From contig JABTTV010000001.1 in assembly GCA_015075725.1 (NCBI GenBank), positions 1-64,000 of the forward strand: DNA of 64,000 nt. Direction: 5' to 3'. The position numbers and the translations under genes are program-made. This stretch comes from Anaerolineales bacterium (GTDB taxonomy: Bacteria > Chloroflexota > Anaerolineae > Anaerolineales > Villigracilaceae). Below are positions 1-64,000 of the stretch, piece after piece (within the stretch, counting starts at the first letter, position 1; the number at the start of each line of letters is the position of its first letter). The notes beneath the pieces were generated by a model, which saw only the letters and a program-made list of their open reading frames with translations, did no database searches and was not told the DNA's origin.

Positions 1-46
1 TGAGCCCAGTCACCCCGTTCCACCGCGATCCGCGGGAAAAAACCGA

Positions 47-177
47 GCGCTTGTCCGCTTTCGCCCTCCCCATTTCGGTTTTTCGACAGTCTCGTTGATA
101 CTGTCGAATAAGCGAAGAAAACCCGGGCGCTTGTCCGCTTTCGCCCTCCCCAGTTCGGTTTTTCGACAGTCTCGTTG
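47..177. repeat. Two-copy 80-bp-spaced direct repeat
   Basis: Two 51-bp copies (47-97 and 127-177) differ at one base (T73 against G153) and start 80 bp apart. The second copy runs into GTTGGGC at 174-180, which fits the GTTRRRY right-hand core of an integron attC site and lies 49 bp before the first gene. No gene is visible in bases 1-228. Confidence 0.7.
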
Positions 178-228
178 GGCGGCTCTGAAGTTTTCAATAT
201 TTTTGTCGGGAATTTGGAGGTAAAAAGT

Positions 229-996
229 ATGAAGATCGTCGTTATTGGTGGAAGCGGGCTTATCGGAACAAAGCTCGTACAGAAACTACACATGCGCGGT
301 CATGAAACGATCGCCGCCTCTCCTTCTTCGGGTGTCAACACAATCACTGGAGCAGGATTAGACAAAGTATTGATGGATATTGAGGTTGTCATTGATGTTA
401 CAAACTCGCGGTCATTTGGGGATACAGCGATAATGAATTTTTTCGAGACATCGACCCGTAATCTCCTGACCGCCGAAGCAGCCGCTAATGTTAAACATCA
501 TGTCATCCTATCGGTTGCTGGCGCCAACCGCATGCCAGATAGCGGCTATATGCGTGCGAAGGTTGCTCAAGAAAATCTGGTACGTTCCTCTGCCAAGCCC
601 TTTGCCATCTTGCGCGCAACTCAGTTCTTTGAATTCCTCGGAGTTATCGCAAACGCCAGTACCAATCAAGACATGGTGCGCTTGCCGCCAGCCTTCGTTC
701 AGCCAGTTGCAGCAGTTGATGTTGCTGAAGCATTGGCTGACATTGCCGTCAGTCCACCAGCGAACAACATCATTGAACTTGCTGGTCCTGAACGTTTCCG
801 CCTCGATGAATTAATACAACGATACTTAGCTTCTATCCAAGATCCACGAGAAGTGACAACTGACCCATATGCACGATACTTTGGAGCAAAATTGGATGAA
901 CTGACATTATTACCCACCGATAACGCGCGAATTTGCTCTACGCGTTTTGAACAATGGCTTGACCACGATGGTGATGTGCTGGACACGAAATCCTGA
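229..996 (+). CDS. NmrA-like NAD(P)-binding SDR-family protein
   Basis: A 255-residue atypical short-chain dehydrogenase/reductase of the NmrA/NAD(P)H-binding type. The N-terminus is a beta strand followed by the dinucleotide-binding glycine motif (VVIGGSGLIG, residues 3-12). The classical YxxxK catalytic pair is not obvious, although Y-M-R-A-K occurs near residue 105, so it may be a redox sensor or a reductase; the substrate is unknown. The ATG at 229 is chosen over an upstream TTG at 175 because GGAGG lies about 9 bp before it and the Rossmann strand starts there. It stands alone, with attC-like DNA on both sides, which suggests capture as a mobile cassette. Confidence 0.8.
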   Translation: MKIVVIGGSGLIGTKLVQKLHMRGHETIAASPSSGVNTITGAGLDKVLMDIEVVIDVTNSRSFGDTAIMNFFETSTRNLLTAEAAANVKHHVILSVAGANRMPDSGYMRAKVAQENLVRSSAKPFAILRATQFFEFLGVIANASTNQDMVRLPPAFVQPVAAVDVAEALADIAVSPPANNIIELAGPERFRLDELIQRYLASIQDPREVTTDPYARYFGAKLDELTLLPTDNARICSTRFEQWLDHDGDVLDTKS

Positions 997-1020
997 TATC
1001 TGTATAGGGATAAAATAGCC

Positions 1021-1163
1021 GCTCAACAAATCGTGCAGTGGATTGGCGGGATTCTGCGCGATTTACATGCATTTTCTGGCTTCAGATTTTTCCTGCTCCC
1101 ACCTGTGCCTGCGGCAAGGTGCAGGCAAGCCTTGTCCACACGCAGGTCCAGAATCTAGTTAAT
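1021..1163 (+). repeat. Possible attC-like recombination site (left core only)
   Basis: GCTCAAC at 1021-1027 matches the RYYYAAC left core of attC sites and sits just after the SDR gene. The following about 120 bp is GC-rich and contains an internal hairpin (TGCCTGC/GCAGGCA near 1107-1129). No good GTTRRRY partner is present before the next gene (GTTAATT near 1158 is imperfect), so the right end would be degenerate. Confidence 0.3.
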
Positions 1164-1218
1164 TTCCTTCTTGACGATATAGAACGTAAGTTCTATACTT
1201 TCATAAAGGAGAATACTC

Positions 1219-1683
1219 ATGACAAAAACGATTGTTTCATCTAAAAGCAAATCCATGCAAAACGCCACTTCGGTAAAAGAGTTTGTTGCTTCACTTGATG
1301 AGCAAACCCTAAAAGATAGCAAAGCGTTAATTGAAATTATGCAGAAAATCAGTGGGAGTAAGCCCAAGTTGTGGAATGTCGGCACAATCGGATTTGACAC
1401 ATACCATTACAGATACGACAGCGGGCGTGAAGGTGACAATTTTATTATTGGCTTTTATCCAAGAAAAGGTAGGATAACCGTCTACCTGATGGACGGCACA
1501 GCGCGCTACTCCGGATTGCTGGCTAAGTTAGGTAAGCACACTACTACTGGGTACTGTGTTTATATCAAGCAACTTGGCGATGTGGAACTGCCAATCCTTG
1601 AGAAAATCTTGAAAAAGTCATATGAGAATATAAAATCGCAGGATGGGCATATCAACCGAATATTATGGAAGGCTGAAGAATAG
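1219..1683 (+). CDS. DUF1801 (YdhG-like) domain protein
   Basis: A 154-residue soluble protein with the DUF1801 fold across residues about 20-140. Family-typical features are a helix with a conserved EIM/MQKI stretch, the K-P-K-x-W-N segment before a Gly-rich strand, and the K-L-G-K-H-T-T-G-Y-C-V-Y-I segment near the C-terminus. The biochemical function of DUF1801 proteins is not established. The start has an AAAGGAG ribosome-binding site 7 bp upstream. It lies between two attC-like sequences. A second DUF1801 gene occurs at 59311-59727 with a different N-terminus, so the two are distant paralogues and not a recent duplication. Confidence 0.85.
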   Translation: MTKTIVSSKSKSMQNATSVKEFVASLDEQTLKDSKALIEIMQKISGSKPKLWNVGTIGFDTYHYRYDSGREGDNFIIGFYPRKGRITVYLMDGTARYSGLLAKLGKHTTTGYCVYIKQLGDVELPILEKILKKSYENIKSQDGHINRILWKAEE

Positions 1684-1722
1684 GTATTTTCGCCTTACTT
1701 TATATGCGTTCTCAGTGAACGC

Positions 1723-1840
1723 GCCTAACAAAGCATGTACCCCGTCTCCACTCCGCGGGGCGAACGGACTCTGCGATGCTTCGCGAACGCAATATCCCTT
1801 CGTACCCATTCTGGGCATAAACGACACAAATCCGTTGGGC
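1723..1840 (+). repeat. attC-like site with both core motifs
   Basis: GCCTAAC (1723-1729) and GTTGGGC (1834-1840) match the RYYYAAC and GTTRRRY cores of an integron attC and enclose 104 bp, within the usual attC size range. The internal CATGCTT-like complementarity (1732-1738 against about 1777-1783) could form part of the folded stem. The segment at 1732-1758 is closely similar to 2332-2358 just after the next gene, which suggests another partial copy there. Confidence 0.45.
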
Positions 1841-1866
1841 ATTTGCCTTCTAAACTCAGTATACAT

Positions 1867-2327
1867 ATGATCGCAATCGGTTTTCTTGCAGACCATCTCG
1901 ATACCATACCCACATTGACAAAATGGTTCCGTGACCAATGGCCGGATTATTATGCGAACTGGTCAGACGAAGAGATGATGCAGGACTTTCTTGAAGGTCT
2001 TTCCCGCAACAGTCTCCCCTCCCGGCTTGTTGCATTTGAGTCCAATGAGCTTGTTGGTACGATTATCCTACGGGAAAGCGGAACGGAAACATTGCAGGGC
2101 GCCAGCCTGAATTAGGCGGTTTATATGCCGTGGAGCCTTTTCGAGGTCGTGGCATTGGCACAGAATTGGTTCGAGCGGGCATGAAATTAGCTCGTGAGCA
2201 GGGATATGCAGCGGTCTCTGCAACAACCGTTTCAGCAGCGGGTATCCTGGAACGGCTAGGCTGGGAGTTTATCAAACCGGTCATTCATGAAGATGGAGAA
2301 GTTATATTGTATCAATGTAAACTATAA
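1867..2327 (+). pseudogene. GNAT-family N-acetyltransferase, frameshifted
   Basis: Two adjacent reading frames together make one acetyltransferase. The first (ATG 1867, stop ending at 2115) carries the N-terminal part up to the central strand ending near LVGTIILRESGTETL. The second frame, read from about 2098, gives PELGGLYAV followed by the acetyl-CoA loop PFRGRGIGTEL (R/Q-x-x-G-x-G/A) and the C-terminal helix and strand to 2327. A single one-base shift within about 2085-2100 would restore a protein of about 153 residues. It is either a real pseudogene or a sequencing error. It follows the attC-like site by 26 bp, and small acetyltransferases are typical cassette cargo. Confidence 0.75.
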
Positions 2328-2423
2328 GCACAGCCTGCATTCCGTCTCCGCTGCGACTCTCACTTTATGTATAATATGGCTGGACGATCCAGTCCCATCA
2401 AATTGATCAAGGATAAAAAAAAG

Positions 2424-3287
2424 ATGAAACACCAATCTGCGCTCGTATGGCTTCTCCCGCCGATTTTCATTCTTTCCCTGGTCGCTGCAGGCGCGGGTCT
2501 TTTCCATCAAAGCCCGGGCGAGGCGTTTTCATATACGAACCATCGTGAAGAGACGGTGACTATCAACGGACAGGGTTTGTATTACTACGACACTGTAAGT
2601 TCGGCTGCCCAAATGCAGGGGAACGATCTGGTAACGCTGGTGGTGGGCCTGCCGTTATTGGCGATCTCCGCCTTTTTTGCCTTTCGGGGCTCCCTGCGCG
2701 GGCAATTGCTCTTGACAGGCACTCTTGGCTTCCTTCTTTATACCTACATGTCAATGGCCACTTTGGCATCCTACAATTCATTGTTTTTGGCATACACAGC
2801 CATATTTGCATTGAGCCTTTATGCATTCATCCTGTGCATGATGTCTTTTGACCTAAATACACTCCCACAGGCTTTTTCCGGGAAATTACCGTACAAATGG
2901 ATCGTGGGGTTAATGTTCGTGGTCGGAAGTTTTCTATTGCTCGCCTGGCTGGGTCGCATCGTGCCTCCGCTGATTCAAGATCAAACCCCGGTTTTGGATA
3001 ATACAACCACCCTGGTCATACAGTTCATGGATTTGGGATTGATCGTGCCTCTGGCATTTCTCGGCGGATTTCTCCTGCTTCGTCGCAGCGCCTGGGGTTA
3101 CCTATTAAGCTCCATCATGCTGACAAAAGGCGTCACATTGGGGTTGGGCGTCAGCGCGATGGCAATCAATATGGCGCGTGTGGGTGTACCGGATAGCCTT
3201 GGGATCATGATCCCCTTTCTAGTGATCACCATCTTGAACCTGGTGCTGGTGATCATCCTGCTCGGGAATGTCAGGCAGACCGGATGA
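2424..3287 (+). CDS. Polytopic membrane protein of unknown function
   Basis: A 287-residue integral membrane protein with about eight hydrophobic segments: one at residues 8-28, an external stretch of about 45 residues containing a Tyr-rich NGQGLYYYD patch, then seven closely spaced helices to the C-terminus. No catalytic motif is recognisable. The ATG at 2424 is used rather than 2367, because the hydrophobic N-terminus begins there and a purine-rich AAGGAT lies upstream. The gene is monocistronic. The 144 bp after it, up to the convergent mreB-like gene, contain nothing recognisable. Confidence 0.65.
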   Translation: MKHQSALVWLLPPIFILSLVAAGAGLFHQSPGEAFSYTNHREETVTINGQGLYYYDTVSSAAQMQGNDLVTLVVGLPLLAISAFFAFRGSLRGQLLLTGTLGFLLYTYMSMATLASYNSLFLAYTAIFALSLYAFILCMMSFDLNTLPQAFSGKLPYKWIVGLMFVVGSFLLLAWLGRIVPPLIQDQTPVLDNTTTLVIQFMDLGLIVPLAFLGGFLLLRRSAWGYLLSSIMLTKGVTLGLGVSAMAINMARVGVPDSLGIMIPFLVITILNLVLVIILLGNVRQTG

Positions 3288-3431
3288 AACCATCGCCGGA
3301 GGATGAGGGATAATGGAGGGGAGGAAAGGCTGGAATCAGGAAACAGTTTGGCGGTTCAAACTCCGCACATTTTTATTATGTCTTACCTTAAATGGAGCCA
3401 ATCATCGAATGCCCCCGCCAACCAATTCCCA

Positions 3432-4445
3432 CTATACCTGCGGTAAATTTCTGCGAATGACGTTCAACATCCCAAACGCCTTCGAGGCTCCCTGCACGAC
3501 GCAGGTCAAAGGATTATCGACGAGATAGGCGGGAATGCCGAGGGATTTTGTGAGCAGCTTGTCGATCCCGCGCAGAAGCGCCCCCCCGCCGCATAACGCG
3601 ACTCCGCGGTCGATGATATCCGAAACCAGTTCAGGCGGGGTCTTTTCCAGCACTTTGCGCCCCGATTCGACGATCTGCTTCAACGGCTCCTGCAGGGCTT
3701 CCACCATCTCGCCGGTGGTCAACGTGACCGGGCGCGGCAAACCAGTGACCTGGTCCTGTCCCTGCACTTCCATGCTGTTCTCTGTGTCTTGAGGAACAGC
3801 CGCCCCGATGCGCAGCTTCAACTGTTCGGCGGTGGGCTGACCGATCACCACGCCGTATTTTCGGCGCACATAATTGACAATGGCTTCGTCCAGGTCGATT
3901 CCACCCAACCGCAAAGTATCTGCCGAGACGATTCCGTACATCGCCATCACCGCGGCTTCCGTGCATCCGCCCCCAAGGGAGATGATCATATTTCCCGAAG
4001 GCGAGTTGATGGGCAGGTCGATCCCGATCGCGGCGGCAAGCGGCTGCTGGATGAGAAACGCCTCGCGACTCCCCGCTTCCATGACTGCTTCGTAAACCGC
4101 CCTGCGCTCCACACTGGTCACGCCGTATGGGACAGTGACCATCACGCGCGGGCGGAAGATTCGCATCGCCCCACTGGCGCGCTGGAGCAGGTAGGCAAGC
4201 AGGGTCTCGGTGATTTCGTAATCCGCGATCACACCGTTGCGGAGCGGACGCGCCACCTCGATGGTTTCGGTCGGCACCTTGCCGAGCATGTCACGCGCTT
4301 CGACTCCCGCCGCCACCATCTTCTGCTCTTCGATCGCGATGGCGACGATGGTAGGCTCCTCCAGCAACACATTGTTGTTGTCGGCAATGCGGGTGAACAT
4401 GGTACCCAGGTCGATGCCCAGGTCTTTTGAGAACATCGCAAACAA
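3432..4445 (-). CDS. MreB/Mbl-type actin-like protein
   Basis: A 337-residue bacterial actin homologue that would form membrane-associated filaments guiding lateral wall synthesis. The phosphate-1 motif is GIDLGT, followed by FTRIADN in place of the common ANTLVYV. The phosphate-2 segment is SLGGGCTEAAVM and the adenosine motif is CGGGALLRGIDKLL. The length matches MreB (330-350). The start is taken as TTG 4445 (giving MFAMFSKDLG) because a GGAG lies 11 bp upstream and MreB proteins usually begin MFxxFSxDLG; the ATG at 4436 would shorten it by 3 residues. It begins 5 bp after atpC, so it is probably co-transcribed with the F1-ATPase genes. No mreC or mreD follows. The altered nucleotide loop may mean a specialised paralogue. 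Confidence 0.88.
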   Translation of the reverse strand: MFAMFSKDLGIDLGTMFTRIADNNNVLLEEPTIVAIAIEEQKMVAAGVEARDMLGKVPTETIEVARPLRNGVIADYEITETLLAYLLQRASGAMRIFRPRVMVTVPYGVTSVERRAVYEAVMEAGSREAFLIQQPLAAAIGIDLPINSPSGNMIISLGGGCTEAAVMAMYGIVSADTLRLGGIDLDEAIVNYVRRKYGVVIGQPTAEQLKLRIGAAVPQDTENSMEVQGQDQVTGLPRPVTLTTGEMVEALQEPLKQIVESGRKVLEKTPPELVSDIIDRGVALCGGGALLRGIDKLLTKSLGIPAYLVDNPLTCVVQGASKAFGMLNVIRRNLPQV

Positions 4446-4450
4446 GTGGA

Positions 4451-4891
4451 TTAAATCTCCGGCAATCGCGGAGCGCCGGGCTTGCGGTAACGGCGCACAG
4501 CATCGAGACGCAGGTTCGCGCGGCGCAGGGCGGCTTCCATGACCTCGTAACGGTCCAGTTCGGCGGGCAGGCCCTTGGCCAGGTATTCCTCGGCGCGTTT
4601 CCTGGCGGCTTCCGCGCGGTCGATGTCGATCTCTTCGATATTTTCCGAACCCCGGTCTGCCAGAATGGTGACGATATCCGGCTGGATCTCGGCGACTCCG
4701 CCCGCGACCGTGAAGATATCCTCCCGCCCGCCCTTGCGGACCTTTATCACTCCGTACTTGAGCGTGGTCAGGACGGGGGCATGTTTGGGCAGGATGCCCA
4801 TCTCCCCCGCCGCGCCGGGAATCACAACAATGTCCACGTCGCCGGTGAACACAGTGCGGTCTTGCGAAACGATCTCACAACGGATGGTCAT
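4451..4891 (-). CDS. atpC: F1Fo ATP synthase epsilon subunit
   Basis: A 146-residue epsilon subunit of the F1 central stalk, which couples rotation to the catalytic head and can restrain ATP hydrolysis. The N-terminal beta sandwich (residues about 1-85) contains the typical PGAAGEMGILPKHAPVLT motif. The C-terminal helical hairpin follows with an Arg/Ala-rich ERAEAARKRAEEYL-like segment. An AGGAGA ribosome-binding site lies 7 bp before the ATG. It sits 68 bp after atpD, a gap holding tandem GTGTCAGGT units and a small hairpin (GTCAGG/CCTGAC). It is followed directly by the mreB-like gene. Confidence 0.95.
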   Translation of the reverse strand: MTIRCEIVSQDRTVFTGDVDIVVIPGAAGEMGILPKHAPVLTTLKYGVIKVRKGGREDIFTVAGGVAEIQPDIVTILADRGSENIEEIDIDRAEAARKRAEEYLAKGLPAELDRYEVMEAALRRANLRLDAVRRYRKPGAPRLPEI

Positions 4892-4959
4892 AAAAGTTCT
4901 CCTGTGTCAGGTCTCAGGTGTCAGGTCGTGACGCCTGACAATGGAACACTTGACACAGA

Positions 4960-6375
<1,416 letters not shown>

Positions 6376-7269
6376 TTAGCTCGCGGCAAGCGCTTCCGCG
6401 CCGCCGACAATATCCAAAATATCGTTCGTGATCGTCTGCTGACGAACCTTGTTGTATACCAGTTGAAGCGCGCCGACAAGTTCCTTGGCGTTATCGGTCG
6501 CATTGCGCATGGCGATCATGCGGGCGGCATGTTCGCTCGCCTGCGATTCGAGGATCGCCTGATAGACCTGCAATGCAGTGAATCGCGGGATGATCGTATC
6601 CAGGAGCTCCCGTCCGTCCGGTTCATATTCATACGCCGCGGATGTGCTATTGTTCGTTTTGTGACCGAAATCCTCCACCAGCCCTTCGCCTTCGAGCTCA
6701 AGTGGAAGAAGTCTCTTCACCGTGGCGACCTGCCGCCCCATGTTGACGAAGTCGGTGTAGACGAGAAAGACTTCGTCCACGCCGCCTTTGTTGTATTCGT
6801 CCACGACCAGCCGCCCGATGGCGGAGACATCGTCGAAGTTCGGTGCGGCGGGCAGATTGCTGAAGTCCGCAATGACATCCTTCCGGCGGCGGAACAGCAG
6901 GTCCCTGCCTTTGCGCCCGACCGCAATGTATTTGACCGGGACATGGTAACGATCGAACTTCTGGGCGGTAAAACGGATCACATTGGAGTTATATGCGCCG
7001 GCCAATCCCCGGTCGCCTGTGATGACCACAGCCAAGGTGTTATTTACCGTAGCGCGCCGGGTAAGCAGGGGATGCAGGCTGTCGCGCCCCGGCTGTTCGG
7101 CAACATGACGCAAGACCTGCCACGCTTTTGTTGCGTAGGAGCGGGTCGCCATGACCGCATTGATCGCCTTGCGGACCTTGCTGGCGCTCACCGTTTCCAG
7201 CGCGCGCGTGACCTGTGAAATGTTCTTTACGCTTTTGATGCGAAGCCGCATCTCGCGGGCGGAAGCCAT
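6376..7269 (-). CDS. atpG: F1Fo ATP synthase gamma subunit
   Basis: A 297-residue rotor shaft subunit. The N-terminal helix has the family motif RLRIKSVKNISQVTRALETV and the C-terminal helix has IAMRNATDNAKELV with KVRQQTITNDILDIVGGAEAL. The central Rossmann-like part contains ITGDRGLAGAYN. Length is within the family range (285-300). An AAGGAC ribosome-binding site precedes the ATG. It lies between atpA (69 bp) and atpD (15 bp) in the usual order. Confidence 0.97.
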   Translation of the reverse strand: MASAREMRLRIKSVKNISQVTRALETVSASKVRKAINAVMATRSYATKAWQVLRHVAEQPGRDSLHPLLTRRATVNNTLAVVITGDRGLAGAYNSNVIRFTAQKFDRYHVPVKYIAVGRKGRDLLFRRRKDVIADFSNLPAAPNFDDVSAIGRLVVDEYNKGGVDEVFLVYTDFVNMGRQVATVKRLLPLELEGEGLVEDFGHKTNNSTSAAYEYEPDGRELLDTIIPRFTALQVYQAILESQASEHAARMIAMRNATDNAKELVGALQLVYNKVRQQTITNDILDIVGGAEALAAS

Positions 7270-7338
7270 TTGTTTCGTCCTTTAGTCTGATAGTGGGTTA
7301 GCCGGTTAGTCGCAGTGTCAAGTAACCTGACCGTGCGA

Positions 7339-8997
7339 CTATGCCACCCATCCCGCCTGGAAACCGTCGAGGGCTTTAAGCAAAGCGTTGCGGTTATCTT
7401 CGGTGATGGTCCTCTTCGCCACGATATCCTTGCCGATCTCGGGGTAGGAGGATTCGAGGTATCGGATCAGGTCCACCTGCCATTGCGCCATTTTGTCGAG
7501 CGGGACGTTATCGGCATAGCCGTTCGTCCCTGCAAAGATGACCATGACCTGGTCCTCGAATTCCATTGGAGAATACTGGGGCTGTTTGAGGATCTCCTGC
7601 ATGCGCTGACCGCGGTTTAATTGCTGCTGGGTGGATTTATCCAGGTCGGATGCCATCAACGCAAACGCCGCGAGTTCGCGATAGGCCGCCATGTCAAGGC
7701 GCAAACGACCTGCGACCTGTTTCATGGCTTTGGTTTGGGCGTCGCCGCCCACACGCGAAACGGAGATACCCACGTTCACCGCCGGGCGGATGCCGGCATT
7801 GAACAGGTTGCCTTCGAGATAGATTTGTCCGTCGGTGATCGAGATGACGTTCGTGGGGATATAGGCAGACACATCGCCAAGCAATGTTTCGATGATGGGC
7901 AAAGACGTGAGCGAGCCGCCGGTCCCTTTAACTTTTACGATCTTGTGTCCGTCGCCCAGTTTCTTGGCGGCTTCCTCGGCTTCATGTTTGGAAAGCGGAC
8001 CGCCGTACACTTTGCCGTCCAGGCCGTCCTTTGCTTCGGCGAGATCGCCGCTGAAATTGTCCTTGACGATCACATACTGGGTGGCGAGGCGCGCGGAGCG
8101 TTCCAAAAGGCGGGAGTGGAGATAAAAGACATCGCCGGGGTAGGCTTCGCGTCCGGGAGGGCGGCGCAATAGAAGGGATACCTGACGGTATGCCCAGGCA
8201 TGTTTGGAAAGGTCATCGTAAATAATGAGAGCGTCGCGTCCCGTCTCCATGAACTCTTCGCCGATGGCTGTACCCGCATACGGGGCGATGTATTGAAGCG
8301 CGGCTGATTCATCCGCGGAAGCGACCACGATGATGGTATGTTCCATCGCGCCGAATTTTTCGAGCGTGCCGAGTGTGCGGGCGATGGCGGCCTTCTTCTG
8401 CCCGATCGCCACGTAGATGCAAACCATCCCCTTTCCCTTCTGATTGATGATCGCATCGATGGCGACGGCGGTCTTGCCGGTCTGTCTGTCGCCGATGATC
8501 AATTCACGCTGGCCGCGCCCGATGGGGATCATCGAGTCGATGGATTTGATGCCGGTTTGAACCGGAGTATCCACATCCTGCCGTTCGATCACGCCCGGTG
8601 CGATGCGCTCGATGGGGCGATATCCGGTCGTCGCTATGGGACCCTTGCCGTCGATCGGCTCGCCCAAGGCGTTGACCACGCGCCCGATCATCGCATCCCC
8701 CACCGGGACGGAGGCGATGCGCCCCAATCCCCGCACGGACATGCCCTCGGTGATGCCTTCGTAATCACCCATGATGATCACGCCGACATTTTCCTTCTCA
8801 AGGTTGAACGCGACTCCGATCACGCCGTTCGCGAATTGGACAAGTTCCTGCGCGCGGACTTTCGCCAGTCCCTGCACGCGGGCGATGCCATCGCCTGCCT
8901 CGAGCACCACGCCTGCATCGCTGACGTTGAATTCGGGTTTAAACCCTTCTATTTGTTTCTGCAAATCGCTTGTGATCTGCTTGATCAAATCTGACAT
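7339..8997 (-). CDS. atpA: F1Fo ATP synthase alpha subunit
   Basis: A 552-residue non-catalytic nucleotide-binding subunit, slightly longer than the usual 500-515 because of a C-terminal extension and a loop. The Walker A is GDRQTGKT near residue 173. The alpha signature is seen as [13 protein letters not shown] and [14 protein letters not shown], and [14 protein letters not shown] is present. The ribosome-binding site GGAGG lies 6 bp before the ATG. It is the first gene of the F1 operon here: the usual upstream atpB, atpE, atpF and atpH are absent, and the next gene upstream is an unrelated methyltransferase-like gene. The Fo genes must lie elsewhere in the genome. Confidence 0.97.
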
Positions 8998-9037
8998 TCG
9001 GTCGCCTCCGCCAAAAAAATCCTTTTACGCACAACAA

Positions 9038-9059
9038 CCCGGATAAGGGCTTATCCGGG
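9038..9059 (-). promoter_or_regulatory. Perfect inverted repeat in the atpA 5' region
   Basis: CCCGGATAAG and CTTATCCGGG form a perfect 10-bp inverted repeat with a 2-bp centre, 41 bp upstream of the atpA start. There is no U-tract on the minus strand, so an operator or an mRNA hairpin is more likely than a terminator. The rest of 9060-9226 shows no gene. Confidence 0.45.
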
Positions 9060-9226
9060 ATGATGATTTTATTTCTTATGACTTCGTGAGTTCGGTCACA
9101 AGTGGGGCAATGATACCTGAAAGGGGAGGGATTGTCCAGTTGCCGACCTTCATGTGGATTTAAGCGGAAAATAACCCCCGAATCGGAGAGAAAAACTATA
9201 AATTCACGGCCCGTCGGGAATATTTA

Positions 9227-9808
9227 CTACTTCAACCCCGGAATCAGGAAGGGCGTATTTCGTTTGTACACTGAGTACGCCTCTCCGAAATCCCGGAGAA
9301 GTTTGCGTTCCTCGAAATACGCGCCGATGATGAAATAGGCGGTCACGCCGATGTTGAACACCAGCGAGTTGACGCTCATGGTCGGACCCAACCACAGGAA
9401 GGACAGGCTGAACAGGTATAACGGATGTCGTACCAGCATATACATACCCCGCGTCACGAGTTGACCTGGTTTTTCATCCTCGAACAACTGGCGCAGACCG
9501 ATGAACGAAAGAGTGTCGGTTTGGAGGACGGCTACGAGCAGAAGCATTACTGAAACCGCCTGCCCGCCCAGCATGATGAAATTCCATGGTGCGGAGACTT
9601 TATACAGCGCTTGATCCTCCAGAATGACGAGGAGGTAAAGGATCAGAGCAAAACTAATCACCGAAAATACGTTATAACCGAACCGATAAAGGCGCATCCC
9701 GCCTTTGCCGAGGAAGCCTTGAACCATGTCTTTTGCGAAGTGGGAGGCAAGGATCGAATGAACAACACCCCACAGGGCGAGGGAGAGAAGGATAAGAAAT
9801 ATATTCAT
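9227..9808 (-). CDS. Integral membrane methyltransferase-like protein (ICMT/PEMT/NnrU type)
   Basis: A 193-residue protein with five or six membrane helices. The C-terminal half has the signature of small membrane methyltransferases: RHPLYLFSLSFLWLGP, followed by a helix and then EERKLLRDFGEAYSVYKRNTP. In isoprenylcysteine and phospholipid methyltransferases these His-Pro and Glu-Glu/Arg elements bind S-adenosylmethionine. The acceptor here is unknown; a lipid or prenyl-like group is possible. The start is supported by AAAGGAC 2 bp upstream. It is 106 bp downstream of the HerA-type ATPase gene on the same strand. Confidence 0.75.
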   Translation of the reverse strand: MNIFLILLSLALWGVVHSILASHFAKDMVQGFLGKGGMRLYRFGYNVFSVISFALILYLLVILEDQALYKVSAPWNFIMLGGQAVSVMLLLVAVLQTDTLSFIGLRQLFEDEKPGQLVTRGMYMLVRHPLYLFSLSFLWLGPTMSVNSLVFNIGVTAYFIIGAYFEERKLLRDFGEAYSVYKRNTPFLIPGLK

Positions 9809-9914
9809 GTCCTTTTGACAACTCCAGCCGCAGAATCGTTACGAGATGCCAACGATAAAGCGGACGGCTCACCGCCGCCCGCTTTCTAAACTTCCAATTT
9901 TTCAATCTGCTGAA

Positions 9915-12473
9915 TTACTCGCCACCGAACGCCGCCATTTCCACAGTGTCGCCGCCCGCCTGAACGACGTAATAAGGCATCCACGCCACGCCGAAGATGT
10001 TGACGTAGACATCGGTCTTCTTCGGGTTGATCGTCACCTCGCTGATATCGCTGACGACCTTCCCCCACTTATCACCGATCTCACGCACAATGTCCTCCCG
10101 CTCGCGCATGAGGTCGTTGAGATCCTTGGTCATTTTGGCGATGGCTTCCTGAGATTCCTGCACTTCGGCTTTTGCGTTTTGGGCAAGGCGGTGCTTGGTG
10201 AATTGAGTGGTGATGCTCTTCTTTCTTGTCAGACCGAACACGCTCGCGCCCAATTCCAGCAGGTTCGCGCCGGATTCAATGTTGCGGTTTTGCAACTCAG
10301 CCTCATCCTCGCGCAGTTCGCGGTGTTCGCGGCCGAGTTTATCTTCGAGGGTTCGGATCTTCCGCTCGAGGGCGGTGGTTTTCTTTTCGATCTCAGCGTC
10401 GCGCGCCTCCCTTGCCGTATCCGCGCAGGCTTTCATGAAATCGGCCTGGGAGACATCCGGTCCGGCAAAGACTTTTAGCGCGGCGTTGGCGCGGGCGGTT
10501 ACAGATGAATTTCGGAAGACCCAGTCGGTGAAATCTTTTTGCAGGGCGGTCATTAACTTCGTATCGTTCAAGAGCGCTTCGATGGAGCCATATTTCGAGG
10601 AAGGCGCGGGTCCGCTTTCGAGTTTGTCGAGGGATGGACCAGCATAAGGGAATTCCTCCCAGCGCACGATGCCGCGACGGTCAAGATCGGTGACGAGCGC
10701 GGTCTTGGTCATCTCCGTGTCCACGCCATATTTGCGGTCGAGAACGCGGACCTGAGCGGAAGCGAGCAGAACAGGGCGATAGATCATACCCTGGATGTTC
10801 GCGCCATAAGATTGAGTCTTGCCGGCCGCATTCAAGGCTTCGGGCAGGCTGTAGTTTTGCGGCAGGTAGTATTCGCGGATTCCGTTCGGGAGATTCGGTT
10901 TGGTCGAAGTGCCGTTCGATGAACTGCCATTGCTGCGCGGGGGAGTCGGCGCTTTGGGTTGGGCAGACGCAGCTGCTGGAACAGCGACCGGCTGGACGTG
11001 ATCCACAGGCGGAGGCGTAGATTTTGCTTTGGAAGCAGAATCAGGTTTCGTTCTGGCGCGAGGCGCAGGTTCTTCTCCTGAGCCAGCCAGTTCGTTAAGC
11101 GCGGGAATCTGGTTGCGGGTCATCGGTCCTGCAAGGAAATTCATCACCCAGCGGGTTTGGAAGAGGAGCGGCTCCTTGTTATGGACATTGTTCATCACGA
11201 AGACGCGTTTCCCCAGCGATGAGATGAGTTTATCCATCTGTGCGCGGGAAATGCCGCCCGCCAGACTTTCGAGCCCGTCGAGCAGACGGTTCTTATCGCG
11301 CTCTGTCTGAAGTTTGCCGATGAACCATGTACCCGTGTTCGATAGCGCCTTGTAATCGAGATCGACCGGGTTTTGTGTGGCTAGCAAAATGCCCAAGCCG
11401 AATGCACGCGCTTGCTTCAACATACGCAACAACGGCTGTTTGGACGGCGGATTGGCGGTGGGCGGAAGATAGCCGTAGATCTCATCCATGTAGAGAAGCG
11501 CTCGCAGGGATGTGGAGCCTTTTTGTGTGCGCATCCAGGTTTCGACGGCTGAGAGAAGAAGCGTGGTAAAGAACATGCGCTCGCCGTCGGAAAGGTGAGC
11601 GAGATAGAAAATGCTGTGGCGCGGCTGACCATCCTCGGTGAAGAGCAGGGATTGCACGTCGAGAGACTGACCTTCGCGCCAGGCTTCGAAGGCGGGCGCG
11701 GCAAGGATATTGTTGAGGGTCATTGCCAGTTCGGTGCGGTCTTTGGGCGGGAAGAAAGTATCCACAGGAAAGGCGCCGAGTTTATCGAAAGGCGGGTTTT
11801 GCGTTTGCAGGATCAATTCGTCAAGTTCGAGCCCGCGACCCTGACTCCAATGTTCTTCAAAGATATTGGAAAGCAAAATATGCTCGCGCGAGCGGATCGG
11901 ATCGAGGTCGTTCAAGCCGACCAAGCCCAACAGGGCAGTGACGGTGCTGGTGATTCTTTCGCGCAGGACTTCGCGGTTTTCCTCCCAATCCAGGTCGGGT
12001 GCATCAAGCGAAGATAAAACGCTGACGGGAATACCCGAGTTGGAGCCGGGGGTAAAGATCGAAAATTTGACCGAGTTCTTCAGGTCCATGATCCGATCCT
12101 GTTTCATCCCCCATTCCTTGAGACCTTTCTGCCAGGCATCTGCGGCTTCTTCCGCGGCTTTTTCGGGCGTCATGTTTGCGCGGCGCACGACTTCGGGGTC
12201 GATCCATGGTTGGAAGTCTTCTGGAAGGAGTTCGGGAAAATGCAAAAGCAGGTTGGTCAGGTCGCCTTTGGGATCGATGATGACTGCAGGGACTCCGTTG
12301 AGCGCGGCTTCTTCGAGCAACGCGATACACAAGCCGGTTTTGCCGGAACCGGTCATGCCGGTGACTACGGCGTGGGTGGTCAGGTCGGCGGAATCATAAT
12401 TGAGGTCTTTATTGGTCAGTTTGGCGGCTTTGGGGTCGAAGAGGCGGCCGAGGTAGAAGGTCAGGTCGGTCAT
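9915..12473 (-). CDS. HerA/VirB4-type ATPase with helicase HerA-like domain
   Basis: An 852-residue P-loop ATPase. Walker A is TGMTGSGKTG near residue 40 and is followed by the VIIDPKGDLTNLL motif typical of DUF853/HerA-like pumping ATPases. Walker B is LRALLYMDEIYGYLP, and sensor-like LATQNPVDLDYKALSN follows. After about residue 480 there is a low-complexity Pro/Ser/Ala linker, then a C-terminal domain with a strong coiled coil (about 690-800) rich in Glu, Arg and Lys. Such proteins translocate DNA or remodel complexes; the partner is unknown and no NurA is nearby. The ATG at 12473 has AGGAG about 9 bp upstream and is preferred over a GTG at 12491. Confidence 0.85.
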   Translation of the reverse strand: MTDLTFYLGRLFDPKAAKLTNKDLNYDSADLTTHAVVTGMTGSGKTGLCIALLEEAALNGVPAVIIDPKGDLTNLLLHFPELLPEDFQPWIDPEVVRRANMTPEKAAEEAADAWQKGLKEWGMKQDRIMDLKNSVKFSIFTPGSNSGIPVSVLSSLDAPDLDWEENREVLRERITSTVTALLGLVGLNDLDPIRSREHILLSNIFEEHWSQGRGLELDELILQTQNPPFDKLGAFPVDTFFPPKDRTELAMTLNNILAAPAFEAWREGQSLDVQSLLFTEDGQPRHSIFYLAHLSDGERMFFTTLLLSAVETWMRTQKGSTSLRALLYMDEIYGYLPPTANPPSKQPLLRMLKQARAFGLGILLATQNPVDLDYKALSNTGTWFIGKLQTERDKNRLLDGLESLAGGISRAQMDKLISSLGKRVFVMNNVHNKEPLLFQTRWVMNFLAGPMTRNQIPALNELAGSGEEPAPRARTKPDSASKAKSTPPPVDHVQPVAVPAAASAQPKAPTPPRSNGSSSNGTSTKPNLPNGIREYYLPQNYSLPEALNAAGKTQSYGANIQGMIYRPVLLASAQVRVLDRKYGVDTEMTKTALVTDLDRRGIVRWEEFPYAGPSLDKLESGPAPSSKYGSIEALLNDTKLMTALQKDFTDWVFRNSSVTARANAALKVFAGPDVSQADFMKACADTAREARDAEIEKKTTALERKIRTLEDKLGREHRELREDEAELQNRNIESGANLLELGASVFGLTRKKSITTQFTKHRLAQNAKAEVQESQEAIAKMTKDLNDLMREREDIVREIGDKWGKVVSDISEVTINPKKTDVYVNIFGVAWMPYYVVQAGGDTVEMAAFGGE

Positions 12474-12717
12474 GTATGTAGCTCCTGTCACTCATTTCAT
12501 CATAATGAACAGACAAAACGAGGATTTCGTTTCTGTTCGTCGGGAATATCGAAGGCTTAGAACGTTCGTGCTAGGAGTTAATTTAACCGATTTCCCGCCA
12601 AATGGCAATGCAATTTCGAAACGTGATAGCTTTATCCTTGCGAAGATTTTCAGTTCAACTGTTCTTATGGAAAAACCAGTTGCGGATCAAGCGAATTCAC
12701 GCAAATTATTACAGCGA

Positions 12718-13566
12718 TTATTTGTAAACATGCTCGGAATCGAAGACGTGCGAATGCATGTTCGCCACCCATTGTTTGCCGTCCTCCGTCAGGCGCAGGT
12801 ACACAAGCGCATCCTGCAAATACGGATTGACCTGTTCCCAATAGAATTTGGCATAGTTCTTGCGCATATCGTGCGGGGATTTATAACCGAGTTTCGAATT
12901 GACCCCCAACTCTTCGAACTCATAGAACAGCGCCGGGGTTTTGCGGAAGTAATCGGGATCGCCCAATTGACCGATGAAATCCGCGGCGCGCACCAGCCCT
13001 CCCAAGCCTTTTGTATCCTGATATTTCGGATCTTTCGGCGAAGGAAAGCGCGTCATTTCGATATATTCCGCGATCTTCTCCGCATCCACCTGTCCGTCCA
13101 TTTCATCCAGCAAACCCGCGCCGAATCTTTCGCGCACAAATTGTTTGCTCCGATCCACATGATAAGGCGTCAAAGCCACATCCGTTCCATCGGGTGAAAT
13201 CTCGACGAGATTCCCATCCACGCCGGTCGAAAATCTCTGCGCCGTATCGTTCCTCAACACACCCTTCACATAACCGATGTCGTGACACAGCACGGCGATC
13301 ATGTACCTCATCCAATCCCGCGGCGAAACGCCGCCCTCGCGCAAATGTTTCCCCTCGATGATCGCCAGCCCCGCCAGCGAAACCAAGATCGTATGGTCGA
13401 TGTCGTGATAGAGCGCGTCCGAGTTCGAGATGTTTTCGAGCGAAAGCCTGCCCACCCAGCAGGCGATATTCCCGTAATCCCCCTTGATGTCGCCATATGA
13501 GCGGTGATATGCCTTGCGCAATTGCTCCACGAACATATCGATGGTCAATTCCTGCCAGTTGATCAT
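12718..13566 (-). CDS. HD-domain metal-dependent phosphohydrolase
   Basis: A 282-residue protein of the HD superfamily. The metal ligands are visible: His54 and the H58 of YHDIDHT, then His95-Asp96 in LCHDIGYVKG; a later Asp in RAADFIGQLGD probably completes the site. HD proteins hydrolyse phosphoester bonds in nucleotides or cyclic nucleotides; the substrate here is not indicated. There is no sensor or output domain, so it is a stand-alone enzyme. The start has AGGAAC 6 bp upstream. The 244 bp to the next minus-strand gene carry nothing clear. Confidence 0.82.
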   Translation of the reverse strand: MINWQELTIDMFVEQLRKAYHRSYGDIKGDYGNIACWVGRLSLENISNSDALYHDIDHTILVSLAGLAIIEGKHLREGGVSPRDWMRYMIAVLCHDIGYVKGVLRNDTAQRFSTGVDGNLVEISPDGTDVALTPYHVDRSKQFVRERFGAGLLDEMDGQVDAEKIAEYIEMTRFPSPKDPKYQDTKGLGGLVRAADFIGQLGDPDYFRKTPALFYEFEELGVNSKLGYKSPHDMRKNYAKFYWEQVNPYLQDALVYLRLTEDGKQWVANMHSHVFDSEHVYK

Positions 13567-13844
13567 TGGAAGTTCCTAAGTGCTAAAATTGGACGGTGCC
13601 GGAAGTTTACCAGAAACATCCAGAAGGACTAGAACGGATACTCAATTAATATGACCCGCCCCGGGGCTTTATCCTGTAAGTCAGCGATCGGACTCCCAAC
13701 CCTGATCCTCGATTTTGGACTTGCCGCGCCTCTTTTTCCGTATCTGAGTCCGCTTGCTGCACCCAACGCCTATCCCTGCGCTGATTCATTTCCGTCCATC
13801 TGCGCAGCCGACGCTCCCTTACCTCGGCGAAGAAAATAAATCCA

Positions 13845-14783
13845 ATGCCGACCAAACCTCCCGTCGTACTCATCGTCGGTCCCACCGCTGTCGGCAAAAC
13901 CGAACTTGCCATTCAACTCGCAGAACGGATGAACGGCGAGATCGTTTCAGTCGATTCGCGCCTTTTTTACCGCGGAATGGATATTGGCACGGCAAAACCT
14001 TCAAAGGAGGAAATGGCACGGGCACCTCATCATTTGGTCGATATTGTTGATCCCGATGAGACGCTCAGCCTGGCTATCTTTCAAAAAATGGCAAGGGGTG
14101 TGATTGCGGACATTCATGAACGCGGCCGCTTACCCTTCCTGGTGGGTGGCACGGGGCAGTACATCCGCTCGGTAACTCAGGGATGGAATCCGCCAGAAGT
14201 ACAACCGATTAATAGATTGAGGAAAGTTCTTGAACAGTTGAAGGAGAAAAGAGGAAAAGAGTGGCTACACGCCAAACTTCAAACTCTCGACCCTGAAGCA
14301 GCAAGCGCCATAGACCTGCGGAATGCACGGCGGACGATCCGCGCATTGGAGGTGATCTTCACGACCGGGAGGAAATTTTCGGAGCAACGCACCCAGAGCG
14401 ATTCGCCATATCAACTCATCACAATCGGTCTGACCCGCCCGCGCGAGGAACTCTACCGCCGCGTGGATGAACGGATCGAGGAAATGTTCGCCAAGGGCTT
14501 GCTCGAGGAAGTAAAAGGTCTGGTCGAACGCGGCTACTCCCCTTCCCTGCCGAGCATGTCCGCTATCGGATATGGGGAATGCGTCAGCGTAATCCGAGGT
14601 TCGATGACGCTGGACCAAGCCAAAGTCGAAATGAAGCGAAAGACGCGTATCTTCGTCCGCAGGCAGGCAAATTGGTTCAAGGAATCCGATCCGCATATCC
14701 AGTGGTTCCATGCCGAACGGATGGACTCTCCGGCCGAGATCGAAGAATTCATCCGTAACTCGATGAAAAACAAAGTGTTGTAA
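13845..14783 (+). CDS. miaA: tRNA dimethylallyltransferase
   Basis: A 312-residue enzyme that adds a dimethylallyl group from DMAPP to the N6 of A37 in tRNAs reading codons starting with U. The P-loop-like GPTAVGKTELAIQLA lies at residues 12-26, followed by SVDSRLFYRGMDIGTAKPS (substrate-binding Asp and Ser), HHLVDIVDP, and VGGTGQYIRSVTQG. The C-terminal QANWFK motif and its Arg-rich context are present. Length matches the family (300-320). Upstream DNA (13567-13844) shows no clear ribosome-binding site, so the start rests on homology. Confidence 0.95.
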   Translation: MPTKPPVVLIVGPTAVGKTELAIQLAERMNGEIVSVDSRLFYRGMDIGTAKPSKEEMARAPHHLVDIVDPDETLSLAIFQKMARGVIADIHERGRLPFLVGGTGQYIRSVTQGWNPPEVQPINRLRKVLEQLKEKRGKEWLHAKLQTLDPEAASAIDLRNARRTIRALEVIFTTGRKFSEQRTQSDSPYQLITIGLTRPREELYRRVDERIEEMFAKGLLEEVKGLVERGYSPSLPSMSAIGYGECVSVIRGSMTLDQAKVEMKRKTRIFVRRQANWFKESDPHIQWFHAERMDSPAEIEEFIRNSMKNKVL

Positions 14784-14812
14784 TTGACTTTTAATATCTT
14801 CACGTATATACT
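14784..14812 (+). promoter_or_regulatory. Sigma-70-type promoter for the acyl-CoA ligase gene
   Basis: TTGACT (14784-14789) and TATACT (14807-14812) are separated by exactly 17 bp, starting one base after the miaA stop codon. The next start codon is 55 bp downstream. Confidence 0.75.
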
Positions 14813-14866
14813 ACATTCATAAGTCGAAGTCATTGTCAGTATTCCGAATTCAATGGAGGAGGAAGC

Positions 14867-16567
14867 ATGAGCAATAAACCCTGGCTAGCACATTACGACA
14901 AGGGGGTGCCGCAAACAATCGAATATCCGAAAGTGCCGCTGTTTCATTTCCTGGAAGAAGCCGCGCGCAAATATCCCGACCGCGCCTGTACGGTATTCAA
15001 AGGTGCGGTCGTTTCGTATCGCGACATGAACAAAATGGCGGACAGCATTGCCGCCGCACTGGCGGAGATGGGCGTGAAGAAAGGCGACCGGGTGGGTATC
15101 TTCATGCCGAATATCCCGCAATTCGTTCCCGCTTATTTCGGCATCTTGAAGGCTGGCGGCGTGGTGGTGGCGGTGAACCCCACCTACCCGGTCGAGGAGA
15201 TCCTCACACCGGTGAACGATGCGGGCATCGAGGTCATGTTCTGCATGAGCCGCTTCTATGGAAAATTGAAGGAAGTGCGGGCGAGATCGGGGTTGAAGAA
15301 GATCATCGTCTCCAATATCAAGGAAGCCCTGCCGCCGGTTCTGCGTGTGTTGTTCACGCTGGCAAAAGAGAAAAAGGAGGGCGACCGGGTCGATTCGCTG
15401 GAAAGCGGCGACACATGGATGAAGGACCTGTTGGCAAAACACGGCGGTTCCGGCAAACCCGCCATGGATATTCAACCGGACGATACAGCCCTTTTCCAAT
15501 ACTCAGGCGGGACCACCGGCGTGCCCAAAGGCGCGGTCGCCATGCACCGCAACATTGTGGCGAATACGCTCCAGATCAAATCCTGGATGACAGGACTGGA
15601 GGAAGGGAATGAGGTGGTCTTGATGGGCATCCCGCTCTTCCATGTTTACGGCATGGTGGCTGGCATGAATTTTGCGATGTCTTCCGGCGCGACGATGGTG
15701 ATGGTGCCAAACGCCCGCGACTTGAAAGATGTATTGGAGAACATCAGCAAATACAAGGCAACCATCTTCCCCGGTGTACCGCTCCTGTATAACGCCATTA
15801 ACAATCATCCGGACGTGAAAGCAGGGAAATACAACCTTTCTTCGATTAAAGCCTGCGTCTCCGGCTCTGCGGCATTGATGCGCGAGACCAAGGAAGAATT
15901 CGAGCGATTGACGGGCGGCAAAGTGTTCGAAGGCTACGGCATGTCCGAGGCGCCGACAGCCACGCACTGCAATCCGCTCAACGGCGTGAACAAGACCGGC
16001 TCCATTGGCATGCCGTTACCGGATGTGGACGTGAAGATCATCAGCCTCGACGACGGTGAAACAGAGATGCCGCTGGGCGAGATAGGTGAAGTTGTCATTA
16101 ACGGTCCGCAGGTGATGAAAGGCTATCACAACATGCCGACCGAAACCGCAAACTCCCTGCGCCAGTTGAAGGACGGCAGGACCTGGCTCTTTACCGGCGA
16201 TATTGCCCGCATGGACGAAGACGGCTACTTCTACATTGTCGACCGCAAGAAGGAACTCATCAAGCCGGGCGGATTCCAGGTGTGGCCGCGCGAGGTGGAG
16301 GAAGCCATTGCCGCGCATCCGAAAGTCTTGGAAGTGGGCGTGGGCGGCATTCCCGATCCGCATCGCGGCGAGACGGTCAAAGCGTGGATCGTCGCCAAAC
16401 CCGGCGAGACCTTGACGGAAGAAGAACTCAAAGCGTTCTGCAAGGAACATCTTGCACCGTACAAGGTGCCCACCCACTACGAGTTCCGCAGCGAATTGCC
16501 CAAGACGACGGTCGGCAAGATCCTGCGGCGCGAACTGGTAAGGCAGCACAAAGAAGGCATGAATTAA
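14867..16567 (+). CDS. fadD: Long-chain fatty acid-CoA ligase
   Basis: A 566-residue ANL-superfamily adenylating enzyme that activates fatty acids to acyl-CoA through an acyl-adenylate. The P-loop-like motif YSGGTTGVPKGA lies near residue 214, followed by PLFHVYGM, the GYGMSEAPT motif, and the TGDIARMDEDGYFYIVDRKK hinge. The C-terminal catalytic Lys lies in PKTTVGKILRREL. Length matches FadD-type ligases (550-565). A GGAGGAGG lies just before the ATG and a good promoter stands upstream. It is a single gene, so its role in beta-oxidation or lipid synthesis is inferred from family only. Confidence 0.9.
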   Translation: MSNKPWLAHYDKGVPQTIEYPKVPLFHFLEEAARKYPDRACTVFKGAVVSYRDMNKMADSIAAALAEMGVKKGDRVGIFMPNIPQFVPAYFGILKAGGVVVAVNPTYPVEEILTPVNDAGIEVMFCMSRFYGKLKEVRARSGLKKIIVSNIKEALPPVLRVLFTLAKEKKEGDRVDSLESGDTWMKDLLAKHGGSGKPAMDIQPDDTALFQYSGGTTGVPKGAVAMHRNIVANTLQIKSWMTGLEEGNEVVLMGIPLFHVYGMVAGMNFAMSSGATMVMVPNARDLKDVLENISKYKATIFPGVPLLYNAINNHPDVKAGKYNLSSIKACVSGSAALMRETKEEFERLTGGKVFEGYGMSEAPTATHCNPLNGVNKTGSIGMPLPDVDVKIISLDDGETEMPLGEIGEVVINGPQVMKGYHNMPTETANSLRQLKDGRTWLFTGDIARMDEDGYFYIVDRKKELIKPGGFQVWPREVEEAIAAHPKVLEVGVGGIPDPHRGETVKAWIVAKPGETLTEEELKAFCKEHLAPYKVPTHYEFRSELPKTTVGKILRRELVRQHKEGMN

Positions 16568-16766
16568 CACCGATGCAGACAGGTGAAACGCATCCGGAAA
16601 CGTAGGGCAAGTATTCAATGGACTTCTTGCAAAAGTCAAATTCTTACCTTGCTCAAGGCGGTGTCTCCGCCGCCGAGGATTGCGGCGGGAACGCCAATGC
16701 AAGAGGTCAAATAAACTTATAATCAAATTGAAGGAAGGATCGCGAGATCACCTAACAACTGGAATA

Positions 16767-16806
16767 AAAAGTACCTCCTGTGAGCGTGGACACAGGAGGT
16801 ACTTTT
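16767..16806 (-). terminator. Bidirectional intrinsic terminator
   Basis: A perfect 16-bp stem (16767-16782 with 16791-16806) with an 8-base loop and A/T tracts on both sides. It ends the cohesin-like gene on the minus strand and could also stop plus-strand transcription from the acyl-CoA ligase gene. The 200 bp between that gene and the stem hold GC-rich hairpins only. Confidence 0.85.
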
Positions 16807-16817
16807 ACGAAATCGAT

Positions 16818-17462
16818 TTATCTCAGGATTCGAAACAGGACGAAGACCCCAACGAGGAGAAGAACGCCGACCATGGCGAGAACGATCACAGTGCCGGTTG
16901 ATAACCAGAGCGGAGAAGAACCATTTGGCTCGACTTCAAGTGGAAGCGGAGTACCCAATAGCGGCGTATCGTTCGGAGAACCCTGCTCCGCGCTGACCGC
17001 CAGCGGGATCGTCTTTGCCCCGATGGTCACGCCCGGCAGGGGCGCTGCGAAGCCGGATTCATTTTTAATGACGAGCGCGGCACTTTCGAGGGTCAAATTC
17101 GTCTGGCATGCGCCAAGGGTCGTAAAGCGTATTTCAGCCAATATTCCATTCACGACCACCGGAGTTGTACTGGCAAAGGATGCATCCACCAGACCGGCGG
17201 CCTGGGGAAGTAAAAGTCCATTCATGCCGGGAATAGGGCTGGCAGCATTCAGCGCTTGAAGGCAGGCGGGGTCATACCGGATTTGAAAGGTCATTCCCTG
17301 AATCGGCGTGGTTGAGGTACCGTTCACTGTGGCAATAACGGTCTCGCCAGTCTTGAAATCGATCAGATTCGCGCTGATCCATATGGATTCAGCAGACTGT
17401 GCCTGAACAGGTAGAACAAGGAAAAAAGTTATTAGGAGGGTAATGATCGAAAGTTTTTTCAT
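16818..17462 (-). CDS. Secreted, membrane-anchored cohesin-domain protein
   Basis: A 214-residue exported protein. Residues 1-21 are a signal peptide (MKKLSIITLLITFFLVLPVQA). Residues about 25-155 form a cohesin-like beta sandwich: it starts with ISANLIDFKTGETVIATVNG, continues with QIRYDPACLQAL and ends with an EIRFTTLG and LTLESAALVIKN series. A short Pro-rich linker leads to one C-terminal membrane helix (about 185-210) with an Arg stop-transfer end. Cohesins bind dockerins or other surface proteins; no dockerin gene is visible here. A GGAGA ribosome-binding site precedes the ATG. Confidence 0.75.
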   Translation of the reverse strand: MKKLSIITLLITFFLVLPVQAQSAESIWISANLIDFKTGETVIATVNGTSTTPIQGMTFQIRYDPACLQALNAASPIPGMNGLLLPQAAGLVDASFASTTPVVVNGILAEIRFTTLGACQTNLTLESAALVIKNESGFAAPLPGVTIGAKTIPLAVSAEQGSPNDTPLLGTPLPLEVEPNGSSPLWLSTGTVIVLAMVGVLLLVGVFVLFRILR

Positions 17463-17752
17463 TGGAGTCTCCAGTTGGGGGGTTCCGTTCCCACACGTGG
17501 CAATTTTCGAATACGTTCACGAATGACCCGATTATATTCCACCTATTGCCTTCAGGCTTTGAATCGACTTGCGGCGGGTCACCTTAGAGATGCTTTTCAA
17601 TTTTGATCAAGGGCTCACGATCCATGAAATCGTGACCTGCACAGAAGGGAATTACATGATCGAAATTCCCCTGCATAAAACAACGAGGAAGAGACGGAAC
17701 TGCCTATCTTCTCAAGAATATGGATCAACCAGTGAAGATAAATGCAGTGAGG

Positions 17753-18643
17753 TTAAATGACGATTTCCGACTCGGCCTTGCGCATGGATTGAAAGGACTG
17801 GATCGCCACTTCGAGCATGGCATGGTCGGGCGGGCGCGTGGTCAGCGCCTGCAGGGCGAGGTTGGGTTTGATCAGGAACTTGACGATGGGGTTGTTCAGA
17901 TTGTTCGCTGTCCAGCGGATGTATTCGACGGCAATCCCCGCCAGGATGGGAATGAATAAAATGCGGGTGACCAGCCGCCATAAGATGGGCATGGGTCCCA
18001 ATGCGGTGAAGACGAGAATGGACAACAAAACGAGCGTGAGCAAAAACGCCGTGCCGCAGCGCGGATGTTCGATGGGATACTGGTCCACGATCTCGGGAGT
18101 TAATTCCGCGCCGGCTTCATAAGCGTTGATGGTCTTATGCTCCGCGCCATGGTATTGAAAGACGCGCCTGATGTCGGGCATGAAGCCGATCGCCCAGATA
18201 TAGCCGACAAGAATCAGAAGGCGCAAAACGCCTTCTAGTAGGTTCCCGATCCAAACGGCAGATGTGGTTTGGGCAAGCCAGTGTTCCGCCCAGCCGCCGA
18301 TCCCGGCGGGAAGCAAAAAGAAGAGGCCGATGCCAAATGCGAGCGACAAGCCCAACGTCAGGTAAAGAGCCGGTCCTTCCAGCTTTTCATCCTCGCCTGT
18401 TTGCGTGTTCGCAGAAAGGGTCAATGCGCGCATCCCCAAGCCAAGCGCATCCCACAATAGAATGACGCCGCGCAAAAACGGAATCTTTGTAATGCCCGAA
18501 CGGTAAACATTCGCTAGGGGCTCGGTATGGGTGACGATCTTCCCATCCGGCGCGCGCATGGCGACGGCATAGGCTTTTTGCCCGCGCATCATGACGCCTT
18601 CGATAACGGCTTGACCGCCGTAGGTGATGATTCGATCTTCCAT
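17753..18643 (-). CDS. DUF1385 membrane protein
   Basis: A 296-residue protein of the DUF1385 family, whose members are conserved in Firmicutes and Chloroflexota and have no settled function. The N-terminal signature GGQAVIEGVMMRG is present, as is the central FQYHGAEHKTINAYEAG segment with conserved His and Glu, then HPRCGTAFLL. About five membrane helices lie between residues 90 and 240. The start has AAGGA 5 bp upstream. It is the last gene of a probable unit secG - solute-binding protein - M20 peptidase - DUF1385 on the minus strand. Confidence 0.88.
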   Translation of the reverse strand: MEDRIITYGGQAVIEGVMMRGQKAYAVAMRAPDGKIVTHTEPLANVYRSGITKIPFLRGVILLWDALGLGMRALTLSANTQTGEDEKLEGPALYLTLGLSLAFGIGLFFLLPAGIGGWAEHWLAQTTSAVWIGNLLEGVLRLLILVGYIWAIGFMPDIRRVFQYHGAEHKTINAYEAGAELTPEIVDQYPIEHPRCGTAFLLTLVLLSILVFTALGPMPILWRLVTRILFIPILAGIAVEYIRWTANNLNNPIVKFLIKPNLALQALTTRPPDHAMLEVAIQSFQSMRKAESEIVI

Positions 18644-18698
18644 AAAATCCTTGTGCAGCGCACGTTCTCTATCGTGCCTGTATGGTTGGTGTTTCGAC

Positions 18699-18715
18699 GG
18701 CGTTGGAGAACGCCG
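18699..18715. repeat. GGCGTTGGAGAACGCC hairpin element
   Basis: A short palindrome with 7-bp arms between the M20 peptidase and DUF1385 genes. The same 16-bp core occurs in the opposite orientation at 20134-20149, on the other side of the peptidase gene. Confidence 0.5.
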
Positions 18716-18730
18716 GGAACGCGATAATGG

Positions 18731-20101
18731 CTAGAAATTGAAAAAGAAATGCGTGAATGCCTCGATGCCTTTATGCCATGTGGGCAGGTGCATGCGCTCA
18801 TTTGGCGAGTGGACGTTATCATCGGGCAGGCCGAAGCCGGTGAGGAGCGAATCCGCGCCGACATATTTCTGCAAAAGCACGACCGACCCGATCGAGCCGC
18901 CTTCGCGTTTGAAATAAGGGCGTTTCCCCCACACGGTCTCGAGCGCCTTCGCCAGCGCTTTCACGCCAGGCGAGTCGGATTGCGTCAATGCCGCGCCCGC
19001 GTTGTGCAGGTTCTTTAATTCCCATCTGATGGTCTTCGGTGCGTTCTTCTTGAGATAGGCGCGCAGTTGTTTTTCGGTCTGTTCGGGGGTTTGATCCGGG
19101 ACGAGGCGGCAGGAGATCTTTGCCATCGCCCACGCAGGCAGGACCGTCTTCGATCCCTGACCGGTAAAACCGGAAAGCAATCCGTTGACTTCAAGGGTCG
19201 GGCGTGCGCCCACGCGCTCGGCAGGGATGAATCCCGGTTCGCCCCACAGGGCGGGCACACCGGTCATTTTAATGAGGTCTTTGTCTTTCACAGGCAGTCG
19301 TTTGAAATCTTCCCGTTCCTTTTTGCTTAACTTGCGGACCTTATCGTAATAGCCTGGAAGCGTGATTCTTCCATTTTTATCGTGCATGCCAGCGACAAGC
19401 TCGATCAGCGCCTGAGCCGGGTTGTGAACCGTCCCGCCAAAAAGGCCGGAATGTAGATCCTTATCCGGACCGAACACGCGCAGTTCGAAATAGGCAAGTC
19501 CGCGCAAGCCGGTGGTGATGGTGGGTTTATCCGCAGCGATCATGCCGGCATCGGGATTCAGGCAATAATCGCAGGCAAGCATTTCCTTGTTATCCTTTAT
19601 GAAATCGCCGAGATGTTCCGACCCGATCTCTTCCTCGCCTTCGACGAGCCACTTGACATTGACAGGTAGTTTGCCGTCGGATCTCATGACCGCTTCCACA
19701 GCCTTGATGGACGCGATGACCTGACCCTTCATATCCGAACCGCCGCGGCCGAAGAGGTAATCGCCCCGGACCTCCGCCTGGAACGGGTCGGATGTCCACA
19801 GTTCGAGCGGGTCGACGGGTTGCACATCGTAGTGACCGTAGATCATCACTGTCGGCGCGGACTTGCCCGCCTTCATCCATTCGCCGTAAACGACGGGATG
19901 CAGCGCGGTCGGCATGATTCGAACATTTTCCATACCGATGGAACGAAGTTGGCTCGCGACCCATTCCGCCGCCCGCTGAACATCCGCTTTGTGTTCGTCC
20001 AGCGTCGAGATCGAGGGGATGCCTATGAATTCCTTTAATTCGTTCAGAAACCGCTCGCGGTTCGAGCGGACGTACTCGATGGCTTTCTGTGTTGAAGTCA
20101 T
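18731..20101 (-). CDS. M20-family metallopeptidase (dipeptidase)
   Basis: A 456-residue zinc exopeptidase of the M20/M25/M40 family (CNDP-like). Catalytic elements are GHYDVQPVDP (metal-binding His and catalytic Asp), FGRGGSDMKG (bridging Asp; most relatives have GASDDKG), and WLVEGEEEIGS (general base Glu and metal Glu). The lid domain inserts between residues about 210 and 360 and the C-terminal His lies in NVHSPNERM. The likely role is cytoplasmic dipeptide hydrolysis. Directly upstream lies a family 5 solute-binding protein, so peptide uptake followed by cleavage is a reasonable inference. AAAGGAA precedes the ATG. Confidence 0.9.
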   Translation of the reverse strand: MTSTQKAIEYVRSNRERFLNELKEFIGIPSISTLDEHKADVQRAAEWVASQLRSIGMENVRIMPTALHPVVYGEWMKAGKSAPTVMIYGHYDVQPVDPLELWTSDPFQAEVRGDYLFGRGGSDMKGQVIASIKAVEAVMRSDGKLPVNVKWLVEGEEEIGSEHLGDFIKDNKEMLACDYCLNPDAGMIAADKPTITTGLRGLAYFELRVFGPDKDLHSGLFGGTVHNPAQALIELVAGMHDKNGRITLPGYYDKVRKLSKKEREDFKRLPVKDKDLIKMTGVPALWGEPGFIPAERVGARPTLEVNGLLSGFTGQGSKTVLPAWAMAKISCRLVPDQTPEQTEKQLRAYLKKNAPKTIRWELKNLHNAGAALTQSDSPGVKALAKALETVWGKRPYFKREGGSIGSVVLLQKYVGADSLLTGFGLPDDNVHSPNERMHLPTWHKGIEAFTHFFFNF

Positions 20102-20130
20102 TAGGGTTCCTTTTATTTCACGTTTGCGTA

Positions 20131-20152
20131 GTTGGCGTTCTCCAACGCCAAC
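20131..20152. repeat. Perfect 9-bp-arm hairpin element
   Basis: GTTGGCGTT and AACGCCAAC flank a CTCC loop in the 86-bp gap between the solute-binding protein and peptidase genes. It shares its core with the hairpin at 18699-18715. A similar CCAACGCC-type hairpin occurs inside the heparinase gene at 39489-39510. Confidence 0.6.
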
Positions 20153-20187
20153 AGGCGCGTATGAGAACGCACCTTACGCGGTTATTC

Positions 20188-21867
20188 TCACGGCGCAGGT
20201 TGGGTTTCTTCCTCCAACGAGCGGCGGGTGATGAGATACCATTCATCGATCAATGCCAGTCTGTCACTGACATCGTACATCGGCGCAACCTGCACGCCCT
20301 GTACTTGAGCATCCACCCCGTATGAATAAACGGGATAATATAACGGCAGGGACGGCATTTCCTTGGCGAAGATGACCTGGAAATTTTTATACAGCCGAAT
20401 GCGTTCGTTGAAATCGGCGGCAGTGCGGGCGGTTTCGAGATACTCGCTTGCGGTACGGTTATCCCACTGTGAATAATTCTGCCCGCCGGTCGCCTCCGAT
20501 TGATGCCAGAAAAGGTACGGGTCGGGATCGGGCGTGCGCGACGTGTTCAGGTCGGCAAGTGCGGCTTCATAACCGCGGGTCGTCAGGAAATCGTTCACCA
20601 GCGAATCATAAGACACTGACTGTAGATTCAATTGCACACCGATCAGTGCCCAATCCGCTTGAATCGCCTGGGCGATCTGGGCATGAAGCGCATCGTCGGG
20701 ATGCACCAAAGTGAACGTCAGCGGCTGGCCGTCCTTCGAGCGGACCGTGCTTCCGGCTGTAAAGACATACCCTTCCTTGTTAAGCAACTGAATCGCCGCT
20801 TCGGGATCGTATGAAAATTTTTCGATCGCATCGTAATACGCCCACGAGCCGGGAAGGATGGGGCTGTCTGCGACGATGGCCTGGCCTTTAAGGATATGCG
20901 AGACGATCACCGTGCGGTTGACGCCAAGCATCAAAGCGCGGCGGACGCTGGCATTTTGTAAAAAACCGACAGCGGGATTGTTGTTGTTGAGGAAGACCAG
21001 TCCCATCTGCGGCAACCGGCTTGTGTATACAGAAAGAGCCGGTTCCATCAGCGCAGCGTCGAGCACATCCTGTGTCAATTGGCTGATACCGAGCACCTCG
21101 CCCTGACGGTAGGCATCCAAGGCGGCGGTGGAATTCGGGAAGTAACGGAAGACGACCTGTTCGATGAATGGCGGACCGAGGAAGTAATCCTGATTGGCTG
21201 TGAGGACCACGCCTGTGATCTGACCGCCGCTGATCAACAACTCTTCGAATTTATAAGGACCGGTTCCGACCGGCTTCAAATTGAATTCAGCGGTCGGGAG
21301 CTGGTCGGCCGGGACGGATTCCAGCAAATGTTTCGGCAGGATGCCGAACGACGCGTAATCCAAAAAGGGGGAAAAAGGCTCGGGCAGGGTAAACTGAAAC
21401 GTCTTGTCGTCGAGGCGCTTGACCTGAATCTGCGACCACAAGTCCTTGATATCCTGCGGGAAAAGCGAAGCGGGACTCTTGATGGCTTCGATGGTGAAGA
21501 TCACATCGTCGCTGGTGACGGGCTGCCCATCATGCCAGACCGCGCCCGGGCGGAGCGAAAAATTGTAGACTTTGCCATCCGCTGAGACACCCCAGGATTC
21601 GGCAAGGTCGGGCTGGGGAAGGCCGCGCGAATCGAACCTGACCAGACCGCTGAAGATGAGCCGGTTAACGTCGCGATCCGCGGAGTTGTTCCAATCCAAA
21701 ACAGGATTGAGGCGTCCCATCGAGCCGATCAGCGCCTCGGTATAGATTCCGCCGGGCGCCGCTTCGGGCAGGGTGATGACGGTCACAGGCTGCTGGCTGA
21801 GCAAAAGCAACGCCACGATCACAAGTGTGACCGCCACGACGAGGATCTGCCAGCGTAATCGTTTCAT
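20188..21867 (-). CDS. Family 5 (peptide/nickel-type) extracellular solute-binding protein
   Basis: A 559-residue ABC-importer receptor. Residues about 8-26 form an uncleaved or weakly cleaved hydrophobic anchor; no lipobox Cys is visible. The SBP_bac_5 domain follows, with family features: GSMGRLNPVLDWNNSADRDV, LAESWGVSADGKVYNFSLRP, GAVWHDGQPVTSDDVIFTIE and GTGPYKFEEL. ATG 21867 is preferred to the upstream in-frame start at 21963 because the hydrophobic segment begins there. No permease or ATPase genes are adjacent, so it is an orphan receptor. It follows secG by 129 bp and precedes the M20 peptidase. Confidence 0.88.
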   Translation of the reverse strand: MKRLRWQILVVAVTLVIVALLLLSQQPVTVITLPEAAPGGIYTEALIGSMGRLNPVLDWNNSADRDVNRLIFSGLVRFDSRGLPQPDLAESWGVSADGKVYNFSLRPGAVWHDGQPVTSDDVIFTIEAIKSPASLFPQDIKDLWSQIQVKRLDDKTFQFTLPEPFSPFLDYASFGILPKHLLESVPADQLPTAEFNLKPVGTGPYKFEELLISGGQITGVVLTANQDYFLGPPFIEQVVFRYFPNSTAALDAYRQGEVLGISQLTQDVLDAALMEPALSVYTSRLPQMGLVFLNNNNPAVGFLQNASVRRALMLGVNRTVIVSHILKGQAIVADSPILPGSWAYYDAIEKFSYDPEAAIQLLNKEGYVFTAGSTVRSKDGQPLTFTLVHPDDALHAQIAQAIQADWALIGVQLNLQSVSYDSLVNDFLTTRGYEAALADLNTSRTPDPDPYLFWHQSEATGGQNYSQWDNRTASEYLETARTAADFNERIRLYKNFQVIFAKEMPSLPLYYPVYSYGVDAQVQGVQVAPMYDVSDRLALIDEWYLITRRSLEEETQPAP

Positions 21868-21996
21868 GAGTAAGAGTTGGGGGTAACCAGCCCTCACCTC
21901 GAGCCCGAAGGCGGGATGAGGGGAATAAAAAAGAAAGGACCGCCCTGCCCGATGTGCGGGCATTTCATCACGGCGGACCCTCCGGAAATACCTTGC

Positions 21997-22221
21997 TTAT
22001 TTTCCAATGATAATGATGGTAATGACCAGCGCGAAAAAGACCACGCTCAATGTGATCGTCACCCAAAACAGAACGCGCTCGATGCCGCGCCGCGCGGTGA
22101 ATACGCCGCCGGTGTCGGCGCCGGTGAGTCCGCCCAGGCCTGCGCCTTTGCTCTGCAGGATGACGCTGAGGATCAATCCCACCGAGGTTATAATCAACGC
22201 AATTTCCAAAAGATTCGTCAT
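21997..22221 (-). CDS. secG: Protein translocase subunit SecG
   Basis: A 74-residue membrane subunit of the SecYEG channel. It has two membrane helices (residues about 3-22 and 49-72) joined by the family's Gly-rich loop, LQSKGAGLGGLTGADTGG, and the FTARRGIERVLFW segment. GGAGG stands 9 bp upstream of the ATG and a strong promoter lies further upstream. Confidence 0.95.
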   Translation of the reverse strand: MTNLLEIALIITSVGLILSVILQSKGAGLGGLTGADTGGVFTARRGIERVLFWVTITLSVVFFALVITIIIIGK

Positions 22222-22253
22222 GCGAAAGTGCCTCCTAAAATTTAGCGGGCAAA

Positions 22254-22282
22254 TTATACCTGTGGAAAAGGATATTAGTCAA
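22254..22282 (-). promoter_or_regulatory. Promoter for secG
   Basis: On the minus strand TTGACT (22277-22282) and TATAAT (22254-22259) are 17 bp apart. The -10 box lies 32 bp before the secG start. Confidence 0.75.
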
Positions 22283-22292
22283 ACGTTCAGAA

Positions 22293-22362
22293 ATGTCATT
22301 GCTTCGGGCTGGATCTCGAAACACGCTATGCGTTACTCGACCGTCCGCCCTTGCAATGACAT
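22293..22362. repeat. ATGTCATTGC...GCAATGACAT bounded repeat (family A)
   Basis: Terminal inverted repeats of 10 bp enclose 50 bp of GC-rich DNA with TCTCGA-type cores. Related copies with the same ends lie at 26400-26554 and 48022-48076. No coding potential; it behaves like a small palindromic or MITE-like element. Confidence 0.65.
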
Positions 22363-22377
22363 TTATTCGAGGAACTT

Positions 22378-23439
22378 ATGCACGAAGTCGTCGTCAACCT
22401 GCACATGCATACCCGCTATTCCGATGGGAGCGGCCTCCACAAAGATATCGCCGCCGCCGCGCTCAAAGCCGGCGTGGATGCGGTCATCGTCACCGACCAC
22501 AACATCCTCGTGCAGGGCTTCGAAGGTTATTACAAGGACAGGAACAAAAGAGTCCTGATGCTTCTCGGGGAGGAGGTCCACGACCAGGCGCGCGACCCGC
22601 AGAAGAATCATTTGCTTGTCTTCGGCGCGAACCGCGAGCTGGCAACCTTTGCGGACAATCCCCAAAACCTGATCGACCAGGTCCATGAGGCGGGCGGGAT
22701 CTGTTTCCTCGCCCATCCCGACGACCCCGAAGCAAAAGCTTTCAACGAAACCGACATCTCCTGGGTGGATTGGAGCGTGCAAAACTATACCGGCATCGAG
22801 TTATGGAATGCGCTGAGCGAATTGAAGACCGTTGTGCCGACAAAACTTCACGGCGCTTTCTACGCCTACTTCCCTTCCTTCGTCGCGCATCGACCCATCC
22901 CGAATACGCTCGCCAAATGGGATGAACTGCTTTCAACCGGTCAAAAAGTGGTCGCCATTGGCGGCTCGGACGCTCACGCCCTGCACATGCATCTGGGACC
23001 GCTCCATCGCGTGATCTTTCCCTACGAATTTCACTTCCGCGGGGTCAACACTCATGCGCTTCTCCCTGAACCCTTGACAGGCGATGTGAACACGGACCGT
23101 TCACTTATCTACAAGGCTTTCGCCGCCGGACATTGTTTCGTCGGTTACGATCTGCCCGCCCCCACGAAAGGATTCCGTTTCTCAGCGCAGGGCAAGGAAG
23201 CCTCCGCCATCATGGGCGACGAGCTCTCCGCCAAAAACGGCGTAACCCTGCAAGCCAAACTCCCCTTCGATGCAGAAATCCGCCTCGTGAAGGATGGACA
23301 GGTCGTACAAACCTGGATGAACCAACCTGCCTGTACGTACATCACGACAGAGCCGGGTGCTTATCGAATAGAAGCGTATAGGAGATATTTGGGCAGGAAA
23401 CGAGGGTGGATCTATAGCAATCCGATCTATGTGAGGTAG
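22378..23439 (+). CDS. PHP-domain metal-dependent phosphoesterase
   Basis: A 353-residue stand-alone PHP protein. The four PHP motifs are visible: HMHTRYSDGSG (residues 9-19), VTDHNILV, the Glu of LLGEEVHD with FLAHPDD, and IGGSDAHALHMH. These residues bind up to three metals and hydrolyse phosphoester bonds; the substrate is unknown, and polymerase or histidinol phosphatase roles are not indicated by context. The last about 100 residues form an additional beta-rich domain. GAGGAAC precedes the ATG. Confidence 0.85.
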   Translation: MHEVVVNLHMHTRYSDGSGLHKDIAAAALKAGVDAVIVTDHNILVQGFEGYYKDRNKRVLMLLGEEVHDQARDPQKNHLLVFGANRELATFADNPQNLIDQVHEAGGICFLAHPDDPEAKAFNETDISWVDWSVQNYTGIELWNALSELKTVVPTKLHGAFYAYFPSFVAHRPIPNTLAKWDELLSTGQKVVAIGGSDAHALHMHLGPLHRVIFPYEFHFRGVNTHALLPEPLTGDVNTDRSLIYKAFAAGHCFVGYDLPAPTKGFRFSAQGKEASAIMGDELSAKNGVTLQAKLPFDAEIRLVKDGQVVQTWMNQPACTYITTEPGAYRIEAYRRYLGRKRGWIYSNPIYVR

Positions 23440-23661
23440 TGGCAGTGAATCTGGAATGGCAGTGCGTCTACGCGGAGAAATGTGAATGGACAGAACCGGT
23501 TCCAAATCCGGGAAAGAGCCGCGGTTTCCCCCGCTCATGATCTCAAATCCTGTGGTAAACTCACGTTCGCTGTAGGTACGTTATAAATATACGTGCCTTT
23601 CCGTTCCCGGCGGGTCCACGACCTGAACAGGAACAAACCCATGGAAAGGAGGTTTTCCCAA

Positions 23662-23946
23662 ATGCGAAATTACGAACTGATGTGTATCATCCAGCCCGAC
23701 CTGGACGAGACCGCCATGAACGGTGTGCTCGAAAAGGTCAAAGGCTGGATCGCCGAGTCCGGCGGAAGCGTGGACAAGGCTGAGGTATGGGGCCGCCGCC
23801 GCATGGCGTACTCCATCAACAAGCAACGCGAAGGTCAGTACGTTCTGTTGAACGTGACCATGAACCCCGCTGCCACGTCGAACCTCGAACGCAATCTGCG
23901 CTATCAAGAGTCGATCATGCGGCATATGCTTTCCACGGTTGGTTAA
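23662..23946 (+). CDS. rpsF: 30S ribosomal protein S6
   Basis: A 94-residue ribosomal protein that pairs with S18 on the platform of the 30S subunit. It begins MRNYELMCIIQPDLDE, followed by KAEVWGRRRMAYSINKQREG, which is the family signature. The ATG at 23662 has AAAGGAGG 9 bp upstream. The order rpsF-ssb-rpsR is the classic bacterial arrangement. The 5' region (about 23580-23660) contains CCG-bearing hairpins that could bind the S6:S18 dimer for autoregulation, but this is only suggestive. Confidence 0.95.
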   Translation: MRNYELMCIIQPDLDETAMNGVLEKVKGWIAESGGSVDKAEVWGRRRMAYSINKQREGQYVLLNVTMNPAATSNLERNLRYQESIMRHMLSTVG

Positions 23947-23979
23947 TCGGATTTACCGGTCATTTTACAGGAGCACACC

Positions 23980-24399
23980 ATGAGCCGAGGACTTAACAAA
24001 GTACAGATCATTGGGCATTTGGGCAAGGACCCCGAAATGCGCTATACCCCCAGCGGCAAACCCGTGACGACCTTCACGGTGGCTGTCAGCCGCACATGGA
24101 ACAGCGCGGACGGCGAGCGTCACAACGAGACCGAATGGTTTAATGTGGTGGCGTGGGGCACCCTGGCGGAGATCTGCAAACAGTATCTCGTCAAGGGTCA
24201 GCAGGTCTATGTGGAGGGGCGGCTGCAAACCCGCCGCTGGGATGACAAGGAAGGCGTCAAGCACACCAGCGTGGAAGTCGTTGCCAATGAAATGATGATG
24301 CTTGGTGACCGGCGCGAAGCGAACAACCAATCGCACGAAGCGGAAGGAACCGCCGCCGAGCCCGCAAACGGCGCGGCGGAAGAAGAATTCCCGTTTTAG
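23980..24399 (+). CDS. ssb: Single-stranded DNA-binding protein
   Basis: A 139-residue SSB. The OB fold spans residues 1-110 with NKVQIIGHLGKDPEMRYTPS, TEWFNVVAWG and QQVYVEGRLQTRRW. The acidic C-terminal tip ends EEEFPF, the partner-binding tail (a variant of DDDIPF). Placed between rpsF and rpsR, 33 bp after rpsF, and preceded by ACAGGAG. It binds ssDNA in replication and repair. Confidence 0.96.
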   Translation: MSRGLNKVQIIGHLGKDPEMRYTPSGKPVTTFTVAVSRTWNSADGERHNETEWFNVVAWGTLAEICKQYLVKGQQVYVEGRLQTRRWDDKEGVKHTSVEVVANEMMMLGDRREANNQSHEAEGTAAEPANGAAEEEFPF

Positions 24400-24547
24400 T
24401 TTTTTTTACAATGTCATCCTGAGCCGAAGCCCTGATTGAAATCAACGGGCTGCCGAAAATCTCCGAGGACACCAAGGAGATTCTCACCCGCGCTTGCGCG
24501 CAGGTAAGTATAGCTGCGCTCGGAGCGGCATACCCATGGAGTAAATA

Positions 24548-24838
24548 ATGAGTGAAGAACGACCCGAACGATCCAGTTCAGGCGGCGAGGGCGGAGGCGA
24601 ACGCGGCGAACGCAAATTCTTTGCCAAGCCCAAGTTCTGCCAGTTCTGCGCCGACAAGACCCTGACCATCGATTACAAGAAAGTCGACCTGCTCCGCAAG
24701 TACGTGACGGAGGAAGGCAACCTGCGCCCGCGCCGGCAGACCGGCGCCTGCGCCAAACACCAACGGCTCGTTGCAGCGGCGGTGAAACAGGCGCGCCATG
24801 TCGCGCTCCTGCCCTTCTCCAACCGCGGCATCGACTGA
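24548..24838 (+). CDS. rpsR: 30S ribosomal protein S18
   Basis: A 96-residue S18 with a Gly/Glu/Arg-rich N-terminal extension of about 22 residues. The core has [40 protein letters not shown] and [19 protein letters not shown]. The Cys-x2-Cys and Cys-x2-His pairs suggest a zinc-containing (C+) form. GGAG lies 10 bp before the ATG. The 148 bp between ssb and this gene contain one end of a TGTCATCCTGAGCCG-type repeat. Confidence 0.95.
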
Positions 24839-24903
24839 CCCTCCCATCAACGCATCGGGGCATGGGCACAGATCCATGCCCCGGATTTATCCCATACCAA
24901 ATC

Positions 24904-24938
24904 TAGACCTGACAGGTTTTTGAAACCTGTCAGGTCTA
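24904..24938. repeat. Perfect 16-bp-stem palindrome (family E)
   Basis: Arms 24904-24919 and 24923-24938 are perfectly complementary with a TTG loop, between rpsR and the foldase gene. It shares length and layout with a palindrome inside smc (32366-32398), with compensating base changes in both arms. It may also act as a terminator after rpsR, although no T-tract follows. Confidence 0.75.
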
Positions 24939-24956
24939 TTCAAGGGAGTTTGACCC

Positions 24957-26393
24957 ATGAGCAAAGAACCGGGTAAAAAACCCGTTATCCATAAAAAGCA
25001 TGTCGCGCGTCTCGAACGGGAAAAACAACAAACCCGCCTCATCCTCTACGCCTTATTCGGCATCCTCGGCGCGGTTATCCTGCTGCTCCTTTACGGCTGG
25101 CTCGACATCAATTATTTCCAGCTCAACCGCCCCGTGGCGAAGGTCGGCGAAACCGAGATCCTCCTCAAGGATTTCGAGCCGCGCGTGCGCCTGAAGAGAA
25201 GGCAGCTGCTCGATGACTACACCCAATACCTGCAATACCAGCAGTTCTTTGGAATGGACATGAGCAGCCAATTGCAGAGCGTCGAATCCCAACTCAACTC
25301 GCCGGAGACGGTCGGGCAAACGGTGTTGGAAGAAATGATCGGCGAACAGCTCATCCGGCTTGAAGCCGAAAAACGCGGCATCACCGTCAGCGAAGAAGAA
25401 CTCAACGCGCGGGTCGAGGCGGGATTCAATTTCTACCCGAACGGGACGCCCACACCATCGCTGACACCGACCCCATTCGAATTGCCGACGGAACCGGACC
25501 TCTCCGAATTCATCACTCCAACCCAGGATGTGACCGCCACGCCTCTTATCCCGCCCACGCCTGATTCCACAGCGACAACTTCGTCCCAGCCGACAGCCGA
25601 AGGCGCGACCGCCGAGCCGACCGCGACCCTCGAACCCACCGCAACGTCAACCGCGACCCTCACGCCGACCGTCACCCCCACAACGGGACCAACCTCCACG
25701 CCGCTGCCGACCGCCACGCCCTATACGCGTGAAGGATTCGAAGGTCAGCTCGATGAAACGTATGCCAACATCGAAAAGTTCGGTCTCGATAAAACATACA
25801 TACGCACCTTCTTCGAGAACCTGATCCTGCGCGAGAAACTCGAAGAGGTCATCACCGCAGACCTGCCGTCGGGCGAAACGCAAGTGCGCGCGCGCCACAT
25901 CCTCGTCGTGGACAGCGTGACCGCGGAGAACATGATCGAAAGACTTAAGAACGGCGCAGACTTTGCCGAACTTGCCCGCGAATTCTCCACCGACACAGGC
26001 TCAGGCGCACAAGGCGGCGACCTTGGCTGGTTTGGAAAGAATGCGATGATCCCCGAGTTCGAAGCGGCTGTATTTGCGCTCGAAAATCCCGGCGATTTCA
26101 CCCTTGAACCGGTCCAATCCACGTTCGGTTTTCACATCATCCAATTGATGGGCAAACGGGAGATCCCGCTCACAGGCGATGCCTTGCAGCAGGCAAAGGA
26201 CGTCGCCTTCCAGCAATGGCTGACCACCGCCCGCGAAGAGTACGGCGTGGAAACGTTCGATATCTGGCAGGCGCGCGTCCCGAATGAGCCGAACTTCATC
26301 ACCGCCGCCACCGAAGCCGCGCAAGCCCAGCAAACCCAGCAGGCGGAACGGCTCTCCACGCTCGAAGCGGAAAACGTAACGCCGACGCCGTAA
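24957..26393 (+). CDS. Membrane-anchored parvulin-type peptidyl-prolyl isomerase (PrsA/SurA-like)
   Basis: A 478-residue extracytoplasmic foldase. A basic N-terminus leads to one membrane helix (about residues 26-48). A SurA-N-like helical domain follows (about 60-160). Residues about 160-260 are a Thr/Pro/Ala-rich TPT-type linker, typical of secreted Chloroflexota proteins. The PpiC domain (about 305-405) shows VRARHILVVDS, NGADFAELAREFSTD, GGDLGWFGKNAMIPEFE and FGFHIIQLMGKRE. The Pro-rich stretch splits the N-terminal chaperone domain, which is unusual. GGGAG precedes the ATG. It probably assists folding of exported proteins. Confidence 0.88.
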   Translation: MSKEPGKKPVIHKKHVARLEREKQQTRLILYALFGILGAVILLLLYGWLDINYFQLNRPVAKVGETEILLKDFEPRVRLKRRQLLDDYTQYLQYQQFFGMDMSSQLQSVESQLNSPETVGQTVLEEMIGEQLIRLEAEKRGITVSEEELNARVEAGFNFYPNGTPTPSLTPTPFELPTEPDLSEFITPTQDVTATPLIPPTPDSTATTSSQPTAEGATAEPTATLEPTATSTATLTPTVTPTTGPTSTPLPTATPYTREGFEGQLDETYANIEKFGLDKTYIRTFFENLILREKLEEVITADLPSGETQVRARHILVVDSVTAENMIERLKNGADFAELAREFSTDTGSGAQGGDLGWFGKNAMIPEFEAAVFALENPGDFTLEPVQSTFGFHIIQLMGKREIPLTGDALQQAKDVAFQQWLTTAREEYGVETFDIWQARVPNEPNFITAATEAAQAQQTQQAERLSTLEAENVTPTP

Positions 26394-26399
26394 TTTCAT

Positions 26400-26554
26400 A
26401 TGTCATTGCGAGCGCCGAAGGTGCGAAGCAATCTCCACTTGCAATGCAAAGATTGCTTTGTCGGCTTGGTCTCGATACGAGCGTGACGCCTGCCCAGAGT
26501 GCAAGTGCTGGGAGAACATCCGCTCTACTCGACCTGCGCCTCCTCGCAATGACA
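26400..26554. repeat. Long copy of TGTCATTGCGAG...CGCAATGACA repeat (family A)
   Basis: The left end ATGTCATTGCGAG and right end CTCGCAATGACA are inverted. The interior contains GAAGCAATCTC-type and TCTCGATACG-type blocks seen in other copies of this family. Confidence 0.65.
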
Positions 26555-26562
26555 GATAAATC

Positions 26563-26596
26563 AAAAACCCGCTCCGGATTATAGGGGCGGGTTTTT
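26563..26596. terminator. Bidirectional intrinsic terminator
   Basis: AAAAACCCGC (26563-26572) pairs with GCGGGTTTTT (26587-26596). It lies between the convergent foldase and V4R genes, 6 bp before the end of the latter. Confidence 0.85.
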
Positions 26597-26601
26597 GTTC
26601 T

Positions 26602-27222
26602 TTATTCCTTCACATCTCCCACTTCAAACCTGCAAAACTCATCCCCTTTGGCAATGCAATGGGTTTCGATGATTTCATACTCTTTCCCGGTCGCCCACTT
26701 GACCGCCTCGGAAATAGACCCGATGTAAAGATAGCAAATGGGATGGTCGCTGTGGCGGGAGTTGCAAACTCCGCAGGTGGATTCCACGTAAGCGATCCTC
26801 TCCCCGCCTTCATCCAGCCAGATATTGACCTGCGGATTTGTCTTCTTCAGCGCGTCCGCCATGCCGTTGAGGATGAACTTGATGCGCTGTTTTTCCGGCA
26901 GTAATTTGAGCGCAACACCGGCAATGCCCAATAACGCCGCCTGTTCGCGCACACCATACTGGAAGGATGCCCTGCCGATCCGCTGTAACATACCTTTCCC
27001 GCCGCGCCCGTAAAAATCCTCGATCGCCTGGTTCAATTGCGCATATTGCGAAGCCTTGATGGACGGTTCAAGGTCGTTCGGCGGGAAATTCCCAGCGAAC
27101 CTCTCCAGCCCGCAGGACTTCAATACCGCGTTCAAACCGTTCTCCCCCATCACTTCCTGCATCGAGATCAATGCCTGCCGCACCAGCGAGTTGATGATGA
27201 CTGCTTCTTCCGGGATTGCCAT
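26602..27222 (-). CDS. V4R (4-vinyl reductase) domain protein
   Basis: A 206-residue protein whose C-terminal part (about 110-200) is a V4R small-molecule-binding domain: a Cys-rich CGVCNSRHSDHPICYLY segment, then IGSISEAVKWATGKEYEI and THCIAKGDEFCRFEV. V4R domains occur as ligand or metal sensors and in bacteriochlorophyll and aromatic-regulator proteins. The N-terminal about 100 residues are helical and not recognised. There is no DNA-binding or enzymatic domain, so it may be a stand-alone sensor. The AGGAG ribosome-binding site is 6 bp before the ATG. Confidence 0.78.
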   Translation of the reverse strand: MAIPEEAVIINSLVRQALISMQEVMGENGLNAVLKSCGLERFAGNFPPNDLEPSIKASQYAQLNQAIEDFYGRGGKGMLQRIGRASFQYGVREQAALLGIAGVALKLLPEKQRIKFILNGMADALKKTNPQVNIWLDEGGERIAYVESTCGVCNSRHSDHPICYLYIGSISEAVKWATGKEYEIIETHCIAKGDEFCRFEVGDVKE

Positions 27223-27250
27223 GGGGGCTCCTAACTCTAAAAATAGGCTG

Positions 27251-27460
27251 TCAACTTGAAAGTATACAATAGATATATCTCAAAACTTTTTGGGGAAATA
27301 ACCCACCCCAGTAGACATTTTCGCTCGCGTCCAACGCCCACGAACTCAGCCGAGACGGCAAGTTCACCATATGCAGGTGACTCTTTTGGAATCGACAAGC
27401 GAGGTCGATCATTAATTGCTTGTCTTGTTCGTGCTGGAAAGATCGGGAAGATATTGTCAT
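27251..27460 (-). pseudogene. Probable N-terminal remnant of a GNAT acetyltransferase
   Basis: A 69-codon frame beginning at ATG 27460 contains a helix followed by VNLPSRLSSWALDASENV, which resembles the start of GNAT proteins common in Chloroflexota (of the type LPYRLSSWALDDPENV). It then runs out of similarity and stops, with no acetyl-CoA-binding loop. It appears truncated at its 3' end. This reading rests on remembered family resemblance only. Confidence 0.4.
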
Positions 27461-27554
27461 CTAAAGTTTCCCTTAAAGAGGAACAAAACCTATGCGGACA
27501 AGTCGCGCAGAGGCAGAGAAAATCACCCTCTTGTTCCCAGCATATGTATTTCCA

Positions 27555-29906
27555 CTATGGGGCAACACCCCAAATTTTAATTGTTCCATCATCGCTACCC
27601 GAGATCAAGAATCGCCCATCTCCAGAAAATGAAATCGCCGTTATCTTTTTCACATGACCAGACAAAGTAGTCATCAGATTAATATCACCATCAATCCGAT
27701 AAATCTGAATTACATTATCCCATGTTGTCAATGCAAGTAGTTGTCCGTTAGGGGATAAGGCAATATCTGCGAATACCGAAGCTCCAGGAACCCTTTTTGA
27801 CTTGATTTTTTTCCATTCTTCAGTGTTCCAAACCTGAATTTCTGCCTGCCAATTATTATCGAAAGCCAAAATTGCCAAATTGTCATTCTGAGGTATAAAA
27901 TCAAAACTAGCAGCGCGATAATTTGGAATATTTGTGTCTAGTTTCATTCTTTCTACAACATTAGCTGCCATAATTTCTGTATGCCATTCACCAGTTGTTA
28001 TAATGTCTTCAAATACCAAAATCGAACCATCGGAAGATATAGCGCTGTTCAACGAAGTGGATGGAAAACTTACCTTCCTTTCCATGATAGGATTTTCCGG
28101 CTCTCCAACTTCCCAGACATACACACGGTTAGTTTCAGGACCCATATTGGCTACTAATGCGCTTGCATCTAAAGATATGTGGACTTCTCCTCCAGATAAT
28201 GATGATCGGGTATAGGTTTCAAGTATTTCGGCAGTTCCCGTATCCCAAGTGTAAACATGAACTTTTTGTTTTTTCCAATTTTCGTCATATACTGATGTAG
28301 CCAAAATGGGTTGATTTGGAAAGAACTTAATGTCAAATACCCACCCATATACATCTTCAGGCAATATCTTTATGGTTCCGCCCCACACTTCTTGCAATGA
28401 AATCCTAATTCCGTTATCATATCCACTACGATCAGTCCAATCAGTGTCTGAATAAGATACAGTATTTCCATCCGAGGAAATATCGACATCTACGACCCTT
28501 CTGGAAAAATCGTAAATTATGGTTTTGATTTTAATTGTTTCCAATTCCCAAACCTGAACGGAGCCGTCCGCGGTCGCAGTAACAACGAATTTTCCGTCCG
28601 GGGAGAATATCAAGTCAATAATTTCCCCGGTGGGTTTTTCCCATGTCACATCCTCGTCCCAAATATCGTCTAATGTGCCAAAACTTGCGACTACTTTTTG
28701 CTGCTCAAGATCAAAAACTCTGACACAAACAACACTGCACAAATTCGACGCGCTTAGGGTATTTGAAAAATAAGCAAATGGATAGTATATATGTCCTTTT
28801 GCTTGACTACCATCAGCGACCAAATAGCTGATGTGATGCGATACGTCATTTTCACTTAATCCTCCATGGACGATGACAGTTGAAAGGTCGGGAGAAAAGG
28901 CTATATGATTGATGTTCGCAGGAACAGTTGTGGAAGATCGGTCGGGGTTTCCTCGTTTATCTGTAAACTGAGATTCCCATTGAGTTTGACCGTTCGAATT
29001 AAACAAAGTTAGCGTTCCCAGTGAACCGACGACGATATATGCCCCATCGGGCGAGTAGATTGCAACGCGAGAATCCGCATCACTTGTAATTTGCTTCACC
29101 TTTCGCCCGGTTGACGCATCCCAAAGAATAACGCCGCCATTTCCAGTCGTTAGAAATTTACTGCCGTCGGTCGACACGGAAAAGCTGCGAAGCGCAGGCG
29201 CTGACAACCTAATCGTGTCTTTCAATTCCCCGCTTGATAACTCCCATACGTATACAGATGGATTATCTTCTGAAACGCTTTCCACGGTGTAGAGCGAGTT
29301 CCCATCTTTTGAAAAATCAAGAAACTTGGGGGTGGTTTCGATAACACGAACAAACTCGTATGTATTTCCATCGTAGAGGTGGACTCGAAAAGGCGAAGCA
29401 ACCACTAGGTATTTACCATCGGGCGAGAAAGCCAGTTTTTCAATTGTTCCATTTCCATAGTTCAGTATTTCTTTTAAATGCTGGGCATTTTTAGAATCGA
29501 TTTCTGTTAAAGCATCTCCGTAATCAACATTTGGAAAGGCATCTGCATTAACTTCCGTCAACTGAGTCGATTCGGTTTCCAAATCTCTCAGAGGGATAAA
29601 ACCGCAGTTTATCTTTTCCCCGTCAAATTCTGAAACAACTCCCAACTCTTCATATTTGCCCCGCAATATGATCTCTTTCCCTTCAACCAGCGTGGTGGGA
29701 GACAACCCGTCTTCTTGGGAGCATGGGAACAGGACAGTCTTATTTATGATCACCGCCTTAATTTCCGGAACAGGCGTTGGCGATGGAGTTACAGTTATAG
29801 TGGCGGTGCTCATTATTTCAGGGGTTGGCGTATACTGCGGCGATACAGGAGAACATCCCGTAAGTACTGCAAGAAAAAAGACCGTGAGTATTTTTTGTGT
29901 TTTCAT
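27555..29906 (-). CDS. Lipoprotein with WD40 beta-propeller repeats
   Basis: A 783-residue exported lipoprotein. Residues 1-17 are a signal peptide ending in the lipobox LTGC, followed by a Thr/Pro-rich linker and an unrecognised domain (about 45-115). From about residue 130 there are ten or more WD40-type blades, recognised by FSPDGKYLVVAS, YSPDGAYIVVGS, FSPDGKFVVTATADGSVQVW and FSGDGRFLISGSDDGTIKIW. They would form one or two propellers for protein-protein contact outside the membrane. ATG 29906 has GGAG 5 bp upstream and fits the signal peptide, whereas the upstream in-frame start at 30002 does not. It is AT-richer than its neighbours, suggesting recent acquisition. No kinase or caspase partner is adjacent. 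Confidence 0.85.
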   Translation of the reverse strand: MKTQKILTVFFLAVLTGCSPVSPQYTPTPEIMSTATITVTPSPTPVPEIKAVIINKTVLFPCSQEDGLSPTTLVEGKEIILRGKYEELGVVSEFDGEKINCGFIPLRDLETESTQLTEVNADAFPNVDYGDALTEIDSKNAQHLKEILNYGNGTIEKLAFSPDGKYLVVASPFRVHLYDGNTYEFVRVIETTPKFLDFSKDGNSLYTVESVSEDNPSVYVWELSSGELKDTIRLSAPALRSFSVSTDGSKFLTTGNGGVILWDASTGRKVKQITSDADSRVAIYSPDGAYIVVGSLGTLTLFNSNGQTQWESQFTDKRGNPDRSSTTVPANINHIAFSPDLSTVIVHGGLSENDVSHHISYLVADGSQAKGHIYYPFAYFSNTLSASNLCSVVCVRVFDLEQQKVVASFGTLDDIWDEDVTWEKPTGEIIDLIFSPDGKFVVTATADGSVQVWELETIKIKTIIYDFSRRVVDVDISSDGNTVSYSDTDWTDRSGYDNGIRISLQEVWGGTIKILPEDVYGWVFDIKFFPNQPILATSVYDENWKKQKVHVYTWDTGTAEILETYTRSSLSGGEVHISLDASALVANMGPETNRVYVWEVGEPENPIMERKVSFPSTSLNSAISSDGSILVFEDIITTGEWHTEIMAANVVERMKLDTNIPNYRAASFDFIPQNDNLAILAFDNNWQAEIQVWNTEEWKKIKSKRVPGASVFADIALSPNGQLLALTTWDNVIQIYRIDGDINLMTTLSGHVKKITAISFSGDGRFLISGSDDGTIKIWGVAP

Positions 29907-29999
29907 TGTCACTCCGACGACGTTACCGAAATCTGGATTTCCATCCAACCACAAAAATCTATATCCATCCAACTTTTTCGAATTATACCCAATCGTCAT

Positions 30000-30032
30000 C
30001 AAAAAAGCCCCGCCCCAAAACTGGGAGCGGGA
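30000..30032 (-). terminator. Intrinsic terminator, first copy of a 41-bp direct repeat
   Basis: On the minus strand a GC-rich stem (GTCCCGCTCCC with GGGGCGGGGC) is followed by six T. It ends the DUF2283 gene. The 41 bp at 30000-30040 are identical to 30387-30427, so both terminators flanking this small gene are the same sequence. Confidence 0.8.
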
Positions 30033-30065
30033 CTTTCCATTGTCTAACGTCCGCGGTCAGCCGTC

Positions 30066-30305
30066 CTATTCTGCAGTCGCCTGCCGCAAATCCGCTATCA
30101 CAGGCAGGGAAAACAACTCGCTCCGCAGCAAACGGCTGGTAAAGAACAACACCTCGAAATTCTCCACCTTGCCCGTCTTCGGGTTCAAGCGGACAATAAT
30201 CTCGTCTTCAAGTTCCTCTGACTCCTGCTCCGCATACGGCGGCACGGTATTGACGTATAAAATATCCGCCTCGCGATCATATTTGAAGGTTAACTTTTCT
30301 GCCAT
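30066..30305 (-). CDS. DUF2283 small protein
   Basis: A 79-residue protein of the DUF2283 family, with the typical N-terminal LTFKYDREADILYV strand pair followed by an acidic loop and IIVRLNPKTGKVENFEVL. Its function is unknown; such small proteins are often found near toxin-antitoxin or mobile loci. The start at 30305 fits the family; a longer frame to 30437 would run through the terminator repeat. Two identical terminators bracket the gene, so it forms an isolated unit that may have been inserted together with one terminator copy. Confidence 0.8.
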   Translation of the reverse strand: MAEKLTFKYDREADILYVNTVPPYAEQESEELEDEIIVRLNPKTGKVENFEVLFFTSRLLRSELFSLPVIADLRQATAE

Positions 30306-30386
30306 ATTATTTTTTCCATCAATCAAACAACGGGCACGAAAATGTTTCCATAATGCAATATCCCTCATTATAATCCTCTCTCCAAA

Positions 30387-30419
30387 CAAAAAAGCCCCGC
30401 CCCAAAACTGGGAGCGGGA
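30387..30419 (-). terminator. Intrinsic terminator after smc, second copy of the 41-bp repeat
   Basis: Same stem and T-tract as at 30000-30032. It lies downstream of the smc stop on the minus strand. Confidence 0.8.
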
Positions 30420-30448
30420 CTTTCCATCGTCTATCATCCGAACAAAAT

Positions 30449-30525
30449 CTCATTTAACGCAAAGACGCAAGGGCGCAAAGGTTTAAGATTTTCCTTGCGA
30501 CTTAGCGTCTTCGCGTTAAGGATCG
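30449..30525. repeat. AACGCAAAGACGC...GCGTCTTCGCGTT repeat (family C)
   Basis: An imperfect palindrome with ends AACGCAAAGACGC and GCGTCTTCGCGTT and an A/T-rich centre, located between smc and its terminator. A related element forms part of the heparinase reading frame at 38570-38638. Confidence 0.6.
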
Positions 30526-30545
30526 TTTCACTTTCCACTTTCCAC

Positions 30546-33500
30546 CTACCCCCTCTTCAACATATCATCCGTCACCTGATCCAACCTCAAACTAATCACC
30601 TGACTCGCCGAGTCGCGCCCCATCGTCACACCGTAGATGACGTCAGCCGCTTGAACAGTATTACGGTTGTGGGTAATGACGATGAACTGCGTATCCTTGC
30701 TCAAATCCACCAGCAGATCTCGGAAGCGCCCCACGTTGGCTTCGTCGAGCATGGCGTCCACTTCGTCCATCACGCAGACAGGCGTAGGCGACACTTTGAG
30801 CAGCGCAAAGACCAGCGCAATCGCGGTCAGACTGCGTTCCCCGCCGGAGAGCAACGCCAAGCCTTGCTCACGTCGACCCGGCAGGCGGGCTTCGATCTCG
30901 ATACCGGTCTCGACCAAATTCTCGGGGTCGGTCAACGCCAAACGCGCCGAGCCGCCGCCGAACAAACGCACGAAGGTCTCACGGAATTGCTTATCCACGG
31001 CGTCGAAGGTCTTCACGAATTCCTGTTTGGTCAACTCATCGAGTTCAGCCACCACCTGCTTCAAATCCGCTTGGGCTTTGTGCAGGTCTTCCACCTGAGT
31101 CTTCATAAACTCATAGCGTTCTTTTTCCTGCTCATACTCCGCCTTCGCATCCGGGTTGATCGCTCCCATGCGGCGCAACTGGGCGCGGTTGTGAGTCAAT
31201 TGTTCTTCCAGATCCGGCGCGAGTTCGGTGACGATAGGCAACTGCTCCACCATGCCTTCGATCGGCAGCGGCACGGGTCCCGAAACATCGGCGGCATATT
31301 CGAACATCACCAGACCAAAATCGTCGGTGATCTTTTGCTGTAAATTATCGAGTGCTTCCTGCTTGCGGGTTTGCTCCAACTGCACCTGCCCCAACAAACG
31401 TTCCGCATTTGCGAATCCGCGTTGGGCGCTGTTTTCCAATTCCTGCAAACGGGCTTCTTCCTGCTCGGCGGCGGCAAGTTCTTTCTCCGCTGGTTCGATC
31501 TGAATGCGTTGGTCTTCGATCTGCACATTCAACGCCGACTCACGTTCACGCAACGCCGCCTTCTCGGCATCCAAACTGTGCAAGCCGCCATCCAACTCGG
31601 TCAAGCGATTCGCCAATTCCACACGGCGCGAATCCAAACGGGAAATATCGTCGCCGCGTTCCTTCAATTTATTTTGCGCCGCGCTCAGGCTGCCCTCTGC
31701 CACTGCCGCGCGCGTCGTCCAATACGAGACCTGCTCCTGCAACTCACCCGCTTCGAGTTCCGCGAGTTTCGCCGCAACCACTTTCAATTCAGCATGAGCT
31801 TGCGAAGATTGCTCTTCAACCTCAACGGATGACTGACTAATCTTTTCTTGCTGGGATTTCGACTCTTCAGCCTCTGCCTGCAGTTGACTTAACTGACTCT
31901 TCTGCCATTCCAACTGCCGGGCATTCGCCTCAGACTCAAGACCGGCTTGTTGCTCGGTCTCCTGGGCTTCACCTAGTCTGACGCGGGTTTCGCGCGCATC
32001 AGACTCCGCTTGCAGCAGGTCACGTTGCGCTTCGGCATATTCGTTCGACAGACGTTCCACCAAGTCATTCGACTCGGCAAGGCGGGCGACGAGTCCGCTC
32101 AAGGCGGAGACGAATTCTCGTTTTTGGCGTCCCCGGCTCAAGGTCGAGGAAGAGGCGGTTTTCCCGGCGATGACCAAACCATCACCACGGAAGACTTCTC
32201 CGCGCAAAGTCACGGCGCGAGCGTGAGTCGGAAGGTCAGGTTGTAAGCGGCGGGCAGTGGCACGGTCACGGACGATGAGAGTCTGACCGAGTGTGAGTCG
32301 CACCGCACTGCGCAGTTCTTCGGGCGCGTTGACGAGTTCGGAGGCAATGCCGAGAATGTCGTCCGAAACCTCCGAGGTTTTAAAAACCTCGGAGGTTTGA
32401 TTGACAGGCAACAAAGCAGCGCGACCGGCTTCATCGGCTTCGAGCAATTGCAGCGCGTTTTCGAGTTCATCTGAGTCGATCAACACCGCATCGAGCGTAT
32501 CGCCAAGCGCGGCGGCAATGGCGGTTTCGAGTTCGGCAGGCACATCGAGCGCGGACGAAAGCGCACCCCGCGCCCCATTGAGGCGCGACTGACGCGCGGC
32601 ATCGAGCAGGAAGCGCGCGCCTTCGGCATAACCCGCCAGCGACTGCTCGGACTGTTCGAGCACTTCGAGCTGCGCCTTCAAACGCGAATGTTCCGATTCT
32701 TCTTTGGTGCGGCGTTCCAGCGCGGCGCGGCGTTCGCCATCGAGGCGATCCACCTCGGCGCGTTTGGCGAGGGCTTTGTCTTCGGCGCGTTGTAGGGTTT
32801 CGGTAATGCCTTCGCGGGTCTTGCGGGCATATTCGTATTGCGCTTTGGCTTTTTCGGTTTGCGTTTCGGCGTTGGTAATCGCGCTTTGTGTTTGAGCGAT
32901 CTTCTGAGTCTGCGCTTCAATGCGAGACTTGAGTTCATCGAGGCGGGCATTGTTCTCAGCACGTTGCTGGGTCAGTTCTTCAATGCGGTTGCGAATGGAC
33001 TGAATTTGCTCTTCAATGCCAGAGCGTTCAGACTGGCGCGTGGAGAGCGCATTCTGTGCGTTTTCGTTCTGCGCCTTGGCTTCGTCAAATTCACTTTGCA
33101 CACGGGCAACGTCCGCTTCGGCGGCTTGATAACGCTCGCGCGCCAAATGCAATTCATTCATTGCATTTTCCTGGTCGGAAAGGATTGATGCCTGTTGCGC
33201 GGTCAACGAACGGCGACGTTCTTCGAGCACGGCGAGGTCACGGCTGAGAGACTCGCGCTGCGTGTGCAACTCGGCAGCTTTGCGGTGCCATTCATTTAAG
33301 TGGGCGCGCAAACCCGAAAGCCTCTCGCGGAAGTTGTTGTATTCCTCTTGAGCCTTTTCGTAAATCTTTCGCGCCTCGATCATGCGCGCTTCCTGTACAC
33401 GGACTGACTCCTTCGCGTCGGTCAGGTCACGTTGCGAGCGGTGCCAGTGATAGCCGTACCACTCGCGCAGGATCACCTTCAAGTCCGCCTGGGCGCGGGC

Positions 33501-34151
33501 AAATTCGATGGCGCGTTTCGCCTGCCGTTCCAAACTGCGGATGCGCGGCTCAAGCTCAGACATGATGTCGAGCACACGCTCGAGATTCCGCTCGGTGTTG
33601 TCGAGGCGTTTGAGAGCATCTTCACGGCGGGCGCGGTACAAGCCGACACCGGCGGCTTCCTCAAAGAGGCGGCGGCGGTCCTCGGCTTTTAGCGCGAGCG
33701 AGGCATCCACCAAGCCTTGACCGAGAATGGTGTAGGTGCGTTCGCTCAAACCGGCCTGGGCGAGCAATTCGTTCATCTCACGCAAGCGGACTTGCTGGTT
33801 GTTGATGATGTATTCGTTGTGACCGTCACGGTGGGCGACGCGCCCCATCGAGACTTCGGTGAAGTCGAGCGGCAGCCACTGGTCGGTATTGTCGAAGTTG
33901 ATGGTGGCTTGCGCCATACCAGCGCGGGCGCGATGCTCGGAGCCGGAGAAGATCATGTCTTCGGTCTTTTTGCCGCGGAGAAGCGTATAAGATTGTTCAC
34001 CCAAGACCCAGCGCAGCGAGTCGGCGATGTTGGATTTGCCCGAACCGTTCGGTCCGACAATGGCAGTGACGCCTGCGGCAAACTCAAAGGTTGTGCGCGA
34101 GGCGAATGTTTTGTATCCTTGCAGTTCGAGTGATTTTAGGCGAAGAGGCAT
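30546..34151 (-). CDS. smc: Chromosome segregation protein SMC
   Basis: A 1201-residue SMC ATPase, the core of bacterial condensin. Walker A is GPNGSGKSNIADSLRWVLGE near residue 33. Long coiled coils occupy about 170-500 and 680-1000 around a hinge domain (about 510-670). The C-terminal signature is LLSGGERSLTAIALVFALL, with Walker B TPVCVMDEVDAMLDEANV. The hinge contains TSEVFKTSEV, encoded by a perfect inverted repeat (see 32366-32398). It lies 127 bp after rnc on the same strand, a common rnc-smc pairing. No ribosome-binding site is evident; repeats occupy the gap upstream. Confidence 0.96.
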   Translation of the reverse strand: MPLRLKSLELQGYKTFASRTTFEFAAGVTAIVGPNGSGKSNIADSLRWVLGEQSYTLLRGKKTEDMIFSGSEHRARAGMAQATINFDNTDQWLPLDFTEVSMGRVAHRDGHNEYIINNQQVRLREMNELLAQAGLSERTYTILGQGLVDASLALKAEDRRRLFEEAAGVGLYRARREDALKRLDNTERNLERVLDIMSELEPRIRSLERQAKRAIEFARAQADLKVILREWYGYHWHRSQRDLTDAKESVRVQEARMIEARKIYEKAQEEYNNFRERLSGLRAHLNEWHRKAAELHTQRESLSRDLAVLEERRRSLTAQQASILSDQENAMNELHLARERYQAAEADVARVQSEFDEAKAQNENAQNALSTRQSERSGIEEQIQSIRNRIEELTQQRAENNARLDELKSRIEAQTQKIAQTQSAITNAETQTEKAKAQYEYARKTREGITETLQRAEDKALAKRAEVDRLDGERRAALERRTKEESEHSRLKAQLEVLEQSEQSLAGYAEGARFLLDAARQSRLNGARGALSSALDVPAELETAIAAALGDTLDAVLIDSDELENALQLLEADEAGRAALLPVNQTSEVFKTSEVSDDILGIASELVNAPEELRSAVRLTLGQTLIVRDRATARRLQPDLPTHARAVTLRGEVFRGDGLVIAGKTASSSTLSRGRQKREFVSALSGLVARLAESNDLVERLSNEYAEAQRDLLQAESDARETRVRLGEAQETEQQAGLESEANARQLEWQKSQLSQLQAEAEESKSQQEKISQSSVEVEEQSSQAHAELKVVAAKLAELEAGELQEQVSYWTTRAAVAEGSLSAAQNKLKERGDDISRLDSRRVELANRLTELDGGLHSLDAEKAALRERESALNVQIEDQRIQIEPAEKELAAAEQEEARLQELENSAQRGFANAERLLGQVQLEQTRKQEALDNLQQKITDDFGLVMFEYAADVSGPVPLPIEGMVEQLPIVTELAPDLEEQLTHNRAQLRRMGAINPDAKAEYEQEKERYEFMKTQVEDLHKAQADLKQVVAELDELTKQEFVKTFDAVDKQFRETFVRLFGGGSARLALTDPENLVETGIEIEARLPGRREQGLALLSGGERSLTAIALVFALLKVSPTPVCVMDEVDAMLDEANVGRFRDLLVDLSKDTQFIVITHNRNTVQAADVIYGVTMGRDSASQVISLRLDQVTDDMLKRG
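32366..32398. repeat. Palindromic element inside the smc hinge
   Basis: 15-bp arms (32366-32380 and 32384-32398) are perfectly complementary around a 3-bp centre. The element is in frame and encodes about 11 residues just after the LLPVNQ strand of the hinge. Its layout matches the intergenic palindrome at 24904-24938. Confidence 0.75.
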
Positions 34152-34278
34152 GTGGCGATTTACGATTGATGATTTACGATTTTAGATTTTAGATTTTTGA
34201 TTGAAGTGAATAGTGAATGGTGAGTAGTAGATGGTGATTTTCCTCTTTACTGTTACCTATTCTCTATTTACTAGGTTT

Positions 34279-34980
34279 TCAAATTTTCTTCAACGCATCC
34301 CGGGCGGCTTCGCGTTCGGCGGCTGCCTTGCTCGAGCCCGTGCCCCGCCCCAACACTACTCCATTGATTTCGACTTCCACTTCATAGATGCGGGCGTGGT
34401 CGGGTCCTGAGACGTTGACAACGCGGTATTTGAGCGTGCCAAGTTTTTCCGCCTGGACTTTCTCCTGAAGTTGGCTTTTCGGGTCGCTGATCTCGTCGAG
34501 GATGGTTTCCCGTGAAGGCTCGATGAACGGCAGGATGAAATTTTTTGCCTTTTCGTAGTTCGAGTCGAGGAAAATGGCGCCCAGCAAAGCCTCGAACGCA
34601 GAGCCGAGAACGCTGTCACGACGACCCCCGCCGTTGCTCTTCTCTCCGCGCCCAAGCCGCAGCGCCCTGCCGAGTTCGATCTTCCGCGCAAAATTGGCTA
34701 GGTGGTCGTTCTGGACAAGGTGCGCGCGGATCTTCGTCAATATCCCTTCAGGCAGTTCGGGGAAATGACGATACGACCACTCCGCCACAATGAAGTCCAG
34801 CACGGCGTCGCCGAGGTATTCGAGCCGCTCGTTATCCTCCGTCCCATCCAGGTGCTCGTTGGCGTAGGAACGGTGGGTCAGAGCCGCCGTCAGCAGGGAA
34901 AAGTTGGAAAAGGACAGACTCAGCCTCTCGTTCAGGCTGGAGGCGGTTTCCACTTCCCGCTTATTCGATTGTTGTGTCAC
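34279..34980 (-). CDS. rnc: Ribonuclease III
   Basis: A 233-residue dsRNA endonuclease for rRNA and mRNA processing. The RNase III signature is NERLEYLGDAVLDFIVAEW, with catalytic Glu and Asp and a second acidic site in SAFEALLGAIFLDSNY. The C-terminal dsRNA-binding domain runs from about 160 (DPKSQLQEKVQ) to ATG-free KAAAEREAARDAL. The GTG at 34980 is chosen because GGGAGG lies 6 bp upstream and the length then matches the family. An in-frame extension to 35268 would overlap the divergent aldo/keto reductase gene and lacks conservation. Confidence 0.93.
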   Translation of the reverse strand: MTQQSNKREVETASSLNERLSLSFSNFSLLTAALTHRSYANEHLDGTEDNERLEYLGDAVLDFIVAEWSYRHFPELPEGILTKIRAHLVQNDHLANFARKIELGRALRLGRGEKSNGGGRRDSVLGSAFEALLGAIFLDSNYEKAKNFILPFIEPSRETILDEISDPKSQLQEKVQAEKLGTLKYRVVNVSGPDHARIYEVEVEINGVVLGRGTGSSKAAAEREAARDALKKI

Positions 34981-35145
34981 GGGAACCTCCCGGAACTCCG
35001 GGAGCGATATCCACTTACCTCCTAAAGTGAGGGGATCTCGTTCCTTTAGTTCCTTATTGATTTTTAGCAGGTTGAATTTTAACCCGAATCTTTTAACGAA
35101 GCGGTTTTTTAAGATAAAATCGGGCAGTTTCCCGAAGGAGCCGTC

Positions 35146-36093
35146 ATGAACGAAATCAGCAACGAAACACGCTTTCTGCACGCGCTGGAAATGGGATTGG
35201 GCGCGTGGCAATGGGGGGATCGCACCGTGTGGGGCTACCAGCCGGGAAAGTCGGATAAAGACATTCACGAAGCGTTCGAGATCTCATTGAAAAAGGGTAT
35301 TCGTTTTATCGATACCGCCGAGCTATATGGGAACGGCCGCTCGGAACGATTTTTGGGGCAATTTCTAAGGGAAACAGATCGACCCGTCCTGATTGCTACC
35401 AAATTCTTCCCGTGGCCCTGGCGGTTTACGAAAGGGTCCATGTCGCGCGCGTTGAAGGGAAGCCTGGAACGAATCGGCGTGGACGCTGTGGACCTTTATC
35501 AAATCCACTGGCCTTCACCGCTGGTGCCTCCTGAAAGGATGATGGAGGGCATGGTGGAATGCGTAAGGCTGGGACTAACGCGCACGGTCGGCGTCTCGAA
35601 CTTTTGGGAAAAGCGCATGCTGAGAGCCTACTCCGCGCTTGCACAACACGGGGTTCCTCTGGCGTCGAATCAACTTCCATTCAGTCTTCTCAAGCGCGAT
35701 GCGGAAAAGAACGGGATTCTGGCACGATGCAAGGAATTGGGAATCCGATTCATCGCCTATTCGCCGCTTGAAAAAGGATTGCTGACCGGGAAGTATTCAG
35801 TGGATAATCCGCCGCCGGGCGTGCGCGCTGCAAATTACATCGAAATGCTTCCAAAACTTCCGCCGGTCATCCAGGCCCTTCGGGAGGTAGCGCAAAACCA
35901 TGGAAAGACCGTCGCGCAGGCGGCATTGAACTGGGTAATTTGCAAGGGGGCAATGCCCATTCCCGGCGCGAAGGATGCGGAACAAGCGGAGGAAAACGCC
36001 GGCGGCGCAGGCTGGCGTATGAGCGATGAGGAAGTTGCCCGGCTCGATGAAGTGACAGAACGAATTCGGGATTATGGCGGTAAAGGCGCATGA
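35146..36093 (+). CDS. Aldo/keto reductase
   Basis: A 315-residue NADPH-dependent (alpha/beta)8-barrel oxidoreductase. The catalytic tetrad is recognisable: Asp and Tyr in FIDTAELYGNGRSE, Lys in LIATKFFP and His in YQIHWPSP. The cofactor end is seen in MPIPGAKDAEQAEENAGG. The substrate is unknown. AAGGAG precedes the ATG. It is divergent from rnc, and its stop overlaps the next gene by 4 bp (ATGA), so the two are translationally coupled. Confidence 0.9.
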   Translation: MNEISNETRFLHALEMGLGAWQWGDRTVWGYQPGKSDKDIHEAFEISLKKGIRFIDTAELYGNGRSERFLGQFLRETDRPVLIATKFFPWPWRFTKGSMSRALKGSLERIGVDAVDLYQIHWPSPLVPPERMMEGMVECVRLGLTRTVGVSNFWEKRMLRAYSALAQHGVPLASNQLPFSLLKRDAEKNGILARCKELGIRFIAYSPLEKGLLTGKYSVDNPPPGVRAANYIEMLPKLPPVIQALREVAQNHGKTVAQAALNWVICKGAMPIPGAKDAEQAEENAGGAGWRMSDEEVARLDEVTERIRDYGGKGA

Positions 36094-36326
36094 ACGGACT
36101 TTCAAGCACACAAAAATTCATCAAGATGTTCGTCTCAGAAAAAACATTCGCCGCCATGGAGGAGGAATCCCGGTCATGGAAGGCTAAGTGCTCGGATTGC
36201 AATCACGTAATTTCGATCTGGGAAATGGGCGGCATCCGTTACAAGGCGGCCGGGAATAAAAAACTATACCGCGTCTGTCCGAACTGCGGCAAACGCAGCT
36301 GGCAAACGGTATACAAGCAATCATAA
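36090..36326 (+). CDS. Small zinc-ribbon protein
   Basis: A 78-residue protein with CSDC and CPNC pairs separated by about 27 residues, a four-Cys zinc ribbon. No partner domain is present and the function is unknown. Its ATG overlaps the aldo/keto reductase stop, and a strong terminator follows 20 bp after its stop. Confidence 0.7.
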   Translation: MNGLSSTQKFIKMFVSEKTFAAMEEESRSWKAKCSDCNHVISIWEMGGIRYKAAGNKKLYRVCPNCGKRSWQTVYKQS

Positions 36327-36346
36327 TTGAAAATTCAGCATGCAAA

Positions 36347-36373
36347 AAACGCCTCCGCAATGCGGAGGCGTTT
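36347..36373. terminator. Bidirectional intrinsic terminator
   Basis: AAACGCCTCCGCA (36347-36359) pairs with TGCGGAGGCGTTT (36361-36373) with flanking A/T tracts. It serves the convergent zinc-ribbon and SWIM-motif genes. Confidence 0.85.
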
Positions 36374-36395
36374 CGGTATATTCGATTGTGATTAT

Positions 36396-36638
36396 TTATG
36401 CCCCCACGGTCTCGGTGATCATATCCTTGAGCAGGATCTCGAGAGCCATGGAATGCCCGCAGCGTTTGTGGGTCAGAAAGAATTCGCAGTCACATTGAAA
36501 CACACCGTTATCGTAACTTACGCGATGCTCATTATTATCCCCGTGAAACGTAAGGTCGAACTTGTTGAAGCGGAACCGTTTGCGGTCCTCCGCGTAGCGT
36601 TTTGCCTTTTCAAGCTTGCCGATCAGTCCGTAGTCCAT
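36396..36638 (-). CDS. Small SWIM-type zinc-finger protein
   Basis: An 80-residue protein. Residues about 48-62 read FQCDCEFFLTHKRCGHSMA, a Cys-x-Cys...Cys-x-His SWIM motif that binds zinc and often mediates DNA or protein contacts. The rest is a short helix and a beta hairpin. AAGGAGG lies 8 bp before the ATG. Its role is unknown. Confidence 0.75.
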   Translation of the reverse strand: MDYGLIGKLEKAKRYAEDRKRFRFNKFDLTFHGDNNEHRVSYDNGVFQCDCEFFLTHKRCGHSMALEILLKDMITETVGA

Positions 36639-36671
36639 GGCAGAAGCCTCCTTTAGTGAATTTGAAATAAA

Positions 36672-36701
36672 AAAGACACGCGGTTACATTCGCGTGTCTT
36701 T
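36672..36701 (-). terminator. Intrinsic terminator
   Basis: AAAGACACGCG and CGCGTGTCTTT arms with an 8-base loop and A/T tracts. It would stop transcription from the lipoprotein gene that ends at 36954. The 250 bp between them contain nothing recognisable. Confidence 0.75.
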
Positions 36702-36953
36702 ATCGACAACCTGTGTATGTTCATGAAAAGAGCGCATGGCGGCGTTACCTCTTGACCGTCAGTATAGTACTTTTCAAAGTGCGAGTCAATAACAAGTTCG
36801 AATTCGTCATGAAACCGTATGGTGTTTGTAGGGTGGATGACTTCAGAAAAAATCATCGAACTCTAATCTGCCTACGCGCATCGGTTCGACGTTTGAGTTG
36901 TTCCTGCTTGTCAGAAGTTCTCTTCAGCCGGATATGATCAGCTGTTCCAACCT

Positions 36954-37760
36954 TTATTGGTTGGCAACGACCGACAAAATAAACTCCAGGATCGTTTTCT
37001 GGAATTCATCCTTATGCTGCGTGTCAAATAGTTCCGTGCCGTGCGCCGTACCGGGGTAGGTCTTCCATTCCTTGGGTTCTGATGCCAGGTTAAATAACTC
37101 CTGCGTCGCTTCCACCGGGACGGTATCATCTTCCTTGGCTGTGATAAATAATTTGGGGATATCTGAATCCATATCACCCGTTTCGATGGCAAAGCCCCAT
37201 TGCTCGATCTCTGGCGGAGAGGCTACGACCACCAACCCATCAGCTTGCGATTCGACAGTTAATTTGGCAGAGGCGCATCCGCCCAGGCTTGCGCCGACCA
37301 GGATGATCTTCTGTGCGCCTCGAGCGCGTATGAACGCAATCGCACCTCGCAGATCATCCACAAATTTTTGGATCTTGGCTTCATCTACAGAGCCATTCTC
37401 CCTGCATCCGCGCCAAAGGTAAGTGAGGGCAGTCAATCCCTGCGCAGCGGTGAGTTGGGCAAATTCCCGCCAGCCCGGGTCACAATTTCCCATCACAGAA
37501 AAAATGACGGCGGTATCACCTGAGCCGTAAAGCTCACCATTTATCGTCACGCCATCCGGAGTATCAAATGAGATCGAGTGGCTTTCGATGATCTCTTGCA
37601 GGGGCGCAGCGGTCGGATCCATAGGCGCAAATGCGGACTCGACGGGTGTGACAACGAGGTCTTGCGCAGGCGTCGGCTCTGGTGGTGAAGCAGGACTGCC
37701 GCATGCCTGAAGGGTAAGCATGAACAGAACGACCCAGTGAAGAACGGAATGTTTTTTCAT
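36954..37760 (-). CDS. Alpha/beta-hydrolase lipoprotein (dienelactone hydrolase-like)
   Basis: A 268-residue exported lipoprotein. The signal peptide ends in the lipobox LQAC (residues about 17-20), followed by a Pro/Thr-rich linker. The hydrolase domain has the nucleophile elbow GASLGG (Ser), a late Asp in FITAKEDDTVPVE and the His of PGTAHGTELF, a complete catalytic triad. The substrate is unknown. The ATG 37760 is used because the lipoprotein signal starts there; a TTG 9 bp upstream has slightly better Shine-Dalgarno spacing. Confidence 0.82.
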   Translation of the reverse strand: MKKHSVLHWVVLFMLTLQACGSPASPPEPTPAQDLVVTPVESAFAPMDPTAAPLQEIIESHSISFDTPDGVTINGELYGSGDTAVIFSVMGNCDPGWREFAQLTAAQGLTALTYLWRGCRENGSVDEAKIQKFVDDLRGAIAFIRARGAQKIILVGASLGGCASAKLTVESQADGLVVVASPPEIEQWGFAIETGDMDSDIPKLFITAKEDDTVPVEATQELFNLASEPKEWKTYPGTAHGTELFDTQHKDEFQKTILEFILSVVANQ

Positions 37761-37813
37761 AGGAATCAATATAACGAAATCCTATTGAGATGTCACCCCT
37801 CCAGCAGACTGGT

Positions 37814-39937
37814 TTATTCCCCGATGGAAACAGGCTTTGAATTGATAAGAATTTCGTTTCCCGACATTTCAACGACATCATTTTCAAACCCAAAGAATGT
37901 CCAAAAGCGGACGGTGGGTTGATCGGCTTCAAACAGGAGGGAGATCGCCGGTTCTTTCTGCCCGTAATAGCGTGAGCGCCATCCGCGGGTGGAGTTGGGA
38001 TCAGCGCGAAGAATGGAGAATTTCCCTTCGCCGTTCAATAAGCCAGTTTGGATTTTATATGTACTCGCTTCATATTTTAGGTGAAGCGAGTTCTTGTTTT
38101 GTGTGAAGGGGACATCGTTCAGGAGCCAATGCAGGGTGTAGTGATGCGGTCCTTTCGCAGAGAGATCGTCGGTGACCAGCCACCTGTCCCCTTCCAATGC
38201 CATGACCGTGCGTTTGTGGCGGACGGGCTTGTAGCCGTCATGTTCGCCTTGCCAGAGTTTTTCGGATTGCTTGAGAACTTTGCCTTTTGCCCAATTCGTC
38301 CATGTAAAGCGGCTGACGAGGGTCATTTGGTCTTTACCGTCTACGGTCACGGTGTTGTGTGCGGAAGTTCTCGCTAGTCCATTGCGCCAGATGCCTTCGC
38401 CGGAGTAGAGATAGGTTCCAGCATCAACAGCGATGTTGTGACTGCCCATCCACAAGTCCATGTGGAGTTGGTCGGCGTGCGAGGGGCGGGAGGTGAAGTC
38501 GGTGCAGCGGATGATGGCGCGGGAGTCCGTGTTGCGGAGGATGTAGGTGCCGCCATCGGAAAAACTTTTACCGCCAAGCTCGCTAAGATCGCGAAGAAAA
38601 CCTTTGTTTTTCTTTGCGTCCTTTGCGCTCTTCACGGTTGACTGTTCTCCGCAAATCCAGAAGACATCTTCGTCCCAATCGCCGGGTTCGAACATGGGTT
38701 GACCGGTGGTGATGACTGAGCCCAATTGCAAGAGTGGACGATAATCTGTGAAGTCGCAGTTGTTGAGCGGCAACACTAATGCGCCGTCGTTGGAGCCGTA
38801 GACGGGCATTTGTCCGGTGGCGGGGTCGATGAGGTGGGAGAGGTATTGGATGGAGGAAGAGATGGAGGAGTATAGAGAATTGGAGAATTGGATGTTGTTG
38901 AGTTCAGCAAGGCGAATTGCGTAAAGACAAAGATGAAGAATGAAGCGATGGTAGTTGAGGGAATACATGGAATAACTGCCATCGGAGAAGATTTGTTTGG
39001 TTGCTTCTTCTTCGAGCAGGCGTTTTCCGAGTGTGAAATAGTTTTTTGCTTCTTTGAGTTCGGGGAATAATAGCCCGACCATCCATAGACCGAAGGCTTC
39101 GCTGATGGTGTGGTTGCTGCGGGTGGAGATGGCGTAGCCGATGTTTTTGTAGATGCGTTCGGTTTGGGATGCGAGGTATTGGGTAAATTGGGAAATTTGT
39201 AGATTGGTTGTGGATGGCGAGTGGATGAAGGCGTAGAAACCGAAGGTCCATGCCATAAGACCGAGGGCGATCTCTTGTCCGTCTTTCCAGTTGGCGCCGG
39301 TGTTGGGGGGATTGTGGTCTGCCCAGTCTTGGATCAGTTGCCAGAAGGCTTGTGAGTACGTTTCGTCTTGTGTCGCAGCGTAGGCGCGGACGAGGGTGTA
39401 GACGAAGGCAAAGCGGTTCGGTTCCCAGATGAATTTGATGTCTGCCGTTGAGTCGTCGGAGATTTGGGACCAGTGTTTAGTCCTGCTCCCAACGCCGTCC
39501 TCGGCGTTGGATGTATATGCCAAACCCGCCGCCGAGGACGGCGGCTTGAGCGTGGATGGAATTTGATGCCAATTGGGTGGGAAGCCTGTTTGATGGTATG
39601 TGTGTGAAAAGAATTTGAGTTCGCCACTTAAAAGACGATTTGCTTCTTCAATGGCGGTGTTGCCGTAATCATTAGGGCGGGGATGCTTCGCGACCGCCCC
39701 TACGGATGCAAAGAATTTAGGGGCATTTGTTTTGCGCCATGTAACATAGGAATCGGGATAGGAGGGGATGGAGGGGTGGAGCCAATGCTTGAGCGGACGG
39801 TCTGCCCATGCGTATTGCGGGGTTTGCAGGCGGATGAGTCCGGTGCGGAGGCGGAAGGCGTAGGCGAGGCGAAAGGCTGACCAACGTGGACCCAGTTCGA
39901 GGAAGAGTGAAGTGAGGGTTTTAATCCGATTGAGCAT
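37814..39937 (-). CDS. Heparinase II/III-family polysaccharide lyase-like protein
   Basis: A protein of about 707 residues with an alginate-lyase/heparinase (alpha/alpha) toroid (about 90-400) and a C-terminal heparinase II/III beta domain (about 440-690). Family features are RSNHTISEAFGLW, GSYSMYSLNYHRF, VYGSNDGALVLPL, and SRPSHADQLHMDLWMG with a conserved His. Such enzymes cleave uronic-acid polysaccharides and often sit with capsule or exopolysaccharide genes. Three segments (about residues 78-90, 130-150 and 445-468) are encoded by dispersed repeats and look like in-frame insertions. The start is uncertain: ATG 39937 or GTG 39946, with no clear ribosome-binding site. Confidence 0.82.
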   Translation of the reverse strand: MLNRIKTLTSLFLELGPRWSAFRLAYAFRLRTGLIRLQTPQYAWADRPLKHWLHPSIPSYPDSYVTWRKTNAPKFFASVGAVAKHPRPNDYGNTAIEEANRLLSGELKFFSHTYHQTGFPPNWHQIPSTLKPPSSAAGLAYTSNAEDGVGSRTKHWSQISDDSTADIKFIWEPNRFAFVYTLVRAYAATQDETYSQAFWQLIQDWADHNPPNTGANWKDGQEIALGLMAWTFGFYAFIHSPSTTNLQISQFTQYLASQTERIYKNIGYAISTRSNHTISEAFGLWMVGLLFPELKEAKNYFTLGKRLLEEEATKQIFSDGSYSMYSLNYHRFILHLCLYAIRLAELNNIQFSNSLYSSISSSIQYLSHLIDPATGQMPVYGSNDGALVLPLNNCDFTDYRPLLQLGSVITTGQPMFEPGDWDEDVFWICGEQSTVKSAKDAKKNKGFLRDLSELGGKSFSDGGTYILRNTDSRAIIRCTDFTSRPSHADQLHMDLWMGSHNIAVDAGTYLYSGEGIWRNGLARTSAHNTVTVDGKDQMTLVSRFTWTNWAKGKVLKQSEKLWQGEHDGYKPVRHKRTVMALEGDRWLVTDDLSAKGPHHYTLHWLLNDVPFTQNKNSLHLKYEASTYKIQTGLLNGEGKFSILRADPNSTRGWRSRYYGQKEPAISLLFEADQPTVRFWTFFGFENDVVEMSGNEILINSKPVSIGE
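38570..38638. repeat. Family C repeat inside the heparinase gene
   Basis: The ends ACCGCCAAG and CTTCACGGT are inverted. The interior has GCGAAG and CTTTGCGTCCTTTGCG blocks like the intergenic copy at 30449-30525. Read on the minus strand it encodes a Lys/Ala-rich segment ending in LSELGG, in frame. Confidence 0.6.
39489..39545. repeat. Twin hairpins inside the heparinase gene
   Basis: The first hairpin has 9-bp arms CCAACGCCG/CGGCGTTGG (loop TCCT). The second has 7-bp arms GCCGCCG/CGGCGGC (loop AGGA), so the loops are complementary and the two cores are inverted copies. They are in frame and encode about 19 residues. Confidence 0.6.
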
Positions 39938-39997
39938 TTTCACCACAAAGGGTCACACGTGTGCTTGCGCACAGTGCAGGCGCAGTGTCACAAAGGT

Positions 39998-41014
39998 TTA
40001 ATTCGTGCCCTTCGAGTTTAATTTTCTCACATATCGAGAGAGAAGAATCCAGATAAGCGGAAGTCCAATAATAATTACGGGCGGGGCGTAGGGTTGTCCC
40101 CAGGACCAGGCGTAGGCGAGGGCGGCGGCGAGGAGGGTGAGCAGAATGTAGAGGGCGCTGACTTGGGCATGTTTGTAGCCGCCGATGACGAGACGTTGAT
40201 AGAGGTGGGTACGATGCGCGGCGAAGACGTTCTCGCGTTTGAGGGCGCGGCGGATGAAGGTGATGCCCGCGTCCATGATGAAGGTCCACATCAGGAGGGT
40301 GCCGAGCATGAGGGCGTCGCCGCCTTCGCTGGCAGAGAGGAGTGGGAGGACGGCGAAGGTGTAACCGAGGAAGGTGCTGCCTGCGTCGCCCATGAAAATT
40401 TTGGCGGGTGACCAGTTGTGAAAGAGAAAGCCCAAACTGCCCGCGGCGATGGCGAGCGCGACCCAAAAGACAAAGTTGTGACTCGTGCGCGTGGCGAGGA
40501 ACATCCAACCGAGGGCGGCAGAAAGCGCGACCCCGCCTGCAATGCCGTCGATGCCGTCCATGAAGTTGTAGGCATTGGTGAGACCGACGATCCACAGGAT
40601 GGTGATGATGAAGCCGACGATGCCGAGCGGAAGTTGCCCCAAGAGCGGAATGGTGACCGATTTGAAATAGCCCATGCCCAACACGGACACGAGCGCGACC
40701 AAGCCTTGCACTGCAAAGCGGACTCGCGGGCTGAGTGAATGTATGTCGTCTCGCCAGCCGAGGTAGGCAATGACCGCGCCGCAGATAAGGTAGATGAGGC
40801 TATGGGTGAGATTTGAGTTTATCGCTGCAACACATCCCGCCACGAGGACGACGATGACAATAGCCACACCCCCGCCGCGCGGAGTGGGCGCAGAATGGGA
40901 ACTGCGCTCGTTGGGATGGTCCATAATGCGGCGGCGTTCGGCGTATTGACGGATAATCCACACGCCGAGGGCGGAGAGGATGGTGAGGAGTGCGAAGATG
41001 AGGATGGAGGTCAC
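39998..41014 (-). CDS. WecA-like undecaprenyl-phosphate sugar-1-phosphate transferase
   Basis: A 338-residue polyprenyl-phosphate N-acetylhexosaminyl-1-phosphate transferase with ten or more membrane helices. Signature motifs are PTPRGGGVAI, YLGWRDD, NAYNFMDGIDGIAGG, KIFMGDAGSTFLGY and AAHRTHLYQRLV, with catalytic Asp residues and the His-rich cytoplasmic loop. It starts assembly of a surface polysaccharide by loading the first sugar phosphate onto the lipid carrier. The start is GTG 41014, without a strong ribosome-binding site. It precedes the heparinase-like gene by 60 bp, separated by a repeat, and probably forms an operon with it. Confidence 0.9.
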   Translation of the reverse strand: MTSILIFALLTILSALGVWIIRQYAERRRIMDHPNERSSHSAPTPRGGGVAIVIVVLVAGCVAAINSNLTHSLIYLICGAVIAYLGWRDDIHSLSPRVRFAVQGLVALVSVLGMGYFKSVTIPLLGQLPLGIVGFIITILWIVGLTNAYNFMDGIDGIAGGVALSAALGWMFLATRTSHNFVFWVALAIAAGSLGFLFHNWSPAKIFMGDAGSTFLGYTFAVLPLLSASEGGDALMLGTLLMWTFIMDAGITFIRRALKRENVFAAHRTHLYQRLVIGGYKHAQVSALYILLTLLAAALAYAWSWGQPYAPPVIIIGLPLIWILLSRYVRKLNSKGTN

Positions 41015-41098
41015 GGGGGTGATTCTAAACGAGAAATCGATTCAGACTTAACTTGGAGTTGATTCTGTTTCGATGGTCATTTTCTCCCCTGTTGTCCC

Positions 41099-41120
41099 GC
41101 CCGACGGTTAACCGTCGGGC
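41099..41120. repeat. Perfect 22-bp palindrome
   Basis: GCCCGACGGT/ACCGTCGGGC with a TA centre, followed by an AGCCCGCTAAAGCGG hairpin. It marks the junction between normal-GC DNA and the AT-rich block starting near 41150. Confidence 0.6.
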
Positions 41121-42597
41121 TATTCCTACGAAGCCCGCTAAAGCGGACTGCAAATATCAAGAAGTCTCAACACCTCTTCGATGTAATACCACCCTTAAGT
41201 CACTTATAACATTCGCACACAATTTTTTATCAATCTTCTCCAAGTTCCTTAGTAACCTTCGAGGGTGGACTAAGTTTCGTTTGTCTTTAATTCTAACAGC
41301 TTCATCTTTTGCTTCACCTAATTGAGCTTGCAACCTCTTAATAACTTCGCTAAGATTTGGATCTTTCTCTTCTTCAAAATAATTACGTTGTTCTATCTCG
41401 GAAAGCCAATCTAATAAAATTGCTTCTAAGATTGAACCGCACAATATCAAAACAGATTTATAAGCATTTACATTTAAACACTGATTGATTTCTGTAAAAT
41501 CATCTTTCAGAAGACTTGAGATTAAATCTCTTTTATGCAACCGTACTGTCTCTAGCTCTTCTAAAACAAACTCTCGTTGCACCTGTTTCTCTGAAATTTC
41601 TATTTTCGAGAAAAGCAAATCATTAAATAAATCTAGTTGATTTTTACCGCTATTCAAGAACATCTTTTCAAAAATAACTTGGGAATACTCTTGTGTAGCC
41701 AAATCTGGAAGGACTATCGGGAAATCCCGTAAATCCGACAAATTTATTCTTTGAAAAATTACACCCTTTTTATATCTCTCCGCATATTTACGTGCAGTAT
41801 CACTTTGAAGATATAAAAATAGATAATAAGGCGTTACGGCATCAGATTTTGGTCGAATTACAAAGAAAGTTGGAGAAGGATGCAATTCTTTATATGGAGG
41901 CACATCATGTATAAGGTAAGCTTTTTGAAAACCAATTGACGCAATAAGGATGTCTCCTTTTTGTAGAACAATATTTGTAATCTTATCTGACATGGGTATA
42001 TTATTAGGCAGCGGGTAACTAAAATACTTTGAATACAAATTGTGCCCAGAGTTTTGTGTAGAACGCGGTAAAAAGACCTCTGCTACAGAACTCAATGACA
42101 CCCATTTCTCGCTCTTGATTAATTCTTCGTTTTCAATTAATTCAGGGTCGTAGTATTCAATATTGAGGTGATCCTTATTAAATATTTTTGATTCAACAGA
42201 AAAGAAACGACAAAAGTCAGTTGCATCGGGAGTTTGACCTTCCGCCAAAATTAATTCAATAGATTTCAAATAAGATTCAAACTCGGGCGACATCCTAGGC
42301 ATTTCGCCAAACTCGCCACTCTTAATATTCTGTTTAACAATAGAGGAAAACAACTTCCCTGAGAACGAGCCAAAATATATTCGAGATCGTGATTGTTTTA
42401 TCAGCAAGACCAAAGAAAATCTTATAGCTGTAGCTGGTTCGAAAAGTGAGCCTATATCAAAAATACCCCCAACATTCCATTTATCAAACATAATTTTTCG
42501 TAATTCTTGGGCTTGCCGAGACAAACTAAGAAGTATTCCAGCAGGAAAAACCAATAAAGCAAAATTTTCTGACTTTTTTAAAACCTCTTTAGAAGTT

Positions 42598-43423
42598 ATC
42601 TCAAAAATGGTAAACTGGCGCTCAAACCCGAGTTGGGAGCGAGCCAATGGACCTTACAGATGAGCAATGGGAAGTTGTAGAACCTTTGTTACCCAAACCT
42701 GTAAAACGGGCAGATGGAAAAGGCAGACCAAGGGTAGATAACCGTGCTATCTTGAACGGTGTCCTTTGGGTCATGCGAACTGGTGCTCCTTGGCACGATA
42801 TGCCCAATCGGTACCCACCGTACCAAACCTGCCACAGACGGTTCCAGGAATGGGTCAAAACAGGCACATTTGAGACTATTCTCAGGAAACTGGTACAGGA
42901 TGTGAAAGAACGAGGCGACTTAGATCTGACAGAATGTTTCATCGATGGCACCTTTGTCATGGCTAAAAAAGGGGCTCAGGGGTGGGAAAAACCAAGCGGG
43001 GCAAGGGTACAAAGCTCATGGCAGTGGCAGATGGCGCTGGTTTTCCTGTCGCCATATCCGTTGGAAGTGCTTCGCCGCATGAGGTCAAGCTAGTCGAGAA
43101 GACCTTGAATGACCGATTGGTGGATGAGAACCCTGAACGATTGATTGGAGATCGAGCGTACGATAGTGACCCTTTGGATGAGAAGTTAGCTGAACAGGGC
43201 GTCTTGTTGATTGCACCGCACAAATCCAATCGCAAGAAGCCAAAGACCCAAGATGGTCGTGAGTTACGCCGCTATCGAAGGCGATGGAAAGTGGAACGTT
43301 TGTTTGCTTGGCTGCAAAACTACCGCCGCATTCTGGTTCGCTATGATCGTTTTCTTGAGAATTACCTCGCTTTCGTTCATCTGGCTTGCATTGTTATTTT
43401 TGTCAGAACCTATTTTTGAGATG
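42598..43423 (+). mobile_element. IS5-family insertion sequence, 826 bp
   Basis: The ends carry inverted ATCTCAAAAAT (42598-42608 and complement at 43412-43422). A 4-bp direct repeat AGTT flanks it exactly (42594-42597 and 43424-43427). It contains one transposase gene read through a -1 frameshift. Removing it restores the interrupted host gene, so the insertion is recent. Confidence 0.9.
42647..43419 (+). CDS. IS5-family transposase (two frames, -1 frameshift)
   Basis: Frame 1 (42647-43093) encodes the N-terminal part ([32 protein letters not shown] and the first catalytic Asp in ECFIDGTFV). Frame 2 (open from 42967 to 43419) encodes the rest: [17 protein letters not shown], the second Asp in [10 protein letters not shown], and the Glu in [18 protein letters not shown]. 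The switch lies at the A6G4 run 42965-42974; a TAA in frame 2 at 42964 sets its upstream limit. Programmed -1 slippage on A-rich runs is common in this IS group, so the gene is likely functional. The fused protein has about 257 residues, normal for IS5-type DDE transposases. Confidence 0.9.
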
Positions 43424-43668
43424 AGTTCTAGCATATTTTATTTCAGAGTCTTGATATGTTCCTAAGAGAGGGTAACTTCTTCGCTGATTTATGGCATCTA
43501 AAATTATTGAGTTATCCATAGTAGTTTAATCCTCCAATTACATTCTTAACTCCAAGTAAATCCCTCTCAAGGTAATGGAGACTATTTCACAACCTCTCTC
43601 ACCTGCAAATCAGAATAGGCGACGCCTAGATTCGTCTCGCCGTTGGGTTCGGCATCCTAGTATTTATA

Positions 43669-43699
43669 AATCTGGGAGATTGTGAAAATTTCCCAGATT
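43669..43699 (-). terminator. Terminator after the DUF4926 gene
   Basis: AATCTGGGA and TCCCAGATT form a 9-bp stem with a 13-base loop and A/T-rich flanks, 9 bp after the DUF4926 stop. Confidence 0.6.
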
Positions 43700-43707
43700 C
43701 TAATTAT

Positions 43708-43932
43708 TTACGCATACGACCGAACGTGCAAAATATCCGCACGCTGCATGGGGCGAATATCACTGACGGGAAGCGTCGCTACGGCGATAGTTTCCCCTTC
43801 GCCAGTCACAAATTCCACTTCGTAGGTTTTGCCGTCCTCGTACACATGCACTACAGCACCCACGTCTCCACGCTCAAGGTGATATTCTTTCAAATCTTTA
43901 GCAAGCACGATGCTATCAAATTCTTTTATCAT
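43708..43932 (-). CDS. DUF4926 small protein
   Basis: A 74-residue protein of the DUF4926 family, with the typical order FDSIVLAKDLKEYHLERGDVGAVVHVY, then YEVEFVTGEGETIAVATLP and a closing DIRPM. The fold is an SH3-like beta barrel. Members are often small partners found near toxin-antitoxin loci and mobile genes; the function is unknown. There is no ribosome-binding site. TATAAT lies exactly 9 bp before the ATG, suggesting a leaderless or nearly leaderless mRNA. Confidence 0.85.
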   Translation of the reverse strand: MIKEFDSIVLAKDLKEYHLERGDVGAVVHVYEDGKTYEVEFVTGEGETIAVATLPVSDIRPMQRADILHVRSYA

Positions 43933-43941
43933 GTTTGTTGG

Positions 43942-43947
43942 ATTATA
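43942..43947 (-). promoter_or_regulatory. -10 box 9 nt before the DUF4926 start
   Basis: TATAAT on the minus strand, followed by 9 nt and the ATG at 43932. The same spacing occurs at 47183-47188 and 47853-47858. Confidence 0.55.
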
Positions 43948-43976
43948 CCAACCTTAGCCGCAATTCCCTGGGCTGA

Positions 43977-44402
43977 CTAATCCAACTCCTTCGTCATAAA
44001 ATAACGTTGATGTCCGTGGGGGAAGTCTTTGAGTTCGCCATAGACTCGATAGCCTTGCTTTTTATAAAATTCTGGCGCTTGAAAACTGAAGGTGTCGAGA
44101 TAGACGTGCTGTGCTCCGCGTTTGCGGGCTTCTTCTTCGGCGAGTGCCAGCAGGCGCGCCCCGTAGCCTTTGCGGCGCAAGTCCGGTCGCAGCCACATCA
44201 GGTCGATGTAGAGCCAGTTCCAGTAGGCGAGGGCGATGACTCCGCCCGCGACTCTTTCTTCTGAGTCGTACACAACAAAGCAGATGCGTTTGGAATTTTC
44301 CGGTCCCGCCTGCTCTTCGTTGAAAGCGTTGATGCCCCCACCGATGGCTTCCCAGATCGGGTCTTCGATCTTTTCGACTTGTTTAATCTGATATTCGTCC
44401 AT
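43977..44402 (-). CDS. GNAT-family N-acetyltransferase
   Basis: A 141-residue acetyltransferase. The acetyl-CoA loop is LRPDLRRKGYGARLL (R-x-x-G-x-G/A) near residue 80, followed by EEEARKRGAQHVYLDTFSFQAPEFYKKQGY, the standard C-terminal helix, strand and Tyr. The acceptor is unknown. AAAAGGGAA precedes the ATG. It lies 36 bp after the BrnA-type antitoxin gene on the same strand. Confidence 0.88.
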   Translation of the reverse strand: MDEYQIKQVEKIEDPIWEAIGGGINAFNEEQAGPENSKRICFVVYDSEERVAGGVIALAYWNWLYIDLMWLRPDLRRKGYGARLLALAEEEARKRGAQHVYLDTFSFQAPEFYKKQGYRVYGELKDFPHGHQRYFMTKELD

Positions 44403-44438
44403 TTCCCTTTTCTCTTCTGTGCAAGGTGTACATCGAAA

Positions 44439-44738
44439 TTATTGATTTTGCACCATCACACCTGCTTCGACCATTGCTTTGGTCAGAGCAGATTCGGTCA
44501 CGCCTTGTTTTTTCAGGCTGGCAATTAATTTTGTGACTTCAGGTTTTGCGTCCAATGCGGCGAGGTCTTCGCGAAGTCCCTGCCCGATATAGGCGCGGAT
44601 CAAGGGCTGATAACCTGTAAATCCCTTATGCGGGGCGATGCGCTTGAGGTCGGCGATTACGTCATCGGGCATGCGAATCGTGATGGATGTCATCGAGCGT
44701 TTCTCGCTCAGTCGCTTTTTCAGTTTATTGATTTTCAT
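44439..44738 (-). CDS. brnA: BrnA-type antitoxin
   Basis: A 99-residue DNA-binding antitoxin. Residues about 16-60 (TSITIRMPDDVIADLKRIA followed by GFTGYQPLIRAYIGQGL) are a ribbon-helix-helix or BrnA-like motif, and the C-terminal half would wrap the toxin. Its start overlaps the end of the toxin gene by 14 bp, with toxin first and antitoxin second as in other BrnTA loci. It should repress its own promoter. Confidence 0.8.
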   Translation of the reverse strand: MKINKLKKRLSEKRSMTSITIRMPDDVIADLKRIAPHKGFTGYQPLIRAYIGQGLREDLAALDAKPEVTKLIASLKKQGVTESALTKAMVEAGVMVQNQ

Positions 44739-45021
44739 ATTTTTTTCTTTCCGCTTTTGTCGCTTTTCTTGCTGAAATTATTCTTATCGCCAGCCGACGC
44801 CAGACATAGGCAACATATAACAGACGCCATTTACGAGTCAAACCGATCGCCGCATCCCTCGTCTCGCCTTTTTCTTCTTGCGGTTCCACGGAGCGGATGA
44901 ATGGATCAAAGAATATCTCGCAGGCTTCCATGAAAGACACTTCATGCTTTTGGACATTTGTCTCTGCCTTTTCACTGTCCCATTCAAAGTCAATATCTTC
45001 AAGTTTGTAAGTTGTCTTCAT
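44725..45021 (-). CDS. brnT: BrnT-family ribonuclease toxin
   Basis: A 98-residue RelE-like mRNA-cleaving toxin. Family features are FEWDSEKAETNVQKHEVSF, EIFFDPFIRS, the TRDAAIGLTRKWRLLYVAYV strand pair and the C-terminal RIISARKATKAERKKYE with the catalytic Arg and Lys residues. It pairs with the overlapping brnA. It starts 10 bp after the stop of the epimerase gene, so it may also be read through from there. Confidence 0.88.
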   Translation of the reverse strand: MKTTYKLEDIDFEWDSEKAETNVQKHEVSFMEACEIFFDPFIRSVEPQEEKGETRDAAIGLTRKWRLLYVAYVWRRLAIRIISARKATKAERKKYENQ

Positions 45022-45031
45022 CGGTTTCAGT

Positions 45032-45910
45032 TTACCTTTTTGTATTTACGTTGTCAATACGGGTTTCAATTCCAATCCCCTCTTCAAAACTGCGCGGACT
45101 GAATCCAAAATCTCGTCGTGCTTCTTCGTACGAGAACGCCTTATCCTCATTGAGTCTCAGCACCTGTTCTGCTTTGATGGGCAAACGAAGTCCAATCCGC
45201 TCGGTGAATTGCAAGGCGCGGACGATGGGCATGTAGGGTAGGTGCAACTTCCACACGCGTTTGCCGAGCGCAGATGCCACCGTGTCGATGACCTGGTTAT
45301 ACGTCAGCGGGGCTTTGCCTGCGATGTTGTAACTCTTGCGGATGGTCACGTCGTTTTGCAGGGCAAGCAGCACGGCTTGAGCGACATCGTCCACGAAGAT
45401 GGGCTGCTGCAACGACTCGCCGTCACCGAAGATGGGCAGGATGGGTGTCACTCTGAGCAGACGAATCAGCCGCCACATATTGCGGTCACGCGGAGAACCG
45501 TAGATCATGGTCGGGCGCAGGATGGTGTAGTCCAGCCCGCTGGCATGAATGACTTCTTCGGCGGCAAGACGCACGGATTTGCTGCCTGCGTTCAACTGCG
45601 TGAAGATAGCGGTGGTGCTGATGAAAATTCCGCGCTTCACGCCCGCCTCTTTCATGGACCTTAGAATTGATTCTGCGTGCCCGAACCCGAGTGATGCGAT
45701 GTTGACGAGCACGTCCACGCCGCGCAGGGCGGCGGTGAATGTTTCAGGGTTGGCGAAGTCTCCTGTCGCCCACTCCACTGTCAGCGTAGAAAGAGGCGAC
45801 CGGTCGCTTGTGGGGCGCACAAAGGCGCGGACTTGGAATCCGCTTTTGAGGAGGAGCGGGATGAGGCGAGAGCCGGTGAATCCAGTGCCGCCTGTGACGA
45901 GTATTTTCAT
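45032..45910 (-). CDS. NAD-dependent epimerase/dehydratase
   Basis: A 292-residue extended SDR. The nucleotide-binding motif is ILVTGGTGFTGSRLIPLLL at residues 3-21. LRPTMIYGSPRDRN follows in the substrate region. The catalytic Y-x3-K is not clear, as in many atypical extended SDRs. The likely role is nucleotide-sugar modification for the neighbouring glycosyltransferase; a complex I assembly-type role is possible. ATG 45910 begins the Rossmann strand and is preferred over GTG 45925. The region upstream is a repeat that overlaps the end of the glycosyltransferase gene. Confidence 0.82.
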   Translation of the reverse strand: MKILVTGGTGFTGSRLIPLLLKSGFQVRAFVRPTSDRSPLSTLTVEWATGDFANPETFTAALRGVDVLVNIASLGFGHAESILRSMKEAGVKRGIFISTTAIFTQLNAGSKSVRLAAEEVIHASGLDYTILRPTMIYGSPRDRNMWRLIRLLRVTPILPIFGDGESLQQPIFVDDVAQAVLLALQNDVTIRKSYNIAGKAPLTYNQVIDTVASALGKRVWKLHLPYMPIVRALQFTERIGLRLPIKAEQVLRLNEDKAFSYEEARRDFGFSPRSFEEGIGIETRIDNVNTKR

Positions 45911-45919
45911 GAAAGATTC

Positions 45920-45965
45920 AACCACGAAGGAAATCCTTTGTGACCCTTAGTGCTCCTTTGTGGTT
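45920..45965. repeat. AACCACGAAGG...CCTTTGTGGTT repeat (family D)
   Basis: Inverted ends of 11 bp (one mismatch) with TCCTTTGTGACCC inside. It overlaps the last codons of the glycosyltransferase gene (TTKEH-stop is encoded by the repeat). Related copies lie near 39941-39997 and 51297-51371. Confidence 0.6.
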
Positions 45966-47173
45966 AATGATTTTAGCAAGTTGAGGGTTTCATTCAACCT
46001 ATCGCGGCGATCTAAATTCTTCACGAGATACTCGCGGGCGTTCGCACCCATCTCTTTCACCTGCGCGGGGTTCTGCGAGAGTTCGAGAATTTTCTGTGCA
46101 AGCATGGCATCATCCGCCGGGTGGACGTAGACGCCGCCATTCGACGACTCGATCAAATCGCGGGTGATGCCGTCGATGACGATGATGCTGGCGCGACCGG
46201 CTGCCATATAGTCGAAGACTTTGTTTGGGTAGGTGGTGCGGAAGGCGGGAATGTCTTGCAAAATGGCGAGACAAACATCGGCGGAGGCAACGATGCGAGG
46301 CATGTCCTTTTTAGGGCGCGTGCCCGCGAAGATGACGTTGGTGAGATTTTTATTTTGCGCTTCGGCTTCGAGGCGTGTTTTTTCTTTGCCGTCGCCGAAT
46401 AATAAAAAATTAATTCGTTCTTCTTTCTTCAATCTTTCTGCCGCACGAAGCAGCGTATCAATATCGTTTGCCTGTCCCAGCGCCCCCGCATACAAGACCA
46501 CGAATTTGTCTTCGAGGTTGAGTTCTTTGCGAATGGACGAACCATCAATAGACGGGTTGAACATGTCCACATCGGTGCCGTATGGAATGTAGGTGACTTT
46601 GTTGGCAGGCACACCTTTTGCAAGCATGTACTCACGATATGCAGGCGAGTTAACCAAGATGTGATCGGCGCGTTTGTATAAGAAGTTTTCGAGCCAGCGT
46701 GAAAGCGCAATGATGATGGGATTCTTCAACACGCCCATGCTGATGCCAAACTCGGGCCACAGGTCGCGCACTTCGAGCAGGAAAGGTTTGCGGCGCAGTG
46801 CCGCCACCACCCAGGCTGAAACGGCTTGAAAGATCGGGGGCGTGGTGCCCAGCACGAGGTCCACATTTTTGAGGTGCAGGGCAGTGAGTATGGATGAGAA
46901 CATGAAACTGAAGAAGGCGATCACCCTCCAGAAATAACTGCGATGAATGGCGGGGTACATGTATGAACGGAAAACACGGATACCGTCTATGTTCTGCTCG
47001 GTGTAAAGTCCGCTGCGCTCCACAGTACGTTGCCCGGTCTGATAATTCAGATCGCTGGCGACGATGATAAGTTCGTGCCCGCGTTCTTTGAGGAATTTAC
47101 CCATCTCAAAATGACGGGTATGCCCCGGCTCCTCGGGTGAGACAAAGACCTGGTTGATGAGTAAAATCTTCAT
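45947..47173 (-). CDS. Family 4 glycosyltransferase (WbuB/WcaI-like)
   Basis: A 408-residue GT-B glycosyltransferase. The N-terminal domain has LLINQVFVSPEEPGHTRHFEMGK and LEVRDLWPEFGI. The donor-binding C-terminal domain has VLYAGALGQANDIDTLLRA, GDGKEKTRLE and the E-x7-E-like region FRTTYPNKVFDYMAAGRASI. It would add a sugar to a lipid-linked polysaccharide repeat unit, consistent with the WecA-like gene 5 kb away. No ribosome-binding site; TATAAT lies 9 bp before the ATG. Its last five residues come from a dispersed repeat, so the original C-terminus may have been replaced. Confidence 0.88.
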   Translation of the reverse strand: MKILLINQVFVSPEEPGHTRHFEMGKFLKERGHELIIVASDLNYQTGQRTVERSGLYTEQNIDGIRVFRSYMYPAIHRSYFWRVIAFFSFMFSSILTALHLKNVDLVLGTTPPIFQAVSAWVVAALRRKPFLLEVRDLWPEFGISMGVLKNPIIIALSRWLENFLYKRADHILVNSPAYREYMLAKGVPANKVTYIPYGTDVDMFNPSIDGSSIRKELNLEDKFVVLYAGALGQANDIDTLLRAAERLKKEERINFLLFGDGKEKTRLEAEAQNKNLTNVIFAGTRPKKDMPRIVASADVCLAILQDIPAFRTTYPNKVFDYMAAGRASIIVIDGITRDLIESSNGGVYVHPADDAMLAQKILELSQNPAQVKEMGANAREYLVKNLDRRDRLNETLNLLKSLTTKEH

Positions 47174-47182
47174 GCCAGGGAA

Positions 47183-47188
47183 ATTATA
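47183..47188 (-). promoter_or_regulatory. -10 box 9 nt before the glycosyltransferase start
   Basis: TATAAT on the minus strand with 9 nt to the ATG at 47173; no Shine-Dalgarno sequence fits in that space. Confidence 0.55.
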
Positions 47189-47372
47189 GCAGGGGGAGTT
47201 GCCGAATGTTCAGGATGACCGCCACCGCTTGTTCGTACAGTTTATCTCATTATTTGATTAGCCTCCCTGCGAACCTGTTATTGTTATACAGAAGGGATCA
47301 CCGAAGGACCTGAAAAGATTCTTCCCGGTGCTGCGTGCAATAAAAGAATTCTTTCCAGACATCCCATTAAAC

Positions 47373-47401
47373 GAGGAGAGCGCCGGTCGGGCGCCCTCCT
47401 C
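47373..47401 (-). terminator. Hairpin after the small membrane protein gene
   Basis: GAGGAG-A-GCGCC and GGCGC-C-CTCCTC form an 11-bp stem with one mismatch. It lies 22 bp past the stop of the 46-residue gene. The U-tract is weak (GTTTAA). Confidence 0.45.
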
Positions 47402-47422
47402 TTCAATACATGTACGCATGCC

Positions 47423-47563
47423 TCACAACCGCGAACGATGATCCACTATGCGTTCGTCGATCACAACATATTTCTTGCGGTCGCTCAATACTTTTTCGGT
47501 CGATGAAATCAAGCCGTACAATACGAAAAGAGCGATACCGGTAATGAATATTGTGGTAACCAT
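47423..47563 (-). CDS. 46-residue small membrane protein
   Basis: A short gene supported by a strong AAGGAGG ribosome-binding site 5 bp before the ATG at 47563. Residues about 2-18 are a single membrane helix (TTIFITGIALFVLYGLI). The remainder is hydrophilic with an Asp/Arg/Lys-rich segment (SDRKKYVVIDERIVDHRSR). It resembles no family I can name. A hairpin follows the stop. Other reading frames across this stretch lack a ribosome-binding site. Confidence 0.55.
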   Translation of the reverse strand: MVTTIFITGIALFVLYGLISSTEKVLSDRKKYVVIDERIVDHRSRL

Positions 47564-47852
47564 TGGAACCTCCTTACTTCGGCAAAACTGCCGTTCGATT
47601 CATGATGCGAAACCACATGATAACGGATGAGTATTGGAATCTCATTAATGGATCAAGGTCCCCGCCTCATGACGGACCTGTATCCGGGTAGCCCATTGGT
47701 TGCATTTATCCTCCCTTTACTTGAATCCTGCCAAAAAATGTTCACTATTGGGCTGATTCGGTTTCAGACTAGCTCTTCCGATGAACTGGCTACGCGCAGA
47801 CGAGAATCCGAGCGTTTAGCAACTTGCCTCGAACAATCGCGGCTTCTCATGC

Positions 47853-47858
47853 TATAAT
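47853..47858 (+). promoter_or_regulatory. -10 box for the aspS leader
   Basis: A perfect TATAAT with 9 nt to the leader ATG at 47868. No good -35 is seen at 16-18 bp. Transcription would start 2-4 nt before the leader ORF. The preceding part of 47564-47850 shows no gene. Confidence 0.6.
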
Positions 47859-47867
47859 CCCGCCACG

Positions 47868-47951
47868 ATGAAGCACCCGATCCACTTTGCCAACAACGAT
47901 AATAATAATGATAATGACGATCTCCCCTATCGTTGGGCGAAGCCTTGCTAG
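47868..47951 (+). CDS. Asn/Asp-rich leader peptide of the aspS attenuator
   Basis: A 27-codon ORF ending in TAG. Codons 9-18 read N-N-D-N-N-N-D-N-D-D, ten consecutive Asn or Asp codons, which is far beyond chance in a short ORF directly upstream of aspartyl-tRNA synthetase. Its codons 22-25 (bases 47931-47940) overlap the antiterminator strand. The peptide itself probably has no function; its translation senses charged tRNA-Asn and tRNA-Asp. It has almost no 5' untranslated region. Confidence 0.8.
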   Translation: MKHPIHFANNDNNNDNDDLPYRWAKPC

Positions 47952-48014
47952 TTGACAACGCAAATCAAGTCAAGCCAATCGCCCGACGCAGAAGCGCAGG
48001 GCGATTTATTTTAT
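47931..48014 (+). promoter_or_regulatory. Transcription attenuator (antiterminator/terminator) of aspS
   Basis: Terminator: AATCGCCC (47977-47984) pairs with GGGCGATT (47999-48006), closed over an inner CGC/GCG hairpin and followed by TATTTTAT. Antiterminator: 47931-47940 (CGTTGGGCGA) pairs with 47979-47988 (TCGCCCGACG) over 10 bp with one G-U pair, using up the 5' arm of the terminator. A ribosome stalled in the Asn/Asp run leaves 47931-47940 free, so the antiterminator forms; a ribosome at the stop codon covers it, so the terminator forms. Confidence 0.8.
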
Positions 48015-48021
48015 CTATTCC

Positions 48022-48076
48022 ATGTCATTTGCGAGAGCGGCACAATTCCGCTCGAAGCAATCTCCCCGCAATGACA
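48022..48076. repeat. ATGTCATTTGCGAG...GCAATGACAT repeat (family A)
   Basis: The shortest family A copy in the window, lying between the attenuator and the aspS ribosome-binding site. Inverted ends enclose a GAGCGG...CCGCTC hairpin and GAAGCAATCTC. Confidence 0.65.
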
Positions 48077-48098
48077 TAATCCTTTCGGAGGCGCAAGA

Positions 48099-49862
48099 AT
48101 GTACAGAACTCATCTTTGTGGAGAATTAAGAGCCAGTCATGCCGGGCAGACCGTCACACTCGCAGGCTGGGTAAATCGACGCCGCGATCACGGCGGGGTG
48201 GCATTCTTTGACCTGCGTGACCGCGCAGGCATTGTTCAGGTCACCATCAATCCCGACTTGCCCAAAGAAATGCTTGATCTCGTTGCAGATGTGCGCAATG
48301 AGTGGGTTTTACAGATCGAAGGCGTGGCACAAAAACGCCCTGAAGGGATGGAAAATCCCAAAATGGAAACGGGCGAAGTAGAGGTCATTGCCAAAAATGT
48401 GACCGTACTCAACCCGTCCAGGACTCCGCCGTTCATGGTCAACACCGATAACGACCTGCCCGACGAGAACATGCGTTTGAAATACCGTTACATTGACCTG
48501 CGCCGCGAACGCCTGACCAGGAATATGGTGCTGCGGCATAAGATCGTCAAGTTCATGCGCGACTATCTCGATAAAGAAGGCTTTATCGAGATCGAAACGC
48601 CGATCATGTTCAAAGCGACTCCGGAAGGCGCGCGCGATTACCTCGTTCCTTCCCGCATTTACCCGGGTCAGTTCTACGCATTGCCCCAGTCGCCCCAGCA
48701 GTTGAAACAATTGCTGATGGTGGCAGGCATGGACAAATATTTCCAGATCGCGCGCTGCTTCCGCGATGAAGACCTGCGCGGCGACCGTCAGCCCGAATTC
48801 ACACAGCTAGACCTTGAGATGTCTTTCGTGCAACGCGACGATGTGTTGGATCTGGTCGAAGGCCTGTTCACGGCGATGCTGCCTGAAGTGGCGCCTTACA
48901 AGAAGTTGTTTTCTTCGCCGTGGCCCAAGTTCTCTTATAAGGAAGTGCTCGAGCGCTTCGGCACAGACAAACCCGACCTGCGCTTCGGCATGGAGTTGAT
49001 CGACGTCACCGATATTTTAGCGAAGAGTGAGTTCAAGGTCTTCCAGTCTGCGTTGGAGGCGGGCGGTGTGATCAAGTGCATCGTCGCTCCCAAGTCTGCG
49101 GAGATGTCACGCAAGGAACTCGACGCGCTCACCGGAGTGGCGAAGTCGTTTGGGGCGAAGGGAATGCCCTATTTGGCGGTAACAGCCGAGGGCGTGAAAG
49201 GAAGCGCGGCAAAGTTCTTTAAGGAGGAAGAACTGGCAGCGTTGAAAGAAAAAACGGGAGCAGGAGTCGGCGATCTGATCGTCTTCGCTTCTGATGCCCG
49301 CGCGGTGGTCAACAAAACGCTGGGCGGGCTGCGCCTCTGGTTCCGCGATAGGTTGGATTTGGCAGATAAAAATATGATGGCATTCGCGTGGGTTGTGGAC
49401 TTCCCGTTCTTTGCGTTCAATGAAGAAACGCAAACATGGGAGTCGGAACATCATCCGTTCACGATGCCGAAGATGGAAGACCTGCCGAAGTTCGATACCG
49501 ATCCTGGCGCGGTGCTTTCGGATGCGTATGACATGGTGTGTAACGGATATGAGACCGCCTCAGGCTCGATCCGTATTCACCGCCGCGATATTCAGATGAA
49601 GATGTTCCAGTTGCTCGGCTTGAGTGACGAGGATATTCAGAAGAAATTCGGTCACATGCTGGAGGCGTTCGAGTATGGCGCTCCCCCGCACGGCGGCATG
49701 GCTCCGGGCATTGACCGTCTCGTGATGCTGCTGGCGGACGAACCGAACATCCGCGAAGTGATCGCCTTCCCGAAGAACCAGAACGGACGCGATGTGATGG
49801 CGGATGCTCCGTCTGAGGTGGAGCCGAAGCAGTTGAAAGAACTACATATCAAATTTAGTTAG
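48099..49862 (+). CDS. aspS: Aspartyl-tRNA synthetase, probably non-discriminating
   Basis: A 587-residue class II bacterial-type AspRS. The N-terminal OB anticodon-binding domain (1-105) has [20 protein letters not shown]. Catalytic motifs are [41 protein letters not shown] (motif 2), and [18 protein letters not shown] (motif 3). A GAD insert lies at about 285-420. Residue 31 is His and residue 83 is Gly in RPEGMENP; in studied enzymes these mark AspRS forms that also charge tRNA-Asn, whereas discriminating forms have Leu and Lys. GatCAB genes lie 1.5 kb downstream. A GGAGG precedes the ATG, and an attenuator with Asn/Asp codons lies upstream. Confidence 0.96.
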
Positions 49863-49888
49863 GATAAAACAGGAAAGAAAAGGAAACC

Positions 49889-50113
49889 ATGAACATAAAA
49901 GAATTGATCGTCAATAAAACAGCGAAGTTTGTATACTGCACCGACGGAGCGCTGTGGTATGACGTCGATGGTTTTCGTTTTCCTGTTCCATTCGAAGAAA
50001 CAGTTGGTGCTTATTTCAAGCCCGAACATAAAGCGATCAACCTGATGCGCTGGATACGCAAACAGTTGGAAGAGAACGATGAGCAACGGAAGGCACAATC
50101 AAAAGTCAGGTAA
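49889..50113 (+). CDS. Conserved small protein upstream of a MazF-like toxin
   Basis: A 74-residue protein with no DNA-binding motif that I recognise. It has YCTDGALWYDVDGFRFPVP and NLMRWIRKQLEEN segments; I recall similar conserved hypothetical proteins in Proteobacteria, so it may not be a dedicated antitoxin. It overlaps the MazF-like gene by 35 bp, which suggests coupled translation and a possible antitoxin role. AAGGAAA precedes the ATG. Confidence 0.6.
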   Translation: MNIKELIVNKTAKFVYCTDGALWYDVDGFRFPVPFEETVGAYFKPEHKAINLMRWIRKQLEENDEQRKAQSKVR

Positions 50114-50480
50114 TGTGTCGATGGGCGCCAAACAAGGTGATGTGTTTTGGATCACACCAAATAAAACAAACGGGATCGGATCCGATCACATTCATCCGCA
50201 TGTTGTCATTCAGGTACACGTACAAAATAAAGTGGCCGTTTGTGCTTTGACCACAAACCTAAAGCGCGCCAAGGACCCTGGCAATGTACTGCTCGATGAA
50301 GGTGAAGCTGGTCTTCCAAAACAAAGTGTCATCGTTGCGTCACAAGTCAATACAGTGGACGAAATGCAATTAGGTGAATATATCGGGACATTGACTGAGC
50401 AAAGGATTCATCAAGTGCTGGCTGGTATGCGTTTTTTACAGTTCATGATCCAACACTACGAGAAGGAAGCATATTTATGA
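50079..50480 (+). CDS. MazF/PemK-like endoribonuclease toxin
   Basis: A 133-residue protein of the PemK/MazF fold. GDVFWITPNKTNGIGSDHIHPHVVIQV is the first strand pair, followed by CALTTNLKRAKDPGNVLLDEGEAGLPKQSVIVASQVNTVDE, which contains the typical Ser and Gln/Val region. The expected catalytic Arg in the first loop is replaced here by other residues, so activity is uncertain. The ATG at 50079 has GGAAGAG upstream; a second ATG at 50121 is possible. Its stop overlaps the dapB-like start by 4 bp, an odd coupling of a toxin to a metabolic gene. Confidence 0.75.
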   Translation: MSNGRHNQKSGNVSMGAKQGDVFWITPNKTNGIGSDHIHPHVVIQVHVQNKVAVCALTTNLKRAKDPGNVLLDEGEAGLPKQSVIVASQVNTVDEMQLGEYIGTLTEQRIHQVLAGMRFLQFMIQHYEKEAYL

Positions 50481-51286
50481 CCATTCGAGTTTGTCTTGCT
50501 GGCGCTACAGGTTGGGCGGGGTCTGCGGTTGCCAGAACAATTGCTAAATTAGATGACATTGTGCTGGTCTCTGCGGTTTCACGCACCCATGCTGGCAAGA
50601 CGCTTGGCGAGGCGTTGAACGAGTCAAGTTTGGCTTGCCCCATTTATGCAACGGCACAGGAAGCATTGGCAGCTCGACCGTGTGATGTGTTCTTTGAATT
50701 CACAAAGCCGGATGTGGCGAAATTAAACGTGCTGAGCGCCTTGCAGCACGGAGCGCACGTCGTGGTTGGCACATCGGGATTGACGGACGAAGACTACACC
50801 GAAATTGCATTTTTTGCCGACAAATCTCAGCGTGGTGTTCTGGCTGTCGGCAACTTTGCCTTGACCGTTGTCCTGCTTCAAAAGTTCGCCGAGATTGCGG
50901 CGCGCTTCATTCCGCAATGGGAGATCATCGACTTCGCCAGCGATGGCAAAAAGGACTCCCCCAGCGGAACGGTGCGTGAGTTGGCGAATCGGCTGTCAAA
51001 GGTCCGCTCTTCGGAGCTGACCGTGCCCTTGGAAGAAATACAGGGCGTCAAAGAGACGCGCGGCGCACGGATGAGCGGTTCGCAGGTACACTCTCTGCGA
51101 TTGCCCAGTTACACCATTTCGGCTGAAGTCATCTTCGGCATGCCCGACCAACGGCTGACCCTCCGTCACGATTCAGGTACCAGCGCCCAGCCTTATGTGG
51201 ATGGTTCTTTATTGGCAATCCGCAAAGTCAGTTCGTTTGTCGGTCTGCGCCGCGGATTGGATAGCGTGTTGCACTTTGAGATGTAG
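50477..51286 (+). CDS. DapB-like dihydrodipicolinate reductase family protein with altered active site
   Basis: A 269-residue protein with the DapB fold: an N-terminal Rossmann domain (VCLAGATGWAGSAVA, GTSGL near residue 98) and a C-terminal domain with DSPSGTVRELANRL. In E. coli DapB the active site reads E-A-H-H-R-H-K. Here residues 152-158 are D-F-A-S-D-G-K, so the catalytic His is Ala154 while the Lys (158) is kept. It may therefore act on another substrate, or use a different acid. The start overlaps the MazF-like stop (ATGA). No other lysine-pathway genes are nearby. An 80-bp repeat separates it from gatC. Confidence 0.78.
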   Translation: MTIRVCLAGATGWAGSAVARTIAKLDDIVLVSAVSRTHAGKTLGEALNESSLACPIYATAQEALAARPCDVFFEFTKPDVAKLNVLSALQHGAHVVVGTSGLTDEDYTEIAFFADKSQRGVLAVGNFALTVVLLQKFAEIAARFIPQWEIIDFASDGKKDSPSGTVRELANRLSKVRSSELTVPLEEIQGVKETRGARMSGSQVHSLRLPSYTISAEVIFGMPDQRLTLRHDSGTSAQPYVDGSLLAIRKVSSFVGLRRGLDSVLHFEM

Positions 51287-51296
51287 AAAGCAATTC

Positions 51297-51371
51297 ACAA
51301 CAAAGGGTCACGAAGATGCACGAAGGCTTTAAAATCTTTTCCTCCGTGTTCCCTTGTGACACTTCGTGGTA
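51297..51371. repeat. Family D repeat upstream of gatC
   Basis: ACAAAGGGTCACGAAG and its inverted counterpart CTTGTGACACTTCGTGGT frame an A/T-rich centre. The right end lies 11 bp before the gatC start, so the repeat supplies the gatC 5' leader. Confidence 0.55.
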
Positions 51372-51381
51372 AAGAGGATAT

Positions 51382-51684
51382 ATGACCCAGACCATCGATA
51401 CCAAAACCGTCAAGCACGTCGCATTCCTCGTTCGCCTCGGAATCTCCGAAGAGGAAGCGCAAAAATTCAGCGGACAGTTTTCCTCCATCATTGACTATTT
51501 CAATATGCTCAATGAAGTCGACACATCCAATGTCCTGCCCGTTTCGGATATCGCCAACGCCGAAAACGTGCTGCGCGAAGACGAAGTCAAACCGTCCATG
51601 AGCCGCGAAGAATTCCTCAAGAACGCGCCAAATTCAGAGCGCGGGTATGTCAAGGTCCCGACCGTCTTAGGCGACGAGCAATAA
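51382..51684 (+). CDS. gatC: Asp-tRNA(Asn)/Glu-tRNA(Gln) amidotransferase subunit C
   Basis: A 100-residue GatC, the tether that holds GatA and GatB together. The N-terminal helices have VKHVAFLVRLGISEEEAQKF, followed by FSSIIDYFNMLNEVDTSNV, the Pro-rich LPVSDIANAENVLREDEV loop and the closing VPTVLGDEQ. The gene precedes an inserted adenosine-deaminase gene with 2 bp between them. Confidence 0.95.
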   Translation: MTQTIDTKTVKHVAFLVRLGISEEEAQKFSGQFSSIIDYFNMLNEVDTSNVLPVSDIANAENVLREDEVKPSMSREEFLKNAPNSERGYVKVPTVLGDEQ

Positions 51685-51686
51685 AC

Positions 51687-52730
51687 ATGGGAATCCAGAT
51701 CAAGGATTTCATTGAGCAAATGCCCAAGGTGGAACTTCATGTTCACCTTGAAGGTTCGGTTGTTCCAGAAACATTATTGATACTCGCCCAAAAAAATAAC
51801 ATTGCACTTCCTGCTAATAATCTGGATGAACTGAGGGAATGGTATATCTTCAAGGACTTCGATCACTTCATTGAAATTTACAGCATCATCGCTGGTTGTT
51901 TTCGCCATGCGGATGATATTGAATTAATCGCGCGAGAATTCTTGATTGGACAGGCAAAACAAAATATCCTTTACAGTGAAGTGACCTTTACACCATACAG
52001 CCAATTTGCCGCCAGCGGACTGGGTTTTCACGAGCAAATGGACGCTGTAGAACGGGCGCGTTTGTGGGCGAATGAAGAGCTCGGCGTGGATTTGGGAATC
52101 ATTGTTGATATTCCTCGAATGATCCCTGCCAAGGAAGGCGACGTAGTTGCGGATTGGGTTATCGAACGATATGGAGACGGATTATTGATCGCCCTTGGCT
52201 TGGGCGGACCAGAGATCGGAAACCCGCCCGAAAAATTCAAGACGGCATTTGATAAGGTTCGCGCAAAGGGGATTCCCTGCATTCTTCATGCTGGCGAGAC
52301 AATGGGACCTGAAAGCATCTGGCAGGCATTCCTATTTGCAGACAGTTTGCGGATCGGTCATGGTGTGCGTGCTATCGAGGACCCAAACCTTGTTGAGCAC
52401 TTGCGAGAAAAGCAAATCCCGCTGGAGGTCTGTCCGACCAGCAACATTTGCCTCAAAGTTTATCCGTCTCTTGAAGAGCATAGCCTTACCCAGTTGTTGA
52501 ACGAAGATCTATTTATAACCATCAACAGCGATGACCCGCCCATGTTCAACACGACCCTCACGAATGAATTCCTTCAATTACAGGGACTCCATCATTGGGA
52601 CATGAATCTCATCGAAAAATTAACCTTCAATGCTCTGAACGCCAGCCTATTATCTCTTGAGCAAAAACAAGCTTTGACCAATAAAATCCAAAATCAATTC
52701 AAGCAATTACGCTCGCAACTTTCGGTGTAG
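51687..52730 (+). CDS. add: Adenosine deaminase-family protein
   Basis: A 347-residue metal-dependent deaminase with the amidohydrolase barrel. Metal and catalytic residues are visible: KVELHVHLEGSV (HxH), ILHAGET (His and Glu), IGHGVRA (His), and NSDDPPMF (Asp-Asp). ADA-type enzymes convert adenosine to inosine; related AMP- or adenine-type substrates cannot be excluded. It is wedged between gatC and gatA with 2- and 3-bp gaps, an unusual operon position. Codon use is AT-richer than that of gatA. No separate promoter is visible. Confidence 0.88.
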   Translation: MGIQIKDFIEQMPKVELHVHLEGSVVPETLLILAQKNNIALPANNLDELREWYIFKDFDHFIEIYSIIAGCFRHADDIELIAREFLIGQAKQNILYSEVTFTPYSQFAASGLGFHEQMDAVERARLWANEELGVDLGIIVDIPRMIPAKEGDVVADWVIERYGDGLLIALGLGGPEIGNPPEKFKTAFDKVRAKGIPCILHAGETMGPESIWQAFLFADSLRIGHGVRAIEDPNLVEHLREKQIPLEVCPTSNICLKVYPSLEEHSLTQLLNEDLFITINSDDPPMFNTTLTNEFLQLQGLHHWDMNLIEKLTFNALNASLLSLEQKQALTNKIQNQFKQLRSQLSV

Positions 52731-52733
52731 CCT

Positions 52734-54194
52734 ATGCAACTAACCAACCTCACCATCCGAGAAGCTCACGAACTTCTCACCACCAAGAAAATCTCCTCCG
52801 TCGAACTGACCCAAGCCATGCTTGACCGCATCCACGACGTGGACAAGAAGGTCAAGTCCTACGTCACCGTCACGGATGATCTCGCGCTGGAGCAAGCCAG
52901 GAAAGCCGATGAGCGCATTGCCAAAGGCGAGAACGTCACGCCGCTGACGGGCATTCCTTTTTCAATGAAGGACTGCATCTCCACGCGTGACGTCCGCACG
53001 ACATGCTCCTCCAAGATTCTTGAGAACTACGTTCCGCAGTACAACGCCACCGTCACGAACAAACTCGCAGACTCTGGCGCTGTCCTCGTCGGCAAGACCA
53101 ACATGGACGAGTTCGGCATGGGGTCTTCGTGTGAAAACTCTGCGCTATTCCCCACGCACAACCCGTGGGATCTCGAACGCGTCCCTGGTGGTTCGAGCGG
53201 CGGCGCGGCGGCGGCAATGTCGGCAAGCCTCGCTACCTTCACCATCGGCGAAGACACGGGGGGATCGGTCCGTATGCCCGCGGGATTTTGTAATGTCACT
53301 GGAATCAAACCAACTTATGGTCGTGTCTCTCGCTACGGACTTATCGCTCTCGTTTCTTCCTTCGATTCCATCGGTCCCATGGCCCGCGATGCTTACGACT
53401 GCGCGACTGTCCTTGAACACATCGCCGGTCACGACCCGCACGACAGCACCACGTATCATTCACCAGTTCCTATTTACACTCAACACATCAACAAGCCCGT
53501 CAAGGGAATGAAACTTGGGATCCCGAAAGAATATTTCGTAGCTGGCATGGAAGCGGGCGTTGAGTCCGCCATGCAGGAAGCCATTCGAACCTACGAAAAA
53601 CTCGGCATGGAGATTCACGAAGTCTCGCTCCCCCATACCAAATACGGCTTGCCTGTTTACTATCTTCTGCTCTTCGCCGAAGCCAGTTCCAACCTCGCCC
53701 GCATGGACGGCACACGTTTTGGTCTCTCCATTTCGGAAGGTGCGAAGGATGTCATCGACATCTATCTCAAGACTCGCCACGAAGGTTTTGGCGATGAGGT
53801 CAAGCGCAGGATCATGCTTGGCGCGTATGCCCTCTCAGCGGGATATTATGACGCGTATTACTTGAAGGCGCAAAAAGTGCGCACGCTTCTTCGTCGGGAC
53901 TTTGAAACTGCTTTTTCCAAAGTGGACATTCTCCTCGCCCCGACCTGTCCCACCACCGCCTTCAAACTCGGCGAAAAGACCAGCGACCCGCTCGAAATGT
54001 ACCTCTCGGATATTTATGTCGTTGCGACGAATCCCGCTGGCGTCCCTGCCCTTGCGCTCCCCGCTGGCTTCTCCAAGGACATGCCCGTTGGCATGCAACT
54101 CATCGGTAAGCACTTGGATGAGCAAACGTTATTCCAAGTCGCTTATGCGTATCAACAAGTCACCGATTGGCATAAGCAAAGTCCCAACTTATGA
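52734..54194 (+). CDS. gatA: Asp-tRNA(Asn)/Glu-tRNA(Gln) amidotransferase subunit A
   Basis: A 486-residue glutamine amidase that supplies ammonia for converting Asp-tRNA-Asn or Glu-tRNA-Gln. The Ser-cisSer-Lys triad is present: Lys in IPFSMKDCIST, and the amidase signature GGSSGGAAAAMSA with TGGSVRMPAGFCN. The GMGSSCENSA segment and the C-terminal NPAGVPALALPAGF are typical. It overlaps the following transporter gene by 4 bp. Confidence 0.96.
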   Translation: MQLTNLTIREAHELLTTKKISSVELTQAMLDRIHDVDKKVKSYVTVTDDLALEQARKADERIAKGENVTPLTGIPFSMKDCISTRDVRTTCSSKILENYVPQYNATVTNKLADSGAVLVGKTNMDEFGMGSSCENSALFPTHNPWDLERVPGGSSGGAAAAMSASLATFTIGEDTGGSVRMPAGFCNVTGIKPTYGRVSRYGLIALVSSFDSIGPMARDAYDCATVLEHIAGHDPHDSTTYHSPVPIYTQHINKPVKGMKLGIPKEYFVAGMEAGVESAMQEAIRTYEKLGMEIHEVSLPHTKYGLPVYYLLLFAEASSNLARMDGTRFGLSISEGAKDVIDIYLKTRHEGFGDEVKRRIMLGAYALSAGYYDAYYLKAQKVRTLLRRDFETAFSKVDILLAPTCPTTAFKLGEKTSDPLEMYLSDIYVVATNPAGVPALALPAGFSKDMPVGMQLIGKHLDEQTLFQVAYAYQQVTDWHKQSPNL

Positions 54195-55060
54195 GCATTA
54201 CACTACTCAGCATCTTATCTGGAATAACAGGCATGTTTGGGTGGGGATTGTATGATTTTCTGGGCGGCGTTTTCGCCAAACAGATCGGACCTTACAAATC
54301 GTTTTTCTGGTCACAACTGGCTGGGCTGGCATCCATGCTTTTACTCGCCATTTTAATATCCCCCAGCATGGACATCCCTTCAGTTGTGATTTTCCTTTTC
54401 CCCGTCGCGGCGCTTCTTTACTCGGCAGGCTATTTGTTCTTCTTCAAAGGCTTTGAGGTTGGCAACATGTCCATTGTTGCCGCCACCATGAACTTGTGGG
54501 CGGTGTTCACCATGTTGTTCGCCTTCACCTTCATGGGACAACGTCTTACTGTCACCCAAACCGTCGGCGTCCTGATGATCCTTACGGGTGTGACACTCGC
54601 ATCCCTGAACTGGAGCGAGATCCAACAGCGAAAGTTTCAACTTTCTACAGGGGTCAGGGAAGCCATTGCTGGAGCCTTCTTCTTCGGCATTTACTGGAAT
54701 GTCAGCGAGACCATCGTGGAAGAAGTCGGTTGGCTGGTCAGCACGGCGTTGATCAAATTGGGCATCGTTGTTTTTATGCTGCTCTTTTTCGCAATTTCAA
54801 AGCGCGGGATGGGTCTGGCGGGCACCGCCGGAAAAACCATATCTGCCATCTTCGTCATGGGTGTGATTGAAGCGGGATCGGTTGCAGTTGTCAACTACGG
54901 TTTGACTATCGGAGACGCGATCCTGATCACTCCCATCGCATCCGCTCTATCGATAGTTACAATCTTATTGGCGATCATTTTCCTTAAGGAAAGAATCACC
55001 AAAACACAAGGAATTGGCGTAGCCACGGCAGTTGTCGGAATCGTGGTTACAGGTTTATAA
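54191..55060 (+). CDS. EamA/DMT-superfamily transporter
   Basis: A 289-residue membrane protein with ten predicted helices in two EamA repeats. N-terminal WGLYDFLGGVFAKQIGPYKSFFWSQ and C-terminal PIASALSIVTILLAIIFLKERI are typical, the latter giving the conserved Pro/Glu near the end. The substrate is unknown. It overlaps gatA by 4 bp and so is co-transcribed with the amidotransferase genes. Confidence 0.87.
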   Translation: MSITLLSILSGITGMFGWGLYDFLGGVFAKQIGPYKSFFWSQLAGLASMLLLAILISPSMDIPSVVIFLFPVAALLYSAGYLFFFKGFEVGNMSIVAATMNLWAVFTMLFAFTFMGQRLTVTQTVGVLMILTGVTLASLNWSEIQQRKFQLSTGVREAIAGAFFFGIYWNVSETIVEEVGWLVSTALIKLGIVVFMLLFFAISKRGMGLAGTAGKTISAIFVMGVIEAGSVAVVNYGLTIGDAILITPIASALSIVTILLAIIFLKERITKTQGIGVATAVVGIVVTGL

Positions 55061-55089
55061 AACGAATTGGAGCAAGCACAACGGACTTT

Positions 55090-55178
55090 ACGGCGATAGA
55101 TGAAGAACGATAGACCATACGCCTTCGACTTTTTACCTTACCCATCGTCCACCGTCAATCGTCCATGGTCACGGATGT
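55090..55178. repeat. Degenerate GACGATGGACGATAG-type repeat, first copy
   Basis: Runs of ACGATAGACC, CATCGTCCACCGTCAATCGTCCATGGTC and similar words fill the gap between the transporter and the DinB gene. A longer copy lies at 55705-55797, on the other side of DinB. Confidence 0.5.
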
Positions 55179-55660
55179 TCGTACACGTAAAAAATATAAT
55201 CCTGATATTTCGTATCCACGCCCAGATCGTGCAAGGCACGCAGAAGTTGAGCGCGATGATCGGTGGCGTGATTAACAATATGAAGCAAGACCTGCCAGAC
55301 GATCAAGTCCTTGTCCTCTTCGGGATCGGTGATCGGCTTGGAGAACAACTGGTCATCCTGTAAGTTTGCCAGATAGGCACGAGTGTTCTGCTCGACCACA
55401 TCCCACAACGAGCGGATGGCATCACGGTCATCGACCTCAGTTGTTTCTGGCAACGGCTCAGACGGCTGAACGCCGCGCAACTCGCTGATCCAAACATCCT
55501 CCACATCAACAAGGTGGACGAGTTGCTCCCGAATTGAGCCGCGAGAGTAATCCATTTTCTGAGTAAATTGCTCAAAGGTCAACGCAGCGACATGTTCCAA
55601 GATCTTGCGGTTCTCGGCAAAGTGATAGTTGTAAAAATGGCAAAAGGCATCTGCATTCAT
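55169..55660 (-). CDS. DinB-family putative metal-dependent protein
   Basis: A 163-residue four-helix-bundle protein of the DinB/YfiT class. Potential metal-binding His residues occur in LVHLVDVEDVWISE (about 48) and in LHIVNHATDHRAQLL (about 126-134), the family pattern. Bacterial members include damage-inducible proteins and bacillithiol- or mycothiol-dependent transferases. The promoter TATAAT lies about 35 bp upstream and AAGGAG precedes the ATG. Confidence 0.82.
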   Translation of the reverse strand: MNADAFCHFYNYHFAENRKILEHVAALTFEQFTQKMDYSRGSIREQLVHLVDVEDVWISELRGVQPSEPLPETTEVDDRDAIRSLWDVVEQNTRAYLANLQDDQLFSKPITDPEEDKDLIVWQVLLHIVNHATDHRAQLLRALHDLGVDTKYQDYIFYVYEHP

Positions 55661-55704
55661 AAGTAAGGCTCCTTTTCACAAGTAAAGTTATTATAGCAAA
55701 CGGA

Positions 55705-55797
55705 AATAGACCATTGACCACAGACCACGGACGATAGACCTTCGACTTTTGACCTGCGATTTTCCATCGTCAGTCGTCTATCGTCCATCGTCAATTC
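55705..55797. repeat. GACGATGGACGATAG-type repeat, second copy
   Basis: Imperfect inverted words (GACCACGGACGATAGACC and CGTCTATCGTCCATCGTC) directly upstream of gatB. The gatB start has no clear ribosome-binding site, so this repeat may have displaced the original leader. Confidence 0.55.
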
Positions 55798-55821
55798 ACT
55801 AACTAACGAGACCACTCAACT

Positions 55822-57276
55822 ATGAAACCAACCTACGAACCTGTCATCGGACTTGAAATTCACGGCGAGTTACTCACCAACTCCAAAATGTTCTGCAGTT
55901 GCTCTGCGGATTATGGCTCCGCGCCGGAACCGAACTCGAACATCTGCCCGGTCTGCACGGGGTTGCCGGGCGCCATGCCGGTCGTCAACAAAAAGGCGAC
56001 GGAACTTGCCGCGTTGGTCGGTCTCGCGTTGAACTGCTCCATCAACAAGCACAACACCTTTGCGCGCAAAAATTATTACTACCCCGACCTGCCCAAGGGT
56101 TATCAAATTTCGCAATATGAATTACCAATCGCAGAAAAAGGTTGGCTCGAAGTCAATGATGGCAGCGAGAATCAACTCAAGGTCCGCGTGAGGCGGGTTC
56201 ACATCGAAGAAGACACTGCCAAACTTTCTCACGAAAAAAATTACGCGCTGGTTGATTTCAATCGTGCAGGCGTGCCTTTGCTTGAGATCGTCTCCGAGCC
56301 CGATATTCGCACCGTCGAAGCCGCGCTCGATTACGCCACGAAGGTCCGCGCCATTTTGCGTTACCTCGGCGTCAACTCGGGCGACATGGAAAAAGGCGTG
56401 CTGCGTTTTGAGGCAAATATTTCTGTGCGTCCCGTCGGCAGTGACGAGTTCCGCACGCGCACCGAAATAAAAAATCTCAACAGCTTCCGCGCGCTCGTCC
56501 GCGCTTCGCAATATGAGATCGAACGCCAGATCAAAATTTACGAGGCAGGCGGCACGGTCGTGCAAGAAACTCTCGGCTGGGACGATGTTCGGGGTGTGAC
56601 GACCAGCCAACGGTCGAAGGAAGAGGCGCACGATTATCGCTACTTCCCCGAGCCTGACCTGCCTCCGCTTCAGTTATCGGATGCGTGGATCGCGGAAATT
56701 AAATCCCGCTTGCCCGAACTGCCGGAAGCAAAAACATCGCGCTTCATTTCAGACTTTGGGCTGACTCCGTCCGAGGCGCGTTTTCTCACCTCCGAGCGGA
56801 CTCTCGCGGACTACTTCGAGAGCGTGGTCTCAAATTCAAAAAGCCCCGCCAAGACCATCCACTCGTGGATCTCGGGTGAGTTCATGCGCTACTTGAATGA
56901 CTCAGGCTTGAGCATTGATGATGTGACTCTCGTGCCCGAAACGCTCGCAAAGTTAATTGACATGGTGACGGATAAAACCATTGGCGCGAGCGCAGGCAAA
57001 ACCGTGCTGACCGAACTCTTCAAAAATGGCGGCGACCCAGCACAGATCGTGAAAGAAAAAAATCTCTTGCAGATGACGGATGTGAACGCCATTCAAGAGA
57101 TCGTGACGAAGATTTTGAACGACAACCCCAAAGAAGTGGACGACTACAACGCGGGCAAAGAGACGCTGTTCCAATGGTTCATGGGTCAGGTGGCGAGAGC
57201 CACAAAAGGCAAAGCCGACCCGAACGTGGCGAAGGAATTGATGGTGAAGGGGTTGGAAGAGCGAAAGAAATCGTAA
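55822..57276 (+). CDS. gatB: Asp-tRNA(Asn)/Glu-tRNA(Gln) amidotransferase subunit B
   Basis: A 484-residue subunit that phosphorylates the mischarged aminoacyl-tRNA and transamidates it. The N-terminal [20 protein letters not shown] differs slightly from the usual [47 protein letters not shown] and [16 protein letters not shown] are all present. The C-terminal YqeY-like tail domain is complete. It is separated from gatA by the transporter and DinB genes. Confidence 0.96.
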
Positions 57277-57297
57277 ATCACTACAAAAAACCCGCGA

Positions 57298-59028
57298 TTA
57301 TTCATCCGACAAAAATAATGGCTCGCCGTCGTCCATGCCTCCCACGATTATTCCATCGTCTACTGCGGCTCCACTGGTAGCATAGGGAGCCGTTATTAAT
57401 GGTTCAATCTTTGCCTCCAGGATTGTTACATCTTTATAAAGATAAGCAAATACTGCCGGAAAAACATCCTGCAAAACGGTTATATCGTCATATGCCACAT
57501 AATCCCCCGTCGGCCACCTGACAGCCAAAAAGGTGCCATGCCTGTCCTGAATATCAAGGCGGGTTATCTCTGAAATATCGTCTGTGGTCTCATAGCAATT
57601 CTTGGTTAGATAGGGACCATGATCACCTGCGATAATCACAATTGCCTGAGGGTCCTCCTTAAGTATCAGATCAACATCCTGTCTCATTTCGATGTTGGCG
57701 GTTTCCAACCTTTCTTCAAATAATTCGGTCTCATTTGGCAGGCAGGCCCCTGAATTCTGACTGTGAGTGGGGACGTCAGTATGCATATAAATAAATCCCT
57801 GTGTACTCGCAACCTCTTTGAAAAAATCCCGCTTCGCTTCAATAAATTGATCCCTGGTCACTTCTTGATATCCAACATTCTCAATATCAAACCTGAACTC
57901 CCCAAGAAAAATCGCCTTGGAAAGCCTGGCGAGTGGCGGGGTAACGTCACCTGGAAATGAATAATCATAATTTTCTTCATATCCGCTAAAAAAGTAATCG
58001 GACCAGAATGCGCCATATGTCTCGTAACCAATGTCTCGTAATAACTTTTGTGTTACGCCATCCCCAGAGACCGCCCTTCTTTCGTTGCCATAATATTCCG
58101 CCGTCGCGTTTAGAACGCTATTCATGGTTGGAATAGTCGCGGCACCAACAGAATACGTATGTGGATAGAGAATAAACCCCTGTGTGGTCAGGAATTCCTC
58201 CTGAGCACTATTATCAATACCATAGCCCAACATTGTCTCATTAGGTACGTAAGCATCATAGATAAGCAAATAAATATTCGGCGAAAATTCAGGATTTTTA
58301 CCCTCCACAAGGGGCAATAATTTGTTCCCTTCAAAAAGAGGGGATTGGCTAGCCGCCACGACGGACTGCGATTGAAACTGAATCGAACTATTAACCACAA
58401 AATTAATAATGATAAATGCGTGCAACAACCATTTTGCATTCAATAATAATATCCAAGCCATCAGAAAGACAACACTAAAGAATAATAATTGAATCCAAAG
58501 GACCCCTTTTTCAAACCAGTTATAGTAATTACTGATGGAAGCCATATTGGTTATGGTAATAGTAAATGCCAACCCCAGGGCTATCAGTATCCTATTCGGC
58601 ATCAAAATTCCAAACAAAGCAGGGATGGCTAGTATAAAAATCCCCGCAAAAAGAGCGGAGAAAACCGCCAGGTAAAGGGAATCCGTTGAGGACAGAATCT
58701 CCTTGTTGTTCAGGATATATTGAATAACAGGTGTCAATGGAAGTAAAAGGAGAAACAGATCCTCAAGATAAAACTTTCTAGTCAAATGCCTGAACCGAGC
58801 TCCATCCCTGTTGTCGGATCTCGAAATTAATCCAGACAACAGCCAAATGGCTATTGTCAGCAGTAATGTAAATTCTTGAAGACCGGTAACGAAAAAATAA
58901 TTTACGCCCTGGAGGGAAAAGCGGGAGGAAAAAAATAAAAAAATAACGCAATATAATAACAGCACAATTGGCGGCACGATAAAGTTTAAACTTGAGGGTC
59001 TAATGGTTTTTGCTGGTTTTGAAATCAT
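57298..59028 (-). CDS. Membrane-bound alkaline-phosphatase-fold (sulfatase/LTA synthase-like) protein
   Basis: A 576-residue protein. Residues 1-210 contain five or six membrane helices. The extracytoplasmic part (about 245-560) has the alkaline-phosphatase-superfamily elements NIYLLIYDAYVPNETML (metal Asp and a Thr that could be the nucleophile), FIYMHTDVPTHS, IVIIAGDHGPY (Asp-His metal pair) and DRHGTFLAVRWP (His). Related proteins transfer phosphoglycerol or phosphoethanolamine, or cleave sulfate. It is AT-richer than gatB, which converges with it at a distance of 21 bp with no clear terminator. Confidence 0.8.
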   Translation of the reverse strand: MISKPAKTIRPSSLNFIVPPIVLLLYCVIFLFFSSRFSLQGVNYFFVTGLQEFTLLLTIAIWLLSGLISRSDNRDGARFRHLTRKFYLEDLFLLLLPLTPVIQYILNNKEILSSTDSLYLAVFSALFAGIFILAIPALFGILMPNRILIALGLAFTITITNMASISNYYNWFEKGVLWIQLLFFSVVFLMAWILLLNAKWLLHAFIIINFVVNSSIQFQSQSVVAASQSPLFEGNKLLPLVEGKNPEFSPNIYLLIYDAYVPNETMLGYGIDNSAQEEFLTTQGFILYPHTYSVGAATIPTMNSVLNATAEYYGNERRAVSGDGVTQKLLRDIGYETYGAFWSDYFFSGYEENYDYSFPGDVTPPLARLSKAIFLGEFRFDIENVGYQEVTRDQFIEAKRDFFKEVASTQGFIYMHTDVPTHSQNSGACLPNETELFEERLETANIEMRQDVDLILKEDPQAIVIIAGDHGPYLTKNCYETTDDISEITRLDIQDRHGTFLAVRWPTGDYVAYDDITVLQDVFPAVFAYLYKDVTILEAKIEPLITAPYATSGAAVDDGIIVGGMDDGEPLFLSDE

Positions 59029-59310
59029 ATATTAATCCCATGTTCCTTTAATATGGTGCTTTGAAAAAAATTGGGTAAAGTTGTCCGTGTGAAGAGACAA
59101 GCCCATCCAATCTTTCTGAATGATACTCAATCTATGCTAATTACGCCACCCTGCCCCCGTTGCGAAAGAGTTGATGGTGAATGGGCTGGCGGGGCGAAAG
59201 AAATAACAATAGTCGGATTGCGAAGTCCTCAAAGAGGAGTAATTTGACCTGCGAAAAATAGAACGGATATGCTAAAATCACGCCACCTTTTAGTATAAGG
59301 AGTTGACCCG

Positions 59311-59727
59311 ATGGCAGAGCCAAAAACTCAAAAAACAAAGGCAAGTGTCAAGGCGTTTCTGGAGAGCATCCCCAACGAAGGGACCCGCGCCGATTGCTTC
59401 GAAATTGTGAAGATGATGAAGCAAGCCACCAAAGCGGAGCCTGCCATGTGGGGCGGCAGCATTGTGGGTTTTGGGGAATACATGCTGACCTACGCCAATG
59501 GAAGCCAACTGCCCTGGCCCCTGATCGCCTTTTCGCCCCGCAAGCAATATATCACCCTTTACGTCGACCCCGCCTCTGACACCTATGAAAGCCACCTCAA
59601 AAAACTCGGCAAACATTCCACGGCAAAGGTATGTTTGTACATCAAAAAGCTGGCAGACGTGGATAAGAAAGTGCTCAAAGAGATCATCGTTGACTCCGTG
59701 AAGGCGACGAAGAAGTTGAAAAGATAA
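59311..59727 (+). CDS. DUF1801 domain protein
   Basis: A 138-residue protein of the same family as 1219-1683: KASVKAFLESIPNEGTRADC, EPAMWGGSIVGFGEYML, IAFSPRKQYITLYVDPASD and LGKHSTAKVCLYIKKLADVD. AGGAG lies 10 bp before the ATG. It is a single gene with no attC-like flanks. The function is unknown. In 59029-59310 no gene is visible. Confidence 0.87.
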   Translation: MAEPKTQKTKASVKAFLESIPNEGTRADCFEIVKMMKQATKAEPAMWGGSIVGFGEYMLTYANGSQLPWPLIAFSPRKQYITLYVDPASDTYESHLKKLGKHSTAKVCLYIKKLADVDKKVLKEIIVDSVKATKKLKR

Positions 59728-59797
59728 TTCACGAGTTCTAACCTATCGTCCATATTGTGAATACCACGAAAGGTTTAATCGTGAAGTACCAGGGTCT

Positions 59798-59875
59798 TGT
59801 CATGTTGAGCCGCTTTGCGGCGAAGCATGAATCCGGCTGTCGCAGAGATCTATCGCCTATCGGCTCAGGGTGACA
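59798..59875. repeat. TGTCATGTTGAGCCG...CGGCTCAGGGTGACA repeat (family B)
   Basis: Imperfect terminal inverted repeats enclose a GCTTTGCGGCGAAGC hairpin and GAATCC/AGAGATC words, a MITE-like layout. One end of a similar element occurs at about 24412-24427. Confidence 0.6.
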
Positions 59876-59932
59876 TACTTATTAGATTTCACCCGATCTT
59901 TCCATCGCCACATTTTATTAAATCTCATCTGC

Positions 59933-59938
59933 TATAAT
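59933..59938 (+). promoter_or_regulatory. -10 box for asnS
   Basis: TATAAT 30 bp before the asnS start, followed by an A-rich leader and an AAAGGA ribosome-binding site. There is no leader ORF or terminator here, in contrast to aspS. Confidence 0.6.
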
Positions 59939-59968
59939 TGAAAAAAAAATAATTCTAAAGGATTTTTC

Positions 59969-61312
59969 ATGGCTGAATACGTCAGCGTTTCAAAAATATC
60001 AAACTACATCGGGCAGGATGTCGTCCTCAAGGGCTGGGTCTACAATCGCACGGATAAGGGCAAACTGGTCTTTTTGCTCGTGCGCGATGGTTCGGGCTTC
60101 ATACAATGCGTCGCCTTCAAAGGCGATCTGACGCCCGAACTATTCGAGACGGTCTCCAAACTGCCGCAGGAATCGTCGGTGGTCATTACCGGCTCCGTGC
60201 GCGAAGATAAGCGCGCGCCCGGCATTCCTGGCGGGTTCGAGGTCGGCATCAAGGACTTGCAGGTCGTCCAAGCCGCGGACGTTGATTATCCGATGGCGCT
60301 CAAAGACCACGGTCCCGATTTCGCGCTCGACCATCGTCATTTGTGGATTCGGATGCAAAGTCAATGGGCGATCCTGCGCGTCCGCGTGCGGGTCATGTCC
60401 GCGGTGCGCGAGTATTTGGATGGACAGGGCTTCTTCAATCTCGACACGCCCATCCTGACCCCCGCCGCTGCCGAAGGGACGACGACTCTTTTCGAGACCG
60501 AATATTTCGATGAAGGATCGGCTTTTCTTGCACAAACCGGGCAACTCTACAACGAAGCCAACATCTTCGCTTTTGGAAAAGTTTATTGCTTCGGTCCCAC
60601 CTTCCGCGCGGAGAAATCAAAAACACGCCGCCACCTGACCGAGTTCTGGATGCTCGAACCCGAGATCGCCTTTTGCGACCTGGACGGTTTGATGGAAGTG
60701 GAAGAAGGGATGATTTCCTACATCGTCCAGTCTGTGTTAAGGGATTGCGCCGCCGAGTTAAAATCGCTAGGCAGGGATGTGACAAAATTGGAGAATATCT
60801 CCGCGCCCTTCCCTCGCATGTCCTACGATGATGCTGCAAAATATCTGATCGAACTCTACGAAAAAGAGACCGATCCCGATAAGAAGGAATTGCTCAAATT
60901 CGAATGGGGCATGGATTTCGGCGCCCCGCACGAGGTGGAGTTGACGAAATTAAACGACAAACCGCTGTTCGTTTACGGCTACCCGAGCGCGGTCAAAGCC
61001 TTTTACATGGAGCCCTGGCCCGGTCGCCCCGAAGTTTGCAAATCTGTGGATTTGCTCGCGCCTGAAGGCTACGGCGAAATTTGCGGCGGCTCAGAGCGCA
61101 TGTCTGACCATGACGCGCTGCTGGTGCGAATCAAAAAGGAGGGTCTGCCTGAGGAAGCGTTCAAGTGGTATTTGGAATTAAGGAAATACGGTTCGGTTCC
61201 CCACTCGGGATTCGGCATGGGCGTGGAAAGGGTCGTCGCCTGGCTGTGCGGCATCGAGCACATCCGCGAGGCGATTCCCTTCCCAAGGACGATCAAAAGG
61301 GTGTATCCGTAA
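59969..61312 (+). CDS. asnS: Asparaginyl-tRNA synthetase
   Basis: A 447-residue class II AsnRS. The OB domain (1-110) has GWVYNRTDKGKLVFLLVRDG. Motif 2 is CFGPTFRAEKSKTRRHLTEFWMLEPE and motif 3 is HSGFGMGVERVVAWLCG. The presence of AsnRS beside a non-discriminating-type AspRS and GatCAB means Asn-tRNA-Asn could be made both directly and by transamidation; alternatively GatCAB may serve only Glu-tRNA-Gln. Confidence 0.96.
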   Translation: MAEYVSVSKISNYIGQDVVLKGWVYNRTDKGKLVFLLVRDGSGFIQCVAFKGDLTPELFETVSKLPQESSVVITGSVREDKRAPGIPGGFEVGIKDLQVVQAADVDYPMALKDHGPDFALDHRHLWIRMQSQWAILRVRVRVMSAVREYLDGQGFFNLDTPILTPAAAEGTTTLFETEYFDEGSAFLAQTGQLYNEANIFAFGKVYCFGPTFRAEKSKTRRHLTEFWMLEPEIAFCDLDGLMEVEEGMISYIVQSVLRDCAAELKSLGRDVTKLENISAPFPRMSYDDAAKYLIELYEKETDPDKKELLKFEWGMDFGAPHEVELTKLNDKPLFVYGYPSAVKAFYMEPWPGRPEVCKSVDLLAPEGYGEICGGSERMSDHDALLVRIKKEGLPEEAFKWYLELRKYGSVPHSGFGMGVERVVAWLCGIEHIREAIPFPRTIKRVYP

Positions 61313-61462
61313 CCGGAAAACCGGATCAAATCTCCCCGTCGAATATAGAGGCGGGGACATCCCTCTTTCTATAGCACAGAATTCCTCTCAGGGCAATTGT
61401 TTCATGAGAAGGATTAATCCGTCAATTTCTTTCCTTGTGCTTTGGATTATGGTATAAGAACT

Positions 61463-61637
61463 GTGCCCTGCGATGTGCGTGATATTGCACTTACGTTTTG
61501 AGCCAACACCTCATAAAAGGGTCCTTATCTCAACGGAAATAACGCGATAGGCCTGAGCCAAGGCGGCGTTTCCCGGTCAGGACCCACCTGCGCAAGCAGG
61601 TTCAAAACCCGGCAATACACGGCATGTGCGGGGTACC
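61463..61637 (+). ncRNA. ssrS: 6S RNA
   Basis: About 175 nt with the 6S layout, which mimics an open promoter and binds sigma-70 RNA polymerase. The closing stem pairs GTGCCCTGCG near 61463 with TGCGGGGTAC near 61627. The upper stem pairs GGGTCCT with AGGACCC. Between them is a large central bubble whose 3' side carries the small CCTGC-GCAA-GCAGG hairpin followed by TTCAAAACCCGGCA, typical of this family. TATAAG at 61453-61458 would serve as -10, and a terminator follows at 61647. A covariance-model search would settle the exact ends. Confidence 0.8.
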
Positions 61638-61646
61638 GAGTATCGA

Positions 61647-61682
61647 AGATCCGACAGGTTCAGTACCTGTCGGGTCTTTTTT
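61647..61682 (+). terminator. Terminator of the 6S RNA gene
   Basis: AGATCCGACAGGT pairs with ACCTGTCGGGTCT (one G-U) and is followed by six T. Confidence 0.85.
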
Positions 61683-62288
61683 ATCAAGACCAATGGACTG
61701 CCGCAAGACCCGCCAATCGAGAAACGTTCACCGATCCGCCACTTGACGAACTCCCTGCCTGCGTGTAAAATCGCCGCCATTGTCTGGTTGGGATCACAAT
61801 CGAATAAACGGAGATTTAGCGGCTGGGTCCCGCTTTTGGTTTCGATACGCCCTTCGGGTCGATCAACCAACAACGGGATCACGAGGTAGAGGTTCTCCCG
61901 TGCGAACGGGACGCTAATCGCCCTCACCCCACCCCTCTTCCGAGGGGAGAGGGAAAGAGCGAGAAAATCGGATAGATCAGCGGATGCCTCTGGAGTCGGT
62001 TCACCGGCTTCCTTCTCCCTTCCAAAGCAAGCGTATCCACGAAAACCGCATGGCAACAGGCGGGACAAGTGAGCGTAGTGAGCGGGCAGTTTTGCCTGTT
62101 TGTTTGGAAGGGCATTTGTTTTAAATACCGAAGCGGATAAAACAGACATGCCCAGGCGTGTCTGTTTTATTTTGCCCTCACCCCTTCCCTCTCCCAGGAA
62201 AGAGAGGGGGAAAGTGAAAATGAGCAAGAATCGGGTCGCAAGCATCGGGAACGCCAAATACAATCTCGTGCAAGAAAAGGAGATTGAT
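61683..62288. other. 606-bp intergenic region with repeats and a hairpin
   Basis: No convincing gene. It holds two inverted CCCTCACCCC...CTCTCCC...GGGG-type repeats (about 61920-61962 and 62173-62215), a TTCGATACGCCCTTCGGGTCG word near 61840-61862, and a terminator-like hairpin at 62139-62168 (AAAACAGACATGC with GCGTGTCTGTTTT). Long frames across it lack ribosome-binding sites and family resemblance. Confidence 0.55.
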
Positions 62289-63131
62289 ATGGAAAAAGAA
62301 CTCGAACCTTTACAACACTATCGGCTGATCGAACAAGCCATTGAGTACATCGAAGCCAATGTGCAGAATCAGCCCGAACTGGCGGAGATTGCCTCGGCTG
62401 TGGGGCTGAGCGAGTATCACTTTCAACGCCTGTTCACCCGCTGGGCGGGCATCAGCCCCAAACGCTTCATGCAATTCCTGACGAAGGAACAAGCGAAGGA
62501 AATCCTCGACCGGTCGGAGAATCTGCTGGATACCACGCATCAGGTCGGACTATCGAGCCTGGGTCGGCTCCATGACCTTTTCGTCAACACCGAAGCCGTG
62601 ACCCCTGGCGAGTACAAGTCGCGCGGGGAAGGCGTGACCATCCGGTATGGGATCCACATTACGCCGTTCGGGAAATGCCTGATCGCCACAACCGAGCGCG
62701 GAATCTGCCACCTCGGGTTTATCGATGGAAGCGAAGGCAGGGCGGTCGATAACCTGGTGAGCCATTGGAAGCACGCAAGCATGACCGAGGATTACGCCAG
62801 TACCGTTCCGCTCGTCAACCGCATCTTCCTGGACGGGAAGCCTGATGCTCCTCTCAAGCTCCACCTTCGCGGGACGAATTTCCAGATCAAGGTCTGGGAG
62901 GCGCTTCTCAGTGTCCCATCCGGCGCGCTGACCACTTATGAGCAGATCGCTACTCATATTGGCAATCCGCGTGCTGTCCGCGCAGTGGGAAGCGCGGTGG
63001 GAGACAATCCGATCGCATATCTCATCCCGTGCCATCGGGTGATCCGCAAAAGCGGCGAATTCGGGAATTATCTGTATGGATCGGTCCGCAAGAAGGCGAT
63101 TTTAGCAAGAGAATTAGCAGTATTGGAGTAA
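62289..63131 (+). CDS. Ada-like bifunctional AraC-type regulator/O6-methylguanine-DNA methyltransferase
   Basis: A 280-residue protein. Residues about 5-105 are an AraC-type helix-turn-helix pair (YIEANVQNQPELAEIASAVGLSEYHFQRLF). Residues about 115-275 are the alkyltransferase with VPSGALTTYEQIA, NPRAVRAVGSAVGDNP and the active-site Cys in IPCHRVIRKSGEFGNY. The N-terminal zinc-binding AdaA domain is missing, so it can repair O6-alkylguanine but would not sense methyl phosphotriesters as E. coli Ada does. ATG 62289 has AAGGAG 6 bp upstream. Confidence 0.93.
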   Translation: MEKELEPLQHYRLIEQAIEYIEANVQNQPELAEIASAVGLSEYHFQRLFTRWAGISPKRFMQFLTKEQAKEILDRSENLLDTTHQVGLSSLGRLHDLFVNTEAVTPGEYKSRGEGVTIRYGIHITPFGKCLIATTERGICHLGFIDGSEGRAVDNLVSHWKHASMTEDYASTVPLVNRIFLDGKPDAPLKLHLRGTNFQIKVWEALLSVPSGALTTYEQIATHIGNPRAVRAVGSAVGDNPIAYLIPCHRVIRKSGEFGNYLYGSVRKKAILARELAVLE

Positions 63132-63153
63132 GCAGAAAGACCTGGCTGGTCCT

Positions 63154-63172
63154 GAAGACCTGTCAGGTCTTC
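63154..63172. repeat. GAAGACCTGTCAGGTCTTC palindrome
   Basis: 8-bp arms with a GTC centre, containing the ACCTGTCAGGT core also seen at 24904-24938 and related to the 6S terminator stem. Confidence 0.6.
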
Positions 63173-63193
63173 GACTAAACAAAAGGGAATCGA

Positions 63194-64000
63194 ATGAAAT
63201 CAAAAATCTGGGTCGCGTTAATCACACTTTATATCGTTTGGGGTTCGACGTATTTCGGAATCAAAGTCGCCATCGAGACCATTCCGCCCTTCTTTCATGC
63301 GGCGATACGATTCCTCATTTCGGGTGTGCTCATCCTGCTCTGGCAGAAAGCCGCTGGGCAGGAAATGCCCACCCGCAGGCAGTGGGGCTCCACATTCATC
63401 ATCGGCAACCTGTTGTTGTTGGGCGGAAATGGGCTTGTCTCCTGGGCGGAACAATTCATCCCATCGGGCATTGCGGCCTTGACCATTGCCACGGTTCCTC
63501 TCTGGCTGGTTATCCTCGAGGCGATGCGCCCGGGGGGAATCAAACCTACGTGGCAGGCAATCACCGGCCTGGCGATCGGTTTTCTTGGCATATTTATCCT
63601 GGTTGGACCCGCCGAATTCTCAGGCGGCGGGATGAAGCTGGATCCCTTCGGCGTGATCGCCCTGCTTACCGCATGTATTTTGTGGGCGATCGGCTCGATT
63701 TACAGCAAGTCTGCGGATTTGCCGAAATCGTCTTTTATGACGACAGGCGCGGAAATGCTCATGGGCAGTATCGGCTTGATCGTCGTCTCGTTGTTGACGG
63801 GCGAATTGAACGGATGGAACCCGGCTGAGACGTCGACGCGGTCGTTGATCGGGCTGGTTTATCTCATCACCATCGGGTCGATCATTGGGTTCGGATCGTA
63901 CATCTGGCTGCTGCAAAACGCGCCGATCTCACTCGTCGCCACGTATGCATATGTCAATCCGATCGTGGCCGTGATCCTTGGATATCTATTTGGAAACGAA
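63194..64000 (+). CDS. EamA/DMT-superfamily transporter, 3' end outside the window
   Basis: The first 269 codons of a ten-helix drug/metabolite transporter of the YedA type. The frame stays open to the window edge. Recognisable segments are LYIVWGSTYFGIKVAIETIP, AAIRFLISGVLILLW, WAEQFIPSGIAALTIATVPL and YAYVNPIVAVILGY. It is unrelated in position to the EamA gene at 54191. AAAAGGGA precedes the ATG. Confidence 0.85.
   Translation, partial: MKSKIWVALITLYIVWGSTYFGIKVAIETIPPFFHAAIRFLISGVLILLWQKAAGQEMPTRRQWGSTFIIGNLLLLGGNGLVSWAEQFIPSGIAALTIATVPLWLVILEAMRPGGIKPTWQAITGLAIGFLGIFILVGPAEFSGGGMKLDPFGVIALLTACILWAIGSIYSKSADLPKSSFMTTGAEMLMGSIGLIVVSLLTGELNGWNPAETSTRSLIGLVYLITIGSIIGFGSYIWLLQNAPISLVATYAYVNPIVAVILGYLFGNE

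Follow-up and report, generated by a model that had tools for sequence, protein, structure and literature searches.

The Leader Region Upstream of aspS

The analyzed stretch of DNA (64,000 nucleotides, referred to as the window) originates from an Anaerolineales bacterium and carries a short leader ORF and an intrinsic terminator upstream of aspS, the predicted regulated gene (table 1). The leader peptide (MKHPIHFANNDNNNDNDDLPYRWAKPC, followed by a stop codon) can be divided into a N-terminal part (MKHPIHFA), an uninterrupted run of Asn and Asp residues (NNDNNNDNDD), and a C-terminal part (LPYRWAKPC). Nine nucleotides separate the run from the antiterminator arm of strand 2, which is followed after 8 nt by the leader stop codon, after a further 25 nt by the terminator hairpin and, about 84–85 nt beyond the end of the terminator, by the aspS start. 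The antiterminator consists of 10 bp including one G-U pair. The original prediction, made from the sequence of the window, had described the 27-codon ORF with this run at codons 9–18, the terminator and the 10-bp pairing with its 5′ arm, and a correctly spaced trp-type layout; each of these elements is present in the sequence, and the three competing stems that such a layout requires can all be formed. The stem between strands 1 and 2, the small hairpin between strands 2 and 3, and the extended –10 element had not been part of that prediction. The palindromic repeat between the terminator and aspS does not belong to the attenuator because relatives have either other copies of it or unrelated palindromes there.

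Table 1. Features of the aspS Leader Region (Window Coordinates)
Feature	Position	Strand	Description
Extended –10 element	47850–47858 (hexamer 47853–47858)	+	TGC-TATAAT (TGCTATAAT); from sequence, putative promoter
Leader ORF	47868–47951	+	27 codons
Strand 1	47885–47901	+	Anti-antiterminator 5′ arm, from folding; overlaps the FAN codons and the beginning of the run
Sensor run	47892–47921	+	NNDNNNDNDD, 10 consecutive Asn/Asp codons (codons 9–18 of the leader ORF)
Strand 2	47928–47942	+	Antiterminator 5′ arm at 47931–47940 (CGTTGGGCGA); the whole stretch alternatively pairs with strand 1
Leader stop codon	47949–47951	+	Positioned such that a ribosome there would cover strand 2
Small hairpin	47952–47973	+	TTGAC...GTCAA; conserved, separates strand 2 from strand 3; 90% of its cells are paired across the family alignment
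Intrinsic terminator	47977–48014	+	Hairpin 47977–48006 (–19.0 kcal/mol), AATCGCCC (from 47977) ... GGGCGATT (to 48006); U-rich tract 48007–48014, TATTTTAT
Strand 3	47979–47988	+	Antiterminator 3′ arm (TCGCCCGACG); overlaps the terminator 5′ arm
REP/MITE-like palindromic repeat	48022–48080		GTCATTTGCGAG...CCGCAATGAC
Shine–Dalgarno sequence of aspS	48087–48091		GGAGG
aspS	48099–49862	+	Aspartate--tRNA ligase by NCBIfam

Only 9 nt separate the –10 hexamer from the leader ATG in the window. A comparable arrangement is found among relatives: TGC precedes TATAAT in 75 out of 85 leaders and the ATG follows TATAAT at a distance of 6–12 nt in 72 out of 85, so that transcription would be expected to start 0–5 nt before the ATG. 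The remaining 13 leaders have the ATG 14–21 nt after TATAAT, and most of those listed have GAGG in front of the ATG. Judged by the promoter spacing, the leader peptide would probably be translated from a nearly leaderless mRNA.

Alternative RNA Structures and Compensatory Changes

The unconstrained fold of the leader contains the stem formed by strands 1 and 2, which embraces the run, together with the terminator (minimum free energy –39.0 kcal/mol, z = –2.6), and a partial transcript that stops at strand 3 adopts the antiterminator fold. In relatives, the last codons of the run (GACGAT) are able to serve as strand 1. Full-transcript folds favor the terminator even with a ribosome masking the run and antitermination must therefore be kinetic, as is usual for ribosome-mediated attenuators.

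The RNAalifold consensus missed the stem between strands 1 and 2 (the run shifts in the alignment) and a structure given by hand was used for the stem test. The stem displays double compensatory changes in the family alignment at pair 66/74 (U-A 27, C-G 10) and at pair 65/75 (A-U 37, C-G 4), and the terminated structure is 95% paired compared with 31–42% when it is slid. Strands 2 and 3 are 98.6% paired within the family with no double changes. Overall, a mutually exclusive antiterminator and terminator were found together with an anti-antiterminator, and covariation is good for the 1:2 and 3:4 stems and weak for the antiterminator (2:3) because strands 2, 3, and 4 hardly vary within the family.

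Across families, the terminator is present in all 82 distinct leaders scored. Outside the CGCCC/GGGCG core, the terminator pair was scored at 111 sites, of which 80 have U-A, 12 C-G, and 6 A-U. The 3′ part of the leader is complementary to the terminator 5′ arm (within the best 5% of shuffles) in 65 out of 82 leaders, and none of 2000 shuffles pairs as well as the terminator outer pair, shuffle counts that overstate independence since many of the sequences are related. Several of the 17 complementarity failures arise because a downstream hairpin was picked instead of the terminator.

Conservation, Specificity, and Phylogenetic Depth

The 49 closest aspS loci, taken from the named MAGs and the family sample, all carry the leader (43 distinct sequences). 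The RNA blocks are nearly invariant (GTTGGGCGAAGC; TTGAC..GTCAA; AATCGCCC(G/A)ACGC..GCG..GGGCGATT) and the peptide is variable at its N-terminus but retains the Asn/Asp run, with 386 Asn/Asp codons (AAT 172, AAC 86, GAT 67, GAC 61) and few others in 43 runs. The C-terminal part of the leader peptide is unconserved; the window and eight relatives use another frame, which encodes RWAKPC in place of VGRSFAG. Counted from GGGCG, the stop codon of each of the 43 aligned leaders follows at 18 nt in frame 0 or at 14 nt in frame +1. A fixed stop position in both frames would be required for ribosome release behind strand 2 and is hard to explain otherwise.

A covariance model of the leader (R1) matched at aspS in all 17 same-family genomes of the sample and also in families f6, f7, f8, f9, and f14; a search of the genome of the window with the same model returned no second element. 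Furthermore, the promoter-plus-run pattern TATAAT-N18..48-(RAY)6 was searched in 100 whole genomes of the family with the reversed pattern as a control. The pattern matched in 61 out of 100 genomes, compared with 0 out of 100 for the control, and occurs once in the 4.79 Mb genome of the window, at the locus described here. Compared by coordinates, and leaving aside a site at a contig end (G092), the pattern sites stand immediately 5′ of aspS or asnA with a single exception, an Asp-rich stretch in G087:C154.

Elsewhere in the order, with the closest relatives excluded, a diverged leader (defined as a short ORF with at least six Asn/Asp in 10 codons) was identified in 44 out of 96 aspS upstream regions (e.g., MFQPIVVDNNNLDNNPQRAGGPCLAVR, MNLMFSDANPNNNGNNNLNYRFGCVAH, and MPEYAPTTNDNANDNANDAQPRRVGEVVLPE). 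The original prediction had named relatives lacking a run or a terminator upstream of aspS as the outcome that would count against it; instead, the element is conserved at all 49 closest loci and, in diverged form, in other families of the order, and the outer terminator pair shows compensatory changes. No Asn/Asp leader was found upstream of aspS in 58 other Chloroflexota or at 59 loci of other lineages. Families f2, f12, f13, and f15 appear to lack the leader, and no T-box was found as a substitute at aspS in these families. Leaders of the same build with a run of His codons were absent from the 61 genomes screened.

Leaders of asnA and the Asn/Asp Codon Mix

The asnA gene (aspartate-ammonia ligase, PF03590) is present in 7 out of 100 genomes of the family, and an attenuator of the same kind precedes it in all seven (e.g., G037:C12:70164-70327, minus strand; examples of the leaders are MTIIHIANNNNNNNNNRLNAVGRSLPG and MFDYSFANFNNNNNNNNAVLRGVGRSASNLQT). 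The asnA of G202, which belongs to another family, has no such leader. The seven asnA runs contain 49 Asn and 3 Asp codons compared with 37 and 20 in the leaders that precede aspS in these genomes (Fisher's exact test, nominal P = 1.5e-4), which indicates that Asp codons are depleted at asnA and kept at aspS; a single asnA leader (G091) retains two Asp codons, whereas that of G053 is Asn-only. Asp codons thus accompany aspS and are lost where only asparagine would matter, and the asnA copies are a natural codon-retuning experiment that offers a test of the codon-sensor model.

The most serious alternative, although an unlikely one, is that the leader senses a single amino acid, mainly Asn, and that the Asp codons are tolerated or kept for pairing of GACGAT with strand 2. 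Asn codons exceed Asp codons by about 2:1 in the runs of the 43 relatives, the asnA leaders are predicted to work with Asn alone, and the terminal Asp codons lie inside the 1:2 stem. However, Asp codons are also found within the run, away from the stem, and their depletion is limited to asnA. Furthermore, GAC forms a G-U pair with strand 2 in 34 out of 42 leaders where AAC (Asn) would form an A-U pair. Asp therefore prevails at the end of the aspS run although Asn would pair better, and RNA pairing fails to explain the Asp codons.

The AspRS encoded in the window carries His31 and Gly83, as do the Asp/Asn enzymes of Pseudomonas aeruginosa and mycobacteria, and is of the non-discriminating type. 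The suggestion in the original prediction that the codon mix fits such an enzyme holds with respect to these residues but is neither needed nor supported as the cause of the mix. Leaders that precede Phe31/Asp83 enzymes, which are apparently discriminating, carry the same Asn/Asp mix (Asp fraction 0.36 vs. 0.31, P = 0.42) and the genome of the window also encodes AsnRS and GatCAB, and the mix can therefore not be credited to a non-discriminating AspRS. Two genomes (G014 and G034) contain two aspS genes each, one of the His31/Gly83 and one of the Phe31/Asp83 type, and each gene has its own Asn/Asp leader. Behind the His31/Gly83 copy lie gatA and gatB, and its leader is the richer in Asn (13:4 vs. 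8:8), a contrast in the expected direction that is non-significant (P = 0.16) and suggestive.

Downstream of aspS, the window contains dapB, gatC, gatA, gatB, and asnS (the AsnRS gene, 59969–61312). A single operon from aspS to asnS is unlikely in the window given that asnS is 10 kb away and separated from gatB by genes on the minus strand; in several relatives (G052 and others) asnS directly follows aspS. A 6S RNA gene is located directly 3′ of asnS (61462–61638; Rfam RF00013, 76 bits).

Alternative Explanations for the aspS Leader

Much less probable than a leader that senses one amino acid is control of aspS by a T-box or another RNA-only element that binds tRNA or a ligand, with the ORF being incidental. 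T-boxes do occur in these bacteria: about eight candidates were identified in the genome of the window, and T-boxes were found in all 20 relatives tested. However, no Rfam T-box (RF00230) match was obtained in the region of the window or at 40 other aspS loci, and the leaders conserve the frame of the ORF, the codons of the run and the place of the stop but not the C-terminal peptide, a pattern that argues against an element acting through RNA alone. The candidate T-boxes lie elsewhere in the genome of the window, so T-box control and leader-peptide control would coexist there.

Autoregulation by binding of AspRS to the leader appears slightly more remote again. Leader binding is known as a mode of autoregulation for some other synthetases, but the element is also found in front of asnA, whose product is not a tRNA synthetase, and protein binding would require neither codon retuning nor the placement of the stop codon. 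A simple-sequence repeat that happens to lie beside an ordinary terminator can practically be dismissed: the run is rich in AAY/GAY, but its codons remain Asn/Asp from species to species despite free variation at the third base and between A and G at the first, the pattern is confined to aspS and asnA, and the conservation already refutes this explanation.

A Probable Ribosome-Mediated Attenuator for Two Amino Acids

The element upstream of aspS is very probably an attenuator of the ribosome-mediated (trp/his) transcription type that monitors the charging levels of tRNA-Asn and tRNA-Asp. Membership in this class rests on anatomy and evolution, that is on the layout, its conservation, the compensatory changes, the stop placement, the near-exclusive association with aspS and asnA, and the retuning at asnA; the position of the transcription start, the translation of the leader, ribosome stalling, and the sign and magnitude of the regulatory response are predicted. 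RNA polymerase would start just 5′ of the leader ATG and a ribosome would load on the nearly leaderless 5′ end. With ample Asn- and Asp-tRNA, the ribosome would cross the run, reach the stop codon and cover strand 2, leaving strand 3 to pair with strand 4 and transcription to end at 48007–48014. If either charged tRNA is short, the ribosome would stall in the run and block the pairing of strand 1, strands 2 and 3 would pair, the terminator could not form, and aspS would be transcribed. In the absence of translation, the 1:2 stem would form and termination would be favored. On balance, though with limited confidence, the leader may be a dual-input attenuator that integrates the charging of tRNA-Asp and tRNA-Asn, metabolically linked through AspRS, GatCAB, and AsnRS. 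Codon changes would then have adapted its copies to what the respective downstream gene requires, with Asn-only runs at asnA and leaders of different composition at the two aspS genes of G014 and G034.

The trp, his, leu, thr, and phe attenuators of the Proteobacteria share with this leader a peptide with tandem codons, three competing stems, a terminator before the gene, and a stop codon behind strand 2. The leader described here differs from them in that Asn and Asp codons are mixed, the targets are aspS and asnA, the phylum is the Chloroflexota and the ATG is usually located 6–12 nt from the –10 hexamer on a probably nearly leaderless mRNA. Synthetase genes under a classical attenuator are exemplified by pheST in Escherichia coli. 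The trpS and leuS genes of Streptomyces are likewise controlled by classical leader-peptide attenuators, but these carry Trp or Leu codons and belong to the Actinobacteria, and no Asn/Asp leader is mentioned (PMC1262725). T-box riboswitches of the Firmicutes also respond to the charging of specific tRNAs and antiterminate synthetase and amino-acid genes; unlike the aspS leader, which has no T-box match, they bind the tRNA directly and have no leader peptide.

The curated amino-acid operon leaders in Rfam (His, Trp, Thr, Leu, and others) gave no match at the locus and no earlier Asn/Asp leader was found in Rfam or in the literature searched (open-licence papers only), in line with the possible novelty proposed in the original prediction. 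The leader would extend attenuation to two amino acids, to aspS, and to the Chloroflexota, for none of which an earlier report was found in these searches. The covariance model R1 and the Asn/Asp run pattern can be used for the annotation of aspS leaders in Anaerolineales genomes, and the two-amino-acid run poses a clear and testable question, whether one leader may sense two tRNAs at once.
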